A stretch of 64,000 nucleotides of DNA from NCBI RefSeq assembly GCF_024158125.1, contig NZ_JAMZFT010000001.1, positions 868,001-932,000 on the forward strand, read 5' to 3'. The DNA comes from Futiania mangrovi (lineage in GTDB: Bacteria; Pseudomonadota; Alphaproteobacteria; Futianiales; Futianiaceae). The stretch's first letter is position 1. Each line of letters starts with the position of its first letter. Below the pieces are notes generated by a model. It was not told the DNA's origin and did not search any database. It saw only the letters and a program-made list of their open reading frames with translations. The position numbers were made by a program, and so were the translations under genes. Shown one piece after another: positions 1-64,000 of this stretch.

Positions 1-776
1 TTAAGATGGGCGGCTACGGCTTCCTGCGCTTCTCGATCCCTATGTTCCCCGTTGCGACGGAGATGTTCGCGCCGATGGTCTTCGCGCTGTCGGTAGTGGC
101 GATCGTCTACACCTCGCTGGTGGCGATCGTGCAGCAGGACATGAAGAAGCTGATCGCCTATTCCTCGGTCGCGCACATGGGCTACGTGACCATGGGTCTG
201 TTTGCGCTGAACGTGCAGGGCCTGCAGGGCGGCATCTTCCAGATGATCAGCCACGGCATCGTGTCGGGCGCGCTGTTCCTCTGCGTGGGCGTCGTCTACG
301 ACCGGATGCACACGCGCGAGATCTCGGCCTATGGCGGCCTCGTGCAGCGGATGCCGGTCTATGCGGCCGTGTTCATGCTGTTCACGATGGCCAATGTCGG
401 CCTGCCGGGGACGAGCGGTTTCGTGGGTGAGTTCCTGACGCTGCTGGGCGTCTTCCAGGTCAACACCTGGGTTGCGGCGCTCGCGGCCACCGGCGTGATC
501 CTTTCGGCGGGCTATGCGCTGTGGCTCTACCGGCAGGTGGTGTTCGGCGCGCTGACCAAGGACACGCTGAAGGCCATCACCGACATGAACGGGCGGGAGG
601 TGCTGACCTTCGCCCCGCTGGTGGCGCTCACCATCCTGTTCGGCGTCTACCCGATGCCGGTGCTCGATGCGTGTGCGGCCGCCGTCGACCAGCTTGTCGC
701 CAATTACGAGCAGGCGATCACCGCCTATCACGCCGGCGCCGGCGGGCAGTCGCTCGCCGCGCTCGTGCTGCGCTGA
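1..776 (+). CDS. nuoM: NADH-quinone oxidoreductase subunit M (3' part)
   Basis: C-terminal half (about 258 of the usual 500 or so residues) of a proton-pumping membrane subunit of respiratory complex I; the 5' end lies outside the window and the frame is open from the first base. The stretch [18 protein letters not shown] and the later [13 protein letters not shown] are hallmarks of the Mrp-antiporter-like subunits, whose buried Lys and His residues form the proton channel. The protein is a run of hydrophobic helices ending in a short polar tail. nuoN follows after 15 bases, as in the standard nuo operon. NuoM rather than NuoL is inferred from position directly before nuoN and from the lack of a NuoL-type lateral helix extension. 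Confidence 0.95.
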
Positions 777-791
777 GGGGGAGGAGTACCC

Positions 792-2225
792 ATGGATCCC
801 GCGACCTTCGTCTTCGCGCTGCCCGAGATCGTGCTGGCGCTGGGCGCGATGGCGCTGCTGATGGTCGGCACCTTCCGGGGGGAGGGGTCGGCGCGCTTCG
901 TCGGCATCCTGGCCGTGGCGCTGGTAATCGTGGCGCTGGTGATCACCCTGTCGCTGCAGGGCACCGCCAGCGTGTTCGACGGCGCCTTCACGGTCGACGG
1001 CTTCACCCGTTTCGTGAAGGCGCTGATCCTGATCGGCGTCATCGGCTCCATCGTGATGATGCTGGGCGAGATGCAGTCGGACAGCGGCCTCAACCGGTTC
1101 GAGATGCCGGTGCTGCTGGTTCTGGCCACGCTCGGCATGTGCATGATGGTGTCGGCGGGCGACCTGATCGCGATCTACCTCGGTCTCGAACTGCAAAGTC
1201 TGGCGCTCTACGTGATCGCGGCGCTGAAGCGCGATAGCGCGCGGGCGAGCGAGGCGGGCCTGAAGTACTTCGTCCTCGGCGCGCTGTCGTCCGGCATGCT
1301 GCTCTATGGCATGACGCTGATCTACGGCTTTACCGGCACCGTCTCGTTCGAGGGGATCGCTGCGCACGTGGCGGCGAACGGGTCTGGCCTCGGCCTGCTG
1401 GTGGGCCTCGTGTTCCTCACCGCGGGTCTTGCCTTCAAGGTTTCCGCCGTGCCCTTCCACATGTGGACGCCGGACGTCTACGAGGGGGCGCCGACCCCGG
1501 TCACCGCCTTCCTGGCGGCGGCCCCCAAGGTTGCGGCGCTCGCGCTCTTCGTGCGCGCGGTGATCGAGCCGTTTGCCGAGATCACGGGTGACTGGCGGCA
1601 GATCCTGAGCTTCCTTGCCGTTGCCTCCATGCTGCTCGGCTCCTTCGCGGCGATCGGCCAGACGAGCCTTAAGCGCCTGATGGCCTATTCCTCGATCGGC
1701 CACATGGGCTTCGCGCTGGTCGGCCTCGCGGCGGGCACGGTGGCGGGCGTGCAGGGCGTGCTGATCTACGCGACGATCTATCTCGCCATGACGCTCGGCA
1801 CCTTCGCGGTGCTGCTGGCCATGCGCCGTCCGGAAGGCCCGGTCGACACCATCGCCGACCTCGCGGGTCTCGCCCGCACCCGCCCCCTGATGGCGCTTGC
1901 GCTCGGCATCCTTATGTTCTCGCTGGCGGGTATCCCGCCGCTCGCGGGCTTCTTTGCGAAGTTCTACGTCTTTGCGGCGGCGGTGGAGCAGGGGCTCTAC
2001 GCGCTCGCCATTGTCGGCGTGCTGTCGAGCGTGGTGGGCGCCTTCTACTACCTGCGCATCGTCAAGGTGATGTACTTCGACGAGCCTGCCCCGGCGTTCG
2101 AGCCGACGAAGGGCGAGCTTGGCTTCATCATGACGGTTGCGGCGGCCTTCGTGACCTTGTTCATCGTGATGCCGGGGCCGCTGGTCCGCACGGCGGAGGC
2201 CGCGGCCAAGGTCCTCTTCCCCTGA
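792..2225 (+). CDS. nuoN: NADH-quinone oxidoreductase subunit N
   Basis: 477 residues, the normal size for the third antiporter-like subunit of complex I, integral to the cytoplasmic membrane. About 14 hydrophobic helices are visible. The proton-channel signatures are LAFKVSAVPFHMWTPDVYEG (about residues 213-232) and QTSLKRLMAYSSIGHMGF (about 290-307). The ATG at 792 is preceded by a strong GGGGGAGGAG ribosome site. It is the last nuo gene; biotin ligase follows at once, probably on the same transcript. The internal signature similarity to NuoM is family-wide, not a local duplication. Confidence 0.97.
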   Translation: MDPATFVFALPEIVLALGAMALLMVGTFRGEGSARFVGILAVALVIVALVITLSLQGTASVFDGAFTVDGFTRFVKALILIGVIGSIVMMLGEMQSDSGLNRFEMPVLLVLATLGMCMMVSAGDLIAIYLGLELQSLALYVIAALKRDSARASEAGLKYFVLGALSSGMLLYGMTLIYGFTGTVSFEGIAAHVAANGSGLGLLVGLVFLTAGLAFKVSAVPFHMWTPDVYEGAPTPVTAFLAAAPKVAALALFVRAVIEPFAEITGDWRQILSFLAVASMLLGSFAAIGQTSLKRLMAYSSIGHMGFALVGLAAGTVAGVQGVLIYATIYLAMTLGTFAVLLAMRRPEGPVDTIADLAGLARTRPLMALALGILMFSLAGIPPLAGFFAKFYVFAAAVEQGLYALAIVGVLSSVVGAFYYLRIVKVMYFDEPAPAFEPTKGELGFIMTVAAAFVTLFIVMPGPLVRTAEAAAKVLFP

Positions 2226-2275
2226 GCGGGGCGGGGCTGGCTTCCAGCGCCGCGTCTCCGCTCTCTGCGGCGGAG

Positions 2276-3040
2276 GTGGCGGCGAGCCTGCCCGGCCGGC
2301 TTGCCGACGGGACGCCCGTCCGGGCGTTCGCGGAGGTCGACAGCACGATGCGCCTGGCGCGTGAGGCCTTCGCCGCGGGCGAAACCGGCCCCCTGTGGAT
2401 CGTTGGCGCGATCCAGACCGCGGGGCGGGGCCGCGCGGGCCGCGCGTGGTCGAGCGAGGCGGGCAACTTCGCGGGAACCCTGCTGCTCACCCTCGACGCC
2501 GCGCCTGCGCTTCTCGGCACGCTCAGCCTCGTGGTTGCCGTGGCGGTCGCCGAGACGCTGGAAGAGGCAGGTGTGCCCGGCCTCTCGCTCAAATGGCCGA
2601 ACGACGTGCTCGCGGGCGGCGCCAAGATCGCGGGCATCCTGATCGAGACTGCGGGGGCGGGGGGCCCAGCCGGCGCGACGCGGGCCGCCATCGGCATTGG
2701 CATCAACCTCGCCCATCACCCTGAAGGCATCGCATATCCGGTTACCGATGCGGCGTCGGAGACGGGCCGCGCGCCCGCGGTGGCGGACGTTCTGGCGGCG
2801 CTGTCTGCCCGGCTGCGCGCCCGCATTGCGGAGTGGGAGCATGAAGGCTTCGCCCCCGCCCGCGCGCGCTGGCTCGCGCTCGGGCCGCAGGCCGGTGCGA
2901 TGCTGACCGGCAGCGGTCCGGCGGGTCCCGTGACGGGCAGCTATGACGGGCTCGACCCCGACGGCGCCTTGCGTCTCGCCACGCCATCGGGGATCGTCCG
3001 CATCACGGCCGGGGACGTGATCCCGGCCCAAGAAACCTGA
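2276..3040 (+). CDS. birA: Biotin--[acetyl-CoA-carboxylase] ligase (no DNA-binding domain)
   Basis: Activates biotin with ATP and transfers it to the biotin carboxyl carrier protein in the cytoplasm. The motif GRGRAGRAW (about residues 49-57) binds biotinyl-AMP, and [19 protein letters not shown] (about 105-123) carries the catalytic lysines. At about 254 residues it lacks the N-terminal helix-turn-helix of the E. coli repressor, so it should be a monofunctional (group I) ligase. The start is uncertain: GTG at 2276 has no good ribosome site, and the frame stays open upstream to the nuoN stop without an ATG. The location between nuoN and coaX is common in alphaproteobacteria. Confidence 0.9.
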
Positions 3041-3051
3041 GGGATAGGGCA

Positions 3052-3861
3052 ATGCTCCTCGCCATCGACGCCGGCAATACCAACACGCTCTTCGCCATCC
3101 ACGACGGGACCGCGTGGCGGGCGCAGTGGCGCACCTCGACCTCGACGATCCGGACGGCGGACGAATACATCATCTGGCTGACGCAGCTGATGGCGCTGAA
3201 GGGGCTGAAGCCCGCCGACATCAACCGCTGCGTGATCTCGACCGTGGTGCCGCAGTCGCTCTTTCACCTGCGCAATCTCTCTCGGCGCTATTTCGGCATC
3301 GACCCGCTTGTGGTGGGCGACGACCAGGACGTGGACCTCGGCATCGGGGTCAACATAGACAACCCGAAGGAGGCGGGCGCCGACCGTCTCGTCAACGCCA
3401 TCGGCGGCCACGTCGCCTACCCGGGCGCGCTGCTCATCATCGACTCCGGCACGGCGACGACCTTCGACGTGATCTCCTCAGCGGGCGATTTCGAGGGGGG
3501 CGTCATCGCGCCCGGCATCAATTTGTCGCTGATCGCCTTGCACAATGCGGCGGCGAAGCTTCCGCGCATCGAGATCCGCCGCCCCGCGCACGCCATCGGC
3601 CGCAACACGGTCGAGGCGATGCAGTCCGGCGTGTTCTGGGGTTATATCGCGCTCATCGAGGGGATGTGCGCGCGCATCCAGTTGGAATATCCCGAGAAGC
3701 TGACCGTGGTTGCGACGGGCGGCGTCGCCTCGCTCTTCGAAGGCGCGACGAACGCCATCCATCACTTCGACCACGACCTTACCATCCGCGGGCTGCTGGA
3801 GATCCACGCCCGCAACGCCCATGTCGCCGACGACCGCCGCAAGCGCTTCAAGGCAGACTAG
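3052..3861 (+). CDS. coaX: Type III pantothenate kinase
   Basis: First step of coenzyme A synthesis: phosphorylates pantothenate. 269 residues, typical for CoaX. The N-terminal DAGNTNT phosphate loop, the GADR motif (about residues 107-110) and DSGTATTFD (about 128-136) identify the ASKHA-fold type III enzyme, which in this family needs a monovalent cation and is not inhibited by CoA. The ATG follows a GAGGGATAG stretch and sits 11 bases after birA. RNase J starts 9 bases downstream, so birA, coaX and rnj look co-transcribed. Confidence 0.96.
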
Positions 3862-3870
3862 AGAGGTTCC

Positions 3871-5550
3871 GTGAGCAAGAAGGACAGGCTCGTCTTCGTT
3901 CCGCTGGGCGGGTCGGGTGAGATCGGCATGAACCTCAACCTCTACGGCTTCGGGCCGGAGGGGGATGAGACCTGGATCGTCGTCGACTGCGGCGTGACCT
4001 TCGCGGGCGACGGGGAGGCTCCGGGCATCGACCTGATCTTCGCCGACCATGCCTTCATCGCGCAGCGGCGCGACCGGCTTGCCGCGATCATCCTGACCCA
4101 CGCGCACGAGGATCACGTGGGCGCCATCGCCCACATGTGGCCCGACCTGCGCGCACCGGTCTACGCGACCCGCTTCACGGCGCTGATGGCGCGGGAGAAG
4201 CTCGCGGAGAAAGGGCTGAACGGGCAGGTCGAGATCCACGAGGTGCCGCTCGGCGGAACCGTGAAGGCCGGGCCTTTCTCCGTCGAGTACATCTCGATCA
4301 CCCATTCGATCCTCGAACCCAACGCGCTCGCGATCCGCACGCCGCTCGGGACTGTGATGCACACCGGCGACTGGAAGATCGACCCCGACCCGCTGGTGGG
4401 CGGCGCGACCGACGTCGACCGGCTGCGCCAGGTGGGCGCCGAGGGTGTGCGCGCCATCGTCTGCGATTCCACGAACGCGCTGAGCCCCGGCCGCTCGGGG
4501 TCCGAGGCCGCCGTCCGCCGCGGCCTGATCGAGGAGATAGGAAAGCACAAGGGCCGCGTCGCGGTCACCACCTTCGCCTCCAACGCCGCGCGGATGCAGA
4601 CCATCTTCGAGGCCGCCGCCGCCAACGACCGCACCGTCGTCGTCGCCGGCCGCTCGATCCACCGGATGCTGCGGATCGCGAAGGATTCGGGCTACCTCCA
4701 GAACGTGCCCGACCCGGTGGACGAGCAGGATGCGGGCTACATCCCGCGCGAGAACACGCTGATCCTGTGCACCGGCAGCCAGGGAGAGGCGCGCTCGGCC
4801 CTGTGGCGCATCGCGACCGGCCAGCACTCCGACATCAGGCTGGAGCTGGGCGATACCGCCATCTTCTCCTCCAAGGTGATCCCCGGGAACGAGAAGTCGA
4901 TCTTCCGCCTCTACAACACGCTCGCCCGTCTCGGCGTGACCATCGTGACGGAGAAGCAGGCGCCGATCCACGTCTCCGGCCACCCGTGCCGGGACGAGCT
5001 GAAGGACATGTACGGCTGGATCCGGCCGGAGATCGCCGTGCCCGTCCATGGCGAGGCGCTGCACATGATCGAGCACGCAAAGCTCGCCCGCGATATGGGG
5101 GTGCCCGTGACCGTCGTGCCGCACAACGGCATCGTGATCGAGCTTGCGCCCGCAGAGGGCAAGGTGGTGGGGGAGGTGACCGCAGGCCGCCTCTATGTCG
5201 ACGGCAATGTGCTGACCGATGCCGAGACCGGGCCCGCGAGCATCCGCCGCCGCATGGGCTTCGCGGGCGCGATGAGCGTCGTGGTGGTGCTGGGGCGCAA
5301 CGGGTCGCGCCGGGCCGAGCCCGCGGTCGCCCTCCACGGCGTGCCGGAGCTGTTCGACCGGCACGAGGGCGGCGTCGTTCCCCTCATCGAGGCGGAGGTT
5401 GCCCGCGCCATCGACCGCATGGATGCCGACGACCGCATGTCGGACGATCGCGTGGTCGAGGTCGCGCGCCAGGCTGCGCGCCGTCCGTTCCGCATCGACT
5501 GGGGCAAGAAGCCCATGACGGAGGTGCGCGTCATCCGCCTTGGCTCTTGA
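3871..5550 (+). CDS. rnj: Ribonuclease J
   Basis: Metallo-beta-lactamase/beta-CASP ribonuclease with endo- and 5'-3' exonuclease activity in RNA maturation and decay. 559 residues, the family norm. THAHEDHVGA at about residues 73-82 supplies the zinc ligands, and VHGE near residue 391 and HVSGHPC near 368 belong to the conserved beta-CASP and C-terminal motifs. The start is GTG at 3871 behind AGAGAGG. It follows coaX by 9 bases. In alphaproteobacteria RNase J is the main 5'-3' exonuclease and coexists with RNase E. Confidence 0.95.
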   Translation: MSKKDRLVFVPLGGSGEIGMNLNLYGFGPEGDETWIVVDCGVTFAGDGEAPGIDLIFADHAFIAQRRDRLAAIILTHAHEDHVGAIAHMWPDLRAPVYATRFTALMAREKLAEKGLNGQVEIHEVPLGGTVKAGPFSVEYISITHSILEPNALAIRTPLGTVMHTGDWKIDPDPLVGGATDVDRLRQVGAEGVRAIVCDSTNALSPGRSGSEAAVRRGLIEEIGKHKGRVAVTTFASNAARMQTIFEAAAANDRTVVVAGRSIHRMLRIAKDSGYLQNVPDPVDEQDAGYIPRENTLILCTGSQGEARSALWRIATGQHSDIRLELGDTAIFSSKVIPGNEKSIFRLYNTLARLGVTIVTEKQAPIHVSGHPCRDELKDMYGWIRPEIAVPVHGEALHMIEHAKLARDMGVPVTVVPHNGIVIELAPAEGKVVGEVTAGRLYVDGNVLTDAETGPASIRRRMGFAGAMSVVVVLGRNGSRRAEPAVALHGVPELFDRHEGGVVPLIEAEVARAIDRMDADDRMSDDRVVEVARQAARRPFRIDWGKKPMTEVRVIRLGS

Positions 5551-5750
5551 TCGCGCGGGCAAAGGCGCGTATCGCTTCGCCCGTGATGAGCAACGCGCAC
5601 ACCATCTTCATTTGCCCGATCATTTGCCGCTGAGCGACCCAGCCCGCGGCTCGACCCTCCTTTCCTGACCGAAAGACCGGACGGACCCCGCGGGCGCCAG
5701 GCCCCCCGACGGGACCTTTTGCTTCGCGGTGCAGGAACGAGGGACGAGAC

Positions 5751-7211
5751 ATGGCCGAGGCGAACGCGCCGGTTCTGACGCTCTACAACACCGCGACCCG
5801 GCGGAAGGAGCCGTTCCAGCCGATCGACCCCGGCAACGTGCGCATGTATGTCTGCGGGCCGACGGTTTACGACTACGCCCACATCGGCAACGCGCGCCCC
5901 GTCGTCGTGTTCGACGTGCTCTACCGCCTGCTACGCCACCTTTATGGCGAGGGCCGCGTCACCTATGCCCGCAACATCACCGACGTCGACGACAAGATCA
6001 TCGACCGGGCGAGGCGCGACGGCGTTGGCATCGACACCCTCACGAAGACGACCGCGAAGCAGTTCCAGGAAAACATGGCGGCACTCGGCTGCCTGCCCCC
6101 CACGCTGGAGCCGCGTGCGACCGACCATATCGGCGGGATGATCGCGATGATCGAGGCGCTCATCGCCAACGGCCACGCCTATGAAGCGCAAGGTCACGTG
6201 CTCTTCGACGTGCCGTCCTGGCCCGCCTATGGGCGTCTCGCCAACCGCACGCTCGACGAGATGATCGAGGGCGCGCGGGTTGAGGTCGCGCCCTACAAGA
6301 AGGACCCGATGGACTTCGTGCTCTGGAAGCCCGCGAAGGAGGGCGAGCCGGGGTGGGAGAGCCCGTGGGGGCGAGGCCGTCCCGGCTGGCATATCGAATG
6401 TTCCGCCATGAGCAAGGCGCACCTCGGCGACTGCTTCGACATTCACGGCGGCGGCGTCGACCTCGTCTTCCCGCACCACCAGAACGAGGTCGCGCAGAGC
6501 GTCTGCGCCCACGGCGGCTGCGATCACCTGCCGGACGGGCGGCAGGACTTCGCGCAGGTCTGGATGCACAACGGCTTCCTGCAGGTCGAGGGGCAGAAGA
6601 TGTCGAAATCCCTCGGCAACTTCCTGATCGTCAACGAGCTGCTGAAGGAGTGGGCGGGGCCTGTCCTGCGCCTCAACATGCTGATGACCCACTACCGCCA
6701 GCCGCTCGACTGGACCGAGCGGCGGTGCCTTGAGGCGCGCCGCCGTCTCGCGGGTTGGCTCGGACCACATGGGAGCCGCGGCGTGCCGGAAAAGGGCGGC
6801 GTCAGCGCGGACGTTATCGCCGCACTGGCCGACGACCTCAACACCAGCGAAGCCTTCATGGCCGTCGACGCGCTGGCCGAGCGTGCCCGGTCGGCTACCG
6901 ACCCTGGCAATGCGGCGAACGATCTGGCCGCGACCCTCGTCTGGCTCGGGCTGGCGGACGCACAGGAAGATTTCGCGGTGTCGCGCGCCGACAGCGACGA
7001 CCTTCGCAAGGAGATCATGGCCAATCTTGCGGGCGTGAACCGCTCCGAGATCGAAGAGACCGTGAACCACCGTTTGGCCCTCATCGCCGAGAAGAACTGG
7101 GCCGAGGCCGACCGCATCCGCGACGAGCTTGCCGCCCAGGGCATCCAGCTGAAAGACGCCAAGGACCCGGAGACCGGCGCCCGCGTGACCACATGGGAGG
7201 TCAAGCGGTGA
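5751..7211 (+). CDS. cysS: Cysteinyl-tRNA synthetase
   Basis: Charges tRNA-Cys in the cytoplasm; class Ia synthetase. 486 residues. The active-site signatures are [13 protein letters not shown] (about residues 31-43, with the zinc-ligand Cys and the HIGH-like HIGN) and KMSKSLGN (about 283-290). Other zinc ligands are in the WHIECSAM and [14 protein letters not shown] stretches. ATG at 5751 follows ACGAGGGACGAG. A 200-base non-coding gap separates it from rnj, so it probably has its own promoter, though I could not pick out clear -35/-10 boxes. cimA starts 46 bases after its stop. Confidence 0.97.
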
Positions 7212-7257
7212 CCGCCATCAGGCCCACGCCCCGTAATCCTTCCCAGGGAGCGCGCCC

Positions 7258-8910
7258 ATGACCCGCGAGCGCATCTATCTCTTCGACACCACGCTGCGCG
7301 ACGGCGCACAGACGCAAGGGGTCGACTTCTCCGTCACCGACAAGCGGCTGATCGCGGAGGCGCTCGACGGGCTGGGCATCGATTACATCGAGGGCGGCTG
7401 GCCCGGCGCGAACCCGACCGACACGGCCTTCTTCGGCGAGCCGCCCGCGCTGCGCACCGCAAGGCTCACCGCGTTCGGCATGACGAAGCGGGCAGGCCGC
7501 TCCGTCCAGAACGACCCGGGCCTTGCCGCCGTGCTCGATGCGAAGACCCCTGCCGTCTGCCTCGTCGGCAAGACGTGGGACTACCAGGTCGACGTGGCGC
7601 TCGGCGTACCGCGCGAGGACAATCTCCGCGCGATCTACGACAGCATCGCCGAGGTTGCGCGCCGGGGGGCCGAACCCCTGTTCGATGCCGAGCATTTCTT
7701 CGACGGCTGGAAGGCGAACCGCGATTACGCGCTCTCCTGCCTCGTCGAGGCGCTGGAGGCCGGTGCGCGCTGGATCGTGCTGTGCGACACCAACGGCGGC
7801 ACCGTGCCGGGCGAGGTGTTCGAGATCGTGTCGGAGGTCGCAAAGACCATCCCCGGCGACCGGCTCGGCATCCATGCCCACAACGACACCGAGAACGCGG
7901 TGGCGAACTCGCTCGCCGCCATCGAGGCGGGCGTGCGCCAGGTCCAGGGCACGCTCAACGGGCTGGGGGAGCGATGCGGCAACGCGAACCTCTGCTCGCT
8001 CATCCCGAACCTGATGCTGAAGGACCGCTATGCGAAGCGCTTCGAGACGGGCATCGGCGAGGACGCGCTCGCCCGCCTCACCTCCGTGTCGCGCCTGCTG
8101 GACGAGATCCTGAACCGCCACCCGAACCGCCATCTGCCCTACGTCGGCGGCTCCGCCTTCGCGCACAAGGGCGGCCTGCACGTCTCCGCCGTGCTGAAGG
8201 CGCCGGAGACCTATGAGCACGTGAAGCCCGAAAGCGTCGGCAACCGGCGCATCATCCCGGTCTCCGACCAGTCCGGCCGGTCGAACATCGTCTCGCGCCT
8301 GCGCGATGCCGGGATCGAGGTGCGCGCCGACGACGACCGCATCGGCCGCCTGCTGGAGATCGTGAAGGAGCGGGAGTTCCAGGGCTATGCCTACGACGCG
8401 GCGGAGGCCTCGTTCGAGCTTCTGGCCCGGCGCACGCTCGGCCAGTTGCCGGCCTTCTTCTGTGTCGACGGCTTCCGCGTGCTGGTAGAGCGCCGCTTCA
8501 ACGCGGTGGGCGAACTTGTGACCGTTTCCGAGGCGGTCGTGAAGGTCCGTGTCGACGACGAGGTGCTGATGTCGGTGGGCGAGGGGAACGGCCCCGTCAA
8601 CGCGCTTGACCAGGCGCTGCGCAAGGACCTCGGCCGCTACTCGCAATTCATCGAGGACCTGACGCTCGAGGACTACAAGGTCCGCATCCTGACCAGCGGC
8701 ACCGAGGCTGTGACCCGCGTGCTGATCGAGAGCCGCGACGCCAAGGGCCGCCGCTGGGGCACGGTCGGGGTCTCTCCGAACATCGTCGATGCCTCCTTCC
8801 AGGCCTTGTCCGACGCCATCGTCTACAAGCTGCTGCGCGAGGGCGCGCCCGCATCCGGTGCGGCCGTTGCGCCGAAGGGCGGATCGGCCTCCTGGGCAGG
8901 CGGCTGTTGA
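7258..8910 (+). CDS. cimA: Citramalate synthase
   Basis: Condenses pyruvate with acetyl-CoA to (R)-citramalate, the threonine-independent entry to isoleucine synthesis. 550 residues: an N-terminal HMGL-like TIM barrel with FDTTLRDGAQTQG (residues 9-21) and the metal-binding HAHND (about 208-212), followed by a LeuA-type allosteric domain from about residue 400. Length and the IEGGWPGANP motif fit the cimA type rather than LeuA or homocitrate synthase; substrate specificity is inferred from family. ATG at 7258 has only a modest ribosome site (GGGAG). Its TGA overlaps the TTG start of the next gene. Confidence 0.85.
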   Translation: MTRERIYLFDTTLRDGAQTQGVDFSVTDKRLIAEALDGLGIDYIEGGWPGANPTDTAFFGEPPALRTARLTAFGMTKRAGRSVQNDPGLAAVLDAKTPAVCLVGKTWDYQVDVALGVPREDNLRAIYDSIAEVARRGAEPLFDAEHFFDGWKANRDYALSCLVEALEAGARWIVLCDTNGGTVPGEVFEIVSEVAKTIPGDRLGIHAHNDTENAVANSLAAIEAGVRQVQGTLNGLGERCGNANLCSLIPNLMLKDRYAKRFETGIGEDALARLTSVSRLLDEILNRHPNRHLPYVGGSAFAHKGGLHVSAVLKAPETYEHVKPESVGNRRIIPVSDQSGRSNIVSRLRDAGIEVRADDDRIGRLLEIVKEREFQGYAYDAAEASFELLARRTLGQLPAFFCVDGFRVLVERRFNAVGELVTVSEAVVKVRVDDEVLMSVGEGNGPVNALDQALRKDLGRYSQFIEDLTLEDYKVRILTSGTEAVTRVLIESRDAKGRRWGTVGVSPNIVDASFQALSDAIVYKLLREGAPASGAAVAPKGGSASWAGGC

Positions 8911-9866
8911 GCGCGCAGCCCGAAAGCGGGCCGGCCCCGGTGCGGCCAACGCGCGAGGATCCGGGCGGGCTGGCGGCCGCTTTCGGGGCCTATGCGCTCT
9001 GGGGCGTGCTGCCGGTGCTGTGGAAGGAATACGATTTCCTCCCCGCCATCGACACGGTGGCGCACCGGGTCATCTGGTGCCTTCTTCTGCTGCTCGCGAT
9101 TCTCCCCTTCCGGGGCACGTTCGGAAATTTCCTCGCCGGCCTGCGCGACCCGCGCCGGATGGCGGTGCTCACGGTCACGGCGGCGGTCATCGGGCTCAAC
9201 TGGACGGTCTTCATCTGGGCCGTCGGTGAAGGCCATATTCTCGAGGCCTCGCTCGGCTATTTCCTCAACCCGCTGTTCAGCGTGCTGCTGGGCTTCCTGC
9301 TGCTGGGGGAGAAGCTGACCCGCCTGCAATGGCTCGCGATCCTCATGGCCGCCGCGGCGGTGGCGAACCAGATCGTCGCGGTCGGCGCCTTTCCCTGGGT
9401 CGCGCTGGGCGTGGCGGGCAGCTTCGGTCTCTACGGCTATCTGCGGAAGATCACCCCCGTGGGGCCCGCGGTTGGCCTCGCGACCGAGAGCCTGATCGGC
9501 CTGCCGGTCGCGGTGGGCTGGCTCCTGCTCTTCGGCGCGCGGGAGGCGGGGAGCGATGTGCTCGCGGGTTTCGACAGCGGCTGGCACGTCTTCCTGCTGC
9601 TGATGACCGGCCCTGCGACGGCCGCGCCCCTGCTGCTGTTTGCGACCGCGGCCCGGCGCATCCGGCTTGCGACGGTGGGCATCCTCCAGTACGTCGCGCC
9701 GAGCATCATGTTCGCCCTCGCCGTCTTCCTCTACGGGGAGCCGCTGGACGCGGGCAAGCTCGCGACCTTCGCGCTGATCTGGGCCGCGCTTGCCCTCTAC
9801 ACCTGGGAGATGCTGCGCCCGCGCGGACCCGTGCCTATTCCTCCGACAGGCCCAGCCGGCGGCTGA
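8907..9866 (+). CDS. rarD: RarD-family EamA transporter
   Basis: Ten-helix inner-membrane protein of the drug/metabolite transporter superfamily, 319 residues with two EamA repeats. GAYALWGVLPVLWK near the N-terminus and the SLGYFLNPLFSVLLGFLLL stretch are typical of RarD, originally named as a chloramphenicol-sensitivity locus in E. coli; the transported substrate is unknown. The frame begins at TTG 8907, overlapping the cimA stop (TTGA); a GTG at 8940 is the alternative. Its 3' end overlaps the convergent LOG gene by 32 bases. Confidence 0.88.
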   Translation: MSAQPESGPAPVRPTREDPGGLAAAFGAYALWGVLPVLWKEYDFLPAIDTVAHRVIWCLLLLLAILPFRGTFGNFLAGLRDPRRMAVLTVTAAVIGLNWTVFIWAVGEGHILEASLGYFLNPLFSVLLGFLLLGEKLTRLQWLAILMAAAAVANQIVAVGAFPWVALGVAGSFGLYGYLRKITPVGPAVGLATESLIGLPVAVGWLLLFGAREAGSDVLAGFDSGWHVFLLLMTGPATAAPLLLFATAARRIRLATVGILQYVAPSIMFALAVFLYGEPLDAGKLATFALIWAALALYTWEMLRPRGPVPIPPTGPAGG

Positions 9867-10392
9867 GCGCGGAGAGGTCCGGCAGAAGCTCGTAGAACTC
9901 GTGCACGTCCGGCTTCAGGAAGCCCGCCTCGGTCATGTGGCAGAACAGGTCGATCAGCGGCCGCCAGAAGCCCTCGTGGTCGACCAGGAAGACGGGCTTC
10001 TCGTGCCGCCCCAACTGCCGCCAGGTCAGCATCTCGACCGTTTCGTCCAGCGTGCCGATGCCGCCCGGCAGCACCACGAAGCCGTCCGACATGTCGAACA
10101 TCATGCGCTTGCGGGTGTGCATGTCGTCGACGACGTGCAACTCGGTCAGGTCCTCAAGTGCCACTTCGCGCGCGCGCAGGAACTCCGGGATGATGCCGAC
10201 CGCCTCGCCCCCGGCGTCGAGCGCGGCGCGCGCCGCCGCCCCCATCAGCCCGACATTGCCCCCGCCGTAGACCAGCCGGATGCCGTTCGCGCCCAGCAGA
10301 CGGCCCGTCGCCTCCGCCAGCCTCACATAGGCGTGATGTGTCCCGGGGCTCGATCCGCAGTAGACACACAGGGAAGCGAAGGGAGGGGCCAT
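9835..10392 (-). CDS. LOG-family protein (cytokinin riboside 5'-monophosphate phosphoribohydrolase-like)
   Basis: 185 residues with the LOG signature PGGIGTLDE (about residues 97-105), the Rossmann motif YGGGNVGLMG and the HTRKRMMF segment. Family members hydrolyse N6-modified or plain nucleoside 5'-monophosphates to base and ribose phosphate; a role in bacterial nucleotide salvage is inferred. The start at 10392 (MAPPFASLCVYCGSS) is chosen because AGGAG lies 11 bases upstream on this strand; the frame extends 15 codons further. The start codon and that of the divergent gene share the palindrome CATG at 10390-10393. The stop end overlaps rarD. Confidence 0.9.
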   Translation of the reverse strand: MAPPFASLCVYCGSSPGTHHAYVRLAEATGRLLGANGIRLVYGGGNVGLMGAAARAALDAGGEAVGIIPEFLRAREVALEDLTELHVVDDMHTRKRMMFDMSDGFVVLPGGIGTLDETVEMLTWRQLGRHEKPVFLVDHEGFWRPLIDLFCHMTEAGFLKPDVHEFYELLPDLSALSRRLGLSEE

Positions 10393-10768
10393 GCTCTGCA
10401 AACTCCTGACATGCGGTGTCGTCTTCGCCGCCATCATAGCGTCTTCCGGTGCCGTCCGGGCAGGCGAAGCGGACGTGGTCGACGCCCGCGTAACGCGCGA
10501 TGGCGACGGACGCTACCGATTCCTTGCGACGGTTGAGCACACCGACGCGGGCTGGGACCATTACGCCGACCTGTGGGAGGTCCGCGCCCCCGGCGGGACG
10601 GTGCTGGGCTCCCGCACGCTCCTGCACCCGCACGTCGACGAGCAGCCCTTCACCCGGTCGCTCTCGGGCGTGGTGATTCCCGAAGGCGTGCAAATGGTCG
10701 AAATTCACGCGCGTGACAGCGTTCACGGCTTCGGCGGGGCGGTCTTCACGCTCGAAATCCCCCGCTGA
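10391..10768 (+). CDS. Small secreted protein, conserved, function unknown
   Basis: 125 residues. An N-terminal signal peptide (MLCKLLTCGVVFAAIIASSG, cleavage probably after AVRA) precedes a compact domain rich in conserved-looking polar patches: AGWDHYADLWEV, HPHVDEQPFTRSLSG and HARDSVHGFGG. These resemble a family I have seen in alphaproteobacteria as an unnamed periplasmic protein; I do not know a function. The several His residues might bind metal, which is a guess. GGAGG lies only 3 bases before the ATG. The gene is divergent from the LOG gene and overlaps its start, so each gene contains the other's ribosome site or start. Confidence 0.75.
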   Translation: MLCKLLTCGVVFAAIIASSGAVRAGEADVVDARVTRDGDGRYRFLATVEHTDAGWDHYADLWEVRAPGGTVLGSRTLLHPHVDEQPFTRSLSGVVIPEGVQMVEIHARDSVHGFGGAVFTLEIPR

Positions 10769-10871
10769 GCGCCGGTTTCGGCACAAAACGGTCACGAATC
10801 TTATCCCCGCTCGGCCAAGCTGATACATACTCTGCGCACAAGACGCAGGGGTGCAGGGAGGCGGGGCCTGG

Positions 10872-12176
10872 ATGAGCCGTTCTTCGCGATCGTCCGCAGG
10901 CATCATCGTGGCGATTGTCGCGTTCGTTGTGGCGCTTGCCGCCATCGTGTTCGCGACGTGGCGCTATGCGCCGGACCGGGAGGCGTCTCGGCAGCCGGAG
11001 ACGGCGTCCACGCCGTCCGCGAGCGCTTCCGTCGAGCCGCGCCCCGAACAACGCTCGGAAACCGCGCCCCGATCCGCACTTTCGCAGGACGCTCCGGCCA
11101 AGGACGCTCCGTCCCGGGACGAGGCCGCCCCGCGGGAGGAGCCCTCCGCGCAGGACAATGCGGCCACCGGGACGTCCGCGACGGGTGAGCGGCAGTCGGA
11201 CGGGGAGGGTGACCGCACCCGCCTCGACGTGACCGAAACGCAGGAGGAGACGCCGGGCGCGCCCGCCCTCGACATCGTGCGGGTCGAGCCTGACGGTGCC
11301 GCCGTCATCGCAGGCCGTACCCGGCCGCGCGCCGAGGTGGAGATCGTCGCCGACGGGGAGGTGATCGGCCGCACCCAGGCCGATGCGGGCGGCAGCTTCG
11401 CGGCCTTCGTCGAGGTGCCGATGAAGCGGGAGGGCACCGGCGTCGGCGTCCGCGCCCGCGACGGCGAGGAGACGCTGGAGGGCCGCCAGCAGATCACCGT
11501 CACCCCGCCACCGTCCCGGGAGCGGCAGCAAGCAGGCGCGGGTGAGGGCGGTCCTGGCGGGGCCTCCTCCCAAGGCGGCACCGGATCGCAGGAAACCGCC
11601 AGCCTCCAGCCGCGCCCGCAGCAGCAGCGCCAGCCCCTCGTCACCGTCACCACGCCGGGCGAGGGGACGGAGGTGCGCCAGGGGCCGCCCACTCTCGGTC
11701 CCGTCAGCGTCGCGGTCGGCGGGCCGGCGGGGCTCTCCACGGTCGACTACGACGAGCAAGGGGGCTTGCGCCTCTCCGGCACCGGCACGCCGGGGGCGGA
11801 GATCGCCGTTTCGATCGGCAAGGTGGCCCTCGGCGAGACGCAGGTGGAGGAGGACAGCCGCTGGGCGCTCACGCCGAAGATCGACGTGCCGCCCGGCCGG
11901 TATATGTTGAGGATCAGCGAGCGCGTTCCGGGCACCGACCGCGTGATCGACCGGGAGTTTCCGTTCGAGCGGGCAGCCCCCGAAGACGTCGTCGTCCGCG
12001 AGGGCAGCGTCGTCGTTCAGCCGGGCAACAGCCTGTGGCGCATCGCCCGTCATGTTTATGGACAAGGGATCCAGTACACCGTGATCTACGAGGCGAACGC
12101 CGACCAGATCCGCGACCCGGACCTCATTTTCCCGGGCCAGATCTTCAAGGTGCCCGACGCGCGCGGGGACCGCTGA
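10872..12176 (+). CDS. Membrane-anchored LysM-domain protein
   Basis: 434 residues. One N-terminal membrane helix (about residues 9-29) is followed by a long Ala/Pro/Glu/Ser-rich, probably disordered, region (about 35-130), two Ig-like stretches (DIVRVEPDGAAVIAGRTRP..., and one from about 280) joined by a second Gly/Gln-rich linker (about 215-255), and a C-terminal LysM domain (about 379-427: PGNSLWRIARHVYGQG..IYEANADQIRDPDLIFPGQ). LysM binds N-acetylglucosamine polymers, so the protein probably tethers to peptidoglycan from the inner membrane. ATG 10872 is preferred to GTG 10851 because AGGGAG sits 11 bases before it. The Atm1-type gene begins 6 bases later. Confidence 0.85.
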   Translation: MSRSSRSSAGIIVAIVAFVVALAAIVFATWRYAPDREASRQPETASTPSASASVEPRPEQRSETAPRSALSQDAPAKDAPSRDEAAPREEPSAQDNAATGTSATGERQSDGEGDRTRLDVTETQEETPGAPALDIVRVEPDGAAVIAGRTRPRAEVEIVADGEVIGRTQADAGGSFAAFVEVPMKREGTGVGVRARDGEETLEGRQQITVTPPPSRERQQAGAGEGGPGGASSQGGTGSQETASLQPRPQQQRQPLVTVTTPGEGTEVRQGPPTLGPVSVAVGGPAGLSTVDYDEQGGLRLSGTGTPGAEIAVSIGKVALGETQVEEDSRWALTPKIDVPPGRYMLRISERVPGTDRVIDREFPFERAAPEDVVVREGSVVVQPGNSLWRIARHVYGQGIQYTVIYEANADQIRDPDLIFPGQIFKVPDARGDR

Positions 12177-12182
12177 CCCTCC

Positions 12183-14066
12183 ATGTCTCCGCGTAACCGC
12201 CCGCCCGCGCCCCCTGATGCCCGGCGCGCCGCCCACATGGGCGTCGTGCGCGACGTGCTGCCCTATCTCTGGCCGAAGGACGATCCCGGCCTGCGGGCCC
12301 GCGTCGTCCTCTCGCTCGTCTCGCTTGCGCTCGCCAAGGCGCTGACCGTCGTCGTGCCCTATTTCTACAAGGGCGCGGTCGACGCCCTGGACACCGGCAC
12401 CGGCACCGCGCTCGGCATCGCGGCCGCACCCGTGTTCATGATCCTTGCCTACGCGGTCGCGCGCATCCTCAACCAGGCCTTCGCCCAGGCGCGCGATGCG
12501 ATCTTCGCGCGCGTCGGCCAGCGCGCCTTGCGCCGTCTCGCGCTGCGCACATTCCGCCATGTGCACAGCCTCTCGCTCCGCTTTCACCTGACGCGGCGGA
12601 CGGGCGGGCTCTCCCGCATCATCGAGCGCGGCACCAAGGGCGTCGATTTCCTGCTGCGCTTCATGCTCTTCTCGGTCATCCCGACGCTGATCGAGATCGG
12701 CCTGGTGGTCGCGGTCTTCTGGGTGCATTTCGGCGGTCTCTACGCCGTCGTCCTGCTGGTGACCGTCGCGCTCTACGTCGTCTTCACCTATGTGGTGAAC
12801 GAGTGGCGGGCCCGCTTCCGCCGCCAGCTCAACGAGACCGATACCGACGCCAACACCAAGGCGGTCGACAGCCTGCTGAACTACGAGACGGTCAAGTATT
12901 TCGGCAACGAGGAGAGGGAGGCCGCGCGCTACGACCGCGCCATGGCTGGCTACGAGGAAGCTGCCGTGCGCACCCAGATGTCGCTCGCGGCCCTCAACCT
13001 CGGCCAGGGCGCGATCATCGCGGTGGGCCTCGCGATCATCATGCTGATGGTCGCCTCGGGCGTTCAGGAGGGGCGTTTCACCATCGGCGACTTCGTGCTC
13101 GCCAACACCTTCCTCATCCAGCTCTACATGCCGCTCAATTTCCTCGGCACCGTGTTCCGGGAGATCAAGCAGTCGTTGATCGACATGGAGACGATGTTCA
13201 CGCTCCTGGGCGAGCCGGTGGAGGTCGTCGACCGTCCGGACGCGCGCACCTTCACCCCCGGTCCGGGCGAGGTGCGGTTCGAGGGCGTCTCGTTCGCCTA
13301 CGATCCCGACCGTCCGATCCTGAAGGACGTCAGCTTCACCATCCCCGCGGGCCGCACGGTCGCCCTCGTCGGCCCCTCGGGCGGCGGCAAGTCGACCATC
13401 GCGCGGCTGCTCTTCCGCTTCTACGACACGGGCGCGGGGTGCATCGCGATCGACGGGCAGGACATACGCGAGGTGACGCAGGCAAGCCTGCGCGCGGGTC
13501 TCGGCGTCGTGCCGCAGGACACCGTCCTCTTCAACGACACGATAGGCTACAACATCCGCTACGGCCGCCTCGACGCCACCGATGCGGAGGTCGAGGCAGC
13601 CGCCGCCCAGGCCCAGATCCACGACTTCGTGAGCCGCCTGCCCAAGGGGTACGCGACCGAGGTGGGGGAGCGGGGCCTGAAGCTCTCCGGCGGCGAGAAG
13701 CAGCGCGTCGCCATCGCCCGCACCATCCTCAAGGATCCCTGCGTGCTCATCCTCGACGAGGCGACGTCCGCCCTCGACGTCGATACGGAGCGGGAGATCC
13801 AGTCTGCGCTGGGTGCCGTGTCGCGCGGGCGCACGACGCTCGTCATCGCGCACCGTCTCTCCACCGTTGTCGATGCCGACGAGATCCTCGTCATCGCCGA
13901 TGGCCGGATCGAGGAGCGGGGCACCCACGCAGCCCTCCTGGCGCGCAAGGGCCGCTACGCCGCCATGTGGTCGCGCCAGCGCGCGGCGGCCGAGGCGCGC
14001 GCCGTCCTCGCCGAGGCGGGGGAGGGGAGCCGGTCGCACCCCGCCGCCCTTGATGACCCGGCCTGA
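12183..14066 (+). CDS. Atm1/HMT1-type ABC exporter (half transporter)
   Basis: 627 residues: six-helix ABC transmembrane domain (about residues 40-330) fused to an ATPase domain (about 360-600). Walker A is GPSGGGKST (about 397-405), signature LSGGEKQR (about 501-508), Walker B VLILDEATSALD. The NYETVKYFGNE motif in the membrane domain is characteristic of the Atm1/ABCB7/HMT1 group, whose members export glutathione-linked compounds used in Fe-S assembly or metal detoxification; the substrate here is inferred. It works as a homodimer in the inner membrane. ATG 12183 has little ribosome site; the gene probably depends on coupling to the LysM gene 6 bases upstream. Confidence 0.92.
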   Translation: MSPRNRPPAPPDARRAAHMGVVRDVLPYLWPKDDPGLRARVVLSLVSLALAKALTVVVPYFYKGAVDALDTGTGTALGIAAAPVFMILAYAVARILNQAFAQARDAIFARVGQRALRRLALRTFRHVHSLSLRFHLTRRTGGLSRIIERGTKGVDFLLRFMLFSVIPTLIEIGLVVAVFWVHFGGLYAVVLLVTVALYVVFTYVVNEWRARFRRQLNETDTDANTKAVDSLLNYETVKYFGNEEREAARYDRAMAGYEEAAVRTQMSLAALNLGQGAIIAVGLAIIMLMVASGVQEGRFTIGDFVLANTFLIQLYMPLNFLGTVFREIKQSLIDMETMFTLLGEPVEVVDRPDARTFTPGPGEVRFEGVSFAYDPDRPILKDVSFTIPAGRTVALVGPSGGGKSTIARLLFRFYDTGAGCIAIDGQDIREVTQASLRAGLGVVPQDTVLFNDTIGYNIRYGRLDATDAEVEAAAAQAQIHDFVSRLPKGYATEVGERGLKLSGGEKQRVAIARTILKDPCVLILDEATSALDVDTEREIQSALGAVSRGRTTLVIAHRLSTVVDADEILVIADGRIEERGTHAALLARKGRYAAMWSRQRAAAEARAVLAEAGEGSRSHPAALDDPA

Positions 14067-14144
14067 TCCCAGCGGGTGCGGCGGCGTGCGCCGGTCGCCC
14101 GCCGCTTGCATCCCGCTGCGCACCGTGCGAAAGCGATCCTTGCC

Positions 14145-14837
14145 ATGGATGTGTTGAAAGCCATCGTCTTCCCGCTCGACCGTGAGGGGCCGCGCTTCGT
14201 CGGCATCTTCGCCGTCATCGCGCTCGCGCTCTTCTTCGTGTGGGAGGGGCTGGGCCTTCTCGGCCTCGTGCTCACCGTCTGGTGCTACTATTTCTTCCGC
14301 GATCCGGTGCGCATCGTGCCGCAGGGCGAGGGGCTGGTCGTCTCGCCCGCCGACGGCAAGGTCTCGCTGATCGTGCCGGCCGTGCCGCCGGCGGAACTTG
14401 GCCTGGGCGACGCCCCGCGCACCCGCGTGTCGGTCTTCATGAACGTCTTCAACTGCCATGTGAACCGCGTCCCCTGCGCGGGCGAGGTGGGCGCCATCGT
14501 CTACACGCCCGGCAAGTTCCTGAACGCGGAACTCGACAAGGCGTCGGAGTTCAACGAGCGCAATGCGCTCGCCCTGCACCTGCCGGGCGGGCAAAGCCTT
14601 GCCGTGGTTCAGATCGCGGGCCTCGTCGCCCGGCGCATCCGCTGCGACGCGCGCACCGGCGACCGCTTCGGGACCGGCGACCGCTTCGGCATCATCCGTT
14701 TCGGCAGCCGTCTCGACGTCTACCTGCCCGAGGGGGTGGAACCGCTCGTCGCCGTAGGCCAGACCGCGGTCGCGGGCGAGACCGTGATCGCCGACCTGAC
14801 GGGCGCGCAACTTCCCCGCGCGGGTCTCTCGAAATGA
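14145..14837 (+). CDS. psd: Phosphatidylserine decarboxylase proenzyme
   Basis: Converts phosphatidylserine to phosphatidylethanolamine at the inner membrane. 230 residues, the short type found in alphaproteobacteria. An N-terminal hydrophobic hairpin (about residues 20-48) is followed by the catalytic domain; the self-cleavage site is FGSR, with Ser188 becoming the pyruvoyl group. ATG 14145 ([15 protein letters not shown]) fits the family; the frame runs further upstream but without matching residues. The last 17 bases are tandemly duplicated just after the stop (see repeat at 14821). It pairs with pssA immediately downstream. Confidence 0.95.
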
Positions 14838-14854
14838 CGGGTCTCTCGAAATGA
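14821..14854 (+). repeat. 17-bp tandem duplication at the psd/pssA junction
   Basis: CGGGTCTCTCGAAATGA occurs twice in a row (14821-14837 and 14838-14854) without a mismatch. Copy 1 ends with the psd stop codon; the ATGA of copy 2 contains the pssA start at 14851. Before duplication psd and pssA would have overlapped as ATGA. Confidence 0.97.
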
Positions 14855-15633
14855 CCGGGCTCGGCGGGCCTCGTCTGCGCGGCCGGTTGTCGTTGCGCTC
14901 ACTTGCGCCCAACATCCTGACCGTGCTCGGCCTCGCAGCGGGCCTCTCCTCGATCCGCCTCGGTCACGAGGGCCGGTTCGAGGCGGCGGCCACCATGATC
15001 GTGCTGGCCGCGATCTTCGACGGCCTCGACGGGCGTGTGGCGCGCTGGCTCAAGGGCACCAGCAAGTTCGGTGCGGAACTCGACAGCCTCGCCGATTTCG
15101 TGAGCTTCGGCGTGGCGCCCGGTGTGGTCATCTACGCCTGGACGCTGGGCGACCTGGGCGGGATCGGCTGGATCGTCGCGCTGGCCTATGCGATCTGCTG
15201 CGCGCTACGCCTTGCCCGCTTCAACGTGATGAGCGCGGAGGGCACCAAGCCGCCGTGGGCCAATGACTTCTTCGTCGGCGTGCCGGCGCCCGCGGGTGCG
15301 GCGCTGGCGTTGTTGCCGATGTTCCTCTCGCATTTCGGCCTCGACTGGATCCGCGAGGCGCCGGCGGCGATCGCCGTCTACATGGGGGGTGTGGCGGCGC
15401 TGATGGTCAGCCGTGTGCCCACTTGGTCCTTCAAGCGCATGGCCTTTCCGCGCGACCAGGCCGTGCTGATTCTCCTCGTGGTCGGCCTGTTCGGCGCCGT
15501 GCTCGTCATCTATCCCTGGGCGACGCTCTCCATGCTCGGAATCGCCTACCTGGCGAGCATCCCGATCAGCTGGCGCGCGTTCCGGGAGCGTTGGCACACC
15601 GGCCCGCCGGAACCGCCGACGGATCTGCGCTAG
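14851..15633 (+). CDS. pssA: CDP-diacylglycerol--serine O-phosphatidyltransferase
   Basis: Makes phosphatidylserine from CDP-diacylglycerol and serine, feeding Psd. 260 residues with about seven membrane helices. The CDP-alcohol phosphotransferase signature begins at DGLDGRVARWLKG (about residues 57-69) and ends with GAELDSLADF, containing the three metal-binding Asp residues. Type II (membrane) enzyme, as in other alphaproteobacteria and Bacillus. Its start lies in the second copy of a 17-bp duplication, 13 bases after the psd stop, so translational coupling has been loosened relative to a direct overlap. Confidence 0.95.
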   Translation: MTGLGGPRLRGRLSLRSLAPNILTVLGLAAGLSSIRLGHEGRFEAAATMIVLAAIFDGLDGRVARWLKGTSKFGAELDSLADFVSFGVAPGVVIYAWTLGDLGGIGWIVALAYAICCALRLARFNVMSAEGTKPPWANDFFVGVPAPAGAALALLPMFLSHFGLDWIREAPAAIAVYMGGVAALMVSRVPTWSFKRMAFPRDQAVLILLVVGLFGAVLVIYPWATLSMLGIAYLASIPISWRAFRERWHTGPPEPPTDLR

Positions 15634-15655
15634 GCCGCTCGTTCCGCCGCAGCAT

Positions 15656-15684
15656 TTGCATGGCGTGCGTGCGCGTCGTAACCT
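15656..15684 (+). promoter_or_regulatory. Candidate sigma-70 promoter for Ppx/GppA-rlmE
   Basis: TTGCAT (15656-15661), 17-base spacer, TAACCT (15679-15684). It lies in the 131-base gap after pssA and points at the downstream operon. Matched by eye only. Confidence 0.4.
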
Positions 15685-15764
15685 TTGCGACGACAGGATG
15701 ACATGAGCGTCGGGCGCGCCGTCCCGGAGAGGTCCGGTGCGCGGACGGGAACAGGGCAGAACTG

Positions 15765-16940
15765 GTGGATCGCACGGGTGCGACCCCGCGGGATGCTGCG
15801 AACGGCGGTGTCGCGGCGGGAGAGCCGTACGGCAAGCGGAAAGGGCGCGGGCAGGGCCGCCGCGGGCGGTGGGAACATGTGTTCGCCGCGCTCGATCTCG
15901 GTACCAACAATTGCCGTCTGCTGGTCGCCCGGCCGGAGGGCGAGACCTTCCGCGTCATCGACGCCTTCTCGCGCATCGTCCGGTTGGGGGAGGGGCTGGC
16001 CGCCACGGGCCGCCTGTCGGAGGCCGCGATGGACCGCGCGGTCGAGGCGCTGGCGATCTGCGCCGACAAGATGGCCCGCCAGGGCGTGACCCGTGGCCGC
16101 GCGATCGCTACGGAGGCGTGCAGGCTAGCGGGTAACGGACCCGACTTCGCCGACCGTGTCCGCCGCGAGACGGGGCTCGAGCTGGACATCATCACCAATG
16201 CGGAGGAGGCGCGCCTCGCCGTCACCGGCTGTGCGGCGCTGCTCGACCGCGCGTGCGAACGCGCGCTGGTGTTCGACATCGGCGGCGGCTCCACGGAACT
16301 CATCTGGCTCGACCTCGCGGGGCGGCGCACGCCGGACGGGCGCGAGCCGCGCTTCTGGCAGCCGCGTATTCTCGACTGGGTGTCGCTGCCCTGCGGCGTC
16401 GTCACCCTGTCTGAACAGTTCGGCGGCATCGACGTGTCGCCCGACGGCTATGTTTCGATGGTCGGTCATGTGAGTGCGCTGCTCGAGCCGTTCCGGCAGC
16501 GCTGCGCCGAGATGGAGGGCGGGGAGGACCGGCAGATGCATCTGCTGGGCACCTCCGGCACCGTGACGACGCTTGCCGGCATGCACCTGCGCCTGCCGCG
16601 CTACCAGCGCCACCGGGTCGACGGGCTGTGGATGTCGGATGCGGACCTCGCGCGGGTCACTGGCCGCCTCGTCAAGCTTCCGCCCGCGCTGCGCGTGGCG
16701 GAGCCTTGTATCGGAGAGGATCGTGCCGATCTCGTGATCGCGGGTTGCGCGATCCTCGATGCGCTGCGAGAAGCATGGCCCGCACCGCGCCTGCGCGTGG
16801 CTGACCGGGGCTTGCGCGAAGGCATGTTGTACGCCCTCATGCGCAAGGCCGACCGGGAGGGTGGGCGCCGGCGGTCCCGCCGGGGCCGTTCGCGCCGCAG
16901 GGGCGGCAAGGGCGGGGGCATCCCCCCCTCGGACGCTTGA
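15765..16940 (+). CDS. Ppx/GppA family phosphatase with arginine-rich tail
   Basis: ASKHA-fold exopolyphosphatase/guanosine pentaphosphatase family; hydrolyses polyphosphate ends or pppGpp. 391 residues from GTG 15765. [17 protein letters not shown] (about residues 40-56) and [12 protein letters not shown] (about 168-179) are the two phosphate-binding motifs. It lacks the C-terminal HD domain of long Ppx proteins. The first 38 residues are basic and low-complexity, and the last 30 or so are an Arg/Gly-rich tail ([20 protein letters not shown]), suggestive of RNA binding. Neighbour rlmE is an rRNA methyltransferase 22 bases downstream. Which substrate it prefers cannot be read from the sequence. 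Confidence 0.88.
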
Positions 16941-16962
16941 GAACGGAACACGAGAGATCATC

Positions 16963-17679
16963 ATGGCCAAGGCGCCGGACAGCCGCCCTCTGAAGGTGCG
17001 GGTGAAGACCGCGCGGAAGCGCTCGAACTCCTCGACGCGCTGGCTGCAGCGGCAGTTGAACGATCCGTATGTGCAGGCGGCGCAGCGCGCGGGCCTGCGC
17101 TCGCGCGCGGCCTTCAAGCTCATGGAGATCGACGACAAGTACCGCATCCTGAAGCCCGGCCAGGTCGTCGTCGACCTCGGCGCGGCCCCTGGCGGCTGGC
17201 TGCAGGTCGCGGTGGAGCGGGTGAAGGCGCTCGAAGGCCGCGGCCGCGTCGTCGGCATCGACCTTCTGGAGATCGAGCCCGTGCCGGGCGCCGACGCCAT
17301 CGTCTTCGACTTCATGGCCGAGGGGGCGGAGGAAAAGCTGAAGGAGATGATGGGCGGACCAGCCGACGTCGTGCTCTCCGACATGGCGGCGTCGGCGACC
17401 GGGCACCGCCAGACCGACCATATGCGCATCATGGCGCTGTGCGAGGCGGCGCACACCTTCGCGGCAGATGTGCTGCGCCCGGGCGGCGCCTTCCTCGCCA
17501 AGGTGCTGAAGGGCGGGACGGAGAACGAATTGCTCGCCCGGCTGAAGCGCGATTTCGCCGTCGTCCGGCATGTGAAGCCCGCCGCCTCGCGCAAGGATTC
17601 AGCCGAGGCCTATGTGCTCGCCACCGGCTTTCGCGGGGGTGCTGGCAGCGATGCGGAAGACGCGGGCGAAGGACGCTAG
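16963..17679 (+). CDS. rlmE: 23S rRNA (uridine-2'-O)-methyltransferase
   Basis: SAM-dependent methyltransferase (RrmJ/FtsJ) that modifies the A-loop uridine of 23S rRNA (U2552 in E. coli) in the large subunit. 238 residues. The SAM site is DLGAAPGGW; the catalytic K-D-K-E residues fit [25 protein letters not shown] and the SAEAYVL stretch. ATG 16963 is chosen from the family start (basic N-terminus MAKAPDSRP); the frame itself is open far upstream inside the Ppx gene. A basic N-terminal extension of about 30 residues is normal for alphaproteobacteria. Confidence 0.95.
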
Positions 17680-17705
17680 GAATCTCCCGCAAGGGGTGTT
17701 AGTAG

Positions 17706-19241
<1,536 letters not shown>

Positions 19242-19249
19242 TCGCCCGC

Positions 19250-20533
19250 ATGCGCCCGGGCGCCCATCTTTCCGCCGCCATCGAGGTGTTGGCGGACATC
19301 GCCGGTCACCGCCGCCCCGCGGCGGACGCCCTGCGCGACTGGGCGCGGACGCACCGCTTCGCGGGCTCGGGCGACCGGGCGGCCATCGGCACGCTGGTGC
19401 ACGACGTGCTGCGCCGCCGCGCCTCCATCGCCGCACACATGGGAAGCGACCACCCGCGCGCCCTTGTCCTCGGCGCGTTGCACATGGTCTGGGGACTTTC
19501 CCCGGCCGAGGTGGCGCGGCTCGCGGAAGACGGCCCGCACGCGCCCGGCGCACTGGGCGAGGACGAGATGGCGCGGCTCTCAGCGCCGCCCGGTCCCGTG
19601 TCCGATCCTGACGCGGCGGATGTGCCCGCGTGGTGCTGGCCGCATTTCGCCCGCGTCTTCGGTCCCCGTGGGGTCGAGGTGGGCGCCGCGCTCGCCGCCC
19701 GCGCGCCCGTCGACCTGCGCGTCAACACGCTGAAGGCCACCCGCGAGAAGGTGCTCAAGGCGCTCTCCCGCTTCGGCGCGGTCGAAACCCCGCTGTCGCC
19801 GCTTGGCGTGCGCATCGCGCACCCGGCCCGCGGCGGCCGGCCGCCCGCGGTGGAGGCCGAGGCCGCGCACGGCAAGGGCTGGTTCGAGGTGCAGGACGAG
19901 GGCTCGCAGCTTGCCGCTGCCCTGACCGACGCGCGGCCCGGAATGCAGGTGCTCGACCTCTGCGCGGGCGCAGGCGGCAAGACGCTCGCGCTCGCCGCCG
20001 CTATGGAGAACACCGGCCAGCTCTTCGCTTATGACGCCGACGCCCGTCGCCTGCGCCCGATCTGGGAGCGGCTGAAGCGCGCGGGCGTGCGCAATGTCCA
20101 GGTGCTCGACGCCCACGACGCAGAGGCGCTGTCGGCGCTCGAGGGCCGCATGGACCGTGTTCTGGTGGACGCGCCCTGCACGGGCTCGGGCGTCTGGCGC
20201 AGGAAGCCCGACGCGAAGTGGCGCATGTCGCCTGACGCGCTCACCCGCCGCATGGCGGAGCAGGACGCGGTCTTCGACTCCGCGGCGCCGCTCGTCAAGC
20301 CCGGCGGCCGCCTCGTCTACGTCACCTGCTCGCTCTTCGCGGAGGAGGGGGAGGACCGGGTCGCCGCCTTCCGCGCCCGTCATTCGGCGTTCGCGCCCGT
20401 GTCCGCCGCGGGCGTCTGGGCGGCCGCGTTCGGCACGCCGGCGCCCGAGGGCATCGCGGAGGTCGCGCGCCTCGATCCCGCCGCGCACGGCACCGACGGT
20501 TTCTTCATTGCCATTCTCGAACGGACAGCCTAG
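19250..20533 (+). CDS. rsmB: RsmB/NOP-type RNA cytosine-5 methyltransferase
   Basis: 427 residues. A short NusB-like N-terminal region is followed by a Rossmann methyltransferase domain: SAM motif [10 protein letters not shown] (about residues 237-246), motif [10 protein letters not shown] and motif [13 protein letters not shown], each with the Cys that acts in m5C chemistry. Family members methylate rRNA (C967 of 16S rRNA for RsmB) or tRNA; the exact target is inferred. ATG 19250 is 8 bases after guaB; the frame is open much further upstream as a shadow of guaB. guaA starts 10 bases after its stop. Another RsmB paralogue elsewhere in the genome is possible. Confidence 0.82.
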
Positions 20534-20543
20534 AGCCAGCCCC

Positions 20544-22091
20544 ATGACCGACACCGTTCTTATCCTCGATTTCGGCAGCCAGGTGACGCAGCTCATCGCC
20601 CGGCGCGTCCGCGAAGCCGGCGTCTACAGCGAGGTCGTGCCCTTCGACAAGGGAGCCGACGCCCTGAAGCGCCTGAAGCCCAAGGCCGTGATCCTGTCGG
20701 GCGGGCCTGCCTCCGTTACCGTCGACACGACGCCCCGCGCCCCGCGCGAGGTGTTCGAGGCGGGCATCCCCGTTCTCGGCATCTGTTACGGCGAGCAGAC
20801 GATGGTCGCCCAGCTCGGCGGCGTCGTGGAAGGCGGCCACCATCGGGAGTTCGGCCGCGCCGACATCGAGGTTGTGGATCATTGCCCGCTGTTCGACGGC
20901 GTGCTCCTGCCCGGCGACAGCGAACCGGTGTGGATGAGCCACGGCGACCGCGTCGTCTCGCTGCCGGAGGGGTTCAAGGCCGTCGCCACCTCGCGCGGGG
21001 CGCCCTTCGCCGCCATCGCGGACGAGGCGCGGCACTTCTACGGCGTGCAGTTTCACCCGGAGGTGACGCACACCCCGCGCGGCAAGGACATTCTCTGGAA
21101 CTTCGTGCACCGCATCGCGGGCTGCTCCGGCGACTGGACCATGTCCGCCTTCCGCGAGGCGGCCATCGCTCGCGTGCAGGAGCAGGTGGGCGAGGGGCGC
21201 GTCATCTGCGGCCTTTCGGGCGGCGTCGATTCCTCCGTCGTCGCGGTCCTGCTGCACGAGGCGATCGGCGACCAGCTGACCTGCGTTTTCGTCGATACGG
21301 GCCTCATGCGCGCGGGCGAGGCGGACGAGGTCGTGAGCCTGTTCCGCGACCATTACAACATCCCGCTCGTTCACGTGGACGCGGGCCCGCTGTTCCTCGG
21401 CAAGCTCGACGGCGTGTCGGACCCGGAGACCAAACGCAAGATCATCGGTGCGACCTTCATCGACGTGTTCGAGGCGGAGGCGAAGAAGATCGGCGGCGCG
21501 GACTTCCTGGCGCAAGGTACCCTCTACCCGGACGTGATCGAGAGCGTGTCGTTCTCCGGCGGCCCCTCCGTCACGATCAAGTCGCACCACAATGTGGGCG
21601 GCCTGCCGGAGCGGATGAACATGAAGCTCGTGGAGCCGCTGCGGGAGCTTTTCAAGGACGAGGTTCGCGCGCTCGGCCGCGCGCTGGGCCTGCCCGACGC
21701 CTTCGTCGGTCGTCATCCCTTCCCGGGACCCGGTCTCGCGATCCGCGTGCCGGGCGAGATCACGCCGGAAAAGGTAGACATCCTGCGCAAGGCCGACCGC
21801 ATCTATCTGGAGGAAATCCGCGCCGCGGGCCTCTATGACGAGATCTGGCAGGCCTTCGCCGTGCTGCTGCCCGTGCGCACCGTGGGCGTGATGGGCGACG
21901 AGCGGACCTACGACTATGTCTGCGCGCTTCGCGCCGTCACCTCGACCGACGGCATGACGGCGGACTATTTCCCCTTCAGCCACGATTTCCTTGGCCGTAC
22001 CGCGACCCGGATCATCAACGAGGTGAAGGGCATCAACCGCGTCGTCTACGACGTGACCTCCAAGCCTCCCGGCACGATCGAGTGGGAATAG
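20544..22091 (+). CDS. guaA: GMP synthase (glutamine-hydrolysing)
   Basis: Converts XMP to GMP using glutamine. 515 residues: class I glutaminase (Cys in LGICYGEQ, His and Glu in FHPEVTHT), ATP pyrophosphatase domain with the PP-loop GLSGGVDSS (about residues 224-232), and the C-terminal dimerisation domain ending in KPPGTIEWE, the near-invariant end of the family. ATG 20544 fits [13 protein letters not shown]; upstream open frame is a shadow of the previous gene. The last three codons plus stop are part of a 15-bp tandem array that runs on past the gene (see 22080). Confidence 0.97.
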
Positions 22092-22163
22092 GGCGAGTGG
22101 GAATAGGGCGAGTGGGAATAGGGCGAGTGGGAATAGGGCGAGTGGGAATAGGGCGAGTGGGAA
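22080..22163 (+). repeat. 15-bp tandem repeat of the guaA stop region (5.6 copies)
   Basis: The unit GAGTGGGAATAGGGC is repeated five times without a mismatch (22080, 22095, 22110, 22125, 22140) and followed by a 9-base partial copy (22155-22163). Each unit reads Glu-Trp-Glu-stop-Gly in the guaA frame, so the real C-terminus and its TAG are reproduced in every copy. Confidence 0.98.
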
Positions 22164-22288
22164 GGGCCTAGACCCCCAGCGATACCGGGCGCCGGGCCCA
22201 TGGCTCAGGCTCCCGTTCCGTCTCCCGGTCCACCTGCCCATTCAGGAAACGGCAACGTCCGGCGTGCGATGCTCGCGCGAGTGCGGCA

Positions 22289-22309
22289 CGCGCGGAACGG
22301 TTCCGCGCG
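22289..22309. promoter_or_regulatory. Perfect 10-bp inverted repeat upstream of the first VPAPA protein gene
   Basis: CGCGCGGAAC, one G, then GTTCCGCGCG; all ten pairs match. Centre is 22299, about 40 bases before the ATG at 22340. The one-base centre suits a dimeric DNA-binding protein better than an RNA hairpin. I do not recognise it as the site of a known regulator, and I see no sigma-54 or clear sigma-70 promoter here. Confidence 0.5.
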
Positions 22310-22339
22310 CCGCCTCCGTTGCGTTGCGGGAGTGTTGCG

Positions 22340-23233
22340 ATGCCCACGTCTTCCCAGATTCTGCCGCGGATCGCGGCTGCGGCCGCCTTCGCCGCGCTTG
22401 CCGGCGCCGCCACGGGCGCCTCCGCCACGATTTACAGCTTCGAGGATTCGTCCGGCCGCTGGACGGGGGGCGGCATCCTGACCGAATCCTTCTCCGCCAG
22501 CTATGACACGGACCGGCAACGTCTCGACTTCAGTGCGACGGTGAACGGGTCCGCCTCGCACGCCACAGCGGACGGCTTCTGGCTCGTGCTCAGCGACGGT
22601 CCGAACCCGAAGACCCACGTGAACGAATACGCCATCCTCTATGGCGACGCGGTCAACAACCGGCTGACGGCCTATGTCTACGACGGCGTCAACAGCGCCG
22701 ACAGCTACCGTGACGTGCGCCGCTACATCACCTCATACAGCGGAGTTCTGGACTACACCGACCTCGGCGACGGCCGGTCGAGTTTCTCGGTCTCGGGCCT
22801 CGACGTCTCGACGATCAACAATTACACGCCCTGGTTTGGCGGCACGAACGACTGGGACGGCGTCGCCTTCGGGGAGCAGATCGGCGTCTGGTTCCACCCC
22901 GCGATGATGGAGAGCCTGACCTACGCCTGCACCCTGCTCGTGAAGTTCAGCCACGAGGTGCAGGGCTGGTACGATTTCGCCGGTCAGCCGACGGTCAGCA
23001 GCAGCACGTCCACGGGTGGCGGCTCGACCGGTGCCGGATCCACGGGGGGCAGTTCGATGGGTGGGAACTCCACGGGGGGCGGCTCGACGGGGGGCTCTTC
23101 GGGTACCGGGACGACGGGGGGCAGCAGCGGCGCGACGCCGGTGCCCGCGCCGGCGACAGTGAGCCTGCTGCTTGTCGGCATGTTGGGACTTGCCGCCTTC
23201 TCGGTCCGCGGCCGCAGGGCTGATACCGCCTGA
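22340..23233 (+). CDS. Secreted protein with PEP-CTERM-like VPAPA tail (paralogue 1)
   Basis: 297 residues. Signal peptide ending near GASA, an unrecognised domain of about 190 residues, a Gly/Ser/Thr linker (about 225-265) and a C-terminal sorting-type tail: VPAPA, a hydrophobic helix, then RGRR. Tails of this build (PEP-CTERM family) are cut by exosortases in known systems, and no exosortase is in the window. The domain shares FWLVLSDGPNP, NEYAILYGD and IGVWFHPA with the next gene, so the two are paralogues. ATG 22340 has GGGAG 7 bases upstream and is better than the in-frame TTG at 22319. Function unknown; surface or matrix protein inferred. Confidence 0.8.
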   Translation: MPTSSQILPRIAAAAAFAALAGAATGASATIYSFEDSSGRWTGGGILTESFSASYDTDRQRLDFSATVNGSASHATADGFWLVLSDGPNPKTHVNEYAILYGDAVNNRLTAYVYDGVNSADSYRDVRRYITSYSGVLDYTDLGDGRSSFSVSGLDVSTINNYTPWFGGTNDWDGVAFGEQIGVWFHPAMMESLTYACTLLVKFSHEVQGWYDFAGQPTVSSSTSTGGGSTGAGSTGGSSMGGNSTGGGSTGGSSGTGTTGGSSGATPVPAPATVSLLLVGMLGLAAFSVRGRRADTA

Positions 23234-23260
23234 CCCCGCCTGCCGGGTCCGGAAGTCGTG

Positions 23261-23294
23261 AAAGGGGCGTCTTTCGGGCGCCCCTTTTCCTTTC
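23261..23294 (+). terminator. Intrinsic terminator after VPAPA paralogue 1
   Basis: AAAGGGGCG (23261-23269) pairs with CGCCCCTTT (23279-23287) around a 9-base loop, and a T-rich run follows. It separates the two paralogues into distinct transcripts. Confidence 0.85.
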
Positions 23295-23537
23295 TGCTGG
23301 CACGGGGGAGAGGTCATTTCGGGATTCAACTGTAAGGAGAGCCGCGCTCGGTGTTAATCCCATCTTACATTCAGGCCGCATAATGGGAGCGAAAATGGCA
23401 CAACATCCGCAAGCTTTCCGGTGGTTCTGCCATCCGCACAAAACTGGCATCCATCTTGCTCAATCTGGTTGGGACTTCGACACGGCACTCAGGGCTGAGT
23501 TTCGTTCGTAACAGGGTACAAACTGGAGTTAAGTCAC
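23295..23537 (+). other. Long intergenic regulatory region between the paralogues
   Basis: The full gap 23234-23537 holds the terminator at 23261, then an AT-richer stretch unlike the surrounding coding DNA. It contains an inverted repeat TCCCAT / ATGGGA (23358-23363 and 23383-23388, 19 bases apart), a degenerate sigma-54-like box (TGGCAC-N5-CCGCA, 23396-23411) and a strong sigma-54 match at 23445-23460. No convincing reading frame is present. Confidence 0.6.
23445..23460 (+). promoter_or_regulatory. Sigma-54 (RpoN) promoter of VPAPA paralogue 2
   Basis: TGGCAT-N5-TTGCT matches the consensus TGGCAC-N5-TTGC(A/T) at 10 of 11 defined bases, with the essential GG and GC correctly spaced. Transcription would start near 23470, giving a leader of about 68 bases with GGAG at 23525-23528 before the ATG at 23538. 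Confidence 0.75.
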
Positions 23538-24569
23538 ATGCGTACAATCGATTGGACCAAGGGTGCCATTGCCGCGGCTGCGTTCGCGGGCGCCACCCTC
23601 GTTGCGGGCGCGGCCTCGGCCACCGTCTACACCTATGACGATCCGACCGGCCGCTATTCCGGCGGCCACATCCTGACCGAGAGCTTCCGCACGGTCTATG
23701 ACGACCGGAACGAACTGCTCTCGTTCAAGACGACGGTGAAGGCGACGAACCCGCACGTCACGCCGAACGGCTTCTGGCTGGTTCTCAGCGACGGCCCGAA
23801 CCCGCGCAGCGCCACGAATGAATATGCGATCCTCTACGGCGATACGGTCAACAACCGCATCACGGCCTACGTCTACAACGGCGACAGCTGGAGCGACAGC
23901 TACCGCAACCGTCACAACTACATCGAGACGTTCAACGGTGCGCTGCAGACCACGAACCTCGGCGGCGGCCGCGTGACCTTCGAAGTGTCGAACCTCGACG
24001 TCTCCGGCGTGAATGCCTTCGTTCCGACGAACGGCAATCCGAACGCTTGGGAAGGTGCGCAGTTCGACGGCCAGATCGGCGTCTGGTTCCATCCGGCGCT
24101 CGTTTCCAGCATCCAGTACTCGGGCGGCGTGCTGACGAACTACGTCCCGGGCGCGGCCGGCTACTACGACTTCGCCAACCGCGGCACCTTCTCGTCGCCG
24201 AGCCCGTCGACCTCGGGCGGTTCCACGGGCGGTTCCACGGGCGGCTCCACGGGCGGTTCGACGGGCGGCTCGACCGGCGGCTCGACGGGTGGTTCGACGG
24301 GCGGTTCCACGGGCGGTTCCACGGGCGGCTCCACGGGCGGCTCCACGGGCGGTTCGACGGGCGGCTCGACCGGCGGCTCGACCGGCGGCTCGACCGGCGG
24401 CTCGACGGGTGGTTCGACGGGCGGCTCCACGGGCGGCTCGACTGGCGGCTCGACGGGTGGTTCCACGGGCGGTTCTTCGGGTGGCATCCAGGTGCCGGCT
24501 CCGGCTCCGCTCAGCCTGATCGCCCTCGGCCTGGTGGCTCTGGGTGCGCGGATGCGCCGCAAGGCCTGA
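23538..24569 (+). CDS. Secreted protein with GGST repeat linker and VPAPA tail (paralogue 2)
   Basis: 343 residues. Signal peptide (cleavage near GAASA), about 190 residues of unknown domain homologous to paralogue 1 (shared LTESF, GFWLVLSDGPNP, NEYAILYGD, DGQIGVWFHPAL), then 21 exact Gly-Gly-Ser-Thr units plus one GGSS (about residues 227-314), and a tail of VPAPAP, a hydrophobic helix and RMRRKA. This is the layout of exosortase substrates: a Ser/Thr-rich, possibly glycosylated, stalk before the sorting tail. No cysteine in the mature part. Own sigma-54 promoter and strong terminator make it a single-gene unit. Function not recognised. Confidence 0.85.
   Translation: MRTIDWTKGAIAAAAFAGATLVAGAASATVYTYDDPTGRYSGGHILTESFRTVYDDRNELLSFKTTVKATNPHVTPNGFWLVLSDGPNPRSATNEYAILYGDTVNNRITAYVYNGDSWSDSYRNRHNYIETFNGALQTTNLGGGRVTFEVSNLDVSGVNAFVPTNGNPNAWEGAQFDGQIGVWFHPALVSSIQYSGGVLTNYVPGAAGYYDFANRGTFSSPSPSTSGGSTGGSTGGSTGGSTGGSTGGSTGGSTGGSTGGSTGGSTGGSTGGSTGGSTGGSTGGSTGGSTGGSTGGSTGGSTGGSTGGSTGGSSGGIQVPAPAPLSLIALGLVALGARMRRKA
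24216..24479 (+). repeat. 12-bp repeat tract coding (GGST)21-GGSS
   Basis: 22 consecutive 12-bp units in frame. Codon variants differ between units. Naming the DNA variants a to g, the order is aabcdef, aabbcdddef, bd'ef'g, showing duplication of an 84-bp block followed by expansion of single units. Confidence 0.97.
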
Positions 24570-24596
24570 TCCCGGCCAGCTTGAGGATAGAGAATG

Positions 24597-24631
24597 CGGG
24601 TGCTGCCTCCGGGCAGCACCCGTTTTCTTTT
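24597..24631 (+). terminator. Intrinsic terminator after VPAPA paralogue 2
   Basis: CGGGTGCTGCC (24597-24607) pairs perfectly with GGCAGCACCCG (24612-24622) around a 4-base loop, followed by TTTTCTTTT. It is the strongest terminator in the window. Confidence 0.95.
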
Positions 24632-24676
24632 GTGCAGGGCTTTTCCGCGAACTGTGCATTCCTCTCGCGGCTGTGT

Positions 24677-24705
24677 TTGCCTTCGCGACCCGTGCACGGT
24701 ATTTT
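24677..24705 (+). promoter_or_regulatory. Candidate sigma-70 promoter of the yfgM-like/bamB/der operon
   Basis: TTGCCT (24677-24682), 17-base spacer, TATTTT (24700-24705), about 60 bases before the TTG start at 24766 and downstream of a strong terminator, where a promoter is required. Confidence 0.5.
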
Positions 24706-24765
24706 CCGCCGGCCTCGGGCAACCGCCCGGCACGCCGCCCCAGACGCTGAAGGGAGCCGATCGCC

Positions 24766-25410
24766 TTGGCCGACATTTTCAGGGAAGTTGACGAGGACGT
24801 GCGCCGCGATCGCGCGGTCGACCTTTGGTCGCGGTACGGCATCTATGTGATCGCTGCCGTGGTGCTCGTTGTCACGGTCGCTGCGGGTCTGGCGGCCTGG
24901 CGCCATTGGGAGCAGGAGAGCCGCCGCGATGCAGCCGCCGCGTATCTGGCCGCGACCGCACCGTCGACCTCGGACCGGCTCGGTGCGCTTGCCGGCATCG
25001 CCGATGCGCGGGACGGCATCTATGCGGAGATGGCGCGGCTGCGGGCGGCGGGAGAGCTGGCGGCTGCCGATCCTGCCCAGGCCATCGCCGCCTATGACGC
25101 AATCTCGGCCGATGCGGGCGTTCCTGCGCGCCTGCGTGCGCTCGCTGCCGTCCGTGCACTGATTCTCGCGGCGGATGTCGAAACGCCTGACCAGGCGATC
25201 GCGCGCGCCGGCATGCTGATCGGCGACAATGCGCCGTTCCGTGCCCAGGCGCGGGAGGTTCTGGCGACGGCAGAGATGAAGCGCGGCAACGACGCTGCGG
25301 CACGCGCGGTGCTGGAGCAGATCGTGGGCGATCTTTCAGCCCCCCTTTCGTTGAGGGAGCGGGCGGCGCTCATGCTCGACCTCGTCCGCGCGCCGGAGGC
25401 CGGATCGTGA
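24766..25410 (+). CDS. YfgM-like membrane-anchored TPR protein
   Basis: 214 residues. Cytoplasmic N-terminus (DIFREVDEDVRRDRA), one membrane helix (about residues 25-46), then Ala-rich helical repeats of the TPR_21 type in the periplasm. E. coli YfgM is an ancillary factor of the SecYEG translocon with PpiD, and its gene also precedes bamB and der, so the order here supports the call. Start is TTG 24766 with GAAGGGAG about 10 bases upstream. Its TGA overlaps the GTG start of bamB, implying coupled translation. Confidence 0.85.
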   Translation: MADIFREVDEDVRRDRAVDLWSRYGIYVIAAVVLVVTVAAGLAAWRHWEQESRRDAAAAYLAATAPSTSDRLGALAGIADARDGIYAEMARLRAAGELAAADPAQAIAAYDAISADAGVPARLRALAAVRALILAADVETPDQAIARAGMLIGDNAPFRAQAREVLATAEMKRGNDAAARAVLEQIVGDLSAPLSLRERAALMLDLVRAPEAGS

Positions 25411-26753
25411 GCCCGAGACGGCTTCTCCGTCTGTACCGTCCGCTTGCGCTTGCGCTCGTGGCCTTGCCGCTTGCCGGCTGCGGCGCTTATGAGAGCATTT
25501 TCGGCGGCGAGGATGAGGCGCGCCTCGAAGGAACGCGGATTCCCGTCCTCGGTACCGGCGGCGGCCTCGTCGCCGATCCGGCCGTGGCGGGTACTGCCGT
25601 GCGGGTACCGCCGCCCGTTGCGATCTACGACTGGCCGCAGACCGGTGTCACCCCTGGACATGCTGTGGGCGCGCTTGCCGGTCCGTCGAGCTTCGACGTG
25701 CGCTGGAGCGTCAATGTCGGCGACGGCGGCGGGTCCGACACGCCGGTCCTGTCTCAGCCGGTGATCGTGGGCGAGCGCATCTTCGTGAAGGATGGCGAGG
25801 CTGGCGTCCACGCGCTGGCGCGGGCGTCGGGAAGCACGATCTGGTCCGTCGACCTGACCCCGGAGGGGGAGCGGTCGGATACCGGTTTCGGTGGCGGGCT
25901 CGCCTATGACGCGGGGCGCCTCTTCGTGACCATGCCGTTCGGTTTCGTTGCCGCGCTGGATCCGCAAACCGGCAACGAGCTGTGGCGCGCGTCCCTGGGG
26001 GTGCCCATGCGCGGGGCACCTGCTGCTGCGGGCGGGCGGGTCTATGCCGTCACCCACGACAACCAGCTTTACGCCCTCGACCAGTCTAGCGGGACGGTGC
26101 TGTGGAGCTATCGCGCGATCGTGGAGCCCGCGGGCCTTCTCAAGACGGGCGTCCCCGGCTTGCGCGACGACCTCGTCGTGGCGCCGTTCGGCTCGGGTGA
26201 GATCGTCGGGCTGCGGCCTGCGAATGGCGCGGTGCTGTGGGGCGACACGCTGGCGCGCACCGGTCTCGTCACGCCGCTGGCCGCGCTCAGCGCGGTGGCG
26301 GGCTCGCCGGTGGTCGAGGGGGACCGGGTCTACGCGATCAGCCATGGCGGCCGGTTCGTGGCGCTCGACGCGCTGACCGGGCGCCGGATCTGGACCATCG
26401 ACGTAGCCGGGACCGAGATGCCTTGGAGCGCGGGGGACCATCTGTTCGCCGTCACCACCGAGGCGCAGGTGATTGCCGTGCGCAAGGCCGATGGCCGCAT
26501 CCGCTGGGTGTCATCTCTTCCGGCGTTCGAGGATCCGGACGACCGGGAGGATCCGATCTTCTGGTCGGGGCCGGTGTTGGCGGGCGGCCAGCTTGTGCTC
26601 ACCGGCAGCGACGGGCGCCTCGTCGCGCTCTCGCCGTTGGACGGCAGCATCGTGCGCGAGGCGGATGCGCCGGCGTCCTTCCTGGCGCCGGTCGTCGCGG
26701 GCGACACGCTCTATGTCCTCGGGCGTGACGGCACGCTCGCGGCGTTCCGCTGA
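25407..26753 (+). CDS. bamB: Outer-membrane assembly lipoprotein BamB
   Basis: 448 residues. Lipoprotein signal peptide with lipobox LAGC (Cys25 is the lipidated residue), then PQQ-like eight-bladed beta-propeller repeats, visible as recurrent ALD..TG..LW motifs such as [33 protein letters not shown] and [15 protein letters not shown]. It serves as a scaffold on BamA in beta-barrel insertion, at the periplasmic face of the outer membrane. GTG start overlaps the upstream stop (GTGA). Also in this window are the outer-membrane chaperone SurA and a major client, LptD. Confidence 0.92.
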
Positions 26754-26779
26754 CGGGCGGGCGGCGAAAGGTAGCCTTC

Positions 26780-28153
26780 ATGCGCACCCTGGCGATTGTC
26801 GGACGCCCCAATGTGGGCAAGTCGACCCTGTTCAACCGGCTCGCCGGCAAGCGCCTGGCGCTCGTCGACGACCGTCCAGGCGTGACCCGCGACCGGCGCG
26901 AGGGGGAGGGGCGTCTCGGCGACCTGAGCTTCCGGATCATCGATACCGCGGGCTTCGAGGAGGCGGACGCCGAGAGCCTCGAGGGCCGGATGCGCCAGCA
27001 GACCGAGCGCGCGATCGCCGAAGCCGACCTCTGTCTTTTCATGATCGACGCGCGCGCCGGGCTCACTCCGCTCGACCAGCATTTCGCCGCCCTCCTGCGC
27101 CGGTCTGGCAAGCCTGTCATCCTGCTCGCCAACAAGGCGGAAGGGGCCGCTGGCGACGCGGGCCTGGTGGAGGCCTATGCCCTGGGCTTCGGGGAGCCCG
27201 TCGCCATCTCCGCCGAACATGGGGAGGGCATGGCCGACCTTGCGGTCGCCCTCATGCCCTTCATCGACGAGGAGATGGAGAGCTTCGACGAAGCCGCCGC
27301 GGGGGGCGGTGGCGACGATGAGGACCGTGCCGACCGGCCCCTGCGCCTTGCGGTCATGGGGCGGCCCAATGCGGGCAAGTCGACCCTCATCAATCGCCTC
27401 CTGGGCGAAGAGCGGTTGCTCACCGGGCCCGAGGCGGGCATCACCCGCGACGCGATCTCCGTGCGATGGATGTGGGAGGATCGCCCGGTCACGCTGCACG
27501 ACACCGCCGGTCTGAGGCGCAAGGCACGCATTTCCGACAAGCTGGAGAAGCTGTCGGTTGCCGATGCGCTGCGCGCCATCCAGTTCGCCGAGGTCTGCGT
27601 CATCCTGATCGACGCGACGCATCCGCTGGAAACGCAGGACCTGCGCCTGGTCGAGCTTGCGGCGGAGGAAGGCCGCGCCATCGTCATCGGTTTCAGCAAG
27701 TGGGACCTGATCGAGGAGCGGCAGGCCACGCTCGCCGAGTTGCGCCAGGAGGTGGAGCGTCTGTTGCCACAGGTCCGCGGCGTCGAGATCGTCGCGCTCT
27801 CCGCCGTGACCGGAGAGGGGCTCGACCGCCTGATGCCTGCCGTCTTCCGGGCGGAGCGGGCGTGGAACGTTCGCGTCTCCACGGGCCAACTCAATCGCTG
27901 GATGCAGGAAGCGACGGACCAGCATCCGCCGCCCGCCGTCCGCGGCCGCCGGATCCGCATGCGCTATGCGACGCAGGTGAAGACCCGCCCGCCGACCTTC
28001 GTGGTGTTCGCAAGCCAGGCCGACGAGGTGCCGGAAAGCTATCGCCGTTATCTCGTGAACGCGCTCCGCGACAGCTTCGACATGCCGGGCGTGCCGATCC
28101 GCCTGACATTGCGCCAGCCGAAGAACCCTTACGCGGAGAAGAAGCGGCGCTAG
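26780..28153 (+). CDS. der: Ribosome biogenesis GTPase Der (EngA)
   Basis: Double-GTPase needed for 50S subunit assembly. 457 residues: first G domain with GRPNVGKST (residues 8-16) and DTAGFEE; second with GRPNAGKST (about 194-202) and [17 protein letters not shown]; then the KH-like C-terminal domain with the [18 protein letters not shown] stretch and a basic end. An acidic linker (GGDDEDRAD) separates the domains. ATG 26780 follows GCGAAAGGTAGCC. Last gene of the yfgM-like/bamB/der operon; the convergent SDR ends 15 bases away. Confidence 0.97.
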
Positions 28154-28168
28154 GGGCGAAAGCCCGGC

Positions 28169-28897
28169 TCAGCGCGGCTGGAAGCGGACGATCTCGCCGT
28201 TGCGGATCTCTTCCGCGCGTGCCAGTTCGACGAACAGCGGCGCGATGTCCTCCGGCGTCTTCAGCGTCATCGGGTCCTCGCCGGGCATGGCCTCGGCGCG
28301 CATGTCGGTGCGCAGCGGGCCGGGATCGACCAGGTTCACGCGGACAGGCGACTTCGCGCTTTCCGCCGCATAGGTCAGCACCATTTCCTCCAGCGCTGCC
28401 TTGGTGACCGCGTAGCCGCCCCAATATGGCCGGTGCAGGCCCGCCGCACGCGAGGTCACGAAGATCGCACGGCCGGAAGGCGACGCCCGCAACAGCGGAT
28501 CCACCGACCGGATCAGGCGGTAGTTCGCGGTGACATTGATCTCCAGTAGGTCCTTCCACTGGCGCGGCTTGATGTGGGCGAGCGGCGTCAGCGTGCCGAG
28601 GATCGCGGCATTTCCCACCACCACGTCGAGGCGCCCCCACCGCTCGAAGATCGACGCGCCGAGCCGGTCCAGCCCGTCGGCATCCTTCAGGTTGAGCGGT
28701 ACGAGCGTCGCCTGGTAGCCCAGTGCCTGGATCTCGTCGTCAAGCTCCTCCAGCCCGCCGACGGTCCGGGCAAGCGCGATGACATGAGCGCCCGCGCGCG
28801 CATAGGCCAGCGTGACCGCGCGACCGATCCCGCGCGACGCACCCGTGACGAGCGCCACCCGCCCTGCGAGCGGGCCTTCCGCCGTCGTTTCGGTCAT
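28169..28897 (-). CDS. Short-chain dehydrogenase/reductase (YciK-like)
   Basis: 242 residues, classical SDR fold. The cofactor motif TGASRGIG (about residues 19-26), NAAI in place of NNAG (about 95-98) and the active-site YAVTK are present. The residues after the cofactor strand (ALARTVGGLEELDD) suggest NADP. Substrate unknown. It lies 2 bases downstream of purF in the same orientation, an arrangement seen repeatedly in alphaproteobacteria, so it is likely the distal gene of the dnaB-to-purF transcript rather than a purine enzyme. Confidence 0.85.
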   Translation of the reverse strand: MTETTAEGPLAGRVALVTGASRGIGRAVTLAYARAGAHVIALARTVGGLEELDDEIQALGYQATLVPLNLKDADGLDRLGASIFERWGRLDVVVGNAAILGTLTPLAHIKPRQWKDLLEINVTANYRLIRSVDPLLRASPSGRAIFVTSRAAGLHRPYWGGYAVTKAALEEMVLTYAAESAKSPVRVNLVDPGPLRTDMRAEAMPGEDPMTLKTPEDIAPLFVELARAEEIRNGEIVRFQPR

Positions 28898-28899
28898 GG

Positions 28900-30354
28900 T
28901 CAGACGCTCTCCGTCAGCAGCGACAGCTGGTTTCCCGTCGCCTCGTCCTCATGGTCGGTCAGCGTGGTCGGATAGTCGCCGGTGAAGCAGGCATCGCAGT
29001 ATTGCGGCTGCTGGGAATTGCGGCCCGGCTCCCGCATCGCGCGGTAGAGACCGTCGATGGAGATGAAGGCGAGGCTGTCGACGCCGATGTGCTTCGCCAT
29101 GTCCGCGACCGACATGCGGGAGGCCAGCAGCTTCGACCGCTCCGGCGTGTCGACGCCGTAGAAGCAGGAATGGGTCGTCGGCGGGCTGGCGATGCGCATG
29201 TGCACCTCTGTCGCGCCTGCCTCGCGCACCATGTTCACGATCTTGACGGAGGTGGTTCCGCGCACGATCGAATCGTCGACCAGGATCACGCGCTTGCCTT
29301 CAAGCAGTGCCCGGTTGGCGTTGTGCTTCAGCTTCACGCCGAGGTGCCGGATGTTGTCCGTCGGCTCGATGAAGGTGCGGCCGACATAATGGTTGCGGAT
29401 GATGCCCAGCTCGAAGGGAATTCCCGCCTCGCTCGCATAGCCGATGGCCGCTGGCGTGCCGCTGTCGGGAACCGGGATCACGATGTCGGCGTCGGCGTGG
29501 GATTCGCGGGCAAGTTCCATCCCGATGCGCTTGCGCGCCTCGTAGACGCTCGACCCTTCCATGTAGCTGTCGGGCCGCGCGAAATAGACATATTCGAAGA
29601 TGCAGAAGCGGTGCGACTGCGCCGGGAAGGGGCGCAGCGTTTCCACGCCCGTCTCGCGGATCACCACCATCTCGCCGGGGTCGAGGTCGCGCACGAAGTC
29701 CGCCCCGATGATGTCCAGCGCGCAGGTCTCCGACGCGAGGATCCAGGCGTTCTCCAGCTTACCGAGGGACAAGGGGCGCACGCCCAGCGGGTCGCGCACG
29801 CCGATCATCGCGTCGGGTGTCAGCGCCACCAGCGAATAGGCACCCTCGACCTGCTTCAGCGCGTGAATCATTCGGTCGGTCAACCGCCCGAACCCGCTCG
29901 TCGCGATCAGGTGGACGATGGTCTCGGTGTCCGACGTCGACTGGAAGATCGATCCGCGCTTGACCAGTTCGTGCCGCAGCGCCTGCGCATTCGTCAGGTT
30001 GCCGTTGTGCGCGACGGCAAAGCCGCCCTCCGCGAGGTCGGCGAAGAGCGGCTGGACGTTCCTCAGGATCGTGTCGCCGGTCGTGGAATAGCGCGTGTGA
30101 CCGATGGCCCGCTCTCCCGCGAGGCGCCGGATCACGTCCTCGCGCGAGAAATTGTCGCCGACGAGGCCGAGCCGGCGTTCCGACATGAACTGCTTGCCGT
30201 CCTGACTGACGATGCCGGCGGCCTCCTGCCCGCGGTGCTGCAGCGCGTGCAGCCCCAAGGCGGTCAGCGCGGCCGCGTCCGGGTGTCCGAACACGCCGAA
30301 TACGCCGCATTCCTCATGCAGTTTGTCGTCGTCGAAAGGTGTCTCGTGGCGCAT
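28900..30354 (-). CDS. purF: Amidophosphoribosyltransferase
   Basis: First step of purine synthesis: PRPP plus glutamine to phosphoribosylamine. 484 residues. A short propeptide (MRHETPFDDDKLHEE) precedes the N-terminal nucleophile Cys16 of CGVFG; the PRPP loop is VILVDDSIVRGTTS. Cysteines in ETCALDIIG, THSCFYGVD and YCDACFTG match the positions of the 4Fe-4S ligands in the Bacillus-type enzyme, so an Fe-S cluster that controls stability and oxygen sensitivity is likely. Overlaps nothing; the cvpA stop is 28 bases upstream. Confidence 0.96.
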   Translation of the reverse strand: MRHETPFDDDKLHEECGVFGVFGHPDAAALTALGLHALQHRGQEAAGIVSQDGKQFMSERRLGLVGDNFSREDVIRRLAGERAIGHTRYSTTGDTILRNVQPLFADLAEGGFAVAHNGNLTNAQALRHELVKRGSIFQSTSDTETIVHLIATSGFGRLTDRMIHALKQVEGAYSLVALTPDAMIGVRDPLGVRPLSLGKLENAWILASETCALDIIGADFVRDLDPGEMVVIRETGVETLRPFPAQSHRFCIFEYVYFARPDSYMEGSSVYEARKRIGMELARESHADADIVIPVPDSGTPAAIGYASEAGIPFELGIIRNHYVGRTFIEPTDNIRHLGVKLKHNANRALLEGKRVILVDDSIVRGTTSVKIVNMVREAGATEVHMRIASPPTTHSCFYGVDTPERSKLLASRMSVADMAKHIGVDSLAFISIDGLYRAMREPGRNSQQPQYCDACFTGDYPTTLTDHEDEATGNQLSLLTESV

Positions 30355-30382
30355 TGACGCTCCGCCGTCAGGGTGGGGTGGC

Positions 30383-31057
30383 TCAGCGCTCCGCCGACGC
30401 GGGCTGATCCGTCTCCCCGGTCACCGATTGCAGGGCGCGCTCCAGCGCCTGCCGGTCGCGCGCGTTATAGCCCTGTGACGCTTCCGTGTCATCTGTCCTT
30501 GTCGGACCCGAGCCCGTTCCCGAGCCCTCGCGCGGCGTGAGACCCGGCACGTTCGGCAGCGGCGGGGCTTCCGACGGCAGCAAGTTGTCGATGAAGGCCG
30601 CACTCTCGGAGACGAGCGGCAGGAGACGCGCGTCGCGCACCCAGGCGGGGTGCTGCTCCGGCGCAGGAACCAGCTTCACGAAGACGAGGAACAGCACCGC
30701 CAAAACCGCCAGACCGCGAACCGCGCCGAAGATGAAGCCGAGCGTCCGGTCGATCGCGGAAACGGGCGAATCCTCGATCTTGCTTGAGAACCAGTGGCCG
30801 ATCATCGCCGCCACGAACCAGACGACGAGGAAGATGCCGACCGCCGAGGCCCCGTCTGCCACCGTGTCCGGCTGGATATACTGCCGGGCATAGGGCGAGA
30901 CGTGCCCGAACCCGAAATAGGCCGCTGCCAGCGCCGCCGCGAGCGCGCCGAGGCCCAGGATCTCGCGGGTGAAGCCCCGGACCATGGCCAGCAGCGCGGA
31001 CAGCAGGACCACGCCGATGATGACGATGTCGCCGATGGTGAAGGTGCTGGCGTCCAT
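30383..31057 (-). CDS. cvpA: CvpA family membrane protein
   Basis: 224 residues with four to five membrane helices in the first 165 residues (motifs REILGLGALAAALAAAYFGF and RTLGFIFGAVRGL are typical of CvpA) and a hydrophilic C-terminal tail rich in Pro, Gly, Ser and Thr. CvpA is linked to colicin V production and envelope stress tolerance in enterics; its molecular role is unsettled. The cvpA-purF adjacency is conserved across proteobacteria. ATG at 31057 sits 6 bases after radA. Confidence 0.92.
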   Translation of the reverse strand: MDASTFTIGDIVIIGVVLLSALLAMVRGFTREILGLGALAAALAAAYFGFGHVSPYARQYIQPDTVADGASAVGIFLVVWFVAAMIGHWFSSKIEDSPVSAIDRTLGFIFGAVRGLAVLAVLFLVFVKLVPAPEQHPAWVRDARLLPLVSESAAFIDNLLPSEAPPLPNVPGLTPREGSGTGSGPTRTDDTEASQGYNARDRQALERALQSVTGETDQPASAER

Positions 31058-31063
31058 GGACGT

Positions 31064-32455
31064 TCAGGTTCCTTTCGCGCGGGCGGGCCGGGGCAGGTCC
31101 CCGAAACGCGCCACAAGCTGGGCCAGGTCGCCGATCTCGACGACAGGGAGAGGGGTGGACCCGAGTTTCAACCCGGACGGTGTCCACGCGCTCTTGAAAC
31201 CAAGTTTGGCGGCTTCTTTCAAGCGCGCTTCTGCTTGTGCCACCGGCCGGATAGCACCCGAGAGGCTGACCTCGCCGAATACGACCACGTCCAACGGCAG
31301 CGGGCTGTCGGTCGCTGAGGACAAGAGCGCCGCCGCCACCGCGAGGTCGGCTGCGGGTTCCCCGATCCGCAGGCCGCCGGCGACGTTCAGGTAGACGTCG
31401 TGGCTGCCGAGGCCGACGCCGCAACGCGCGTCGAGCACCGCGAGGATCATGGCGAGCCGCCCGCCGTCCCAGCCCACCACGGTGCGCCGCGGCGTGCCGA
31501 GCGGCGAGGCTGCGACCAGCGCCTGGATTTCCACCAGCACGGGCCGCGTACCCTCGATGCCCGCGAAGACGGCTGCGCCAGAGGCGCGCGCCTCCCGGTC
31601 GCCGACGAACAGGGCAGAGGGGTTCAGCACCTCCGTCAGCCCCGCGCCCGTCATCTCGAACACGCCGATCTCGTCGGCCGGGCCAAAGCGGTTCTTCACC
31701 GCGCGCAGCACCCGGAACTGGTGGCCGCGCTCGCCCTCGAAATAGAGCACCGTATCGACCATGTGCTCCATGACGCGGGGGCCCGCAAGCTGGCCATCCT
31801 TGGTGACGTGGCCGACGATCAGGACCGCGGTGCCGCGCGACTTGGCCATGCGCACAAGCTCCTGCGCGCAGGCGCGCACCTGCGTCACCGTTCCGGGCGC
31901 GCTGTCGAGCGTGTCGGACCACAGCGTCTGCACCGAATCGATCACGACCACGTCGGGCGGCGTTCCGGCCTCAAGCGTGCCGAGGATCGCCGCGAGGTTC
32001 GTTTCCGCCGCAAGCTCCACGTTCGCATTCGCAAGACCCAGCCGCCGCGCGCGCATCTTGATCTGGCCGATGGCCTCCTCGCCGGAGACATAGACCGCGC
32101 GCCCGCCGCCATTGGCGACCGCCGCCATGGCCTGCAGCAGCAGCGTTGACTTGCCGATGCCCGGATCGCCACCGATCAGGATGGCCGAGGCCGGCACCAG
32201 CCCGCCGCCCAGCACGCGGTCGAGTTCTCCGATGCCGGTCTTGCGGCGCGGGGCGTCCGGCGCATCGCCCTTGAGGTCGACAAGCTCCATCCGCGCCTTG
32301 CCCTTCGAGCGCGGCAGCGGGCGGGCGGAGGCGGGCGGGGGCGCCTTCTCCTCGACGATGGAATTCCATTCCCCGCAGGCGTCGCACTTGCCCTGCCAGC
32401 GCGGATGGACCGCGCCGCACGCCTGGCAGACGAAGGTTTCGCGGGTGCGGGCCAC
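31064..32455 (-). CDS. radA: DNA repair protein RadA
   Basis: 463 residues. An N-terminal C4 zinc finger (CQACG..., KCDACGEW; residues 10-32) is followed by a RecA-like ATPase with Walker A GGDPGIGKST (about 103-112), the RadA-specific KNRFG motif and a C-terminal Lon-protease-like domain. It drives branch migration of recombination intermediates. GTG at 32455 gives the usual VARTRETFVCQ start and lies 5 bases after the mlaF stop; the open frame further upstream is a shadow of mlaF. Confidence 0.95.
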   Translation of the reverse strand: MARTRETFVCQACGAVHPRWQGKCDACGEWNSIVEEKAPPPASARPLPRSKGKARMELVDLKGDAPDAPRRKTGIGELDRVLGGGLVPASAILIGGDPGIGKSTLLLQAMAAVANGGGRAVYVSGEEAIGQIKMRARRLGLANANVELAAETNLAAILGTLEAGTPPDVVVIDSVQTLWSDTLDSAPGTVTQVRACAQELVRMAKSRGTAVLIVGHVTKDGQLAGPRVMEHMVDTVLYFEGERGHQFRVLRAVKNRFGPADEIGVFEMTGAGLTEVLNPSALFVGDREARASGAAVFAGIEGTRPVLVEIQALVAASPLGTPRRTVVGWDGGRLAMILAVLDARCGVGLGSHDVYLNVAGGLRIGEPAADLAVAAALLSSATDSPLPLDVVVFGEVSLSGAIRPVAQAEARLKEAAKLGFKSAWTPSGLKLGSTPLPVVEIGDLAQLVARFGDLPRPARAKGT

Positions 32456-32460
32456 CGGCT

Positions 32461-33246
32461 CTATTTCCGGCCCATGTCGACGCGGATCGGGCCTTCGGAG
32501 CGTCCGTGAATGAATTGCTCGACGTAAGGATTGCCGGAGTTTTCCAACTCCGCCACGGGACCTTCCCACAGGATCTTGCCGCCGTGGATCATCGCCACGC
32601 GGTCGGCGATCTTGCGCACCGAGCCCATGTCGTGGGTGATCGACAGAGCCGTCGCGCCAAGCTCCTTCACGCGCTCCACGATCAGGTGATTGATGACGTC
32701 TGCCATGATCGGGTCGAGGCCCGTCGTCGGCTCGTCGAAGAAGATGATCTCGGGATCGGTCGCGATGGCGCGGGCCAGCCCCACGCGCTTCTGCATCCCT
32801 CCCGAAAGCTCCGCCGGGTAGAGGTTGCCGACATCCGGCGACAGGCCGACCTTGGTCAGCTTGTCGATGGCGATCTCGTGCGCGTCCGCGCGCTTCGTGC
32901 CCCGGCCCTGGATCAGGCCGAACGCCACGTTCTCCCAGACCCGCAGGCTGTCGAAGAGCGCCGCACCCTGAAAGAGCATCCCGAACTTCGCCCGGATCTC
33001 GTCGAGCGCGCGGCCCCGCGTTCCCACGACTTCCGCCCCGTCGACCGTGATGGAGCCGCTGTCGGCGCGCAGCAGGCCCAGGATGCATTTCAGCATGACC
33101 GACTTGCCGGTGCCCGACCCGCCGATCACGACGAGCGACTGGCCGCGCGGCACACTCAGGTCCACGCCGTTCAGCACCTTCTTCGGGCCGAACGCCTTGT
33201 TGACGCCGGTCAGCTTCAGCATCGGGCTCTCGTCGGTGGCGCTCAT
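32461..33246 (-). CDS. mlaF: Phospholipid-transport ABC ATPase (MlaF-like)
   Basis: 261 residues. Walker A GGSGTGKSV (about residues 42-50), signature LSGGMQKR (about 146-153), Walker B EIIFFDEPTTGLDP. The subgroup (Mla/Mce/Ttg2) moves phospholipids between inner and outer membrane and maintains outer-membrane asymmetry. The ATG overlaps the mlaE stop (ATGA), so the two are translated together. The substrate-binding MlaD (MCE) gene, usually the next gene, is absent here: radA follows instead. Confidence 0.9.
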   Translation of the reverse strand: MSATDESPMLKLTGVNKAFGPKKVLNGVDLSVPRGQSLVVIGGSGTGKSVMLKCILGLLRADSGSITVDGAEVVGTRGRALDEIRAKFGMLFQGAALFDSLRVWENVAFGLIQGRGTKRADAHEIAIDKLTKVGLSPDVGNLYPAELSGGMQKRVGLARAIATDPEIIFFDEPTTGLDPIMADVINHLIVERVKELGATALSITHDMGSVRKIADRVAMIHGGKILWEGPVAELENSGNPYVEQFIHGRSEGPIRVDMGRK

Positions 33247-34022
33247 GTGGAGAAGAACAGTTCGGTCAGGATGTAGTTGGCCGCGAGGATCAGGACCGAG
33301 GCCGACACCACCGCGCTCGTCGTGGCCGCACCCACGCCTTGCGCGCCGCCGCGGCTGTTGTAGCCCTGGTAGCAGCCCATCAGCGCGATGATGAAACCGA
33401 AGACGGCGGCCTTCACGAGGCCGGAAATCACGTCGTCGGCCTCGAGGAAATCCCAGGTGTTCTTGATGTAGACGCCGGCGTTGAAGCCCAGCCGCTCCGT
33501 CCCTACCAGGAAGCCGCCCATGACGCCGATGATGTCGGCGACCAACACCAGCAGCGGCATGGTCAGCGTCGCCGCCACGATCCGCGGCACGACGAGGTAC
33601 TTGATCGGGTTGGTGGCGAGGGTTGCGAGCGCGTCGATCTGCTCGGTCACGCGCATGGTGCCGATTTCCGCCGCAATGGCCGCCGAGACGCGCCCCGCCA
33701 CCATCAGGCCGCCCAGCACCGGTCCCAGTTCGCGCGTGATGCCCAGCACCACGATGGAGGCGACGATGTTCTCCGCGTTGAAACGCGACCCGCCGATGTA
33801 GATCTGCAGCGCCAGCACCGCGCCGGTGAAGAGCGCCGTCAGCCCGACCACCGGCAGCGAGAAATAGCCGATCCGCATCATCTGCTGCATCACGATGCCC
33901 AGGAAGAACGGCGGGCGCACGCAATGGCCGAGCGCGCTGCCCGTGAACATGGCGAGCCGCCCGGTCTCCCGGCAGAGGCCGAGGACGGTCGCCCCGATGG
34001 CGGCCAGCGGGTTGAAACTCAT
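33243..34022 (-). CDS. mlaE: Phospholipid-transport ABC permease (MlaE-like)
   Basis: 259 residues, five or so membrane helices, DUF140/MlaE family. Conserved stretches include FTGAVLALQIYIGG, VLGITRELGPVLGGLMVAGR and GTMRVTEQIDAL, the last being the coupling-helix region. Forms the membrane part of a phospholipid ABC transporter with MlaF. Its ATG overlaps the alr stop by 4 bases. The partner MCE protein must be encoded elsewhere if the complex is of the standard type. Confidence 0.9.
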   Translation of the reverse strand: MSFNPLAAIGATVLGLCRETGRLAMFTGSALGHCVRPPFFLGIVMQQMMRIGYFSLPVVGLTALFTGAVLALQIYIGGSRFNAENIVASIVVLGITRELGPVLGGLMVAGRVSAAIAAEIGTMRVTEQIDALATLATNPIKYLVVPRIVAATLTMPLLVLVADIIGVMGGFLVGTERLGFNAGVYIKNTWDFLEADDVISGLVKAAVFGFIIALMGCYQGYNSRGGAQGVGAATTSAVVSASVLILAANYILTELFFST

Positions 34023-35143
34023 GGCCGCGCGTCTCCCGTGCCGCCGTGCCCGCCGGAATAGATCCGCTCGAACCGGTCACCGAGGCGCGTCAGGAATTCG
34101 TAGGCAATCGTTCCGGCCGCGTCCGCCGCGCGGTCGATGCGCACGCCGGGGCCGAACATCTCGATCAGCGCGCCGGGATGGGCTGTCTGTGCCGGCACGT
34201 CCGTCACGTCGAAGGTGATGAGATCCATGGAGACCCGTCCGACCATTGGCACGTCAACCCCGGCAAGACGCCCGTGCGCCCGATTGCCGGCGGCCCGTAT
34301 ATACCCGTCCGCGTAGCCGCAGGCCACCGTTGCGATCCGCGAGGGGCGCGCGGCGGTCCAGGTGGCGCCATAGCCGACGGTTTCGCCCGCGTCGATCTCC
34401 CGCACCTGCAGGATGCGCGCGCCCAGCGTGACGACGGGTTCGGCCGCGACGAACGGTTCGCCGCCATAGAGCCCGATCCCCGGGCGCATCAGATCCTGCT
34501 GGTAGGCGGGACCCAGCAGCACGCCGCCCGTGTTGGCGAGGCTGCCCGCCACGCCCGGGAGGACGGCGCGCACCGCCTCGAACCGGGCAAGCTGTGCCGC
34601 GTTCATCGGGTCGCCGGCGTCCTCCGCGCGGGCGAGGTGGCTCATCACCGTCGTGACGTGCGCCGCCCGCGCGATGTCCGGCGCGTCGATCAGGCGTGCA
34701 GCCTCCCGGCGGTCGAGGCCGAGGCGGCTCATGCCGGTGTCCACGTGCAGGGTCGCGGGCAGCACTTCCTCGCGCGTTCGTGCGAGCGCCGCCCAGGCGT
34801 CGAGATCCTCCAGAGTGTTGAGGACCGGGCGCAGCCGGTGCAGCACGAACTCCGTATCCGTTCCCGACCGGCGCCCGTTGAAGACGTGGATGGTCGCTTC
34901 CGGCAGGATTGCCCGCAGCGCGATCCCCTCGTCGAGATGCGCGACGAAGAAGGTGCGGCACCCCACCGCCCACAGCGCAGGCGCCACGCGCGCGATGCCG
35001 AGGCCATAGGCGTCCGCCTTGACGGTCGCCCCACACTCTGCCTTCGGTGTCTTTGCCGCGAGCGCCCGCCAGTTGGCCGTCAGCGCGTCGAGGTCGATGG
35101 TCAGGACACTGTCGGCCACGGCGCTGCCGGCCCCCGCGGTCAA
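34019..35143 (-). CDS. alr: Alanine racemase
   Basis: Interconverts L- and D-alanine for peptidoglycan. 374 residues, PLP-dependent. The Lys of VKADAYGLG (about residues 42-50) binds PLP, and the catalytic Tyr of the second half lies in VGYGATW. The PGIGLYGGEP and GRVSMDLITFDVTD motifs are typical. The frame begins at TTG 35143, overlapping the dnaB stop (TTGA); a GTG at 35119 (VADSVLTIDLDAL) is an alternative that would fit the family start better. Embedded in the dnaB-alr-mlaE-mlaF-radA run. Confidence 0.93.
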   Translation of the reverse strand: MTAGAGSAVADSVLTIDLDALTANWRALAAKTPKAECGATVKADAYGLGIARVAPALWAVGCRTFFVAHLDEGIALRAILPEATIHVFNGRRSGTDTEFVLHRLRPVLNTLEDLDAWAALARTREEVLPATLHVDTGMSRLGLDRREAARLIDAPDIARAAHVTTVMSHLARAEDAGDPMNAAQLARFEAVRAVLPGVAGSLANTGGVLLGPAYQQDLMRPGIGLYGGEPFVAAEPVVTLGARILQVREIDAGETVGYGATWTAARPSRIATVACGYADGYIRAAGNRAHGRLAGVDVPMVGRVSMDLITFDVTDVPAQTAHPGALIEMFGPGVRIDRAADAAGTIAYEFLTRLGDRFERIYSGGHGGTGDARP

Positions 35144-36645
35144 TAGGTCCGTTCCGGCAGGCGGCCTGCGTCCACCAGATTGCCGAAGCGCGTGAACTCG
35201 CCCTGGAACTGCAACGCGACCGTGCCGATGGGGCCGTGGCGCTGTTTTCCGATGATGACCTCCGCCTTGCCGTAGACTTCCGACATCTTCTCCTGCCAGT
35301 CCGCGTGTTCGGGCGTGCCCTCGCGCGGCTCGGCACGGCCGAGATAGTATTCCTCCCGGAACACGAAGGTCACGACGTCGGCGTCCTGCTCGATCGAGCC
35401 CGATTCCCGCAGGTCCGAAAGCTGCGGCCGCTTGTCCTCGCGCGATTCGACGGCGCGCGACAGCTGCGACAGTGCGATCACCGGCACCGACAGCTCCTTC
35501 GCCATGGCCTTGAGGCCCTGCGTGATCTCCGAAAGCTCCTGCACGCGGTTGTCGGCACGCGATGCGCCGCCGGGGCGCAGAAGCTGCAGATAGTCAACCA
35601 CCACGAGGTCGAGCCCGTGCTGCCGCTTCAGCCGCCGCGCGCGGGCGAGCAGCGTGGAAATAGGAAGCGCCGGGGTATCGTCGATGAAGAGCGGCGCGGC
35701 CTCGACCCGTTGTGCCGCGATGGCGAGGCGCTGGAACTCCTCCTCGGTCACCTGGCCGCGGCGGATCTTCTCAGACGAGATCTCCGACTCCTGCGACAAC
35801 AGGCGCGATGCGAGCTGTTCGGCCGACATTTCCAGCGAGAAGAAGCCCACACGCCCGCCGCTCGCCGCCTTCACCGTGCCGTCGGTGTCGACCTCGGGAA
35901 CGAAGTCCTTGGCGATGTTGAAGGCGATCTGGGTCGCAAGCGCGGTCTTCCCCATCGACGGGCGGCCCGCGAGAATGATCAGGTCGGACGGGTGCAGGCC
36001 GCCCAGCTTTTGGTCGAGGTCCGTCAGCCCCGTCGAGAGGCCCGAAAGCCCGCCGTCGCGCTCATAGGCCGCTGCCGCGACCTCGATCGCCTCGGCGAGC
36101 GCGGTGGAGAAGGCCTTGAACCCGCCCTCGTAGCGGCCGCGCTCGGCCAGGCTGAAGAGGTGCGATTCCGCCTGCACGATCTGCTGCGCAGGCGTCAGGT
36201 CGATCGGGCTGTCGAAGGCCGTTTCCATGACCTCCTCGCCGATGCGGATCAGCTCCCGCCGGACCGCGAGGTCGTGGATCGTGTGCGCGAAGTCGACCGC
36301 GTTCGTCGTGTTGACGGCCGCCGCCGCAAGCCGCGCGAGATAGCGTGCGCCGTCAAGCTCGGCCAGCGCCGGGTCGTTGTCGAAGAAGGTCTTGAGCGTG
36401 ACGGGCGTTGCCGACTGCCCGCCGGTGATTCGCCGCCCGGCGATCTCGTAGATGCGGGCGTGCACGCCCTCGTAGAAATGATGCGGCTCGAGGAAGCTCG
36501 AAACCCGGTCCCAGACCTCGTTGTTGACCAGCAACGCGCCGATCAGCGCCTGTTCCGCCTCGATGTTGTGCGGCACGAGGCGGTATGCAGGTTCCTCCTC
36601 CCGCTGGGCGGCGAAGGGGGTAGCGGTGTTTGCGTGGATGGCCAT
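35140..36645 (-). CDS. dnaB: Replicative DNA helicase
   Basis: Hexameric helicase at the replication fork. 501 residues: N-terminal DnaG-interacting domain (PHNIEAEQALIGALLVNN near residue 26), linker, and RecA-like C-terminal domain with Walker A AGRPSMGKTA (about 216-225), the DnaB motif LVVVDYLQLL and the arginine-finger region. No intein. ATG at 36645. It heads a seven- or eight-gene minus-strand run (dnaB, alr, mlaE, mlaF, radA, cvpA, purF, SDR) with gaps of at most 28 bases. Confidence 0.97.
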   Translation of the reverse strand: MAIHANTATPFAAQREEEPAYRLVPHNIEAEQALIGALLVNNEVWDRVSSFLEPHHFYEGVHARIYEIAGRRITGGQSATPVTLKTFFDNDPALAELDGARYLARLAAAAVNTTNAVDFAHTIHDLAVRRELIRIGEEVMETAFDSPIDLTPAQQIVQAESHLFSLAERGRYEGGFKAFSTALAEAIEVAAAAYERDGGLSGLSTGLTDLDQKLGGLHPSDLIILAGRPSMGKTALATQIAFNIAKDFVPEVDTDGTVKAASGGRVGFFSLEMSAEQLASRLLSQESEISSEKIRRGQVTEEEFQRLAIAAQRVEAAPLFIDDTPALPISTLLARARRLKRQHGLDLVVVDYLQLLRPGGASRADNRVQELSEITQGLKAMAKELSVPVIALSQLSRAVESREDKRPQLSDLRESGSIEQDADVVTFVFREEYYLGRAEPREGTPEHADWQEKMSEVYGKAEVIIGKQRHGPIGTVALQFQGEFTRFGNLVDAGRLPERTY

Positions 36646-36832
36646 GCCTCATGTCTACGACGGGTGGCGGGCATGGAAAAGGGGCTAGGAGGGGGAGGTG
36701 GGAGATGCGGCGGGCGGAGCAGGGGATTCCGCCGCACAGCCCCTTGATCCCAAAGGGGCCATGCGCCGCCGCGCCGCACAGTTCCCGGGTGTGGATCATT
36801 GTGGAAAACGGGGACAGCCGGCCCGGCCTGCC

Positions 36833-38083
36833 TCACGCCACGGTCCGCGCCTTCACCGGTTCCGTCCGGGCGCCGATCGCGCGCTCGGTATCCGTGATGT
36901 AGTCGCGCGTCAGCGGCACCGCGTCCTGTCGGCGTGCAAGCTGCACCTGGAACACCATCATGCCGCCGTGCCGGAAGCTCATTTCCGAGCCCGCGAGGTA
37001 GAATTCCCACATGCGGCAGAACCGCTCGTCATAGATGCGCGCCGCCTCCTCGCGCCGCGCCATGAAGCGGTCGTACCAGGCCTTCAGCGTCTCGGCATAG
37101 TGCAGCCGCAGGATCTCGACATCCGTGACCCAGAGGCCCGAGCGCTCGATATAGGGCAACACCTCGCTCAAGGCCGGGATATAGCCGCCGGGGAAGATGT
37201 ATTTGGCGATCCACGGGTTGGTGACGCCCGGCCCGTCCGACCGCCCGATGGAGTGGACGAGCGCGACCCCGTCGTCCGTCAGCAACTCGGCGATGCGGTC
37301 GAAATACTCCCGGTAGTGGTTCACGCCGACGTGCTCGAACATGCCGACCGACACGATCCGGTCGAAGCGGCCCTGCAGATGGCGGTAGTCGATCAGGTCG
37401 AAGCGCACCCGGCTGGCAAGGCCTGCAGCCTCGGCCCGCGCGTTCGACAGCTTGTGCTGCTCCTCCGACAGGGTGACGCCCTGCACGTGCACGTCCTCGA
37501 GCCCCGCGACATGCAGTCCAAGCCCGCCCCAGCCCGACCCGATGTCGAGCACGCGCTGGCCCGGCTGCAGCAGCAGCTTGGCCGCGATGTGATCCTTCTT
37601 CTGGTGCTGGGCTGCCTCGATCGTGTCGTCGGGCGCCAGGTAATAGGCGCAGGAATACTGCCGGTCGGCGTCGAGGAAGAGGTCGTAGAGCGCGCCCGAC
37701 AGGTCGTAGTGGTGGGCCACGTTGCGCCGCGCGCGGTGGGCGGGGTTGTATTGCATGATTCGGCGCTTCAGCATCCGCAGCTGGTGCAGAAGGAACGCCA
37801 GGCCATGGCCGTAGCCGCGCCCGATGTTTTCCCCGACCAGGTCGAGGAAGCCCGGCAGCGTCGTGCCATCCTCGCAGGTGAGCGTGCCCTCCATGTACGC
37901 TTCGCCGAGCGCCATGTGCGGGTTGAGCAGGAGCCGGCGCTCCGTCGCGGTGTCATGGATCCGGATCGTTGCCGCGCCCGGATTGCCAGAGCCGTCGCCG
38001 AACACCATCCGGCTGCCGTCCGGAGAAATGACGGTCAGACTTCCCCGGGTAATGACCCTTCTGAACAAAGGCGCTGCCAGCAT
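36833..38083 (-). CDS. cfa: Cyclopropane-fatty-acyl-phospholipid synthase family
   Basis: SAM-dependent enzyme that adds a methylene across double bonds of membrane lipid acyl chains. 416 residues: N-terminal lipid-binding domain (about 1-130) and a methyltransferase domain with VLDIGSGWGG (about 180-189) and the later VSVGMFEHVG. The ATG at 38083 is supported by GGAAGGGGG just upstream and a good promoter match at 38124-38152. The family also includes methyltransferases of related lipids, but the length and motifs fit Cfa. Monocistronic. Confidence 0.9.
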   Translation of the reverse strand: MLAAPLFRRVITRGSLTVISPDGSRMVFGDGSGNPGAATIRIHDTATERRLLLNPHMALGEAYMEGTLTCEDGTTLPGFLDLVGENIGRGYGHGLAFLLHQLRMLKRRIMQYNPAHRARRNVAHHYDLSGALYDLFLDADRQYSCAYYLAPDDTIEAAQHQKKDHIAAKLLLQPGQRVLDIGSGWGGLGLHVAGLEDVHVQGVTLSEEQHKLSNARAEAAGLASRVRFDLIDYRHLQGRFDRIVSVGMFEHVGVNHYREYFDRIAELLTDDGVALVHSIGRSDGPGVTNPWIAKYIFPGGYIPALSEVLPYIERSGLWVTDVEILRLHYAETLKAWYDRFMARREEAARIYDERFCRMWEFYLAGSEMSFRHGGMMVFQVQLARRQDAVPLTRDYITDTERAIGARTEPVKARTVA

Positions 38084-38123
38084 GGCACCCCCTTCCAGAG
38101 TTTCTGCGAACCCTTTTGGAAGG

Positions 38124-38152
38124 ATGCTAGCGTGATGGCGCGCGAACGGCAA
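38124..38152 (-). promoter_or_regulatory. Candidate sigma-70 promoter of cfa
   Basis: On the minus strand: TTGCCG (38152-38147), 17-base spacer, TAGCAT (38129-38124), about 40 bases upstream of the cfa ATG. Confidence 0.55.
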
Positions 38153-38164
38153 ACATGCGGAATT

Positions 38165-38203
38165 CCGAAACAGAAAAGCCGGGCGCGCGAGGCACCCGGC
38201 TTT
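38165..38203 (-). terminator. Intrinsic terminator of the rpsF-rpsR-rplI operon
   Basis: On the minus strand AAAGCCGGG (38203-38195) pairs with CCCGGCTTT (38183-38175) around an 11-base loop, followed by TCTGTTTC. It lies 32 bases after the rplI stop and before the cfa promoter. Confidence 0.8.
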
Positions 38204-38234
38204 CCCGATATTCGATGCTGCAGACGAAAAGGGC

Positions 38235-38816
38235 TCAGTATTCGCCCTCTTCCTCCTGCGCTGCGGCCTGCTCTTCGAGGATCTCGGCGGTTGCCGCGTC
38301 CTCCTCGGCCCGCTCCAGCGCGCGGTCGCGGGCAATCACGTCCTCGCCCATCGCCTGAAGCTCGGCCTCGTCCCGCGTCCGGGCGACGTTCACCTGCACG
38401 GTGACGGTCACTTCCGGATGCAGGCGCACGCGCACGTCGTGCATGCCGATCGCCTTGATCGGGCGGTCGAGAATGATCTGGCCGCGGTCCACGGAGAACC
38501 CGCCTTCGGTCGCCGCCTCGGAGACGTCGCGTGCCGAAACGGAGCCGTAGAGCTGGCCCGAGTCGCCCGCCTGGCGGATCACGATGAAGGCCTGGCCGTC
38601 GAGCTTCCCGGCGACCGCTTCGGCTTCCTTGCGCAGTTCGAGGTTGCGCGCCTCGAGTTGGGCCCGCTCCCGCTCGAAGCGGGCCGTGTTGTCCTTCGTG
38701 GCGCGCAGCGCCTTGCCCTGGGGCAGAAGGAAGTTGCGCGCGAAGCCCGGCTTCACGGTGACCACGTCACCCATCTGGCCGAGTTTCTCGACACGTTCGA
38801 GAAGGATTACCTGCAT
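38235..38816 (-). CDS. rplI: 50S ribosomal protein L9
   Basis: 193 residues, starting [17 protein letters not shown], the L9 signature, with the [13 protein letters not shown] motif after it. The core of about 150 residues is followed by an acidic, Glu/Ala-rich tail (from about residue 155, ending [13 protein letters not shown]), a common extension in alphaproteobacteria. Third gene of the S6-S18-L9 operon, 10 bases after rpsR. Confidence 0.98.
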
Positions 38817-38826
38817 GTCACCCTCC

Positions 38827-39063
38827 TCACTTGATCACGTAGGGAATGAGCCCGAGGAAACGCGCGCGCTTGATGGCGCGGGCGAGCTCGCGCTGCTTCT
38901 TCGCCGACACCGCGGTGATGCGGCTCGGCACGATCTTGCCGCGCTCGGAGATGAAGCGCTGCAGCAGCTTGACGTCCTTGTAGTCGATCTTCGGCGCGTT
39001 GGCGCCGGAGAACGGGCAGGACTTGCGGCGCCGGAAAAACGGGCGGCGCTGGGGCATGGCCAT
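38827..39063 (-). CDS. rpsR: 30S ribosomal protein S18
   Basis: 78 residues, standard length. The basic N-terminus ([13 protein letters not shown]), [19 protein letters not shown] and the end [16 protein letters not shown] are typical. Binds 16S rRNA as a heterodimer with S6, whose gene is 17 bases upstream. The single Cys in KSCPF is not a zinc site. Confidence 0.98.
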
Positions 39064-39080
39064 GGGTCTGTCCTCCCGGG

Positions 39081-39530
39081 TCAGGCGTTGGAGTGGCTGG
39101 GACGGTCGTCGTCGCGGCGACGGCGGCCGCGATCGCCGCGGTCACCACGGTCACCACGGTCGCCACGGTCACCGCGATCGCCCCGGTCTCCGCGCTCGCG
39201 GTCGCCGCCACGGTTCTGCAGAACCGCCGACGGGCCTTCCTCGTGCTCGGCGACGCGGACCGTCAGGTGACGGATCACGTCGTCGTGGAGGCGCATCTGG
39301 CGCTCCATCTCCGCCACCGCTTCCGGTGCGCTGTCGATGTTGAAGAAGACGTAGTGGCCCTTCCGGTTCTTCTTGATCCGGTAGGCGAGGTTCCTGAGAC
39401 CCCAGTACTCCGTCTTCGCGATCTTGCCGCCGCCGGCTTCGATGATCCCGGCGAACTGCTGGGTCAGGCCGTCGACCTGGCTCGCGCTCACGTCCTGACG
39501 CGCGATGAAAATATGCTCGTAAAGTGGCAT
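39081..39530 (-). CDS. rpsF: 30S ribosomal protein S6 with RGD-repeat tail
   Basis: 149 residues. The core ([15 protein letters not shown] to about residue 110) is normal S6 and pairs with S18. The tail is unusual in its regularity: seven consecutive Arg-Gly-Asp triplets followed by [16 protein letters not shown]. The ATG at 39530 fits the family; the frame stays open far upstream as a shadow. First gene of the operon with rpsR and rplI, behind a good promoter and a structured leader. Confidence 0.97.
39129..39194 (-). repeat. 9-bp repeat coding the (RGD)7 tail of S6
   Basis: Seven in-frame units of CGN-GGN-GAY with synonymous variation, followed by a partial CGC-GGC unit. Edges are approximate to a few bases. 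Confidence 0.85.
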
Positions 39531-39549
39531 GGTCCTCTCACTCGGTTCA

Positions 39550-39574
39550 CGCCTGGCTGTGTGAGAGACAGGCG
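39550..39574 (-). promoter_or_regulatory. Hairpin in the rpsF leader (possible S6:S18 autoregulatory site)
   Basis: In the leader RNA, CGCCTG and CAGGCG (six perfect pairs) enclose a 13-base loop, 20 bases before the rpsF start. S6:S18-binding leaders are known before rpsF in many bacteria; I could not match the known motif in detail, so the role is inferred. Confidence 0.35.
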
Positions 39575-39620
39575 ACCCGCACCGACCGTCGGCACGAGTT
39601 TGGTTGACCGGAAGCGCGCA

Positions 39621-39648
39621 CTTATAGCCATGATGCAGGTGATTGCAA
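39621..39648 (-). promoter_or_regulatory. Candidate sigma-70 promoter of the rpsF operon
   Basis: On the minus strand: TTGCAA (39648-39643), 16-base spacer, TATAAG (39626-39621). Predicted transcript start about 85 bases before the rpsF ATG. Confidence 0.6.
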
Positions 39649-39687
39649 GGGCGCGGGGCGCGATTCTGCGCGGCTTTTCGCGCTTTC

Positions 39688-39716
39688 TTGACAGAAGCGG
39701 GCGCGGCGACCATCAC
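39688..39716 (+). promoter_or_regulatory. Candidate promoter of the fab gene cluster
   Basis: A perfect -35 box TTGACA (39688-39693) points towards fabD; the -10 region 17 bases on (CATCAC, 39711-39716) is poor. About 75-100 bases upstream of the fabD ATG. Confidence 0.35.
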
Positions 39717-39792
39717 TCCCGCCCGCTGGCTGGCCGCAGATGCCCGCCGCAGATACGGGACCGACGGCGACAAGGCAGGGGAACTGGACGGC

Positions 39793-40740
39793 ATGACACG
39801 GGCGATCACCTTTCCGGGGCAGGGCAGCCAGGCGGTCGGCATGGGCCGCGCGCTGGCGGACGCGAGCGCGATCGCGCGCGAGGTGTTCGAGGAGGTCGAC
39901 GAGGTCCTCGGCCAGAAGCTGACCCGCCTGATGTGGGAGGGACCGGAGGAGGAACTGACCCTGACCGAGAACGCCCAGCCCGCCCTGATGGCGGTGAGCG
40001 TTGCGGCGGTCCGCGTGCTGGAGAAGGAGGGCGGGATCAAGCTCGCCGACAAATTCGCCTTCGCGGCCGGCCATTCGCTGGGCGAGTATTCGGCGCTTTG
40101 TGCCGTCGGCACGCTGAGCCTCGCCGACACGGCGCGCCTGCTCAAGACCCGCGGCCAGGCGATGCAAAAGGCGGTTCCTGCGGGCGTCGGCGCGATGGCG
40201 GCGCTGCTCGGGCTCGAACTCGATGCCGCCGTCGAGATCGCGCGGGAAGCGACGACGGGCCCCGACAGCCTGTGCGCGGCCGCGAACGATAACGCGCCCG
40301 GCCAGATCGTGATCAGCGGTCACAAGGACGCGGTGGAGCGCGCGTGCGAACTGGCCAAGACGCGCGGCGCCAAGCGGGCCATGCTGCTTCCCGTGAGCGC
40401 GCCCTTCCATTGCCCGCTGATGCAGCCCGCCGCCGACGTGATGGGGGACGCGCTGGGCAAGACCGATTTCGCGGTGCCCGCGATCCAGGTCGTGACCAAT
40501 GTCGTGGCCTCGGCGGTCGAGGAGCCTGCGCAGCTTCGCGAGATGTTGGTCGCCCAGGTCACCGGCATGGTCCGCTGGCGCGAAAGCGTGGGCTGGATGG
40601 CGGGGGAGGGCGTCGACACCTTCGTCGAGCTGGGCTCCGGCAAGGTGCTGACGGGCCTTGCCAAGCGCATCGCGCGGGACGCCACCGCGGTGTCGGCGGG
40701 CACACCGGACGAGATCGAGGCGCTGCTGAAGCTGCTCTGA
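39793..40740 (+). CDS. fabD: Malonyl-CoA:ACP transacylase
   Basis: Loads malonate onto acyl carrier protein for fatty-acid synthesis. 315 residues. [14 protein letters not shown] is the usual start, [10 protein letters not shown] (about residues 93-102) holds the catalytic Ser, and [12 protein letters not shown] contains the catalytic His. ATG 39793 is chosen by family start; the frame is open for 150 bases upstream. First gene of fabD-fabG-acpP-fabF. Confidence 0.97.
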
Positions 40741-40786
40741 AGCAGCCGGCGCGCCGGCAATAAGGACTGAACCGGGGGAGATGACG

Positions 40787-41524
40787 ATGTTCGATCTGAC
40801 GGGCAAATGCGCACTGGTGACCGGCGCGACCGGGGGGCTCGGCGCCTCCATCGCTCGGGCGCTCCATGCGCGCGGCGCGACGGTGGGCCTCTCCGGCACG
40901 CGCGAGGGGGTGCTGGCGGAGCTTGCGGGCGACCTGGGCGAGCGCGCGCACGTGCTGCCCTGCCGTCTCGACGACCGCGACGCGGTGGAGGCGCTGCCGG
41001 GCCAGGCGGAGGCCGCGATGGGTCAGGTGGACATCCTCGTCAACAATGCCGGGATCACGCGCGATGGCCTCGCCATGCGCATGAAGAACGCCGACTGGGA
41101 CGACGTGATCGCGGTCAATCTGACGGCGGCCTTCACGCTGGCGCGCGGGTGCCTCAAGGGCATGATGAAGCGCCGCCATGGGCGCATCGTCTCGATCACC
41201 TCCATCGTTGGGGTGACCGGCAACCCGGGGCAGGCGAACTACGCCGCCGCCAAGGCGGGGCTGATCGGCATGACGAAGTCCCTGGCGCAGGAGGTCGCGA
41301 GCCGGGGAATCACCGTCAACTGCCTCGCGCCCGGCTTCATCGCCACGCCTATGACGGACGCACTGAACGAGGATCAGAAGACGCGCCTGCTGGGTGGAAT
41401 TCCGGCCGGCCGGCTCGGGCAGCCGGACGACATTTCCGCCGGCGTCGTCTATCTCGCGAGCGACGAGGCAAGCTATGTCACGGGCCAGACCCTGCACGTC
41501 AACGGCGGCATGGCGATGATCTGA
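40787..41524 (+). CDS. fabG: 3-oxoacyl-ACP reductase
   Basis: NADPH-dependent reduction of beta-ketoacyl-ACP. 245 residues, the family length. TGATGGLG binds the cofactor, NNAG is present, and the catalytic Ser-Tyr-Lys triad is seen in ITSIVGV and ANYAAAKAG. Two in-frame ATGs occur; the second (40787) lies 6 bases after GGGGGAG, whereas the first (40781) abuts it, so the second is the likely start. 46 bases after fabD. Confidence 0.96.
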   Translation: MFDLTGKCALVTGATGGLGASIARALHARGATVGLSGTREGVLAELAGDLGERAHVLPCRLDDRDAVEALPGQAEAAMGQVDILVNNAGITRDGLAMRMKNADWDDVIAVNLTAAFTLARGCLKGMMKRRHGRIVSITSIVGVTGNPGQANYAAAKAGLIGMTKSLAQEVASRGITVNCLAPGFIATPMTDALNEDQKTRLLGGIPAGRLGQPDDISAGVVYLASDEASYVTGQTLHVNGGMAMI

Positions 41525-41533
41525 TCGGGCATG

Positions 41534-41559
41534 CCGCGCCGGGGCGCGGGGGCGGTTTT
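41534..41559 (+). terminator. Weak hairpin after fabG
   Basis: CCGCGC / GCGCGG around CGGG (41534-41549), with TTTT only 6 bases later. Possibly a partial terminator between fabG and acpP, which often need very different expression levels. Confidence 0.3.
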
Positions 41560-41563
41560 CGGA

Positions 41564-41591
41564 TTGCCAGCCGGGGCGGCTTGCCTGTAAA
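41564..41591 (+). promoter_or_regulatory. Candidate sigma-70 promoter of acpP
   Basis: TTGCCA (41564-41569), 16-base spacer, TGTAAA (41586-41591), in the 195-base gap before acpP. A separate acpP promoter is expected because the carrier protein is abundant. Confidence 0.5.
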
Positions 41592-41719
41592 GGGGCTTTC
41601 GAACGGGGGGCGCGCCACGTATCGTCTGGGTGACGCCCGCCGGGCCGAAGGGCCTCGGGAACAACATAACCGGCCGACGCGCGGGTGCGTGCGTCACAAC
41701 GAAGAAAGGAAGGACTCGC

Positions 41720-41953
41720 ATGAGCGATGTGGCTGAGCGGGTGAAGAAGATTGTGGTCGAGCATCTCGGCGTCGACGCGGACAAGGTGACGGAGCAGGCG
41801 AGCTTCATCGACGACCTGGGCGCGGACAGCCTCGACACCGTCGAGCTGGTGATGGCGTTCGAGGAAGAGTTCGGCGTCGAGATTCCGGACGATGCCGCCG
41901 AATCCATCGTCACCGTCGGTGACGCGGTGAAGTTCCTTTCGGAAAACACCTGA
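41720..41953 (+). CDS. acpP: Acyl carrier protein
   Basis: 77 residues, acidic, all-helical. The phosphopantetheine attachment Ser is in [20 protein letters not shown], the universal AcpP motif. ATG 41720 follows GAAAGGAAGGA, a strong ribosome site, in keeping with high expression; the frame extends 30 codons upstream but without family similarity. fabF follows after 50 bases. Confidence 0.98.
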
Positions 41954-42003
41954 TCGGCCTGCCGGCCGCGAGACCCACTTTCTGGACCGGGTGATCGCTT
42001 CCG

Positions 42004-43269
42004 ATGAGACGTGTTGTCATAACCGGACTTGGCCTTGTCACGCCGCTGGCGTGCGGGGTGGAGGAAACCTGGTCCCGGCTGCTGGCCGGCAAATCGGGCG
42101 CCGGGCAGATCTCGGGCTTCGACGCCTCGGACCTGCCCGCGCGCGTCGCGTGCGAGGTGCCCCGCGGCGACGGGGCCGAGGGCACCTTCAATCCCGATCA
42201 ATGGGTGGAGCCGCGCGAGCAGCGCAGGCTCGACCCGTTCATCGTCTTCGCGCTGGCCGCTGCCCAGCAGGCCGTGACCGACTCCGGCTGGGTTGCCGAC
42301 ACGGACGAGAAGGCGTGGCGCACCGGCGTGATGATCGGTTCGGGCATCGGCGGTCTGACGACCATCGCGGACGCCTCGATCACGCTGCACGAGAAGGGGC
42401 CGCGCCGTGTCAGCCCGTTCTTCATCCCCAGCGCGCTGATCAACCTCGCCTCCGGGCAGGTGTCGATCCGTTACGGCTTCAAGGGTCCGAATCATTCTGT
42501 CGTGACAGCGTGCTCGACCGGCGCACACGCCATCGGCGACGCCGCGCGTCTCGTGGCGCTGGGCGACGCCGACGTGATGGTTGCGGGTGGAGCGGAGGCG
42601 GCGATCTGCCGTCTCGGCATTGCAGGCTTCGCGGCCTGCAAGGCGCTCTCGACCGGCTTCAACGACACGCCCGAAAAGGCATCGCGTCCCTATGACAAGG
42701 ACCGCGACGGCTTCGTGATGGGCGAAGGCGCCGGTGTCGTCGTGCTCGAGGAATACGAGCAGGCGAAGAAACGCGGCGCGAAGATCTATGCTGAGGTGAC
42801 GGGGTACGGCCTCTCGGGCGACGCGTATCACGTCACGGCGCCCTCGCCGGACGGCGACGGCGGCTATCGGTCGATGAAGATGGCGCTGGCGCACGCGGGC
42901 CTCGACCCGTCAGAGATCGACTATGTGAACGCGCACGGCACGTCGACGCCGCTCGGCGACGAGATCGAACTGAAGGCGGTCGAGCGTCTGTTCGGGGCCG
43001 CTGCGAAGGGGCTCACCATGACGTCGACCAAGTCGGCCGTGGGGCACCTCCTGGGTGCGGCCGGCGCGGTGGAGGCGATCTTCTGCACGCTCGCGATCCG
43101 CGACGGGGTGGCGCCTGCGACGCTCAACCTCGACAATCCCTCCGTGGACACGCCCATCGATCTCTCGCCGCATCGGCCGCGCGAGAAGAAGATCCGCGCC
43201 GCGCTGTCGAACTCCTTCGGCTTCGGCGGCACGAACGCGAGCCTTGTGCTGCGCGCGGTGGAGGACTGA
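42004..43269 (+). CDS. fabF: 3-oxoacyl-ACP synthase II
   Basis: Chain-elongating condensing enzyme. 421 residues. The catalytic Cys is in TACSTGAHAIGDA (about residues 168-180), and the two His are in NAHGTSTPLGD and SAVGHLLGAAGA, giving the C-H-H triad of KAS I/II. FabF rather than FabB is inferred from the acpP neighbour and RVVITGLGLVTPLACG start. The mltG gene begins 45 bases on, another conserved adjacency. Confidence 0.97.
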   Translation: MRRVVITGLGLVTPLACGVEETWSRLLAGKSGAGQISGFDASDLPARVACEVPRGDGAEGTFNPDQWVEPREQRRLDPFIVFALAAAQQAVTDSGWVADTDEKAWRTGVMIGSGIGGLTTIADASITLHEKGPRRVSPFFIPSALINLASGQVSIRYGFKGPNHSVVTACSTGAHAIGDAARLVALGDADVMVAGGAEAAICRLGIAGFAACKALSTGFNDTPEKASRPYDKDRDGFVMGEGAGVVVLEEYEQAKKRGAKIYAEVTGYGLSGDAYHVTAPSPDGDGGYRSMKMALAHAGLDPSEIDYVNAHGTSTPLGDEIELKAVERLFGAAAKGLTMTSTKSAVGHLLGAAGAVEAIFCTLAIRDGVAPATLNLDNPSVDTPIDLSPHRPREKKIRAALSNSFGFGGTNASLVLRAVED

Positions 43270-43314
43270 GGCGGCTGAGCGTCATCCGTCTCGCGCCGGA
43301 GCGGAGGTGATCCC

Positions 43315-44301
43315 TTGCGGGTTCTGAGCACGCTGCTGAGTGGCCTGCTGCTGATCGTCCTGATTGCCGGGGGCGTGGCGCTTTACGGCGCGCATCTCTT
43401 TCAGGCGCCCGGCACGACGGACGAACCCGTTGTCGTGCAGATCCCGCGCGGGACGGGGCTCGGCGGTACGGCGGCCATTCTCGACGAGGCGGGCGTGATC
43501 TCCGACCGCACGGTCTTCGTGACGGCGACCCGCGTGCGCCGCCAGGCGGGCGCGATCAAGGCGGGCGAGTACGAGATTCCGGCCGGCGCCTCCATGGCCT
43601 CCATCCTCGATCTTCTGATCGCGGGCAAGACCGTGCAGCATCGCCTCACGATCCCCGAGGGCCTCACCGTGGCGGAGGCGCTCGACCTCGTCCGCGCGCA
43701 CGTGGTGCTGACGGGCGACCTGACCGTCGCCCCGTCCGAAGGCATGATGAAGCCCGACACCTACCTCTTCGGCCGCGGGGAGACGCGGGATGGCCTTGTC
43801 ACCCGCATGGTGGAGGCGCAGCGCGAGACGCTGGCCCGCCTGTGGGAGGGGCGGCAGGAGGGGCTGCCCATCGCGACGCCAGAGGAGGCGTTGACGCTCG
43901 CCTCCATCGTCGAGAAGGAGACGGGGCTTGCCGAGGAACGCCCCCGCGTCGCGGCCGTGTTCGTCAACCGGCTGCGCAAGGGCATGCTGCTGCAGTCCGA
44001 CCCCACGGTGATCTATGGCGTGACGATGGGGTCGGGGCCTCTCGGCCGCCCGATCCGCCGCTCGGACCTGCGCAACGACAATCCCTACAACACCTATGTG
44101 CGCGCCGGCCTGCCGCCGGGACCCATCGCGCTGCCGGGAGAGGCTGCAATCGCTGCCGTGCTGGATCCGCCGGAGACGACGGACCTCTTCTTCGTGGCCG
44201 ACGGCACGGGCGGTCATGCCTTTGCCGAGACGCTGGCCGAGCACAACCGCAACGTCGCCCGCTGGCGCAGGATCGAGCGGGAGCGGAACGGCAACAACTG
44301 A
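43315..44301 (+). CDS. mltG: Endolytic murein transglycosylase MltG
   Basis: Inner-membrane lytic transglycosylase that cuts nascent glycan strands and sets their length. 328 residues: one N-terminal membrane helix (about 7-26), a LysM-like region, and the YceG domain with the catalytic Glu in LASIVEKET (about residues 194-202) and the end motif NDNPYNTY..GLPPGPI. Start is TTG 43315 behind CGGAGGTG with good spacing. It is shorter than the usual 340 to 390 residues only at the N-terminus and looks complete. Confidence 0.95.
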   Translation: MRVLSTLLSGLLLIVLIAGGVALYGAHLFQAPGTTDEPVVVQIPRGTGLGGTAAILDEAGVISDRTVFVTATRVRRQAGAIKAGEYEIPAGASMASILDLLIAGKTVQHRLTIPEGLTVAEALDLVRAHVVLTGDLTVAPSEGMMKPDTYLFGRGETRDGLVTRMVEAQRETLARLWEGRQEGLPIATPEEALTLASIVEKETGLAEERPRVAAVFVNRLRKGMLLQSDPTVIYGVTMGSGPLGRPIRRSDLRNDNPYNTYVRAGLPPGPIALPGEAAIAAVLDPPETTDLFFVADGTGGHAFAETLAEHNRNVARWRRIERERNGNN

Positions 44302-44313
44302 GCCCGCGCGGGT

Positions 44314-45096
44314 TCAGGCACCGTCGGGTGCGCGCCGCGCCCTGCCCACCAGCCGGTCGAACAGCGGATAGGGCAGCAGCGCGGAAAGCCGCACGCCCGC
44401 GATCATCGGCCCCGGAAAGGCGATGCGCGCCTTGTCGCGGGCAAGCCCCTTCACGATCACGTCGGCCGCCTCGTCCACCTCCATCAGGAAAGGCATGCGG
44501 AAGCGGTTGCGGTCTGTCAGGGGCGTGCGGATGAAGCCGGGGCATATGGAGGTCACGCCGACGCCGGTTCCCGCCAGCGTCATGCGCAGCGATTCCGCGT
44601 AGGCGCGCACGCACGCCTTCGACGCCGAATAGGCGGGCGCGTGCGGCAGGTTGATGAGCCCCGCAAGCGATGCCATCACCGCGATCTGCCCCCGATCGCG
44701 CTCCAGCATCCGCGGCAGCAGCGGCAGCACGGTGTTCAGGACGCCCGTGATGTTCGTCTCGAACACCTCCCGCGTGCGCGCGCCGATCTCGCCGAAGTCC
44801 GAGACATGGCGGCTGATCCCGGCGTTGGCGATCAGCAGGTCGATGGGCGCGTCGGAATCGCGCTCCTCGAGCCAGCGGGCGAGCGCTTCCTCCTCCGTCA
44901 CGTCCAAGGCCGCGACTTCCGTCCGGGCGCCGCGGCTGCGCACCTCCTGCGCCACGGTGTGCAGCCGCTCCATGTCCCGCCCCGTGAGCGACAACGTGCG
45001 CCCCGGTGCGGCATAGGCCTGGGCCAGCGCCTTGCCGATGCCGCTCGATGCGCCGGTGATGACAATGTGGCGCGGGTCGTCGAAGCGTCGTCTCAT
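44314..45096 (-). CDS. Short-chain dehydrogenase/reductase
   Basis: 260 residues. TGASSGIGKALA (about residues 14-25) binds the cofactor, NAGI is present, and the active site is YSASK. The GRDMERL segment after the second strand suggests NADP. It ends in a basic stretch (LVGRARRAPDGA) after a hydrophobic segment (VRLSALLPYPLFDRL), which may give peripheral membrane association. Substrate unknown. It is convergent with mltG (12-base gap) and divergent from yicC. Confidence 0.85.
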   Translation of the reverse strand: MRRRFDDPRHIVITGASSGIGKALAQAYAAPGRTLSLTGRDMERLHTVAQEVRSRGARTEVAALDVTEEEALARWLEERDSDAPIDLLIANAGISRHVSDFGEIGARTREVFETNITGVLNTVLPLLPRMLERDRGQIAVMASLAGLINLPHAPAYSASKACVRAYAESLRMTLAGTGVGVTSICPGFIRTPLTDRNRFRMPFLMEVDEAADVIVKGLARDKARIAFPGPMIAGVRLSALLPYPLFDRLVGRARRAPDGA

Positions 45097-45261
45097 GGGG
45101 GGCCTCCCAGCCTTTTCACGCGCAGGAAGATCGCACAGGTGGCCCTTGCCGAAGGGCTTGGGCTAATGTGCCACGGCTGGCGAGGTGCCGCGACCGATTC
45201 ACCGTCGGGAACGGTAGAAGGGTGTGCGGTGCCAGCCGGAGCGGAGCAGGGAGAGAGGCGC

Positions 45262-46164
45262 GTGGCAGAAGGTGGCGCGGGTGTGCGCAGCATGACCGGT
45301 TTCGGCCATGCAGATGGCGAAACCGGGGGCGTTTCCTGGCGGTGGGAGCTGAAGTCGGTCAATGGCCGGGGGCTCGACATCCGCTGCCGTCTCGGATCCC
45401 GCTTCGACCGGCTGGAGCCGGACGCCAAGGCTTGTATTGCAGCCCGTCTGCGCCGCGGGAATGTAAACGTCACGCTGGAGGTTGCGCAGGCCGTGCCCGA
45501 GGCGGCGGTTCGGGTCAATGCGGTCGCGCTCCAGACGATCCTCGGCGCGATTGCCGACATCCAGGTGCGCATCGAGACCGCGCCGCCGCGGCCCGAGGCG
45601 ATCTTGGCGCTGCGCGGCGTGCTCGAGGCGGGGGAGGACCCTTCCGCGGCAGAGCCGGACGAGGCACTGACAGCCGCAGTGCTGGCCGGTCTCGACACGG
45701 CCGTGGCGGATCTCGACGCCGCCCGCGCGCGCGAGGGGGCCGCGCTCGACGCGGTGATTGCCGGGCTCATCGACGAGATCGAGGGTTTGGCCAGCGCCGC
45801 GGCCACCGCTGCCGCCGCGCAGGCGGATGCGCAGCGCACGCGCTTCCTCGCGCAGGTGCGCGACCTGCTTGCTCAGGCTCCCGACTTGTCAGAGGAGCGG
45901 CTTCACCAGGAGGTGACGCTTCTGCTCGTAAAGGCCGATGTGCGCGAGGAAATCGATCGTCTCTTGAGCCACGTTGCCGAGGCGCGTGCCCTGATGAGGC
46001 AGGCTGGCGCGATCGGGCGCAAGCTCGATTTCCTTACCCAGGAGTTCAATCGGGAGGCCAACACGCTCTGCTCCAAGGCGGCAAGCACGGACCTCACCCG
46101 CATCGGCCTCGACCTGAAGGCCGCCATCGACCGCCTGCGCGAGCAGGCGCAGAACGTGGAGTAA
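45262..46164 (+). CDS. YicC family endoribonuclease
   Basis: About 300 residues. The signature MTGFGHADGE near the N-terminus and the C-terminal DUF1732 part (EEIDRLLSHV..., GRKLDFLTQEFNREANTLCSKA) define the YicC family, reported in other bacteria as an RNase acting on mRNA and small RNA. The start is chosen at GTG 45262, which follows GGGAGAGAGG; GTG 45283 (VRSMTGFG) or ATG 45292 are alternatives closer to the usual family start. gmk begins 6 bases after the stop, a widely conserved pair. Confidence 0.9.
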   Translation: MAEGGAGVRSMTGFGHADGETGGVSWRWELKSVNGRGLDIRCRLGSRFDRLEPDAKACIAARLRRGNVNVTLEVAQAVPEAAVRVNAVALQTILGAIADIQVRIETAPPRPEAILALRGVLEAGEDPSAAEPDEALTAAVLAGLDTAVADLDAARAREGAALDAVIAGLIDEIEGLASAAATAAAAQADAQRTRFLAQVRDLLAQAPDLSEERLHQEVTLLLVKADVREEIDRLLSHVAEARALMRQAGAIGRKLDFLTQEFNREANTLCSKAASTDLTRIGLDLKAAIDRLREQAQNVE

Positions 46165-46170
46165 GCGCCG

Positions 46171-46809
46171 ATGCACTTCACCACGATTGCCCGGCGCGGC
46201 CTGATGCTGGTGCTCTCATCGCCGTCGGGCGCGGGCAAGACGACCTTGTCGCGCCGCCTGCTGGCGGAGGACGAGGGGCTTGTCATGTCCGTCTCGGCCA
46301 CAACGCGCAAGCCGCGGCCGGGCGAGATCGACGGGCGCGACTATCTCTTCGTCGACGAACCGCGCTTCGTCCAGATGATCGGGGAGGGGGCCTTCCTCGA
46401 GCATGCCAAGGTCTTCGGCAATTACTATGGCACGCCACGGTCGTTCGTGGAGAGCGAACTGTCCATCGGGCGGGACGTGCTCTTCGACATCGACTGGCAG
46501 GGCACCCAGCAGCTTGCCCAGGCGATGGGTGAGGACCTGGTGCGCGTGTTCATCCTGCCGCCGTCGATGCAGGAGCTGGCAGAGCGTCTGAGGAAACGCG
46601 CGCAAGACTCTGCCGCCGTTGTGCAAATGCGCATGTCGAAGGCCGCCGACGAGCTAAGCCACTGGGCCGAGTACGACTATGTCTTCGTCAATGACGACGT
46701 GGAGGTGTCGCTCGCGCGGCTGAAGGCGATCCTCCTGGCGGAGCGGCTGAAGCGCTTCCGCCAGCACGGCCTCACCCAGTTCGTGCGCCATCTCCTCGAA
46801 GGGCACTGA
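46171..46809 (+). CDS. gmk: Guanylate kinase
   Basis: Phosphorylates GMP to GDP, following GuaA in guanine nucleotide synthesis. 212 residues. P-loop SPSGAGKTT (about residues 16-24); the GMP-binding stretch [19 protein letters not shown] is typical, and [13 protein letters not shown] follows. ATG 46171. Its last 38 bases overlap the end of the convergent rsmA gene. Confidence 0.97.
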
Positions 46810-47635
46810 ACGCGCGCGCCAGCCGCAGGTAGCCGTCGAGGTCGAGCGCATCGGCGCGCAGCGTGTCGGGCACCCCCGCCTCCAGAAGGAGCGCAGGCAC
46901 ATCCACGGGAAGCCCCTTCAGGCTCTGCCGCAGCATCTTGCGCCGCCCGGCGAACGCGCGTGCCGTGATCGTTTCGAGATCGCCGAGCGCGACACCCTCG
47001 GGCGCCGCGGTCGGCACGATCTGCACGACCGCTGAGGTGACCTTCGGGGCGGGCACGAAGGCCTGGGGCGGCACCTCGAACAGGATGTGCGGCTTGCTGC
47101 GCCATTGGGCGAGCACGCTCAGCCGCCCCCAGTCGGGTGTGGAGGGGCGGGCTGCGATCCGTTCCGCCACCTCCTTCTGGAACATGAGGGTCAGACTCTC
47201 CCAGAAAGGCGGCCACTCCATGGTGCTGAGCCAGCCCGTGAGCAGCCGCGTTCCCACATTGTAGGGCAGGTTCGCGACGATCCGTGCAGGCTCGTGGCCC
47301 ACAAGCGCGCGGTAATCGACGTCGAGCGCGTCGGCCTCCACGATGTCGAGGCGGCCCGGATAGGCGGCCGCGATCTCCTGCAGTGCGGGCAGGCAGCGCG
47401 AGTCCCGCTCAATCGCGATGACGCGGCCTGCGCCCTCCATCAGAAGCCCGCGCGTCAACCCGCCGGGCCCCGGGCCTACCTCGACCACGGTGGCCCCCTC
47501 CAGCGGTCCAGAGGCACGGGCGATCTTGCGCGTCAGGTTCAGATCCAGCAGGAAGTTCTGGCCGAGGCTCTTGCGCGCGCCGAGGTCGTGGCGGCGGATC
47601 ACCTCCCGCAAGGGCGGCAGGGGGTCGGTGCTCAT
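46772..47635 (-). CDS. rsmA: 16S rRNA adenine(1518/1519)-N6-dimethyltransferase
   Basis: KsgA/Dim1 family enzyme that dimethylates two adenines near the 3' end of 16S rRNA late in 30S assembly. 287 residues. SLGQNFLLD (about 23-31) is the N-terminal signature, [11 protein letters not shown] the SAM site and NLPYNV the catalytic motif. The ATG overlaps the pdxA stop by 4 bases. Distal gene of the lptF-to-rsmA transcript. Confidence 0.96.
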
Positions 47636-48642
47636 TGCGCGCCCTCCCGCCGGGATGCGAGCAGGTCGGCAAGCAGGATCGCCGCGATCAGGCTGTCGGG
47701 GCGCGCAACGCCCTTGCCCGCGATGTCGAATGCCGTGCCATGATCGGGCGACGTGCGAATGATCGGCAGTCCGACCGTCGCGTTCACGCCATTGTCGAAG
47801 TCGAGCGCCTTGGACGCGACCAGCGCCTGGTCGTGGTACATGCAGAGCGCCGCATCGTATCCGGTCCTTGCCGCGTCGTGGAACATGGTGTCGGCGGGCA
47901 GCGGGCCGCGGGCGGATATCCCCTCAGCCTCGGCCGCGGCAATGGCGGGCGCGATGGTGTCGATCTCCTCCGTGCCGATGTCGCCCGCCTCGCCCGCGTG
48001 GGGATTGAGACCCGACACGGCGATGTGCGGCTGCGGGATGCCGAAGTCCTCGCGCAGAACGCGGTCCATGATGCGCAAGGCGCCGAGGATCCCCTCCCGC
48101 GTCACCGCGTCGGGCACGTCGCGCAAGGGGACATGGATGGTGAGCGGAACCACCCGGAGCTTCGGGGAAACCAGCATCATCAGGCCGCGCGCGCCGGCGC
48201 GGTCCTCGAAAAACTCTGTCTGCCCGGGAAAGGGGAAACCCGCAGCATGCAGCGTATGCTTTGAAACGGGGTTGGTCACGACCGCCGCCGCCCGTCCGGC
48301 CAGTGCATCGGCGGCGCACGCCTCCAGGCTGGCGATCACGGCGGCTGCGTGGGCCGCATCGGGCACCCCGGCGCGGGCCGGTGCCCCAATCGGGCGGTGC
48401 CGCACGAAGAGGACATCTTCCGAGGCCTGCATCGAGGGGGTGGCGCCGAGGTCCTCGATTCGGGAGATGGACACGGCAATCCGGTGCCGCGCCGCCGTCT
48501 CCGCCAGCAGATTCGCGTCGGCATCCGCAATCAGCGTCCGGTGCAGACCGCCACGCACCGCCGCCCAGGCCTTGAGCGTCAGTTCCGGTGCGACCCCGGC
48601 CGGGTCGCCCATCGTCAGCACGAGCGGCCGGGAGAAAGCCAC
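47632..48642 (-). CDS. pdxA: 4-hydroxythreonine-4-phosphate dehydrogenase
   Basis: NAD-dependent step of vitamin B6 (PLP) synthesis. 336 residues. [13 protein letters not shown] near the N-terminus, the TNPVSKHTL segment and [13 protein letters not shown] with the conserved metal-ligand His residues, and later MYHDQ, are PdxA signatures. Start is GTG 48642, sharing one base with the surA stop (TAGTG). The surA-pdxA-rsmA order is the same in enterobacteria. Confidence 0.95.
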
Positions 48643-49907
48643 TAGCGCACGACGATGGTGGAGTCGCGGCGCAGGTCACGCAGGTAGCGCCGCGCCAGCA
48701 CGGTAAGCTGCTGGTCCCTGAGTTGCCCCTCGATCCGCTCCATGAGCTGGGGGTCGGGAGTATTTTCCTCCCGGTCACAGAGCATCAGGACATGGAAGCC
48801 GTTCTCGGTGCGGATCGGTGCCGTCGTCTCGCCGGGCGCGACCGCTGCCACCGCCGAGCGGAACGCGGGTGGCAGATCGGCGGGCGTGAGCGCACCCAGC
48901 GCGCCTGAGAGCGGCGAATAATCCGCCCGGATGCTTTCCACCGCCTCGCAGCTTTCCATGCGCCTGCGGGCCTCGCTCGCGCGGGCCTGGGCGGCCGCCA
49001 CCTCGTCCGCCGGCGCCTGCGGTGTCACGGGGACCACGATTTGCGACAGGGTGAGGCGGGTTTGACCGCCGACGGGTTGGGCGGCCCGCTTGTCGGCGAG
49101 CCCGAGGATGTACACACCGGCCTCCGTCTCCAGCGGCCCGGCGATCATGCCCGTCTGGAGCCCGGCAAGCGCCCGGTCGAGGACAGGATCGAGCTGGCCG
49201 CGCGTCACCCAGCCGATGTCGCCGCCATTGGCCGCGCTCGTCGACTCGCTGAACTGGCTGGCGATGGAGGCGAAGGAAGCGCCGGAGCGCAATTGCTCGA
49301 TCAGGCGCTCCGCGTTCTGGCGTACCTCCGCCGCGCGGCCCGGCTGGTCGATGGCAAGGAATATCTCCGACACGCGGTACTGCTCGGAGCCGGACTGCGC
49401 GGCGATGCGGCGGTAGACGGCCTGCACCTCGTCCTGGCTCACGGTGACGCGCGAGGCGAACCGACCGCGCACCAGCGCGTTCCACGCGATCTCGGCACGG
49501 ATCTGGTCGCGGAACGTCTCCGGCGACACGTCGAACGCCCGGAACCGGGCATAAAGCTGCTCGACGCTTATATTGTTGCGCTGCGCGATCTGGGCGATGC
49601 CGCGATCGACCTCGTCCGCACCGACCTCGATACCCCGGCGGCGGGCCTCCTGAAGCTGCAGGCGCTCGTCGATCAGGCTCCGCAGCACCTGCGGCTGCAG
49701 CCGCGCAAGCAGATCCTGCGTCGGCTCCCGGTTGCTGGCGGAGATCACGAGCCGAAGCCGCTGGTCGAGGTCGTAGGTGGACACGATCTCGTCGTTCACG
49801 ACGGCGGCGATCCGCTGCACGGTCTGGGCGTCGGCGTGGGAACCCATGCCTGTCAGAAGCACGAGCGAAAACAGGAAGCTGGCAGCGTATCTTGCGGTGC
49901 GGAACAT
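48642..49907 (-). CDS. surA: Periplasmic chaperone and peptidyl-prolyl isomerase SurA
   Basis: 421 residues. Signal peptide (cleavage near SHADA), SurA N-domain (about residues 30-150), one clear parvulin domain (SEIFLAIDQPGRA to about 280, with SQFSESTSAANGGDIGWV) and a second, shortened parvulin-like region near the C-terminus (LGALTPADLPPAFRSAV). It escorts outer-membrane proteins to BamA; LptD, its best-known client, is encoded next to it. ATG 49907 gives the signal peptide; the frame extends 18 codons upstream. Confidence 0.92.
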   Translation of the reverse strand: MFRTARYAASFLFSLVLLTGMGSHADAQTVQRIAAVVNDEIVSTYDLDQRLRLVISASNREPTQDLLARLQPQVLRSLIDERLQLQEARRRGIEVGADEVDRGIAQIAQRNNISVEQLYARFRAFDVSPETFRDQIRAEIAWNALVRGRFASRVTVSQDEVQAVYRRIAAQSGSEQYRVSEIFLAIDQPGRAAEVRQNAERLIEQLRSGASFASIASQFSESTSAANGGDIGWVTRGQLDPVLDRALAGLQTGMIAGPLETEAGVYILGLADKRAAQPVGGQTRLTLSQIVVPVTPQAPADEVAAAQARASEARRRMESCEAVESIRADYSPLSGALGALTPADLPPAFRSAVAAVAPGETTAPIRTENGFHVLMLCDREENTPDPQLMERIEGQLRDQQLTVLARRYLRDLRRDSTIVVR

Positions 49908-49988
49908 GCGTGACTCGGGTCCGTTCTGGAGGCGTCCTGACGTGGCGCGAGGATACAGCAACGCACCGGGCGCGCAATGCGCGTGGTC

Positions 49989-52211
49989 CTAGCCCAGCGT
50001 CAGCAGGTTGATCCGCAGGTTGAGGGAGGTCGACGGCTCGATGTCGCGGTCGCGTGTGAACCGGCGGCGCACGCTCAATTCCACTTCCAGGCACTCGTCG
50101 GCATAGAACAGTCCGGCACCCGCCTCGACGCTGCGGCTGGCGTCCAGGTCGCGGCGCCAACCGCCGCGCACCGCCCAGTTGTTGTCGATCTGCAGGTCGG
50201 TTCCGAGGTTGAACTCCTCCCGCGCCGTCAGGCCCGCCACCGCCGGATCCCCGGTCAGCTTCACATAGGTCGCGCTGCTCCGCCACCAGTCCGGGCCGCC
50301 GCGGATTCCGACCTCTGCGCGCTCGTAGCTCAGGTCGTCCCGATTGAGCCGGAACCGGTGCACGAGGCTGAAATTGTCCTGCCAGTTGAGCGCGATGCGG
50401 CCCACATAGTCGGAACTCTGGTCGCGCAGGCCCGACGCCGCGGTAAAGACCATCGCGTCCTTCAGCCGGAAACTCTGTCCGAATGTCACCTCGGCGCTTC
50501 CGATGTTGCCGGCGAATGCCGTATAGCGCACGCCCACGTTGATCCGCGGGCCGGGCTCCACGCTGTCGATCCCCGGAAAGCGGTCCTTGGCGAAGAGGTT
50601 CGTCTCGTCGAATTCGAAGCTCGCGCTGTCTTCGTTGGGGATGCCGGGATCGTCTGTCCCGTAGGGGCTGACGACAAGCTGGACGATGGGCTCCAGCACC
50701 TGGTCCACGCGCCCGCCCGGCCGGAACAGCGGCCAGCTCACCTCGGCGCCGACCGTGGGAACGACGCGGAAGGTCGTGTCGGTCGCAAGGTCCGTGGCCG
50801 GGTTGAGCGGGTCGGCTCCCTCCATGACCTGGTAGAGGTCCGTGCGCAGCGATCCGAATCCCGTGAAGACCAGGCCGTTGTCTATCAGGAACCGGCGTTC
50901 CCAGCCGACCGTTCCGGACAACCGGTAGGTGTCGGAGCCGTCGGTGCGGGTCAGGGCCAGCGCGCTCGCCTCTACCGTGATCTCGCCGCCGAGCACCCGC
51001 CCGTCGAGCGCGTTGGCATATTCGAGGAACGGCAGGACGATCGGTGTCAGGCCGGGCTTGTCCGTCTGGCGGAGCCCCTGGAAGTACAGCGCGCTCGCAC
51101 TCCAGAACTCCCGGTCGCCGAAGCGCTCGGCAAAGAGGCGGGAGGCCAGCCGGTCGTCGCTGCTGATCCGGTAGCGGCGCAGGAAGGTGTCGTCTGTGGT
51201 CAGTTCCAGGTCGAAGCCCCAGGTTGCGGTGTCGCCCAGCGCAAACCGGCCGTCGCCGAACAGCGCGCCGCGAAACGCGTCGCTGCTCGTCGTGTTGCCG
51301 AGGCCGTCCTCGATGTCGGCGATGGTTCCGGTTCCTTCCAGCCGGAACTGGCCGGTCTGCGTCCGCTCGCGGTACTCCACGCCCAGCACGGGCCACTCGT
51401 CGGACAGGAACTGCGGCGTCAGCGTCACGTCGCGGTTCGGCGCCAGCACGAGATGATAGGGAACGGATGCGCCGTAGCCCAGCGACGACGAACTGAAGAA
51501 GCTCGGCAGCAGGAAACCGCTCTGCCGCTTCACGCTCGGGTCCGGATGCTCGAAATAGGGCAGCCATGCGACCGGGGTGCCCATGATCTCCAGTTGCGGA
51601 TCCTCGTAGGCGATGACCTTGCGTTCGAGGTCGTGCGTGACCGTGCGCGCCTTGATCTGCCAGAACGGCGTCGGGTTCTCCTCGCACACGTTGCACGGGC
51701 TGTAGACTGCCCGTTCGATCACGGTCAGGCGGCCTTCCGTCCGCTTCATGCGGGCCCCGGCAACCTTCGCCTGCGGCCCGATGCGCGCGGCCACCCCCTC
51801 GGCAATTCCGTCGCGCAGGTCGCCGTCGATGCTGAGACCGGTGGCGTAGACCGCATTTCCGGCCTCGTCGACGAGCGTAACGTTCCCGTGCGCGTCGACC
51901 GCGCCTGTTGCCTCATTGTAGGTCAGGCGTTCGGCATAAAGACGCCGACCGCGGTAGAAGATCTCCACCCCGCCCGAGGCGGTCACCGTCCGTGCCTCGC
52001 GGTCGTAGATCAGTTCGTCCGCGATCAGCAGCCCTTCGCCGCCGCCTTCGATGAGGTCGCCATATTGCGGCAGCGGACCCGCCGGCGGGTCCTGGGCGAG
52101 CGTCACGGACGGCGGCACGGCAGCCATGACCGCTGCGGCCAGGACGAACGCCGCAACGCCTGGCCGCGGCCGGCCGTGGCGCCTGATTTCCCGGCCCTGC
52201 CACACGCTCAT
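49989..52211 (-). CDS. lptD: LPS-assembly protein LptD
   Basis: Outer-membrane beta-barrel that inserts lipopolysaccharide into the outer leaflet. 740 residues: signal peptide (about 1-42), OstA-like N-terminal domain (ADELIYDREARTVTASGGVEI), then the barrel domain. Cysteines in SPCNVCEENP and near the C-terminus (ADECLEVE) could form the domain-linking disulfides known in E. coli. The ATG 52211 shares a base with the lptG stop (TGATG). The order lptF-lptG-lptD-surA links the inner-membrane and outer-membrane parts of LPS export. Confidence 0.95.
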   Translation of the reverse strand: MSVWQGREIRRHGRPRPGVAAFVLAAAVMAAVPPSVTLAQDPPAGPLPQYGDLIEGGGEGLLIADELIYDREARTVTASGGVEIFYRGRRLYAERLTYNEATGAVDAHGNVTLVDEAGNAVYATGLSIDGDLRDGIAEGVAARIGPQAKVAGARMKRTEGRLTVIERAVYSPCNVCEENPTPFWQIKARTVTHDLERKVIAYEDPQLEIMGTPVAWLPYFEHPDPSVKRQSGFLLPSFFSSSSLGYGASVPYHLVLAPNRDVTLTPQFLSDEWPVLGVEYRERTQTGQFRLEGTGTIADIEDGLGNTTSSDAFRGALFGDGRFALGDTATWGFDLELTTDDTFLRRYRISSDDRLASRLFAERFGDREFWSASALYFQGLRQTDKPGLTPIVLPFLEYANALDGRVLGGEITVEASALALTRTDGSDTYRLSGTVGWERRFLIDNGLVFTGFGSLRTDLYQVMEGADPLNPATDLATDTTFRVVPTVGAEVSWPLFRPGGRVDQVLEPIVQLVVSPYGTDDPGIPNEDSASFEFDETNLFAKDRFPGIDSVEPGPRINVGVRYTAFAGNIGSAEVTFGQSFRLKDAMVFTAASGLRDQSSDYVGRIALNWQDNFSLVHRFRLNRDDLSYERAEVGIRGGPDWWRSSATYVKLTGDPAVAGLTAREEFNLGTDLQIDNNWAVRGGWRRDLDASRSVEAGAGLFYADECLEVELSVRRRFTRDRDIEPSTSLNLRINLLTLG

Positions 52212-53308
52212 CAACCGTCCTCGATATGGAAGAGTGCTGCGGCGCCGAGCATGGCGGCGATCGCCGCCGGTGTCCATGCCGCCATGGCGGGCGGGATGGC
52301 GCCGGACAACCCAAGCGCGAGTGCGACGTCGGAGACGAAATAGAGACCGAAGCCCGCGGCCACCCCGCCGCCCAGCAGCTTTGTAATTCCACCAAGTCTT
52401 TGCAAACGAAGAGAAAATGCCGCCGCCACAAGGACCATCGCCGCAAGGAGCATCGGTTGCGAGATAAGCGCGTGCCAGTGGAGACGGTGCCGCGCAGCCG
52501 GGAAGCCGGAGCTTTCGAGGACCCGGATGAAGGCAGGCAATTCCCAGAACGACATCGTCTCCGGAGGGGCGAAACTCTCCTGGATCTGGTCGAGTGTGAG
52601 CGTAGTCGGCACGTTCAGCCGCTCCAGCTGATTCGGTGCGGCCCCCGGCTTGCTCTCGGTCACGCCATCGAGTTGCCAGGCGCCGGGGATGAGCGTGGCT
52701 GTCACGGCATCGAGGCGCCGGTCGAAGTCATCCATCACGTCGTACTGGAAGACCGTGACGTCCTCCAGCACCCGCCCGCCGTCCTGCGACCGCAGCGCAT
52801 GGACGATCGAGACGCGCCCTTCACTCGTTTGCCGCAGCCACAGCCCGCCTGCCGAGACCGTCAGAAGATTGGTGCGGCCCGTCAGATACCGCCCCTCGAG
52901 CACCTGGTAACGCTGCGTGAAGGCAGCCGCGACCGGGCTGTAGACGGTGGGGATGGCGAACCCGGCGACCACCGCGACCGCAACGGGCGGGGCCAGGAAC
53001 TGCCACACCGAAACGCCTGCGGCCCGCGCCACCACGAGCTCGTTGTTGCGGCCGAGCCGGATGAAGGCGGCCATCGCGCCCAGCAGGACGGCGAACGGAA
53101 ACGCCTTTTGCGCGATCATCGGCGTGTGCAGCGCGGCCATCGTGGCAACGGTTGCAAAGGACACGTCGGGGCTGCGTGTCGCCCGGCGCAGAAGTTCTAC
53201 CATGTCCGCCAGGAACACGAGGCCGATGCACAGGGCGAACACAGCCAGGATCGCGACCAGGAACTCGCGTGCGAGGTAGCGGGACAGGGTGAAACCGGCG
53301 ATCTGCAT
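52211..53308 (-). CDS. lptG: LPS export ABC permease LptG
   Basis: 365 residues, YjgP/YjgQ family: three N-terminal helices, a periplasmic beta-jellyroll (about residues 130-265) and three C-terminal helices. Starts MQIAGFTLSRYLAREFL. With LptF and LptB2 it extracts LPS from the inner membrane. ATG 53308 is set by the family start and lies 4 bases after the lptF stop. LptF and LptG are told apart by order and by the ARAAGVSVWQ segment, so the names could be swapped. Confidence 0.93.
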   Translation of the reverse strand: MQIAGFTLSRYLAREFLVAILAVFALCIGLVFLADMVELLRRATRSPDVSFATVATMAALHTPMIAQKAFPFAVLLGAMAAFIRLGRNNELVVARAAGVSVWQFLAPPVAVAVVAGFAIPTVYSPVAAAFTQRYQVLEGRYLTGRTNLLTVSAGGLWLRQTSEGRVSIVHALRSQDGGRVLEDVTVFQYDVMDDFDRRLDAVTATLIPGAWQLDGVTESKPGAAPNQLERLNVPTTLTLDQIQESFAPPETMSFWELPAFIRVLESSGFPAARHRLHWHALISQPMLLAAMVLVAAAFSLRLQRLGGITKLLGGGVAAGFGLYFVSDVALALGLSGAIPPAMAAWTPAAIAAMLGAAALFHIEDG

Positions 53309-53312
53309 CGGC

Positions 53313-54422
53313 TCAGGCCGCCTTGCGCCGGCGCGGCTTGGCCCAGGCGGGAAGGCCGTGGGCAAGAAGCAGCATCGGCACCACGGTTGCGGCCAGCGGC
53401 CAGGCATAGGTCAGCACGATGATCGGCGGGATACGGACCGCGAGATTCTGCAGGGCGAGGCCGCTGAGGCGGATCACCACGGCGACCGCCACGATGACCA
53501 GGATACGCGTCCCCATGCCGCGGCGCATGCTGCCGAGACCAAGCAGACCGCAGATCCCGACGGACGCCAGCATCAGGGCATAGAGCGGCGTACTCAGTTG
53601 CTCATGGCCCTCGGCCGCAAGGCGCCAGCGCTGCGTGGCGTCGAGGTCGCCCTCGGGAAAGAACAGCTCTCCGATGAACTGCTCGCTGGGCTTCAGCGCG
53701 CGCTCGTTGGTGGCCTGTGCGAACTGGGCGAGATCGTAGGAGTAGCGTTCGAAATCGAGGAAATCGAGCCGGCCATCGGTGGAGACGCGCTGGATCGTGC
53801 CGTTGAGCATCACGAGGCGCGGCCCCTCGCCGGTGCTCAGCAGTGCGCCGCTGCCGGCCATGTAGGTGACCGGCGCCTCCGGCGTGCGGTTGTCGTGCAC
53901 CATGATGCCCAGCATCTCTCCGGACCGCCGCATCTCGCGGATATAGACGGTCAGGCCCGCGACCGGCGTCGAGAACACCCCTTCCTCCAGCACGGCGGCG
54001 GCAAGGTCGGTCTGGATCTCGAAGAGCTTGTCGCGCGACGCGCGCGCCGATGCCGGCACGAGATAGAGCGTGAAGGCATAGAGCACCAGCGTGACCAGCA
54101 CCCCCAACATGAGCACAGGCGCCGCGATGCCGAGGGAGGACCGCCCAGCCGCCCAGATGACGACAAGCTCGCTCTCCGTCGCCAGCCGGTGCAGCGCATA
54201 GAGCACGGCGCAAAAGAGAGAGATCGGAAGCACCACCACCAGCGCCTTCGGCATCAGCAGCGCGGCGATCTCCAGGAAGGTGATCGCGGATTGGCCCTTG
54301 TTCAGGATCACGTCGAGGATGCGCAGCGACTGGGTCAGCCAGATCACCACCGACAGCACCAGCGTGAAGAACACGAAGGGCAGCAGCACCTGCCGGAAGA
54401 GATATCGGAAGAGTGCGCCCAT
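53313..54422 (-). CDS. lptF: LPS export ABC permease LptF
   Basis: 369 residues with the same 3+jellyroll+3 helix layout. Starts MGALFRYLFRQVLLPF; the ESELVVIWAAGRS stretch is the coupling helix that contacts LptB. First gene of a six-gene minus-strand run (lptF, lptG, lptD, surA, pdxA, rsmA). LptB, LptA and LptC are not in the window. Confidence 0.93.
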   Translation of the reverse strand: MGALFRYLFRQVLLPFVFFTLVLSVVIWLTQSLRILDVILNKGQSAITFLEIAALLMPKALVVVLPISLFCAVLYALHRLATESELVVIWAAGRSSLGIAAPVLMLGVLVTLVLYAFTLYLVPASARASRDKLFEIQTDLAAAVLEEGVFSTPVAGLTVYIREMRRSGEMLGIMVHDNRTPEAPVTYMAGSGALLSTGEGPRLVMLNGTIQRVSTDGRLDFLDFERYSYDLAQFAQATNERALKPSEQFIGELFFPEGDLDATQRWRLAAEGHEQLSTPLYALMLASVGICGLLGLGSMRRGMGTRILVIVAVAVVIRLSGLALQNLAVRIPPIIVLTYAWPLAATVVPMLLLAHGLPAWAKPRRRKAA

Positions 54423-54539
54423 GCGCTGCCGCGTCCCGGTTCCGTTGCCCTCGCGCCCGCCCGGTCGTGCCGGGCCTTGGCACTTGACGATGTCCGGCCG
54501 GTGGCACAGCTTCTCTCACGACCGCGAGGCTCCGCCAAG

Positions 54540-54568
54540 CGATAGCGCAGCGTGACCTGCCTGCGCAA
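54540..54568 (-). promoter_or_regulatory. Candidate promoter of the lptF-lptG-lptD-surA-pdxA-rsmA run
   Basis: On the minus strand: TTGCGC (54568-54563), 17-base spacer, CTATCG (54545-54540), in the 206-base gap divergent from pepA. The -10 box is weak. Confidence 0.35.
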
Positions 54569-54628
54569 CCATGGCGGCGCACTGCCGGAAGGGTGTCCGC
54601 ACCGTCACTGACCGAAGGATGGATCCGC

Positions 54629-56128
54629 ATGAAGATCAAGTTTACCGGGCTCGACGCGACCGAAGCCGCCAAGGCCAAGGGCGCGGTGGTGGTCGGCGTC
54701 CTGAAGGACGAGGGGCTGAGCCCCGTCGCCGCGATGCTGGACGAGGCATCGGGCGGAACGATCTCGCGTGCCTTCAAGGTCGGAAAGTTTACTGGCAAGG
54801 CGGGTGAGACGCTCGGCATCGTCGCGCCGCAGGGGCTTGCCTGCGACCGGGTGGTGCTGGTGGGCCTCGGCGCGCGCGGCGACCTCGGGGATCGGGCCGC
54901 GGAGGCCGCGGGCGGGCACGCCGCCGCGGCGCTGGGCGAGGCGGAGGAGATGACTGCGGTTCTCGACGCGCTCAGCGCCTCCGACGACGCGGCTGCCCTT
55001 GCGGCACGCTTTGCGTTCGGCGCGCGGCTGCGCACTTACCGCTTCGACAAGTACCGCACGAAATCGGACGAGAGGAAGGCCGCGCGCCTGTCGGCCATCG
55101 TCGTCCAGTGCGAGGCGGCCGACAAGGCGAAGAAGGCTTACGACCCGCTCGATGCGGTGGCCGATGGTGTGTTTCTGGCGCGCGATCTGGTGAACGAGCC
55201 CGCGAACGTCCTGCATCCGGAGGAGTTCGCGAAGCGGGCCGAAAAGCTCTCCAAGCTCGGGGTCGAGGTCGAGGTGCTGGGCGAGAAGGAGATGAAGAAG
55301 CTCGGCATGAACACGCTGCTCGCAGTCGGCATGGGCAGCGAGCGCGAAAGCCAGCTCGTCGTCATGCGCTGGCAGGGGGCGAAGGACAAGGACGCGGCAC
55401 CGCTCGTCCTCGTCGGCAAGGGCGTGTGCTTCGACACGGGCGGCATCTCGCTGAAGCCCGCCGCGAAGATGGAAGAGATGACGATGGACATGGGCGGCGC
55501 GGCCGCCGTGACCGGCACCATGCATGCGCTCGCCAGCCGCAAGGCGAAGGCGAACGTCGTCGGCATCATCGGCCTTGTTGAGAACATGCCCGACGGGCGC
55601 GCGCAGCGTCCGGGCGACGTGGTGACCTCCATGTCCGGCCAGACGGTCGAGGTCATCAACACCGACGCAGAGGGCCGGCTCGTCCTGTGCGACGCGCTCT
55701 GGTATGCGCAGGACCGTTTCAAGCCGAAGGCCATGGTCGACCTCGCGACGCTGACGGGGGCGATCATCATCTCGCTGGGGCACGAGTATGCGGGCCTCTT
55801 CTCCAACGACGACGCGCTGGCGGGCGCGCTCTCGGCAGCGGGCGATGCTTCGGGCGAGGGCGTCTGGCGCTTCCCCATGTCGGACGCATACGACAAGAAG
55901 CTGAAGTCGCGCGTCGCGGACATGGCGAACGTGTCGGGCGGGCGCGACGCGGGCTCGATCACGGCGGCGCAGTTCCTCAAGCGGTTCGTCAACGACGTGC
56001 CCTGGGCCCATCTCGACATCGCCGGAACGGCCTATGTGTCGGAGGACAAGCCTACGGTGCCGAAGTACGGCACGGGCTTCGGCGTGCGCCTTCTCGACCG
56101 GCTCGTCGCCGACGTCTACGAGGATTGA
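54629..56128 (+). CDS. pepA: Leucyl aminopeptidase (M17)
   Basis: 499 residues; two-metal cytosolic aminopeptidase. GKGVCFDTGGISLKP (about residues 263-277) and NTDAEGRLVLCD (about 344-355) carry the metal ligands and catalytic Lys and Arg. In E. coli PepA also binds DNA in cer recombination; whether that holds here is unknown. ATG 54629 fits MKIKFTGLD with AAGGATGG upstream; the frame extends 12 codons further. holC follows after 27 bases. Confidence 0.96.
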   Translation: MKIKFTGLDATEAAKAKGAVVVGVLKDEGLSPVAAMLDEASGGTISRAFKVGKFTGKAGETLGIVAPQGLACDRVVLVGLGARGDLGDRAAEAAGGHAAAALGEAEEMTAVLDALSASDDAAALAARFAFGARLRTYRFDKYRTKSDERKAARLSAIVVQCEAADKAKKAYDPLDAVADGVFLARDLVNEPANVLHPEEFAKRAEKLSKLGVEVEVLGEKEMKKLGMNTLLAVGMGSERESQLVVMRWQGAKDKDAAPLVLVGKGVCFDTGGISLKPAAKMEEMTMDMGGAAAVTGTMHALASRKAKANVVGIIGLVENMPDGRAQRPGDVVTSMSGQTVEVINTDAEGRLVLCDALWYAQDRFKPKAMVDLATLTGAIIISLGHEYAGLFSNDDALAGALSAAGDASGEGVWRFPMSDAYDKKLKSRVADMANVSGGRDAGSITAAQFLKRFVNDVPWAHLDIAGTAYVSEDKPTVPKYGTGFGVRLLDRLVADVYED

Positions 56129-56155
56129 TACGCGCATGACGGGCCGCTGACGGGC

Positions 56156-56601
56156 ATGGAGGTCTCCTTCTACCATCTGCAGCGTCAGCCGCTCGACGCC
56201 GCCTTGCCGGTCCTGCTCGAGAAGGCGCTCGAGCGGGGCTGGCGCGCCATCGTGCGTGGCCCGGTCCGCGAGCGTCTGGAGGCGCTCGACACCCATCTCT
56301 GGACCTATGACGACGCGTCCTTCCTGCCGCACGGGCTGGCGGGCGCCGGGCCCGATCCGGCGGAGCAGCCGGTGCTTCTGACCGACGGGACAGACAATCC
56401 GAACGGCGCGGCATGCCTCTTCCTGCTGTCGGGCGCGCCGGTCGACGGCTACGAGGGCTACACGCGCACGGTGCTGATGTTCGACGGCAACGACGAGGAC
56501 GAACTGGCCGCCGCACGCGCCTTCTGGAAGGACGTGAAGGCCGCGGGGCACGACGCGACCTATTGGCAGCAGACCGACCGGGGCGGCTGGACGCGGAAGG
56601 C

Positions 56602-56605
<4 letters not shown>
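56156..56605 (+). CDS. holC: DNA polymerase III chi subunit
   Basis: 149 residues. MEVSFYHLQRQPLDAALPVLLEKAL, with LEALDTHLWTYDD and the acidic DGNDEDELAAARAFWKD stretch, matches the chi family, which links the clamp loader to SSB. pepA-holC is a conserved pair in proteobacteria. The stop TAA shares TTAA with the stop of the convergent ABC-F gene. Confidence 0.92.
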
Positions 56606-58500
<1,895 letters not shown>

Positions 58501-58550
58501 GATGCGTGCGCTCTTAGCCGCTTCGGGCGCTCCGCGAAAGGGGCAGGGCG

Positions 58551-58579
58551 TTGGCAAAGCGCTTGCGCCCGTCTATAAG
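58551..58579 (+). promoter_or_regulatory. Sigma-70 promoter of ndk
   Basis: TTGGCA (58551-58556), 17-base spacer, TATAAG (58574-58579), giving a leader of about 47 bases to the ndk ATG. The best housekeeping promoter match in the window. Confidence 0.7.
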
Positions 58580-58633
58580 GCCCGCGACCAACGTCACCCC
58601 ATCGGATTCACTTATCGGAACATCGAGGTTTTC

Positions 58634-59056
58634 ATGGCCATCGAACGCACCCTGTCGATCATCAAGCCGGACGCCACGCGCCGCAACATCACGGGCAAGA
58701 TCGTCGACCGCCTGGAAAGCGCCGGCCTTCGTGTCGTCGCCCAGAAGCGGCTGCAACTGACGCAGGCGCAGGCGGAAGGCTTCTACGCCGTCCACCGCGA
58801 GCGTCCGTTCTTCAACGACCTCGTGTCCTTCATGATCTCCGGCCCCGTCGTCGTGCAGGTGCTGGAAGGCGAGAACGCGGTGGCGAAGAACCGCGAAGTT
58901 ATGGGCGCGACAAACCCGGCCAACGCCGACGCGGGCACGATCCGCAAGGACTTCGCGGAATCGATCGAGGCGAACTCGGTCCACGGTTCCGACAGCGCCG
59001 AGAACGCGGCGATCGAGATCGCCTATTTCTTCGCGCAGACGGAGATCGTGGGCTGA
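58634..59056 (+). CDS. ndk: Nucleoside diphosphate kinase
   Basis: 140 residues, standard length. Transfers gamma phosphate among NDPs, completing GTP synthesis after Gmk. The phosphohistidine is in ANSVHGSDS and the N-terminal [11 protein letters not shown] is typical. ATG 58634 has GAGG 5 bases upstream. The convergent purN ends 3 bases after its stop. Confidence 0.98.
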
Positions 59057-59059
59057 CCT

Positions 59060-59728
59060 TCAGCCGCGTACCGGCGGATTGATGAGCGCGGGCGGCACGG
59101 ACGTGTCGCCCGCGATCTTGACGCGCTGGCCCACGACCTTGGCCTTGCCGGAGGCGAAGAGGCCGACCGCCAGCGGATAGATCGCGTGCTCGACCTCGAG
59201 GATGCGGGCCGCCAGCGTCTCTGGCGTGTCGTCCGGCATGATCGGCACCGCGCCTTGCGCCACGATAGGCCCGTCGTCCATCTCCGGCCGCACCACATGC
59301 ACCGTGCAGCCTGTGATGCGCACGCCTGCGGCAATCGCGCGCTCATGCACGTGCAGGCCCTTGAAGGCCGGCAGCAGCGACGGGTGGATATTCAGGATCC
59401 GGTCGGCCCAGGCGTTCACGAAGCCTGCCGTCAGCAGCCGCATGAAGCCAGCGAGGCAGACAAGCTCGACCTCCGCGTCGCGAAGGGCGGTGTCCAGCGC
59501 CGCTTCGAAGGCTGCGCGCCCGTCGAAGGCGCGATGGTCGATGACCGCGGTCGGGATGCCTTCCGCCGCCGCCGTCTCCAGACCCTTCGCGTCGGCATTG
59601 TTGGAGATGACGAGGGCGATTTCCGCCGGGTAGGCAGGGTCGCGCGCCGCCTCGATCAGCGCGGCCATGTTGGAGCCGCGCCCCGAGATCAGCACGCCGA
59701 GGCGCATCCGCTTGCGCTTCGCGTTCAT
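59060..59728 (-). CDS. purN: Phosphoribosylglycinamide formyltransferase
   Basis: Transfers formyl from 10-formyl-THF to GAR in purine synthesis. 222 residues. [12 protein letters not shown] is the N-terminal motif; the catalytic Asn, His and Asp are in [12 protein letters not shown], and MDDGPIVAQ. Its ATG overlaps the purM stop by 4 bases, so the two steps are co-translated, as is usual. Confidence 0.97.
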
Positions 59729-60798
59729 CCCCAGGACACCTCGCCCGTGTAGCGCACGACCGCGGGGCCGTCCTCCCTTGCCACGATGCGGCCGCAGACG
59801 ACCGGTGCCTCGCCCTCGCCGCGCAGGGCGTTGCGTACCGCGTCCGCGGTCTCCGGCGCGACGACCAGCATCATGCCGAGTCCCATGTTGAAGGTGCGCA
59901 GCATCTCGCCCGCCTCCATGCGGCCCGTCTCCCTCGCCCAGCCGAAGCAGGCGGGCGGCGTCCAGGCGCCCAGGTCGATCTCGGCCACCGTTCCCTCGGG
60001 CAGGACGCGCGGCAGGTTCTCCGTGATGCCGCCGCCGGTGATGTGGGCCAGCGCCTTCACCCCGCCGGTGCGGATCGCGGCAAGCGCGGCCCTCACATAG
60101 ATGCGGGTGGGGGAGAGCAGCGCCTCCGCCACGGTCTGCCCGTCTGCAAACGGAGCCGGATCGTTCCAGGCGAGGCCCGCTTCGGCGACGAGGCGCCGCA
60201 CCAGCGAATAGCCGTTCGAATGGAAGCCGGACGCGGGCAGCCCGAGGATCAGGTCGCCCTCGGCCACGTCGGCGCGCGGCAGGACAGCGTCCCGCTCCAC
60301 CGCGCCCACGGAAAAGCCCGCAAGGTCGAAGTGGCCCGCGGCGTACATGCCCGGCATCTCCGCCGTCTCGCCGCCGACCAGCGCGCAGCCGGCCTGGCTG
60401 CAGCCCTCGGCAATGCCCTTCACGACGTCGCGCGCGGCCTCGACCGAGAGCTTGCCGGTCGCGAAATAGTCAAGGAAGAACAGGGGCTCCGCCCCTTGCA
60501 CCACGAGGTCGTTCACGCACATGGCGACGAGATCGATGCCGACCGTGTCGTGCCGCCCCGTCTCGATGGCGATCAGCAGTTTCGTGCCCACGCCGTCCGT
60601 CGATGAGACGAGGACCGGGTCGCGGAAGCCCGCGGCCTTCAGGTCGAACAGGGCGCCGAAGCCACCGAGGCTCGCGTCCGCGCCGCTGCGCCGCGTCGCC
60701 TTCGCAAGCGGCTTGATGGCGTCGACGAGCGCATTGCCCGCGGCGATGTCGACGCCGGCATCGGCATAGGTGAGGCCAGATTTCCCGGAACCGGTCAT
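59725..60798 (-). CDS. purM: Phosphoribosylformylglycinamidine cyclo-ligase
   Basis: AIR synthetase, ATP-dependent ring closure in purine synthesis. 357 residues. [12 protein letters not shown] (about residues 66-77), FLDYFATG and [11 protein letters not shown] are family motifs for ATP and substrate. ATG 60798 gives [18 protein letters not shown], the family start; the frame runs further upstream without similarity. A 171-base gap separates it from the divergent PgsA-like gene. Confidence 0.97.
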
Positions 60799-60907
60799 GG
60801 GGCGGTCAGCGTCCTTCGCGCAGTATGGAACGGCCCGTCTGTTAGCAGGCGCACGCGCGCGACGCCAGTGGCCAGCGTCCGGCCGATCCATTCGCCCGGA
60901 CATGCAA

Positions 60908-60920
60908 GGACTTCAAGTCC
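60908..60920. promoter_or_regulatory. Short palindrome in the purM/PgsA-like divergent gap
   Basis: GGACTT-C-AAGTCC, six perfect pairs around one base. It could be an operator shared by the divergent genes, or chance. Confidence 0.25.
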
Positions 60921-60969
60921 CGTCTCCAAGGGGTTAAATGACCGCACACGGTAATTGCGGAGCTTGCCC

Positions 60970-61506
60970 TTGACGCTGCCCAACCTCATCACGCTTGCCC
61001 GCCTGTTCGCCGTGCCGGGAATCCTTTATGCGATCGCCATCGGGCAGTACCAGCTGTCCTTCATCATCTTCGTCGCGGCGGGGGTGAGCGACGCGCTCGA
61101 CGGCTTCATCGCCAAGCGATTCGACCTCGCGACGACGCTGGGGGCGTGGCTCGATCCGATCGCGGACAAGGCGCTGCTGGTCAGCGTGTTCGTGGCGCTT
61201 GGCTTCCAGGGGCACATTCCGCCGTGGCTCGTGATCGTGGTGGTCAGCCGCGACCTTCTCATCGTGGGGGCGATCCTGCTTGCCCGCCTGATGGATGTCG
61301 AGATCCCGGTCAGGCCGATATTCGTGAGCAAGATCAATACGTCGCTGCAAATCGTTCTGATGGCCGTGGTGCTGTGGACGCTGGGCTACGGGGCCAGCTA
61401 TCCGATGCTTGTGCTTCTGCTCTCGGTCGGCGTTGTGATAACGACGGTCGTATCGGGCGTGCAGTACCTCGTCCGCTGGCTCGAGGCGGTCGGTACGGGC
61501 GAGTAG
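60970..61506 (+). CDS. CDP-alcohol phosphatidyltransferase (PgsA-like)
   Basis: 178 residues, about six membrane helices. The signature runs from SDALDGFIAKRF to GAWLDPIADK, with all metal-binding Asp residues. Most likely phosphatidylglycerophosphate synthase, the entry to phosphatidylglycerol and cardiolipin; other CDP-alcohol specificities cannot be excluded. TTG 60970 is preferred because GGAG lies 8 bases upstream; TTG at 60955 and 60964 are alternatives. Followed by the PerM-type gene after 48 bases, a common alphaproteobacterial order. Confidence 0.88.
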   Translation: MTLPNLITLARLFAVPGILYAIAIGQYQLSFIIFVAAGVSDALDGFIAKRFDLATTLGAWLDPIADKALLVSVFVALGFQGHIPPWLVIVVVSRDLLIVGAILLARLMDVEIPVRPIFVSKINTSLQIVLMAVVLWTLGYGASYPMLVLLLSVGVVITTVVSGVQYLVRWLEAVGTGE

Positions 61507-61554
61507 CGTTCGGGCACCGGGCGTAAGATTTCGGTTGGAGAGAGGTTGAGCGTC

Positions 61555-62634
61555 ATGTCCATGCGGTCGCACGCGCTGTTCTGGCTGGCGGTTCTCGCCG
61601 GTACGCTCATTTTCCTCGGTGCGCTCGGCGGGATCCTGCTGCCGTTCGTGGTGGCGCTCGGCCTCGCCTATCTTCTCGATCCCGTCGTCGACCGCATGGA
61701 GACCTGGGGCCTCGGCCGGATGACGGCGACCATCATCGTGATCGTGCTCGTGTGTCTGCTGGGCGTTGCGGCCTTTCTGCTGATGATCCCGCTGTTGCTC
61801 GACCAGGCGGTCGGCTTCGCGCAGCGCCTGCCCGATCTCGCCGCGCGGCTGCGGGAGATGGCGCTCAATCTCTCCGCCGGGCCGATCGGACAGTATCTCG
61901 AGAACTCCGGAACCGACGTGACGGGCACGATCAAGGATGTGTCGGCAACCCTGCTCGGCATCCTCGGCGACGTGGCCAAGCGCGTCTGGGCGAGCGGGCT
62001 TGCACTCTTCAACCTCGTCTCCCTGATCCTCATCACGCCGTTCGTCGCGTTCTACGTGCTGCTCGACTGGGACCGCATGGTCGCCAAGATCGACGGCTGG
62101 CTGCCGCGCCGCCACGCCGACACGATCCGCAGGATCGCGCACGACATCGACGATGTGCTGGCAGGCTTCATCCGGGGGCAGGGGACGGTGTGCCTGATCC
62201 TCGGCGTCTTCTACATGCTGGGGCTGAGCATCGTCGGCCTCGATTACGGGCTGATCATCGGCTTCGTGGCGGGGCTGCTGACCTTCATTCCCTTCGTGGG
62301 CGCGGCGGTCGGCCTGCTCATGTCGGTCGGGGTCGCGCTCGTCCAGTTCTGGCCGGACTATTTGATGATCGGGGCGGTCGCGGCGATCTTCTTCGCAGGC
62401 CAGGCGCTGGAGGGGAACTTCCTTTCGCCGAAACTCGTCGGCGACCACGTGCAGCTTCATCCGGTGTGGATCATCTTTGCCCTGCTTGCGTTCGGCTATC
62501 TCTTCGGTCTGGTGGGGACGCTGATCGCCGTGCCCGCGGCGGCGGTGATCGGCGTTCTGGCGCGCTTCGGCGTCGCGACCTACCTGCAGAGCGACCTCTA
62601 CGAGGGTCGTCAGGGACGCGACGGAGAGACATGA
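61555..62634 (+). CDS. AI-2E/PerM family membrane protein
   Basis: 359 residues with seven or eight predicted membrane helices and a soluble stretch in the middle (about residues 75-165) of the AI-2E transporter (PerM/YdgG/YhhT) family; LLTFIPFVGAAVGLL and GDHVQLHPVWIIFALLAFGYLFG are family motifs. Some members export autoinducer-2 or act as Na+/H+ antiporters; no function is assigned here. ATG 61555 with GGAGAGAGG upstream; TTG 61546 possible. Its TGA overlaps the hdaA ATG (ATGA). Confidence 0.88.
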   Translation: MSMRSHALFWLAVLAGTLIFLGALGGILLPFVVALGLAYLLDPVVDRMETWGLGRMTATIIVIVLVCLLGVAAFLLMIPLLLDQAVGFAQRLPDLAARLREMALNLSAGPIGQYLENSGTDVTGTIKDVSATLLGILGDVAKRVWASGLALFNLVSLILITPFVAFYVLLDWDRMVAKIDGWLPRRHADTIRRIAHDIDDVLAGFIRGQGTVCLILGVFYMLGLSIVGLDYGLIIGFVAGLLTFIPFVGAAVGLLMSVGVALVQFWPDYLMIGAVAAIFFAGQALEGNFLSPKLVGDHVQLHPVWIIFALLAFGYLFGLVGTLIAVPAAAVIGVLARFGVATYLQSDLYEGRQGRDGET

Positions 62635-63305
62635 GCGCGCAGCTTGCCTTCCGCTGGGATGCCCGGATCAGCCACGGGCGGACCGATTTCGTGGTGTCGG
62701 CCGGGAACGCCGCGCCCGTCGGCCTGATCGAGGCATGGCCCAATTGGCCGGGGCGCACCCTCGCGCTCTGCGGGCCCGCGGGCTGCGGCAAGAGCCATCT
62801 GGCGAACGTCTGGGCCGACGAGATCGGCGAGGTGCTGCGGCTGCAGCTGGCCGACCTGACGGAGGCCCGCGTCTCCCGCCTGACCGGGGGCGAGAACATC
62901 CTGATCGACGACGCCGGTGTGCCGGTGGATGAGGCCGCGCTCTTCCATCTGCTGAATCTGTTGAAATCCGGAGGCGGCAGCCTGCTGATGGCGGCGCGCA
63001 CCGCGCCTGCGCGCTGGAAGACGCGGCTGCCGGACCTCGCCTCGCGGCTGAGGGCCGTGACGGTGGCGCAATTCGACCTGCCCGACGACGACCTGCTCGC
63101 CGCCTTGCTGCACAAGCACTTCCGCGACCGCCAGCTCGACGTTGGCGACGCCGTCATCCGTTATCTCGTGCCGCGCATGATCCGCTCGGGCGCGGATGCG
63201 GCGCGGCTTGCCGAGGCGCTCGACCGGGCGGCGCTGGCCCGCGGGCAGGCCGTTACCGTGCGGCTTGCCGGCGAGGTTCTCGCGTCGGGTCAGAGCGGGC
63301 CGTAA
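62631..63305 (+). CDS. hdaA: DnaA regulatory inactivator homologue HdaA
   Basis: 224 residues, an AAA+ DnaA-like ATPase without the DNA-binding domain. QLAF near the N-terminus fits the sliding-clamp binding motif; Walker A is CGPAGCGKS (about residues 44-52), and ILIDDAG is a Walker B-like motif. With the clamp it stimulates DnaA-ATP hydrolysis and limits re-initiation, as shown for Hda and Caulobacter HdaA. The gene sits directly before ppk, a typical alphaproteobacterial order. Confidence 0.88.
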   Translation: MSAQLAFRWDARISHGRTDFVVSAGNAAPVGLIEAWPNWPGRTLALCGPAGCGKSHLANVWADEIGEVLRLQLADLTEARVSRLTGGENILIDDAGVPVDEAALFHLLNLLKSGGGSLLMAARTAPARWKTRLPDLASRLRAVTVAQFDLPDDDLLAALLHKHFRDRQLDVGDAVIRYLVPRMIRSGADAARLAEALDRAALARGQAVTVRLAGEVLASGQSGP

Positions 63306-63380
63306 CCGCACTGTCACGGCCACCCGCTACGCCATGCTTTTGCTTTCTCCCGGGGACAAGGCGAGGCAAGATTGAATACC

Positions 63381-64000
63381 ATGACCATTACAGCGGGCAC
63401 CGACAGCATGACCGTTCAGGAGGCCGGCGCCGACGTGTCCGCCGGCAGGGCAGGCGACCTGATGGACTCGCCCACACGGTTCTTCAATCGCGAGTTGAGC
63501 TGGCTGCAATTCAACAGGCGCGTGCTCGAGGAATCGCAGAACCGCAATCATCCGCTGCTCGAACGGTTGCGGTTCCTGTCGATCTCCGCCACCAATCTCG
63601 ACGAGTTCTACACGGTGCGCGTGGCGGGCCTGCGCGGCATGATGCGGGCGGGTGTCGAGACGTTGAGCCAGGACGGGTTGACGCCCGCGCAGCAGCTTGA
63701 GCGCGTGAACGCGCAAGCCAACCGCCTGATCGCGGATCAGCAGGCGATCTGGCGCGGCATCGTGGAGGAGTTGGGCGCCCAGCGCATCGAGGTGCTGGAG
63801 CCGAAGGAGCTGACCGCGGCGGAGCGGCAGTGGATCGAGAAGCGTTTCCTCGACGAGATCTTTCCGGTCCTAACCCCGCTCGCCATCGATCCGGCGCACC
63901 CCTTCCCGTTCATTCCGAACCAGGGCTTCGCGATCGCGTTGCAACTGCGCCGCCGGTCGGACGGCGAGACGCTGGAGGCGCTGTTGCCAGTGCCGAACCA
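63381..64000 (+). CDS. ppk: Polyphosphate kinase (5' part)
   Basis: First 206 or so codons; the gene runs off the window. After a non-conserved leader of about 30 residues comes RFFNRELSWLQFNRRVLEES, the N-terminal PPK1 signature, then LRFLSISATNLDEFY and LTPLAIDPAHPFPFI. Makes polyphosphate from ATP at the membrane. ATG 63381 has only a modest ribosome site (GCGAGGCAAG); a second in-frame ATG lies at 63408. A ppx gene often follows ppk; the Ppx/GppA at 15.8 kb is a separate locus. Confidence 0.95.
   Translation, partial: MTITAGTDSMTVQEAGADVSAGRAGDLMDSPTRFFNRELSWLQFNRRVLEESQNRNHPLLERLRFLSISATNLDEFYTVRVAGLRGMMRAGVETLSQDGLTPAQQLERVNAQANRLIADQQAIWRGIVEELGAQRIEVLEPKELTAAERQWIEKRFLDEIFPVLTPLAIDPAHPFPFIPNQGFAIALQLRRRSDGETLEALLPVPN

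Follow-up and report, generated by a model that had tools for sequence, protein, structure and literature searches.

Two adjacent genes encode similar proteins with sorting-type tails

Two similar genes lie side by side in Futiania mangrovi, and the locus raises the question of what their products do and how they would reach their place of action. We addressed this question by computational analysis of the window (the whole stretch of DNA analysed, 64,000 nucleotides), of the genome it comes from, and of other genomes.

We found that both tandem open reading frames proposed in the initial annotation are present at window positions 22340-24569 (Table 1). Both have a coding-like GC3 of 0.86-0.87. 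They can be aligned end to end, and the mature domains of ~190 residues are 51% identical. The proposed layout of signal peptide, domain, Gly/Ser/Thr linker and VPAPA-helix-Arg tail is present in each, as are all three shared sequence blocks (GFWLVLSDGPNP, NEYAILYGD and IGVWFHPA). By eye, both N-termini consist of a hydrophobic stretch and then ASA followed by T. The pair had also been described as the one place in the 64 kb where the genes are not housekeeping genes. We examined this for the adjoining genes, which are guaB and guaA upstream and genes for a BamB-like protein and Der downstream.

Table 1. Positions of features in and around the gene pair (window coordinates).
Feature	Position	Strand	Remarks
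Gene 1	22340..23233	+	297 aa; predicted exported PEP-CTERM-like protein (signal peptide, probable DOMON-like domain, irregular linker, VPAPA tail)
Signal peptide, gene 1	22340..22426	+	29 aa; predicted cleavage after ASA; from reading of the sequence
Shared domain, copy 1	22427..22996	+	190 aa
Irregular Gly/Ser/Thr linker, gene 1	22997..23140	+	
PEP-CTERM-like tail VPAPATVSLLLVGMLGLAAFSVRGRRADTA, gene 1	23141..23230	+	PF07589 17.5 bits, below cut-off; hydrophobicity
Terminator-like hairpin 3' of gene 1	23260..23288	+	consensus match; shuffled sequences yield ~2 here too
CTTACA	23364..23369	+	weak, short match to the TTTACA 3' end of PrsR-type motif 1; 75 nt upstream of the sigma-54 site
Sigma-54 -24/-12 promoter TGGCATCCATCTTGCT	23445..23460	+	perfect site; 77 nt before the gene 2 ATG
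Gene 2	23538..24569	+	343 aa; predicted exported PEP-CTERM protein
Signal peptide, gene 2	23538..23621	+	28 aa; predicted cleavage after ASA; from reading of the sequence
Shared domain, copy 2	23622..24196	+	191 aa; predicted all-beta sandwich, probably DOMON/CBM9-like
GGST linker, gene 2	24216..24467	+	21 x GGST from a 12-bp tandem array
PEP-CTERM tail VPAPAPLSLIALGLVALGARMRRKA, gene 2	24492..24566	+	PF07589 21.9 bits vs cut-off of 20.7
Terminator-like hairpin 3' of gene 2	24596..24623	+	consensus match only

The linkers differ as originally described, that of gene 1 being irregular and that of gene 2 a pure repeat of exactly 21 GGST units. The latter is encoded by a 12-bp tandem array of 21.6 imperfect copies (88% matches), in which the GGST units differ synonymously from one another. 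A second repeat, a perfect 15-bp tandem array of 5.7 copies (CGAGTGGGAATAGGG, window 22079-22163), begins in the final codons of guaA and copies the guaA stop region across the intergenic space before gene 1.

Both tails contain VPAPA, a hydrophobic stretch (Kyte-Doolittle mean >2 over 15 residues) and Arg residues. When the whole proteins were searched, both scored just below the PF07589 cut-off (gene 1 as in Table 1; gene 2, 16.9 bits). The gene 2 tail exceeded the cut-off in a search of genome reading frames. The gene 1 tail is below it, yet has the same form as the gene 2 tail when the two are aligned.

The genome encodes an XrtA system and its probable cargo

The absence of an exosortase gene had been named as the finding that would refute a reading of these proteins as exosortase substrates. 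We found two exosortases in the genome (3.39 Mb, 5 contigs, 99.85% complete), both over the Pfam cut-off (PF09721, 227.6 and 152.5 bits), and the reading was not refuted. NCBIfam identifies the exosortase at C1:1198214 as XrtA (321 bits vs a cut-off of 208). Its locus also encodes, all above their cut-offs, an XrtA-system ATPase (347 bits), a TIGR03087 glycosyltransferase (478 bits), a TIGR03016 outer-membrane protein (133 bits), PrsK (595 bits) and PrsR (662 bits). A PrsT-like TPR protein in the locus scored 243 bits, below its cut-off of 312. The second exosortase (C4:111819) exceeds the general exosortase cut-offs but falls short of that for XrtA (183 vs 208 bits). The start of its gene (L006 11154-12989, minus strand, contig C4) is uncertain, and the open frame is far longer than the match.

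Twelve PEP-CTERM matches in the genome are over the cut-off, and there are ~15 PEP-CTERM proteins in all. Together with the XrtA/PrsK/PrsR locus and the second exosortase, these proteins support the assignment of the pair to the exosortase substrates. One further protein is an animal-type heme peroxidase (PF03098, 473 bits; L035 1185-2873, C3:67.7-69.4 kb). Its tail, SAPAPLSLVLLGLAGLAWRARKARAAQ, is an SAPAP variant of PEP-CTERM below the Pfam cut-off, and its gene is preceded by a perfect sigma-54 promoter. We recognised it as cargo only because of that promoter.

A sigma-54 promoter precedes gene 2

We searched the 3.39-Mb genome with a strict sigma-54 pattern (TGGCAY-N5-TTGCW) and found 8 sites, compared to 1 for the reversed control. 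Six of the 8 precede PEP-CTERM genes: L010, L011, L014, L018, gene 2 and the heme peroxidase gene. The probability that at least 5 of the 8 perfect sites would lie at PEP-CTERM genes by chance is ~5e-15, a figure that counts only the 5 genes listed beforehand and leaves out the heme peroxidase. When one mismatch was allowed, 12 of the 15 PEP-CTERM genes had a site within 320 bp. As a control, such a site was found in 0.25% of 320-bp stretches picked at random from the window. The remaining two perfect sites (L026, C2:491551, and L027, C3:24510) precede genes for which the stretch read showed no obvious PEP-CTERM tail. The L026 site is in front of a membrane protein that by eye resembles the fatty-acid hydroxylase superfamily.

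In the published system, the sigma-54 motif averages 71 nt before the start (77 nt for gene 2), an activator motif ending in TTTACA lies ~63 nt upstream of it, and PrsR is the expected activator (PMC1569441). We looked for this motif upstream of the PEP-CTERM genes as TTTACA-like hexamers, and in most genes the matches were too short to convince. Based on its promoter, we suggest that sigma-54 and PrsK/PrsR probably activate gene 2. No sigma-54 site was found within 320 bp of gene 1. Since gene 1 is without this promoter, the two genes are probably not co-regulated; the pair would probably be one regulated copy and one differently expressed copy. Gene 1 may have lost its sigma-54 promoter or may never have had one.

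The domain is rare and occurs in two export contexts

A profile made from the two window sequences identified one clear relative (genome G297) among 385 genomes of the class. A weak match in G132 was not confirmed with a fuller profile. An iterated search added G626 (two copies), G767 (one copy) and G769 (two adjacent copies). This brought to four the number of other alphaproteobacterial genomes in which the domain was found, of which three have exosortase matches and one has none. The family is rare, with 2 of the 385 sampled genomes of the class and 3 of 249 genomes in the family of G626, and therefore is no essential part of the exosortase system. No relative of the domain was found in pattern-based scans of genome contigs (one- and two-copy queries; these contigs may not include the genome of the window), in viral contigs, in plasmids (three different queries) or in 58 relatives (searched with a single sequence). 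A small tree groups the two window copies as sisters (support 0.98) and does the same for the G769 pair (1.00), and therefore pairs arose at least twice.

In G626, G767 and G769 the domain follows a signal peptide and precedes a PEP-CTERM tail, which has VPEP in four copies and VPAPA in the G767 copy. Perfect sigma-54 sites precede both G626 genes, at 54 and 36 nt from the start. Of the two G769 genes, one has a site with one mismatch and the other a site with two; no sigma-54 site was found upstream of the G767 homologue. G626 encodes XrtA and a second exosortase. For the G769 exosortase (L065, C1:436.5-437.3 kb), the match is split into two stretches that overlap, as a frameshift or an assembly error would cause, and we conclude that the gene is broken or misassembled. 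G767 has XrtA as its sole exosortase and a VPAPA-tailed homologue, which makes XrtA a sufficient candidate for such tails. We had considered assigning the VPAPA tails to the second exosortase and rejected this as unneeded.

In G297, a search for an exosortase gave no match. The domain copy of this genome is inside an RTX protein (L034) of at least 1445 aa that runs off the contig and has 10 RTX repeats plus Ig-like, cadherin-like and DUF4114 regions. The copy is 32-34% identical to the window copies and keeps W143, W155 and H157. Unlike the window pair, it is part of a multi-domain protein in a genome with no exosortase match.

The domain probably has a DOMON/CBM9-like fold

The initial annotation called the shared domain unrecognised, and it is indeed absent from the Pfam, NCBIfam and PHROGs profile libraries. 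Eight family members gave no match of weight to Pfam or NCBIfam, DOMON and CBM9 models included, and three tested members matched no PHROG. Matches to Pfam Leu_leader and Ni_insertion and to NCBIfam 'cistern' and 'THxN' were far below cut-off, came from the tail or linker, and were rejected. A first search of PDB sequences yielded marginal, unconvincing matches only, and the domain profile yielded none. Of the profile and structure searches that had been proposed for the domain, the former gave no match and the latter pointed to a probable fold.

AlphaFold, run on the 8-sequence alignment, predicted an all-beta domain of about a dozen strands (mean pLDDT 92.1, pTM 0.90). An earlier prediction, based on two sequences only, had low confidence (pLDDT 52.6) and was discarded. 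With the domain model, Foldseek found no match below E 0.001. The adhesin folds GspB and Fap1 were near the top of its output, at an rmsd of 10-14 Å, and were rejected as matches.

In a second look with VIA-align, 999 chains were compared with the model. The best five rows all belong to the DOMON/CBM9 superfamily, with 130-154 of 191 residues aligned, an rmsd of 3.4-4.0 Å and Z of 7.2-8.5, where values below 8 may reflect merely a common beta-sandwich arrangement. They are ethylbenzene dehydrogenase chain C (2ivf_C; Z 8.5, 152 residues), the only row above 8, a Thermotoga CBM9 with cellobiose (Z 7.4), a pyranose dehydrogenase cytochrome (6jt6; Z 7.3), a second CBM9 chain (Z 7.3) and the DBH DOMON domain (Z 7.2). 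The rows that follow are antibody chains (Z ≤6.5, ~100 residues).

DOMON/CBM9-like domains are 10-11 stranded Ig-like beta-sandwiches, and some DOMON domains, such as that of DBH, are without known heme or sugar residues. The DBH structure paper gives the cellobiose dehydrogenase cytochrome, ethylbenzene dehydrogenase and CBM9 as structural neighbours of DOMON, whose ligands are heme or sugar (PMC4846438). Like these proteins (2ivf_C, Thermotoga CBM9 1i82, 6jt6 and DBH DOMON 4zel), the window domain is a predicted all-beta sandwich, and it aligns with them structurally over its full length. Its sequence identity to them is 8-16%, and it gave no sequence-profile match. The domain is probably DOMON/CBM9-like in fold, a Z near 7-8 being no proof.

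Invariant residues suggest a ligand outside the cell

Among the residues invariant in all 8 copies of the domain, the RTX-borne one included, are N60, P61, D74, Y83, Y85, W143, W155 and H157 (domain numbering). On the predicted strands, Y83 and Y85 are spaced as i and i+2, and so are W155 and H157. The 8 copies have no invariant Met, Lys or Cys. The set is kept between the PEP-CTERM and RTX versions at 26-34% overall identity. That these residues are common to versions alike only in export from the cytoplasm favors a ligand-binding role outside the cell.

We consider a sugar of the cell's own exopolysaccharide (EPS) the first choice of ligand and heme or a metal the second. We prefer the sugar on two grounds: the link of the cargo system to EPS, and the ability of a PEP-CTERM protein of Aquincola tertiaricarbonis to keep EPS bound. 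The initial annotation had linked the layout of the pair to floc or biofilm formation. The floc part agrees with published work on that RpoN-dependent protein, PepA, which keeps EPS bound and restores flocs; biofilm is not that phenotype (PMC9850573). Like the gene for PepA, gene 2 is a PEP-CTERM gene behind an RpoN-type promoter in a genome with an EPS locus.

Our results are, we think, reasonably well explained if the two proteins are surface-sorted, ligand-binding (probably sugar-binding) DOMON/CBM9-like proteins of the EPS matrix and cargo of the XrtA exosortase system. The signal peptide would export each protein, and the VPAPA-helix-Arg tail would keep it in the inner membrane until cleavage by an exosortase. 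By analogy with the family, the exosortase, most simply XrtA, would remove the tail and hand the protein on towards the cell surface or matrix. The delivered product would be a compact beta-sandwich of DOMON/CBM9-like fold, carried by a flexible stalk of Gly, Ser and Thr. This sandwich would bind a ligand, probably one of the sugars in the EPS that the cell itself makes, and the protein may thus help to hold the polysaccharide to cells. More tentatively, and with considerable doubt, the domain could define a family of DOMON-fold lectins not described before, which would be exosortase cargo, bind the EPS made by the same XrtA locus and have two routes to the surface, an exosortase tail or an RTX protein. 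If that were true, exosortase biology would gain a cargo with a definable ligand.

The same observations could be read in other ways. PEP-CTERM proteins are often without recognisable functional domains (PMC1569441), and the fold matches are at a level that the beta-sandwich arrangement alone could explain. Both points are consistent with a domain that binds no small ligand and instead serves a surface layer or matrix as a building block, structural or for protein-protein contacts. However, aromatic and polar residues abound in the invariant set, several of them spaced i, i+2 on predicted strands, and the set persists in both the PEP-CTERM and RTX contexts despite low overall identity; we regard a building block as unlikely. 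The domain might instead bind heme or a metal, with His157, together with Tyr or Asp partners, as ligand, and serve in surface redox chemistry or metal uptake, perhaps together with the co-regulated heme peroxidase. Heme-carrying DOMON chains are among the best structural matches (2ivf_C, Z 8.5, and 6jt6, Z 7.3), His157 is invariant in 8 of 8 copies, and a heme-peroxidase PEP-CTERM protein is encoded behind the same type of promoter. Yet this His is the sole invariant residue typical of axial heme ligands, and the CBM9 chains are equal within the tie range (Z 7.4 and 7.3). We judge heme or metal binding to be quite improbable.

The tails themselves might be ordinary C-terminal membrane anchors that leave the proteins in the inner membrane facing the periplasm, and the sub-threshold PF07589 score of the gene 1 tail is in keeping with this. 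However, the same genome has a full XrtA/Prs locus, ~15 cargo proteins and a shared sigma-54 promoter, and canonical VPEP tails are present on homologues from other genomes with exosortases. We consider simple anchoring very improbable and retain sorting of sugar-binding matrix proteins by XrtA as the preferred explanation.

Comparison to known exosortase cargo

Neither the sorting system nor its promoter logic is new. The PEP-CTERM/EpsH (exosortase A, XrtA) system, with PrsK/PrsR/PrsT and the sigma-54 motif, was described by Haft et al. in 2006 (PMC1569441). The window pair resembles it in the signal peptide, the motif-helix-Arg tail, the single-gene units and the XrtA gene with an EPS locus. 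The pair differs in having VPAPA in place of the near-invariant PEP, in a domain absent from the libraries, and in gene 1 having no such promoter. The novelty lies in the domain family, which none of the searched libraries lists, in the fold that it probably adopts and in its two contexts of export; the domain would be a new entry for domain databases. The roles of exosortase cargo are largely obscure because most cargo proteins are without recognisable domains. A compact, probably ligand-binding domain, a clear promoter and a small cargo set offer a practical route to what is displayed and bound.

Several other PEP-CTERM genes of the genome share features with the pair. L011 and L018 (C1:324.8-326.4 kb) are another tandem pair of similar PEP-CTERM genes, with a perfect sigma-54 promoter in front of each. 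L010 and L019, on different contigs (C2 and C4), encode PEP-CTERM proteins that closely resemble each other and share a von Willebrand A-like DxSxS start. A PEP-CTERM protein encoded at C2:195-197 kb (L014/L024) has a long Gly/Ser/Thr linker of its own, made of GGSSTSGGWSTSGG plus TSSGA repeats.
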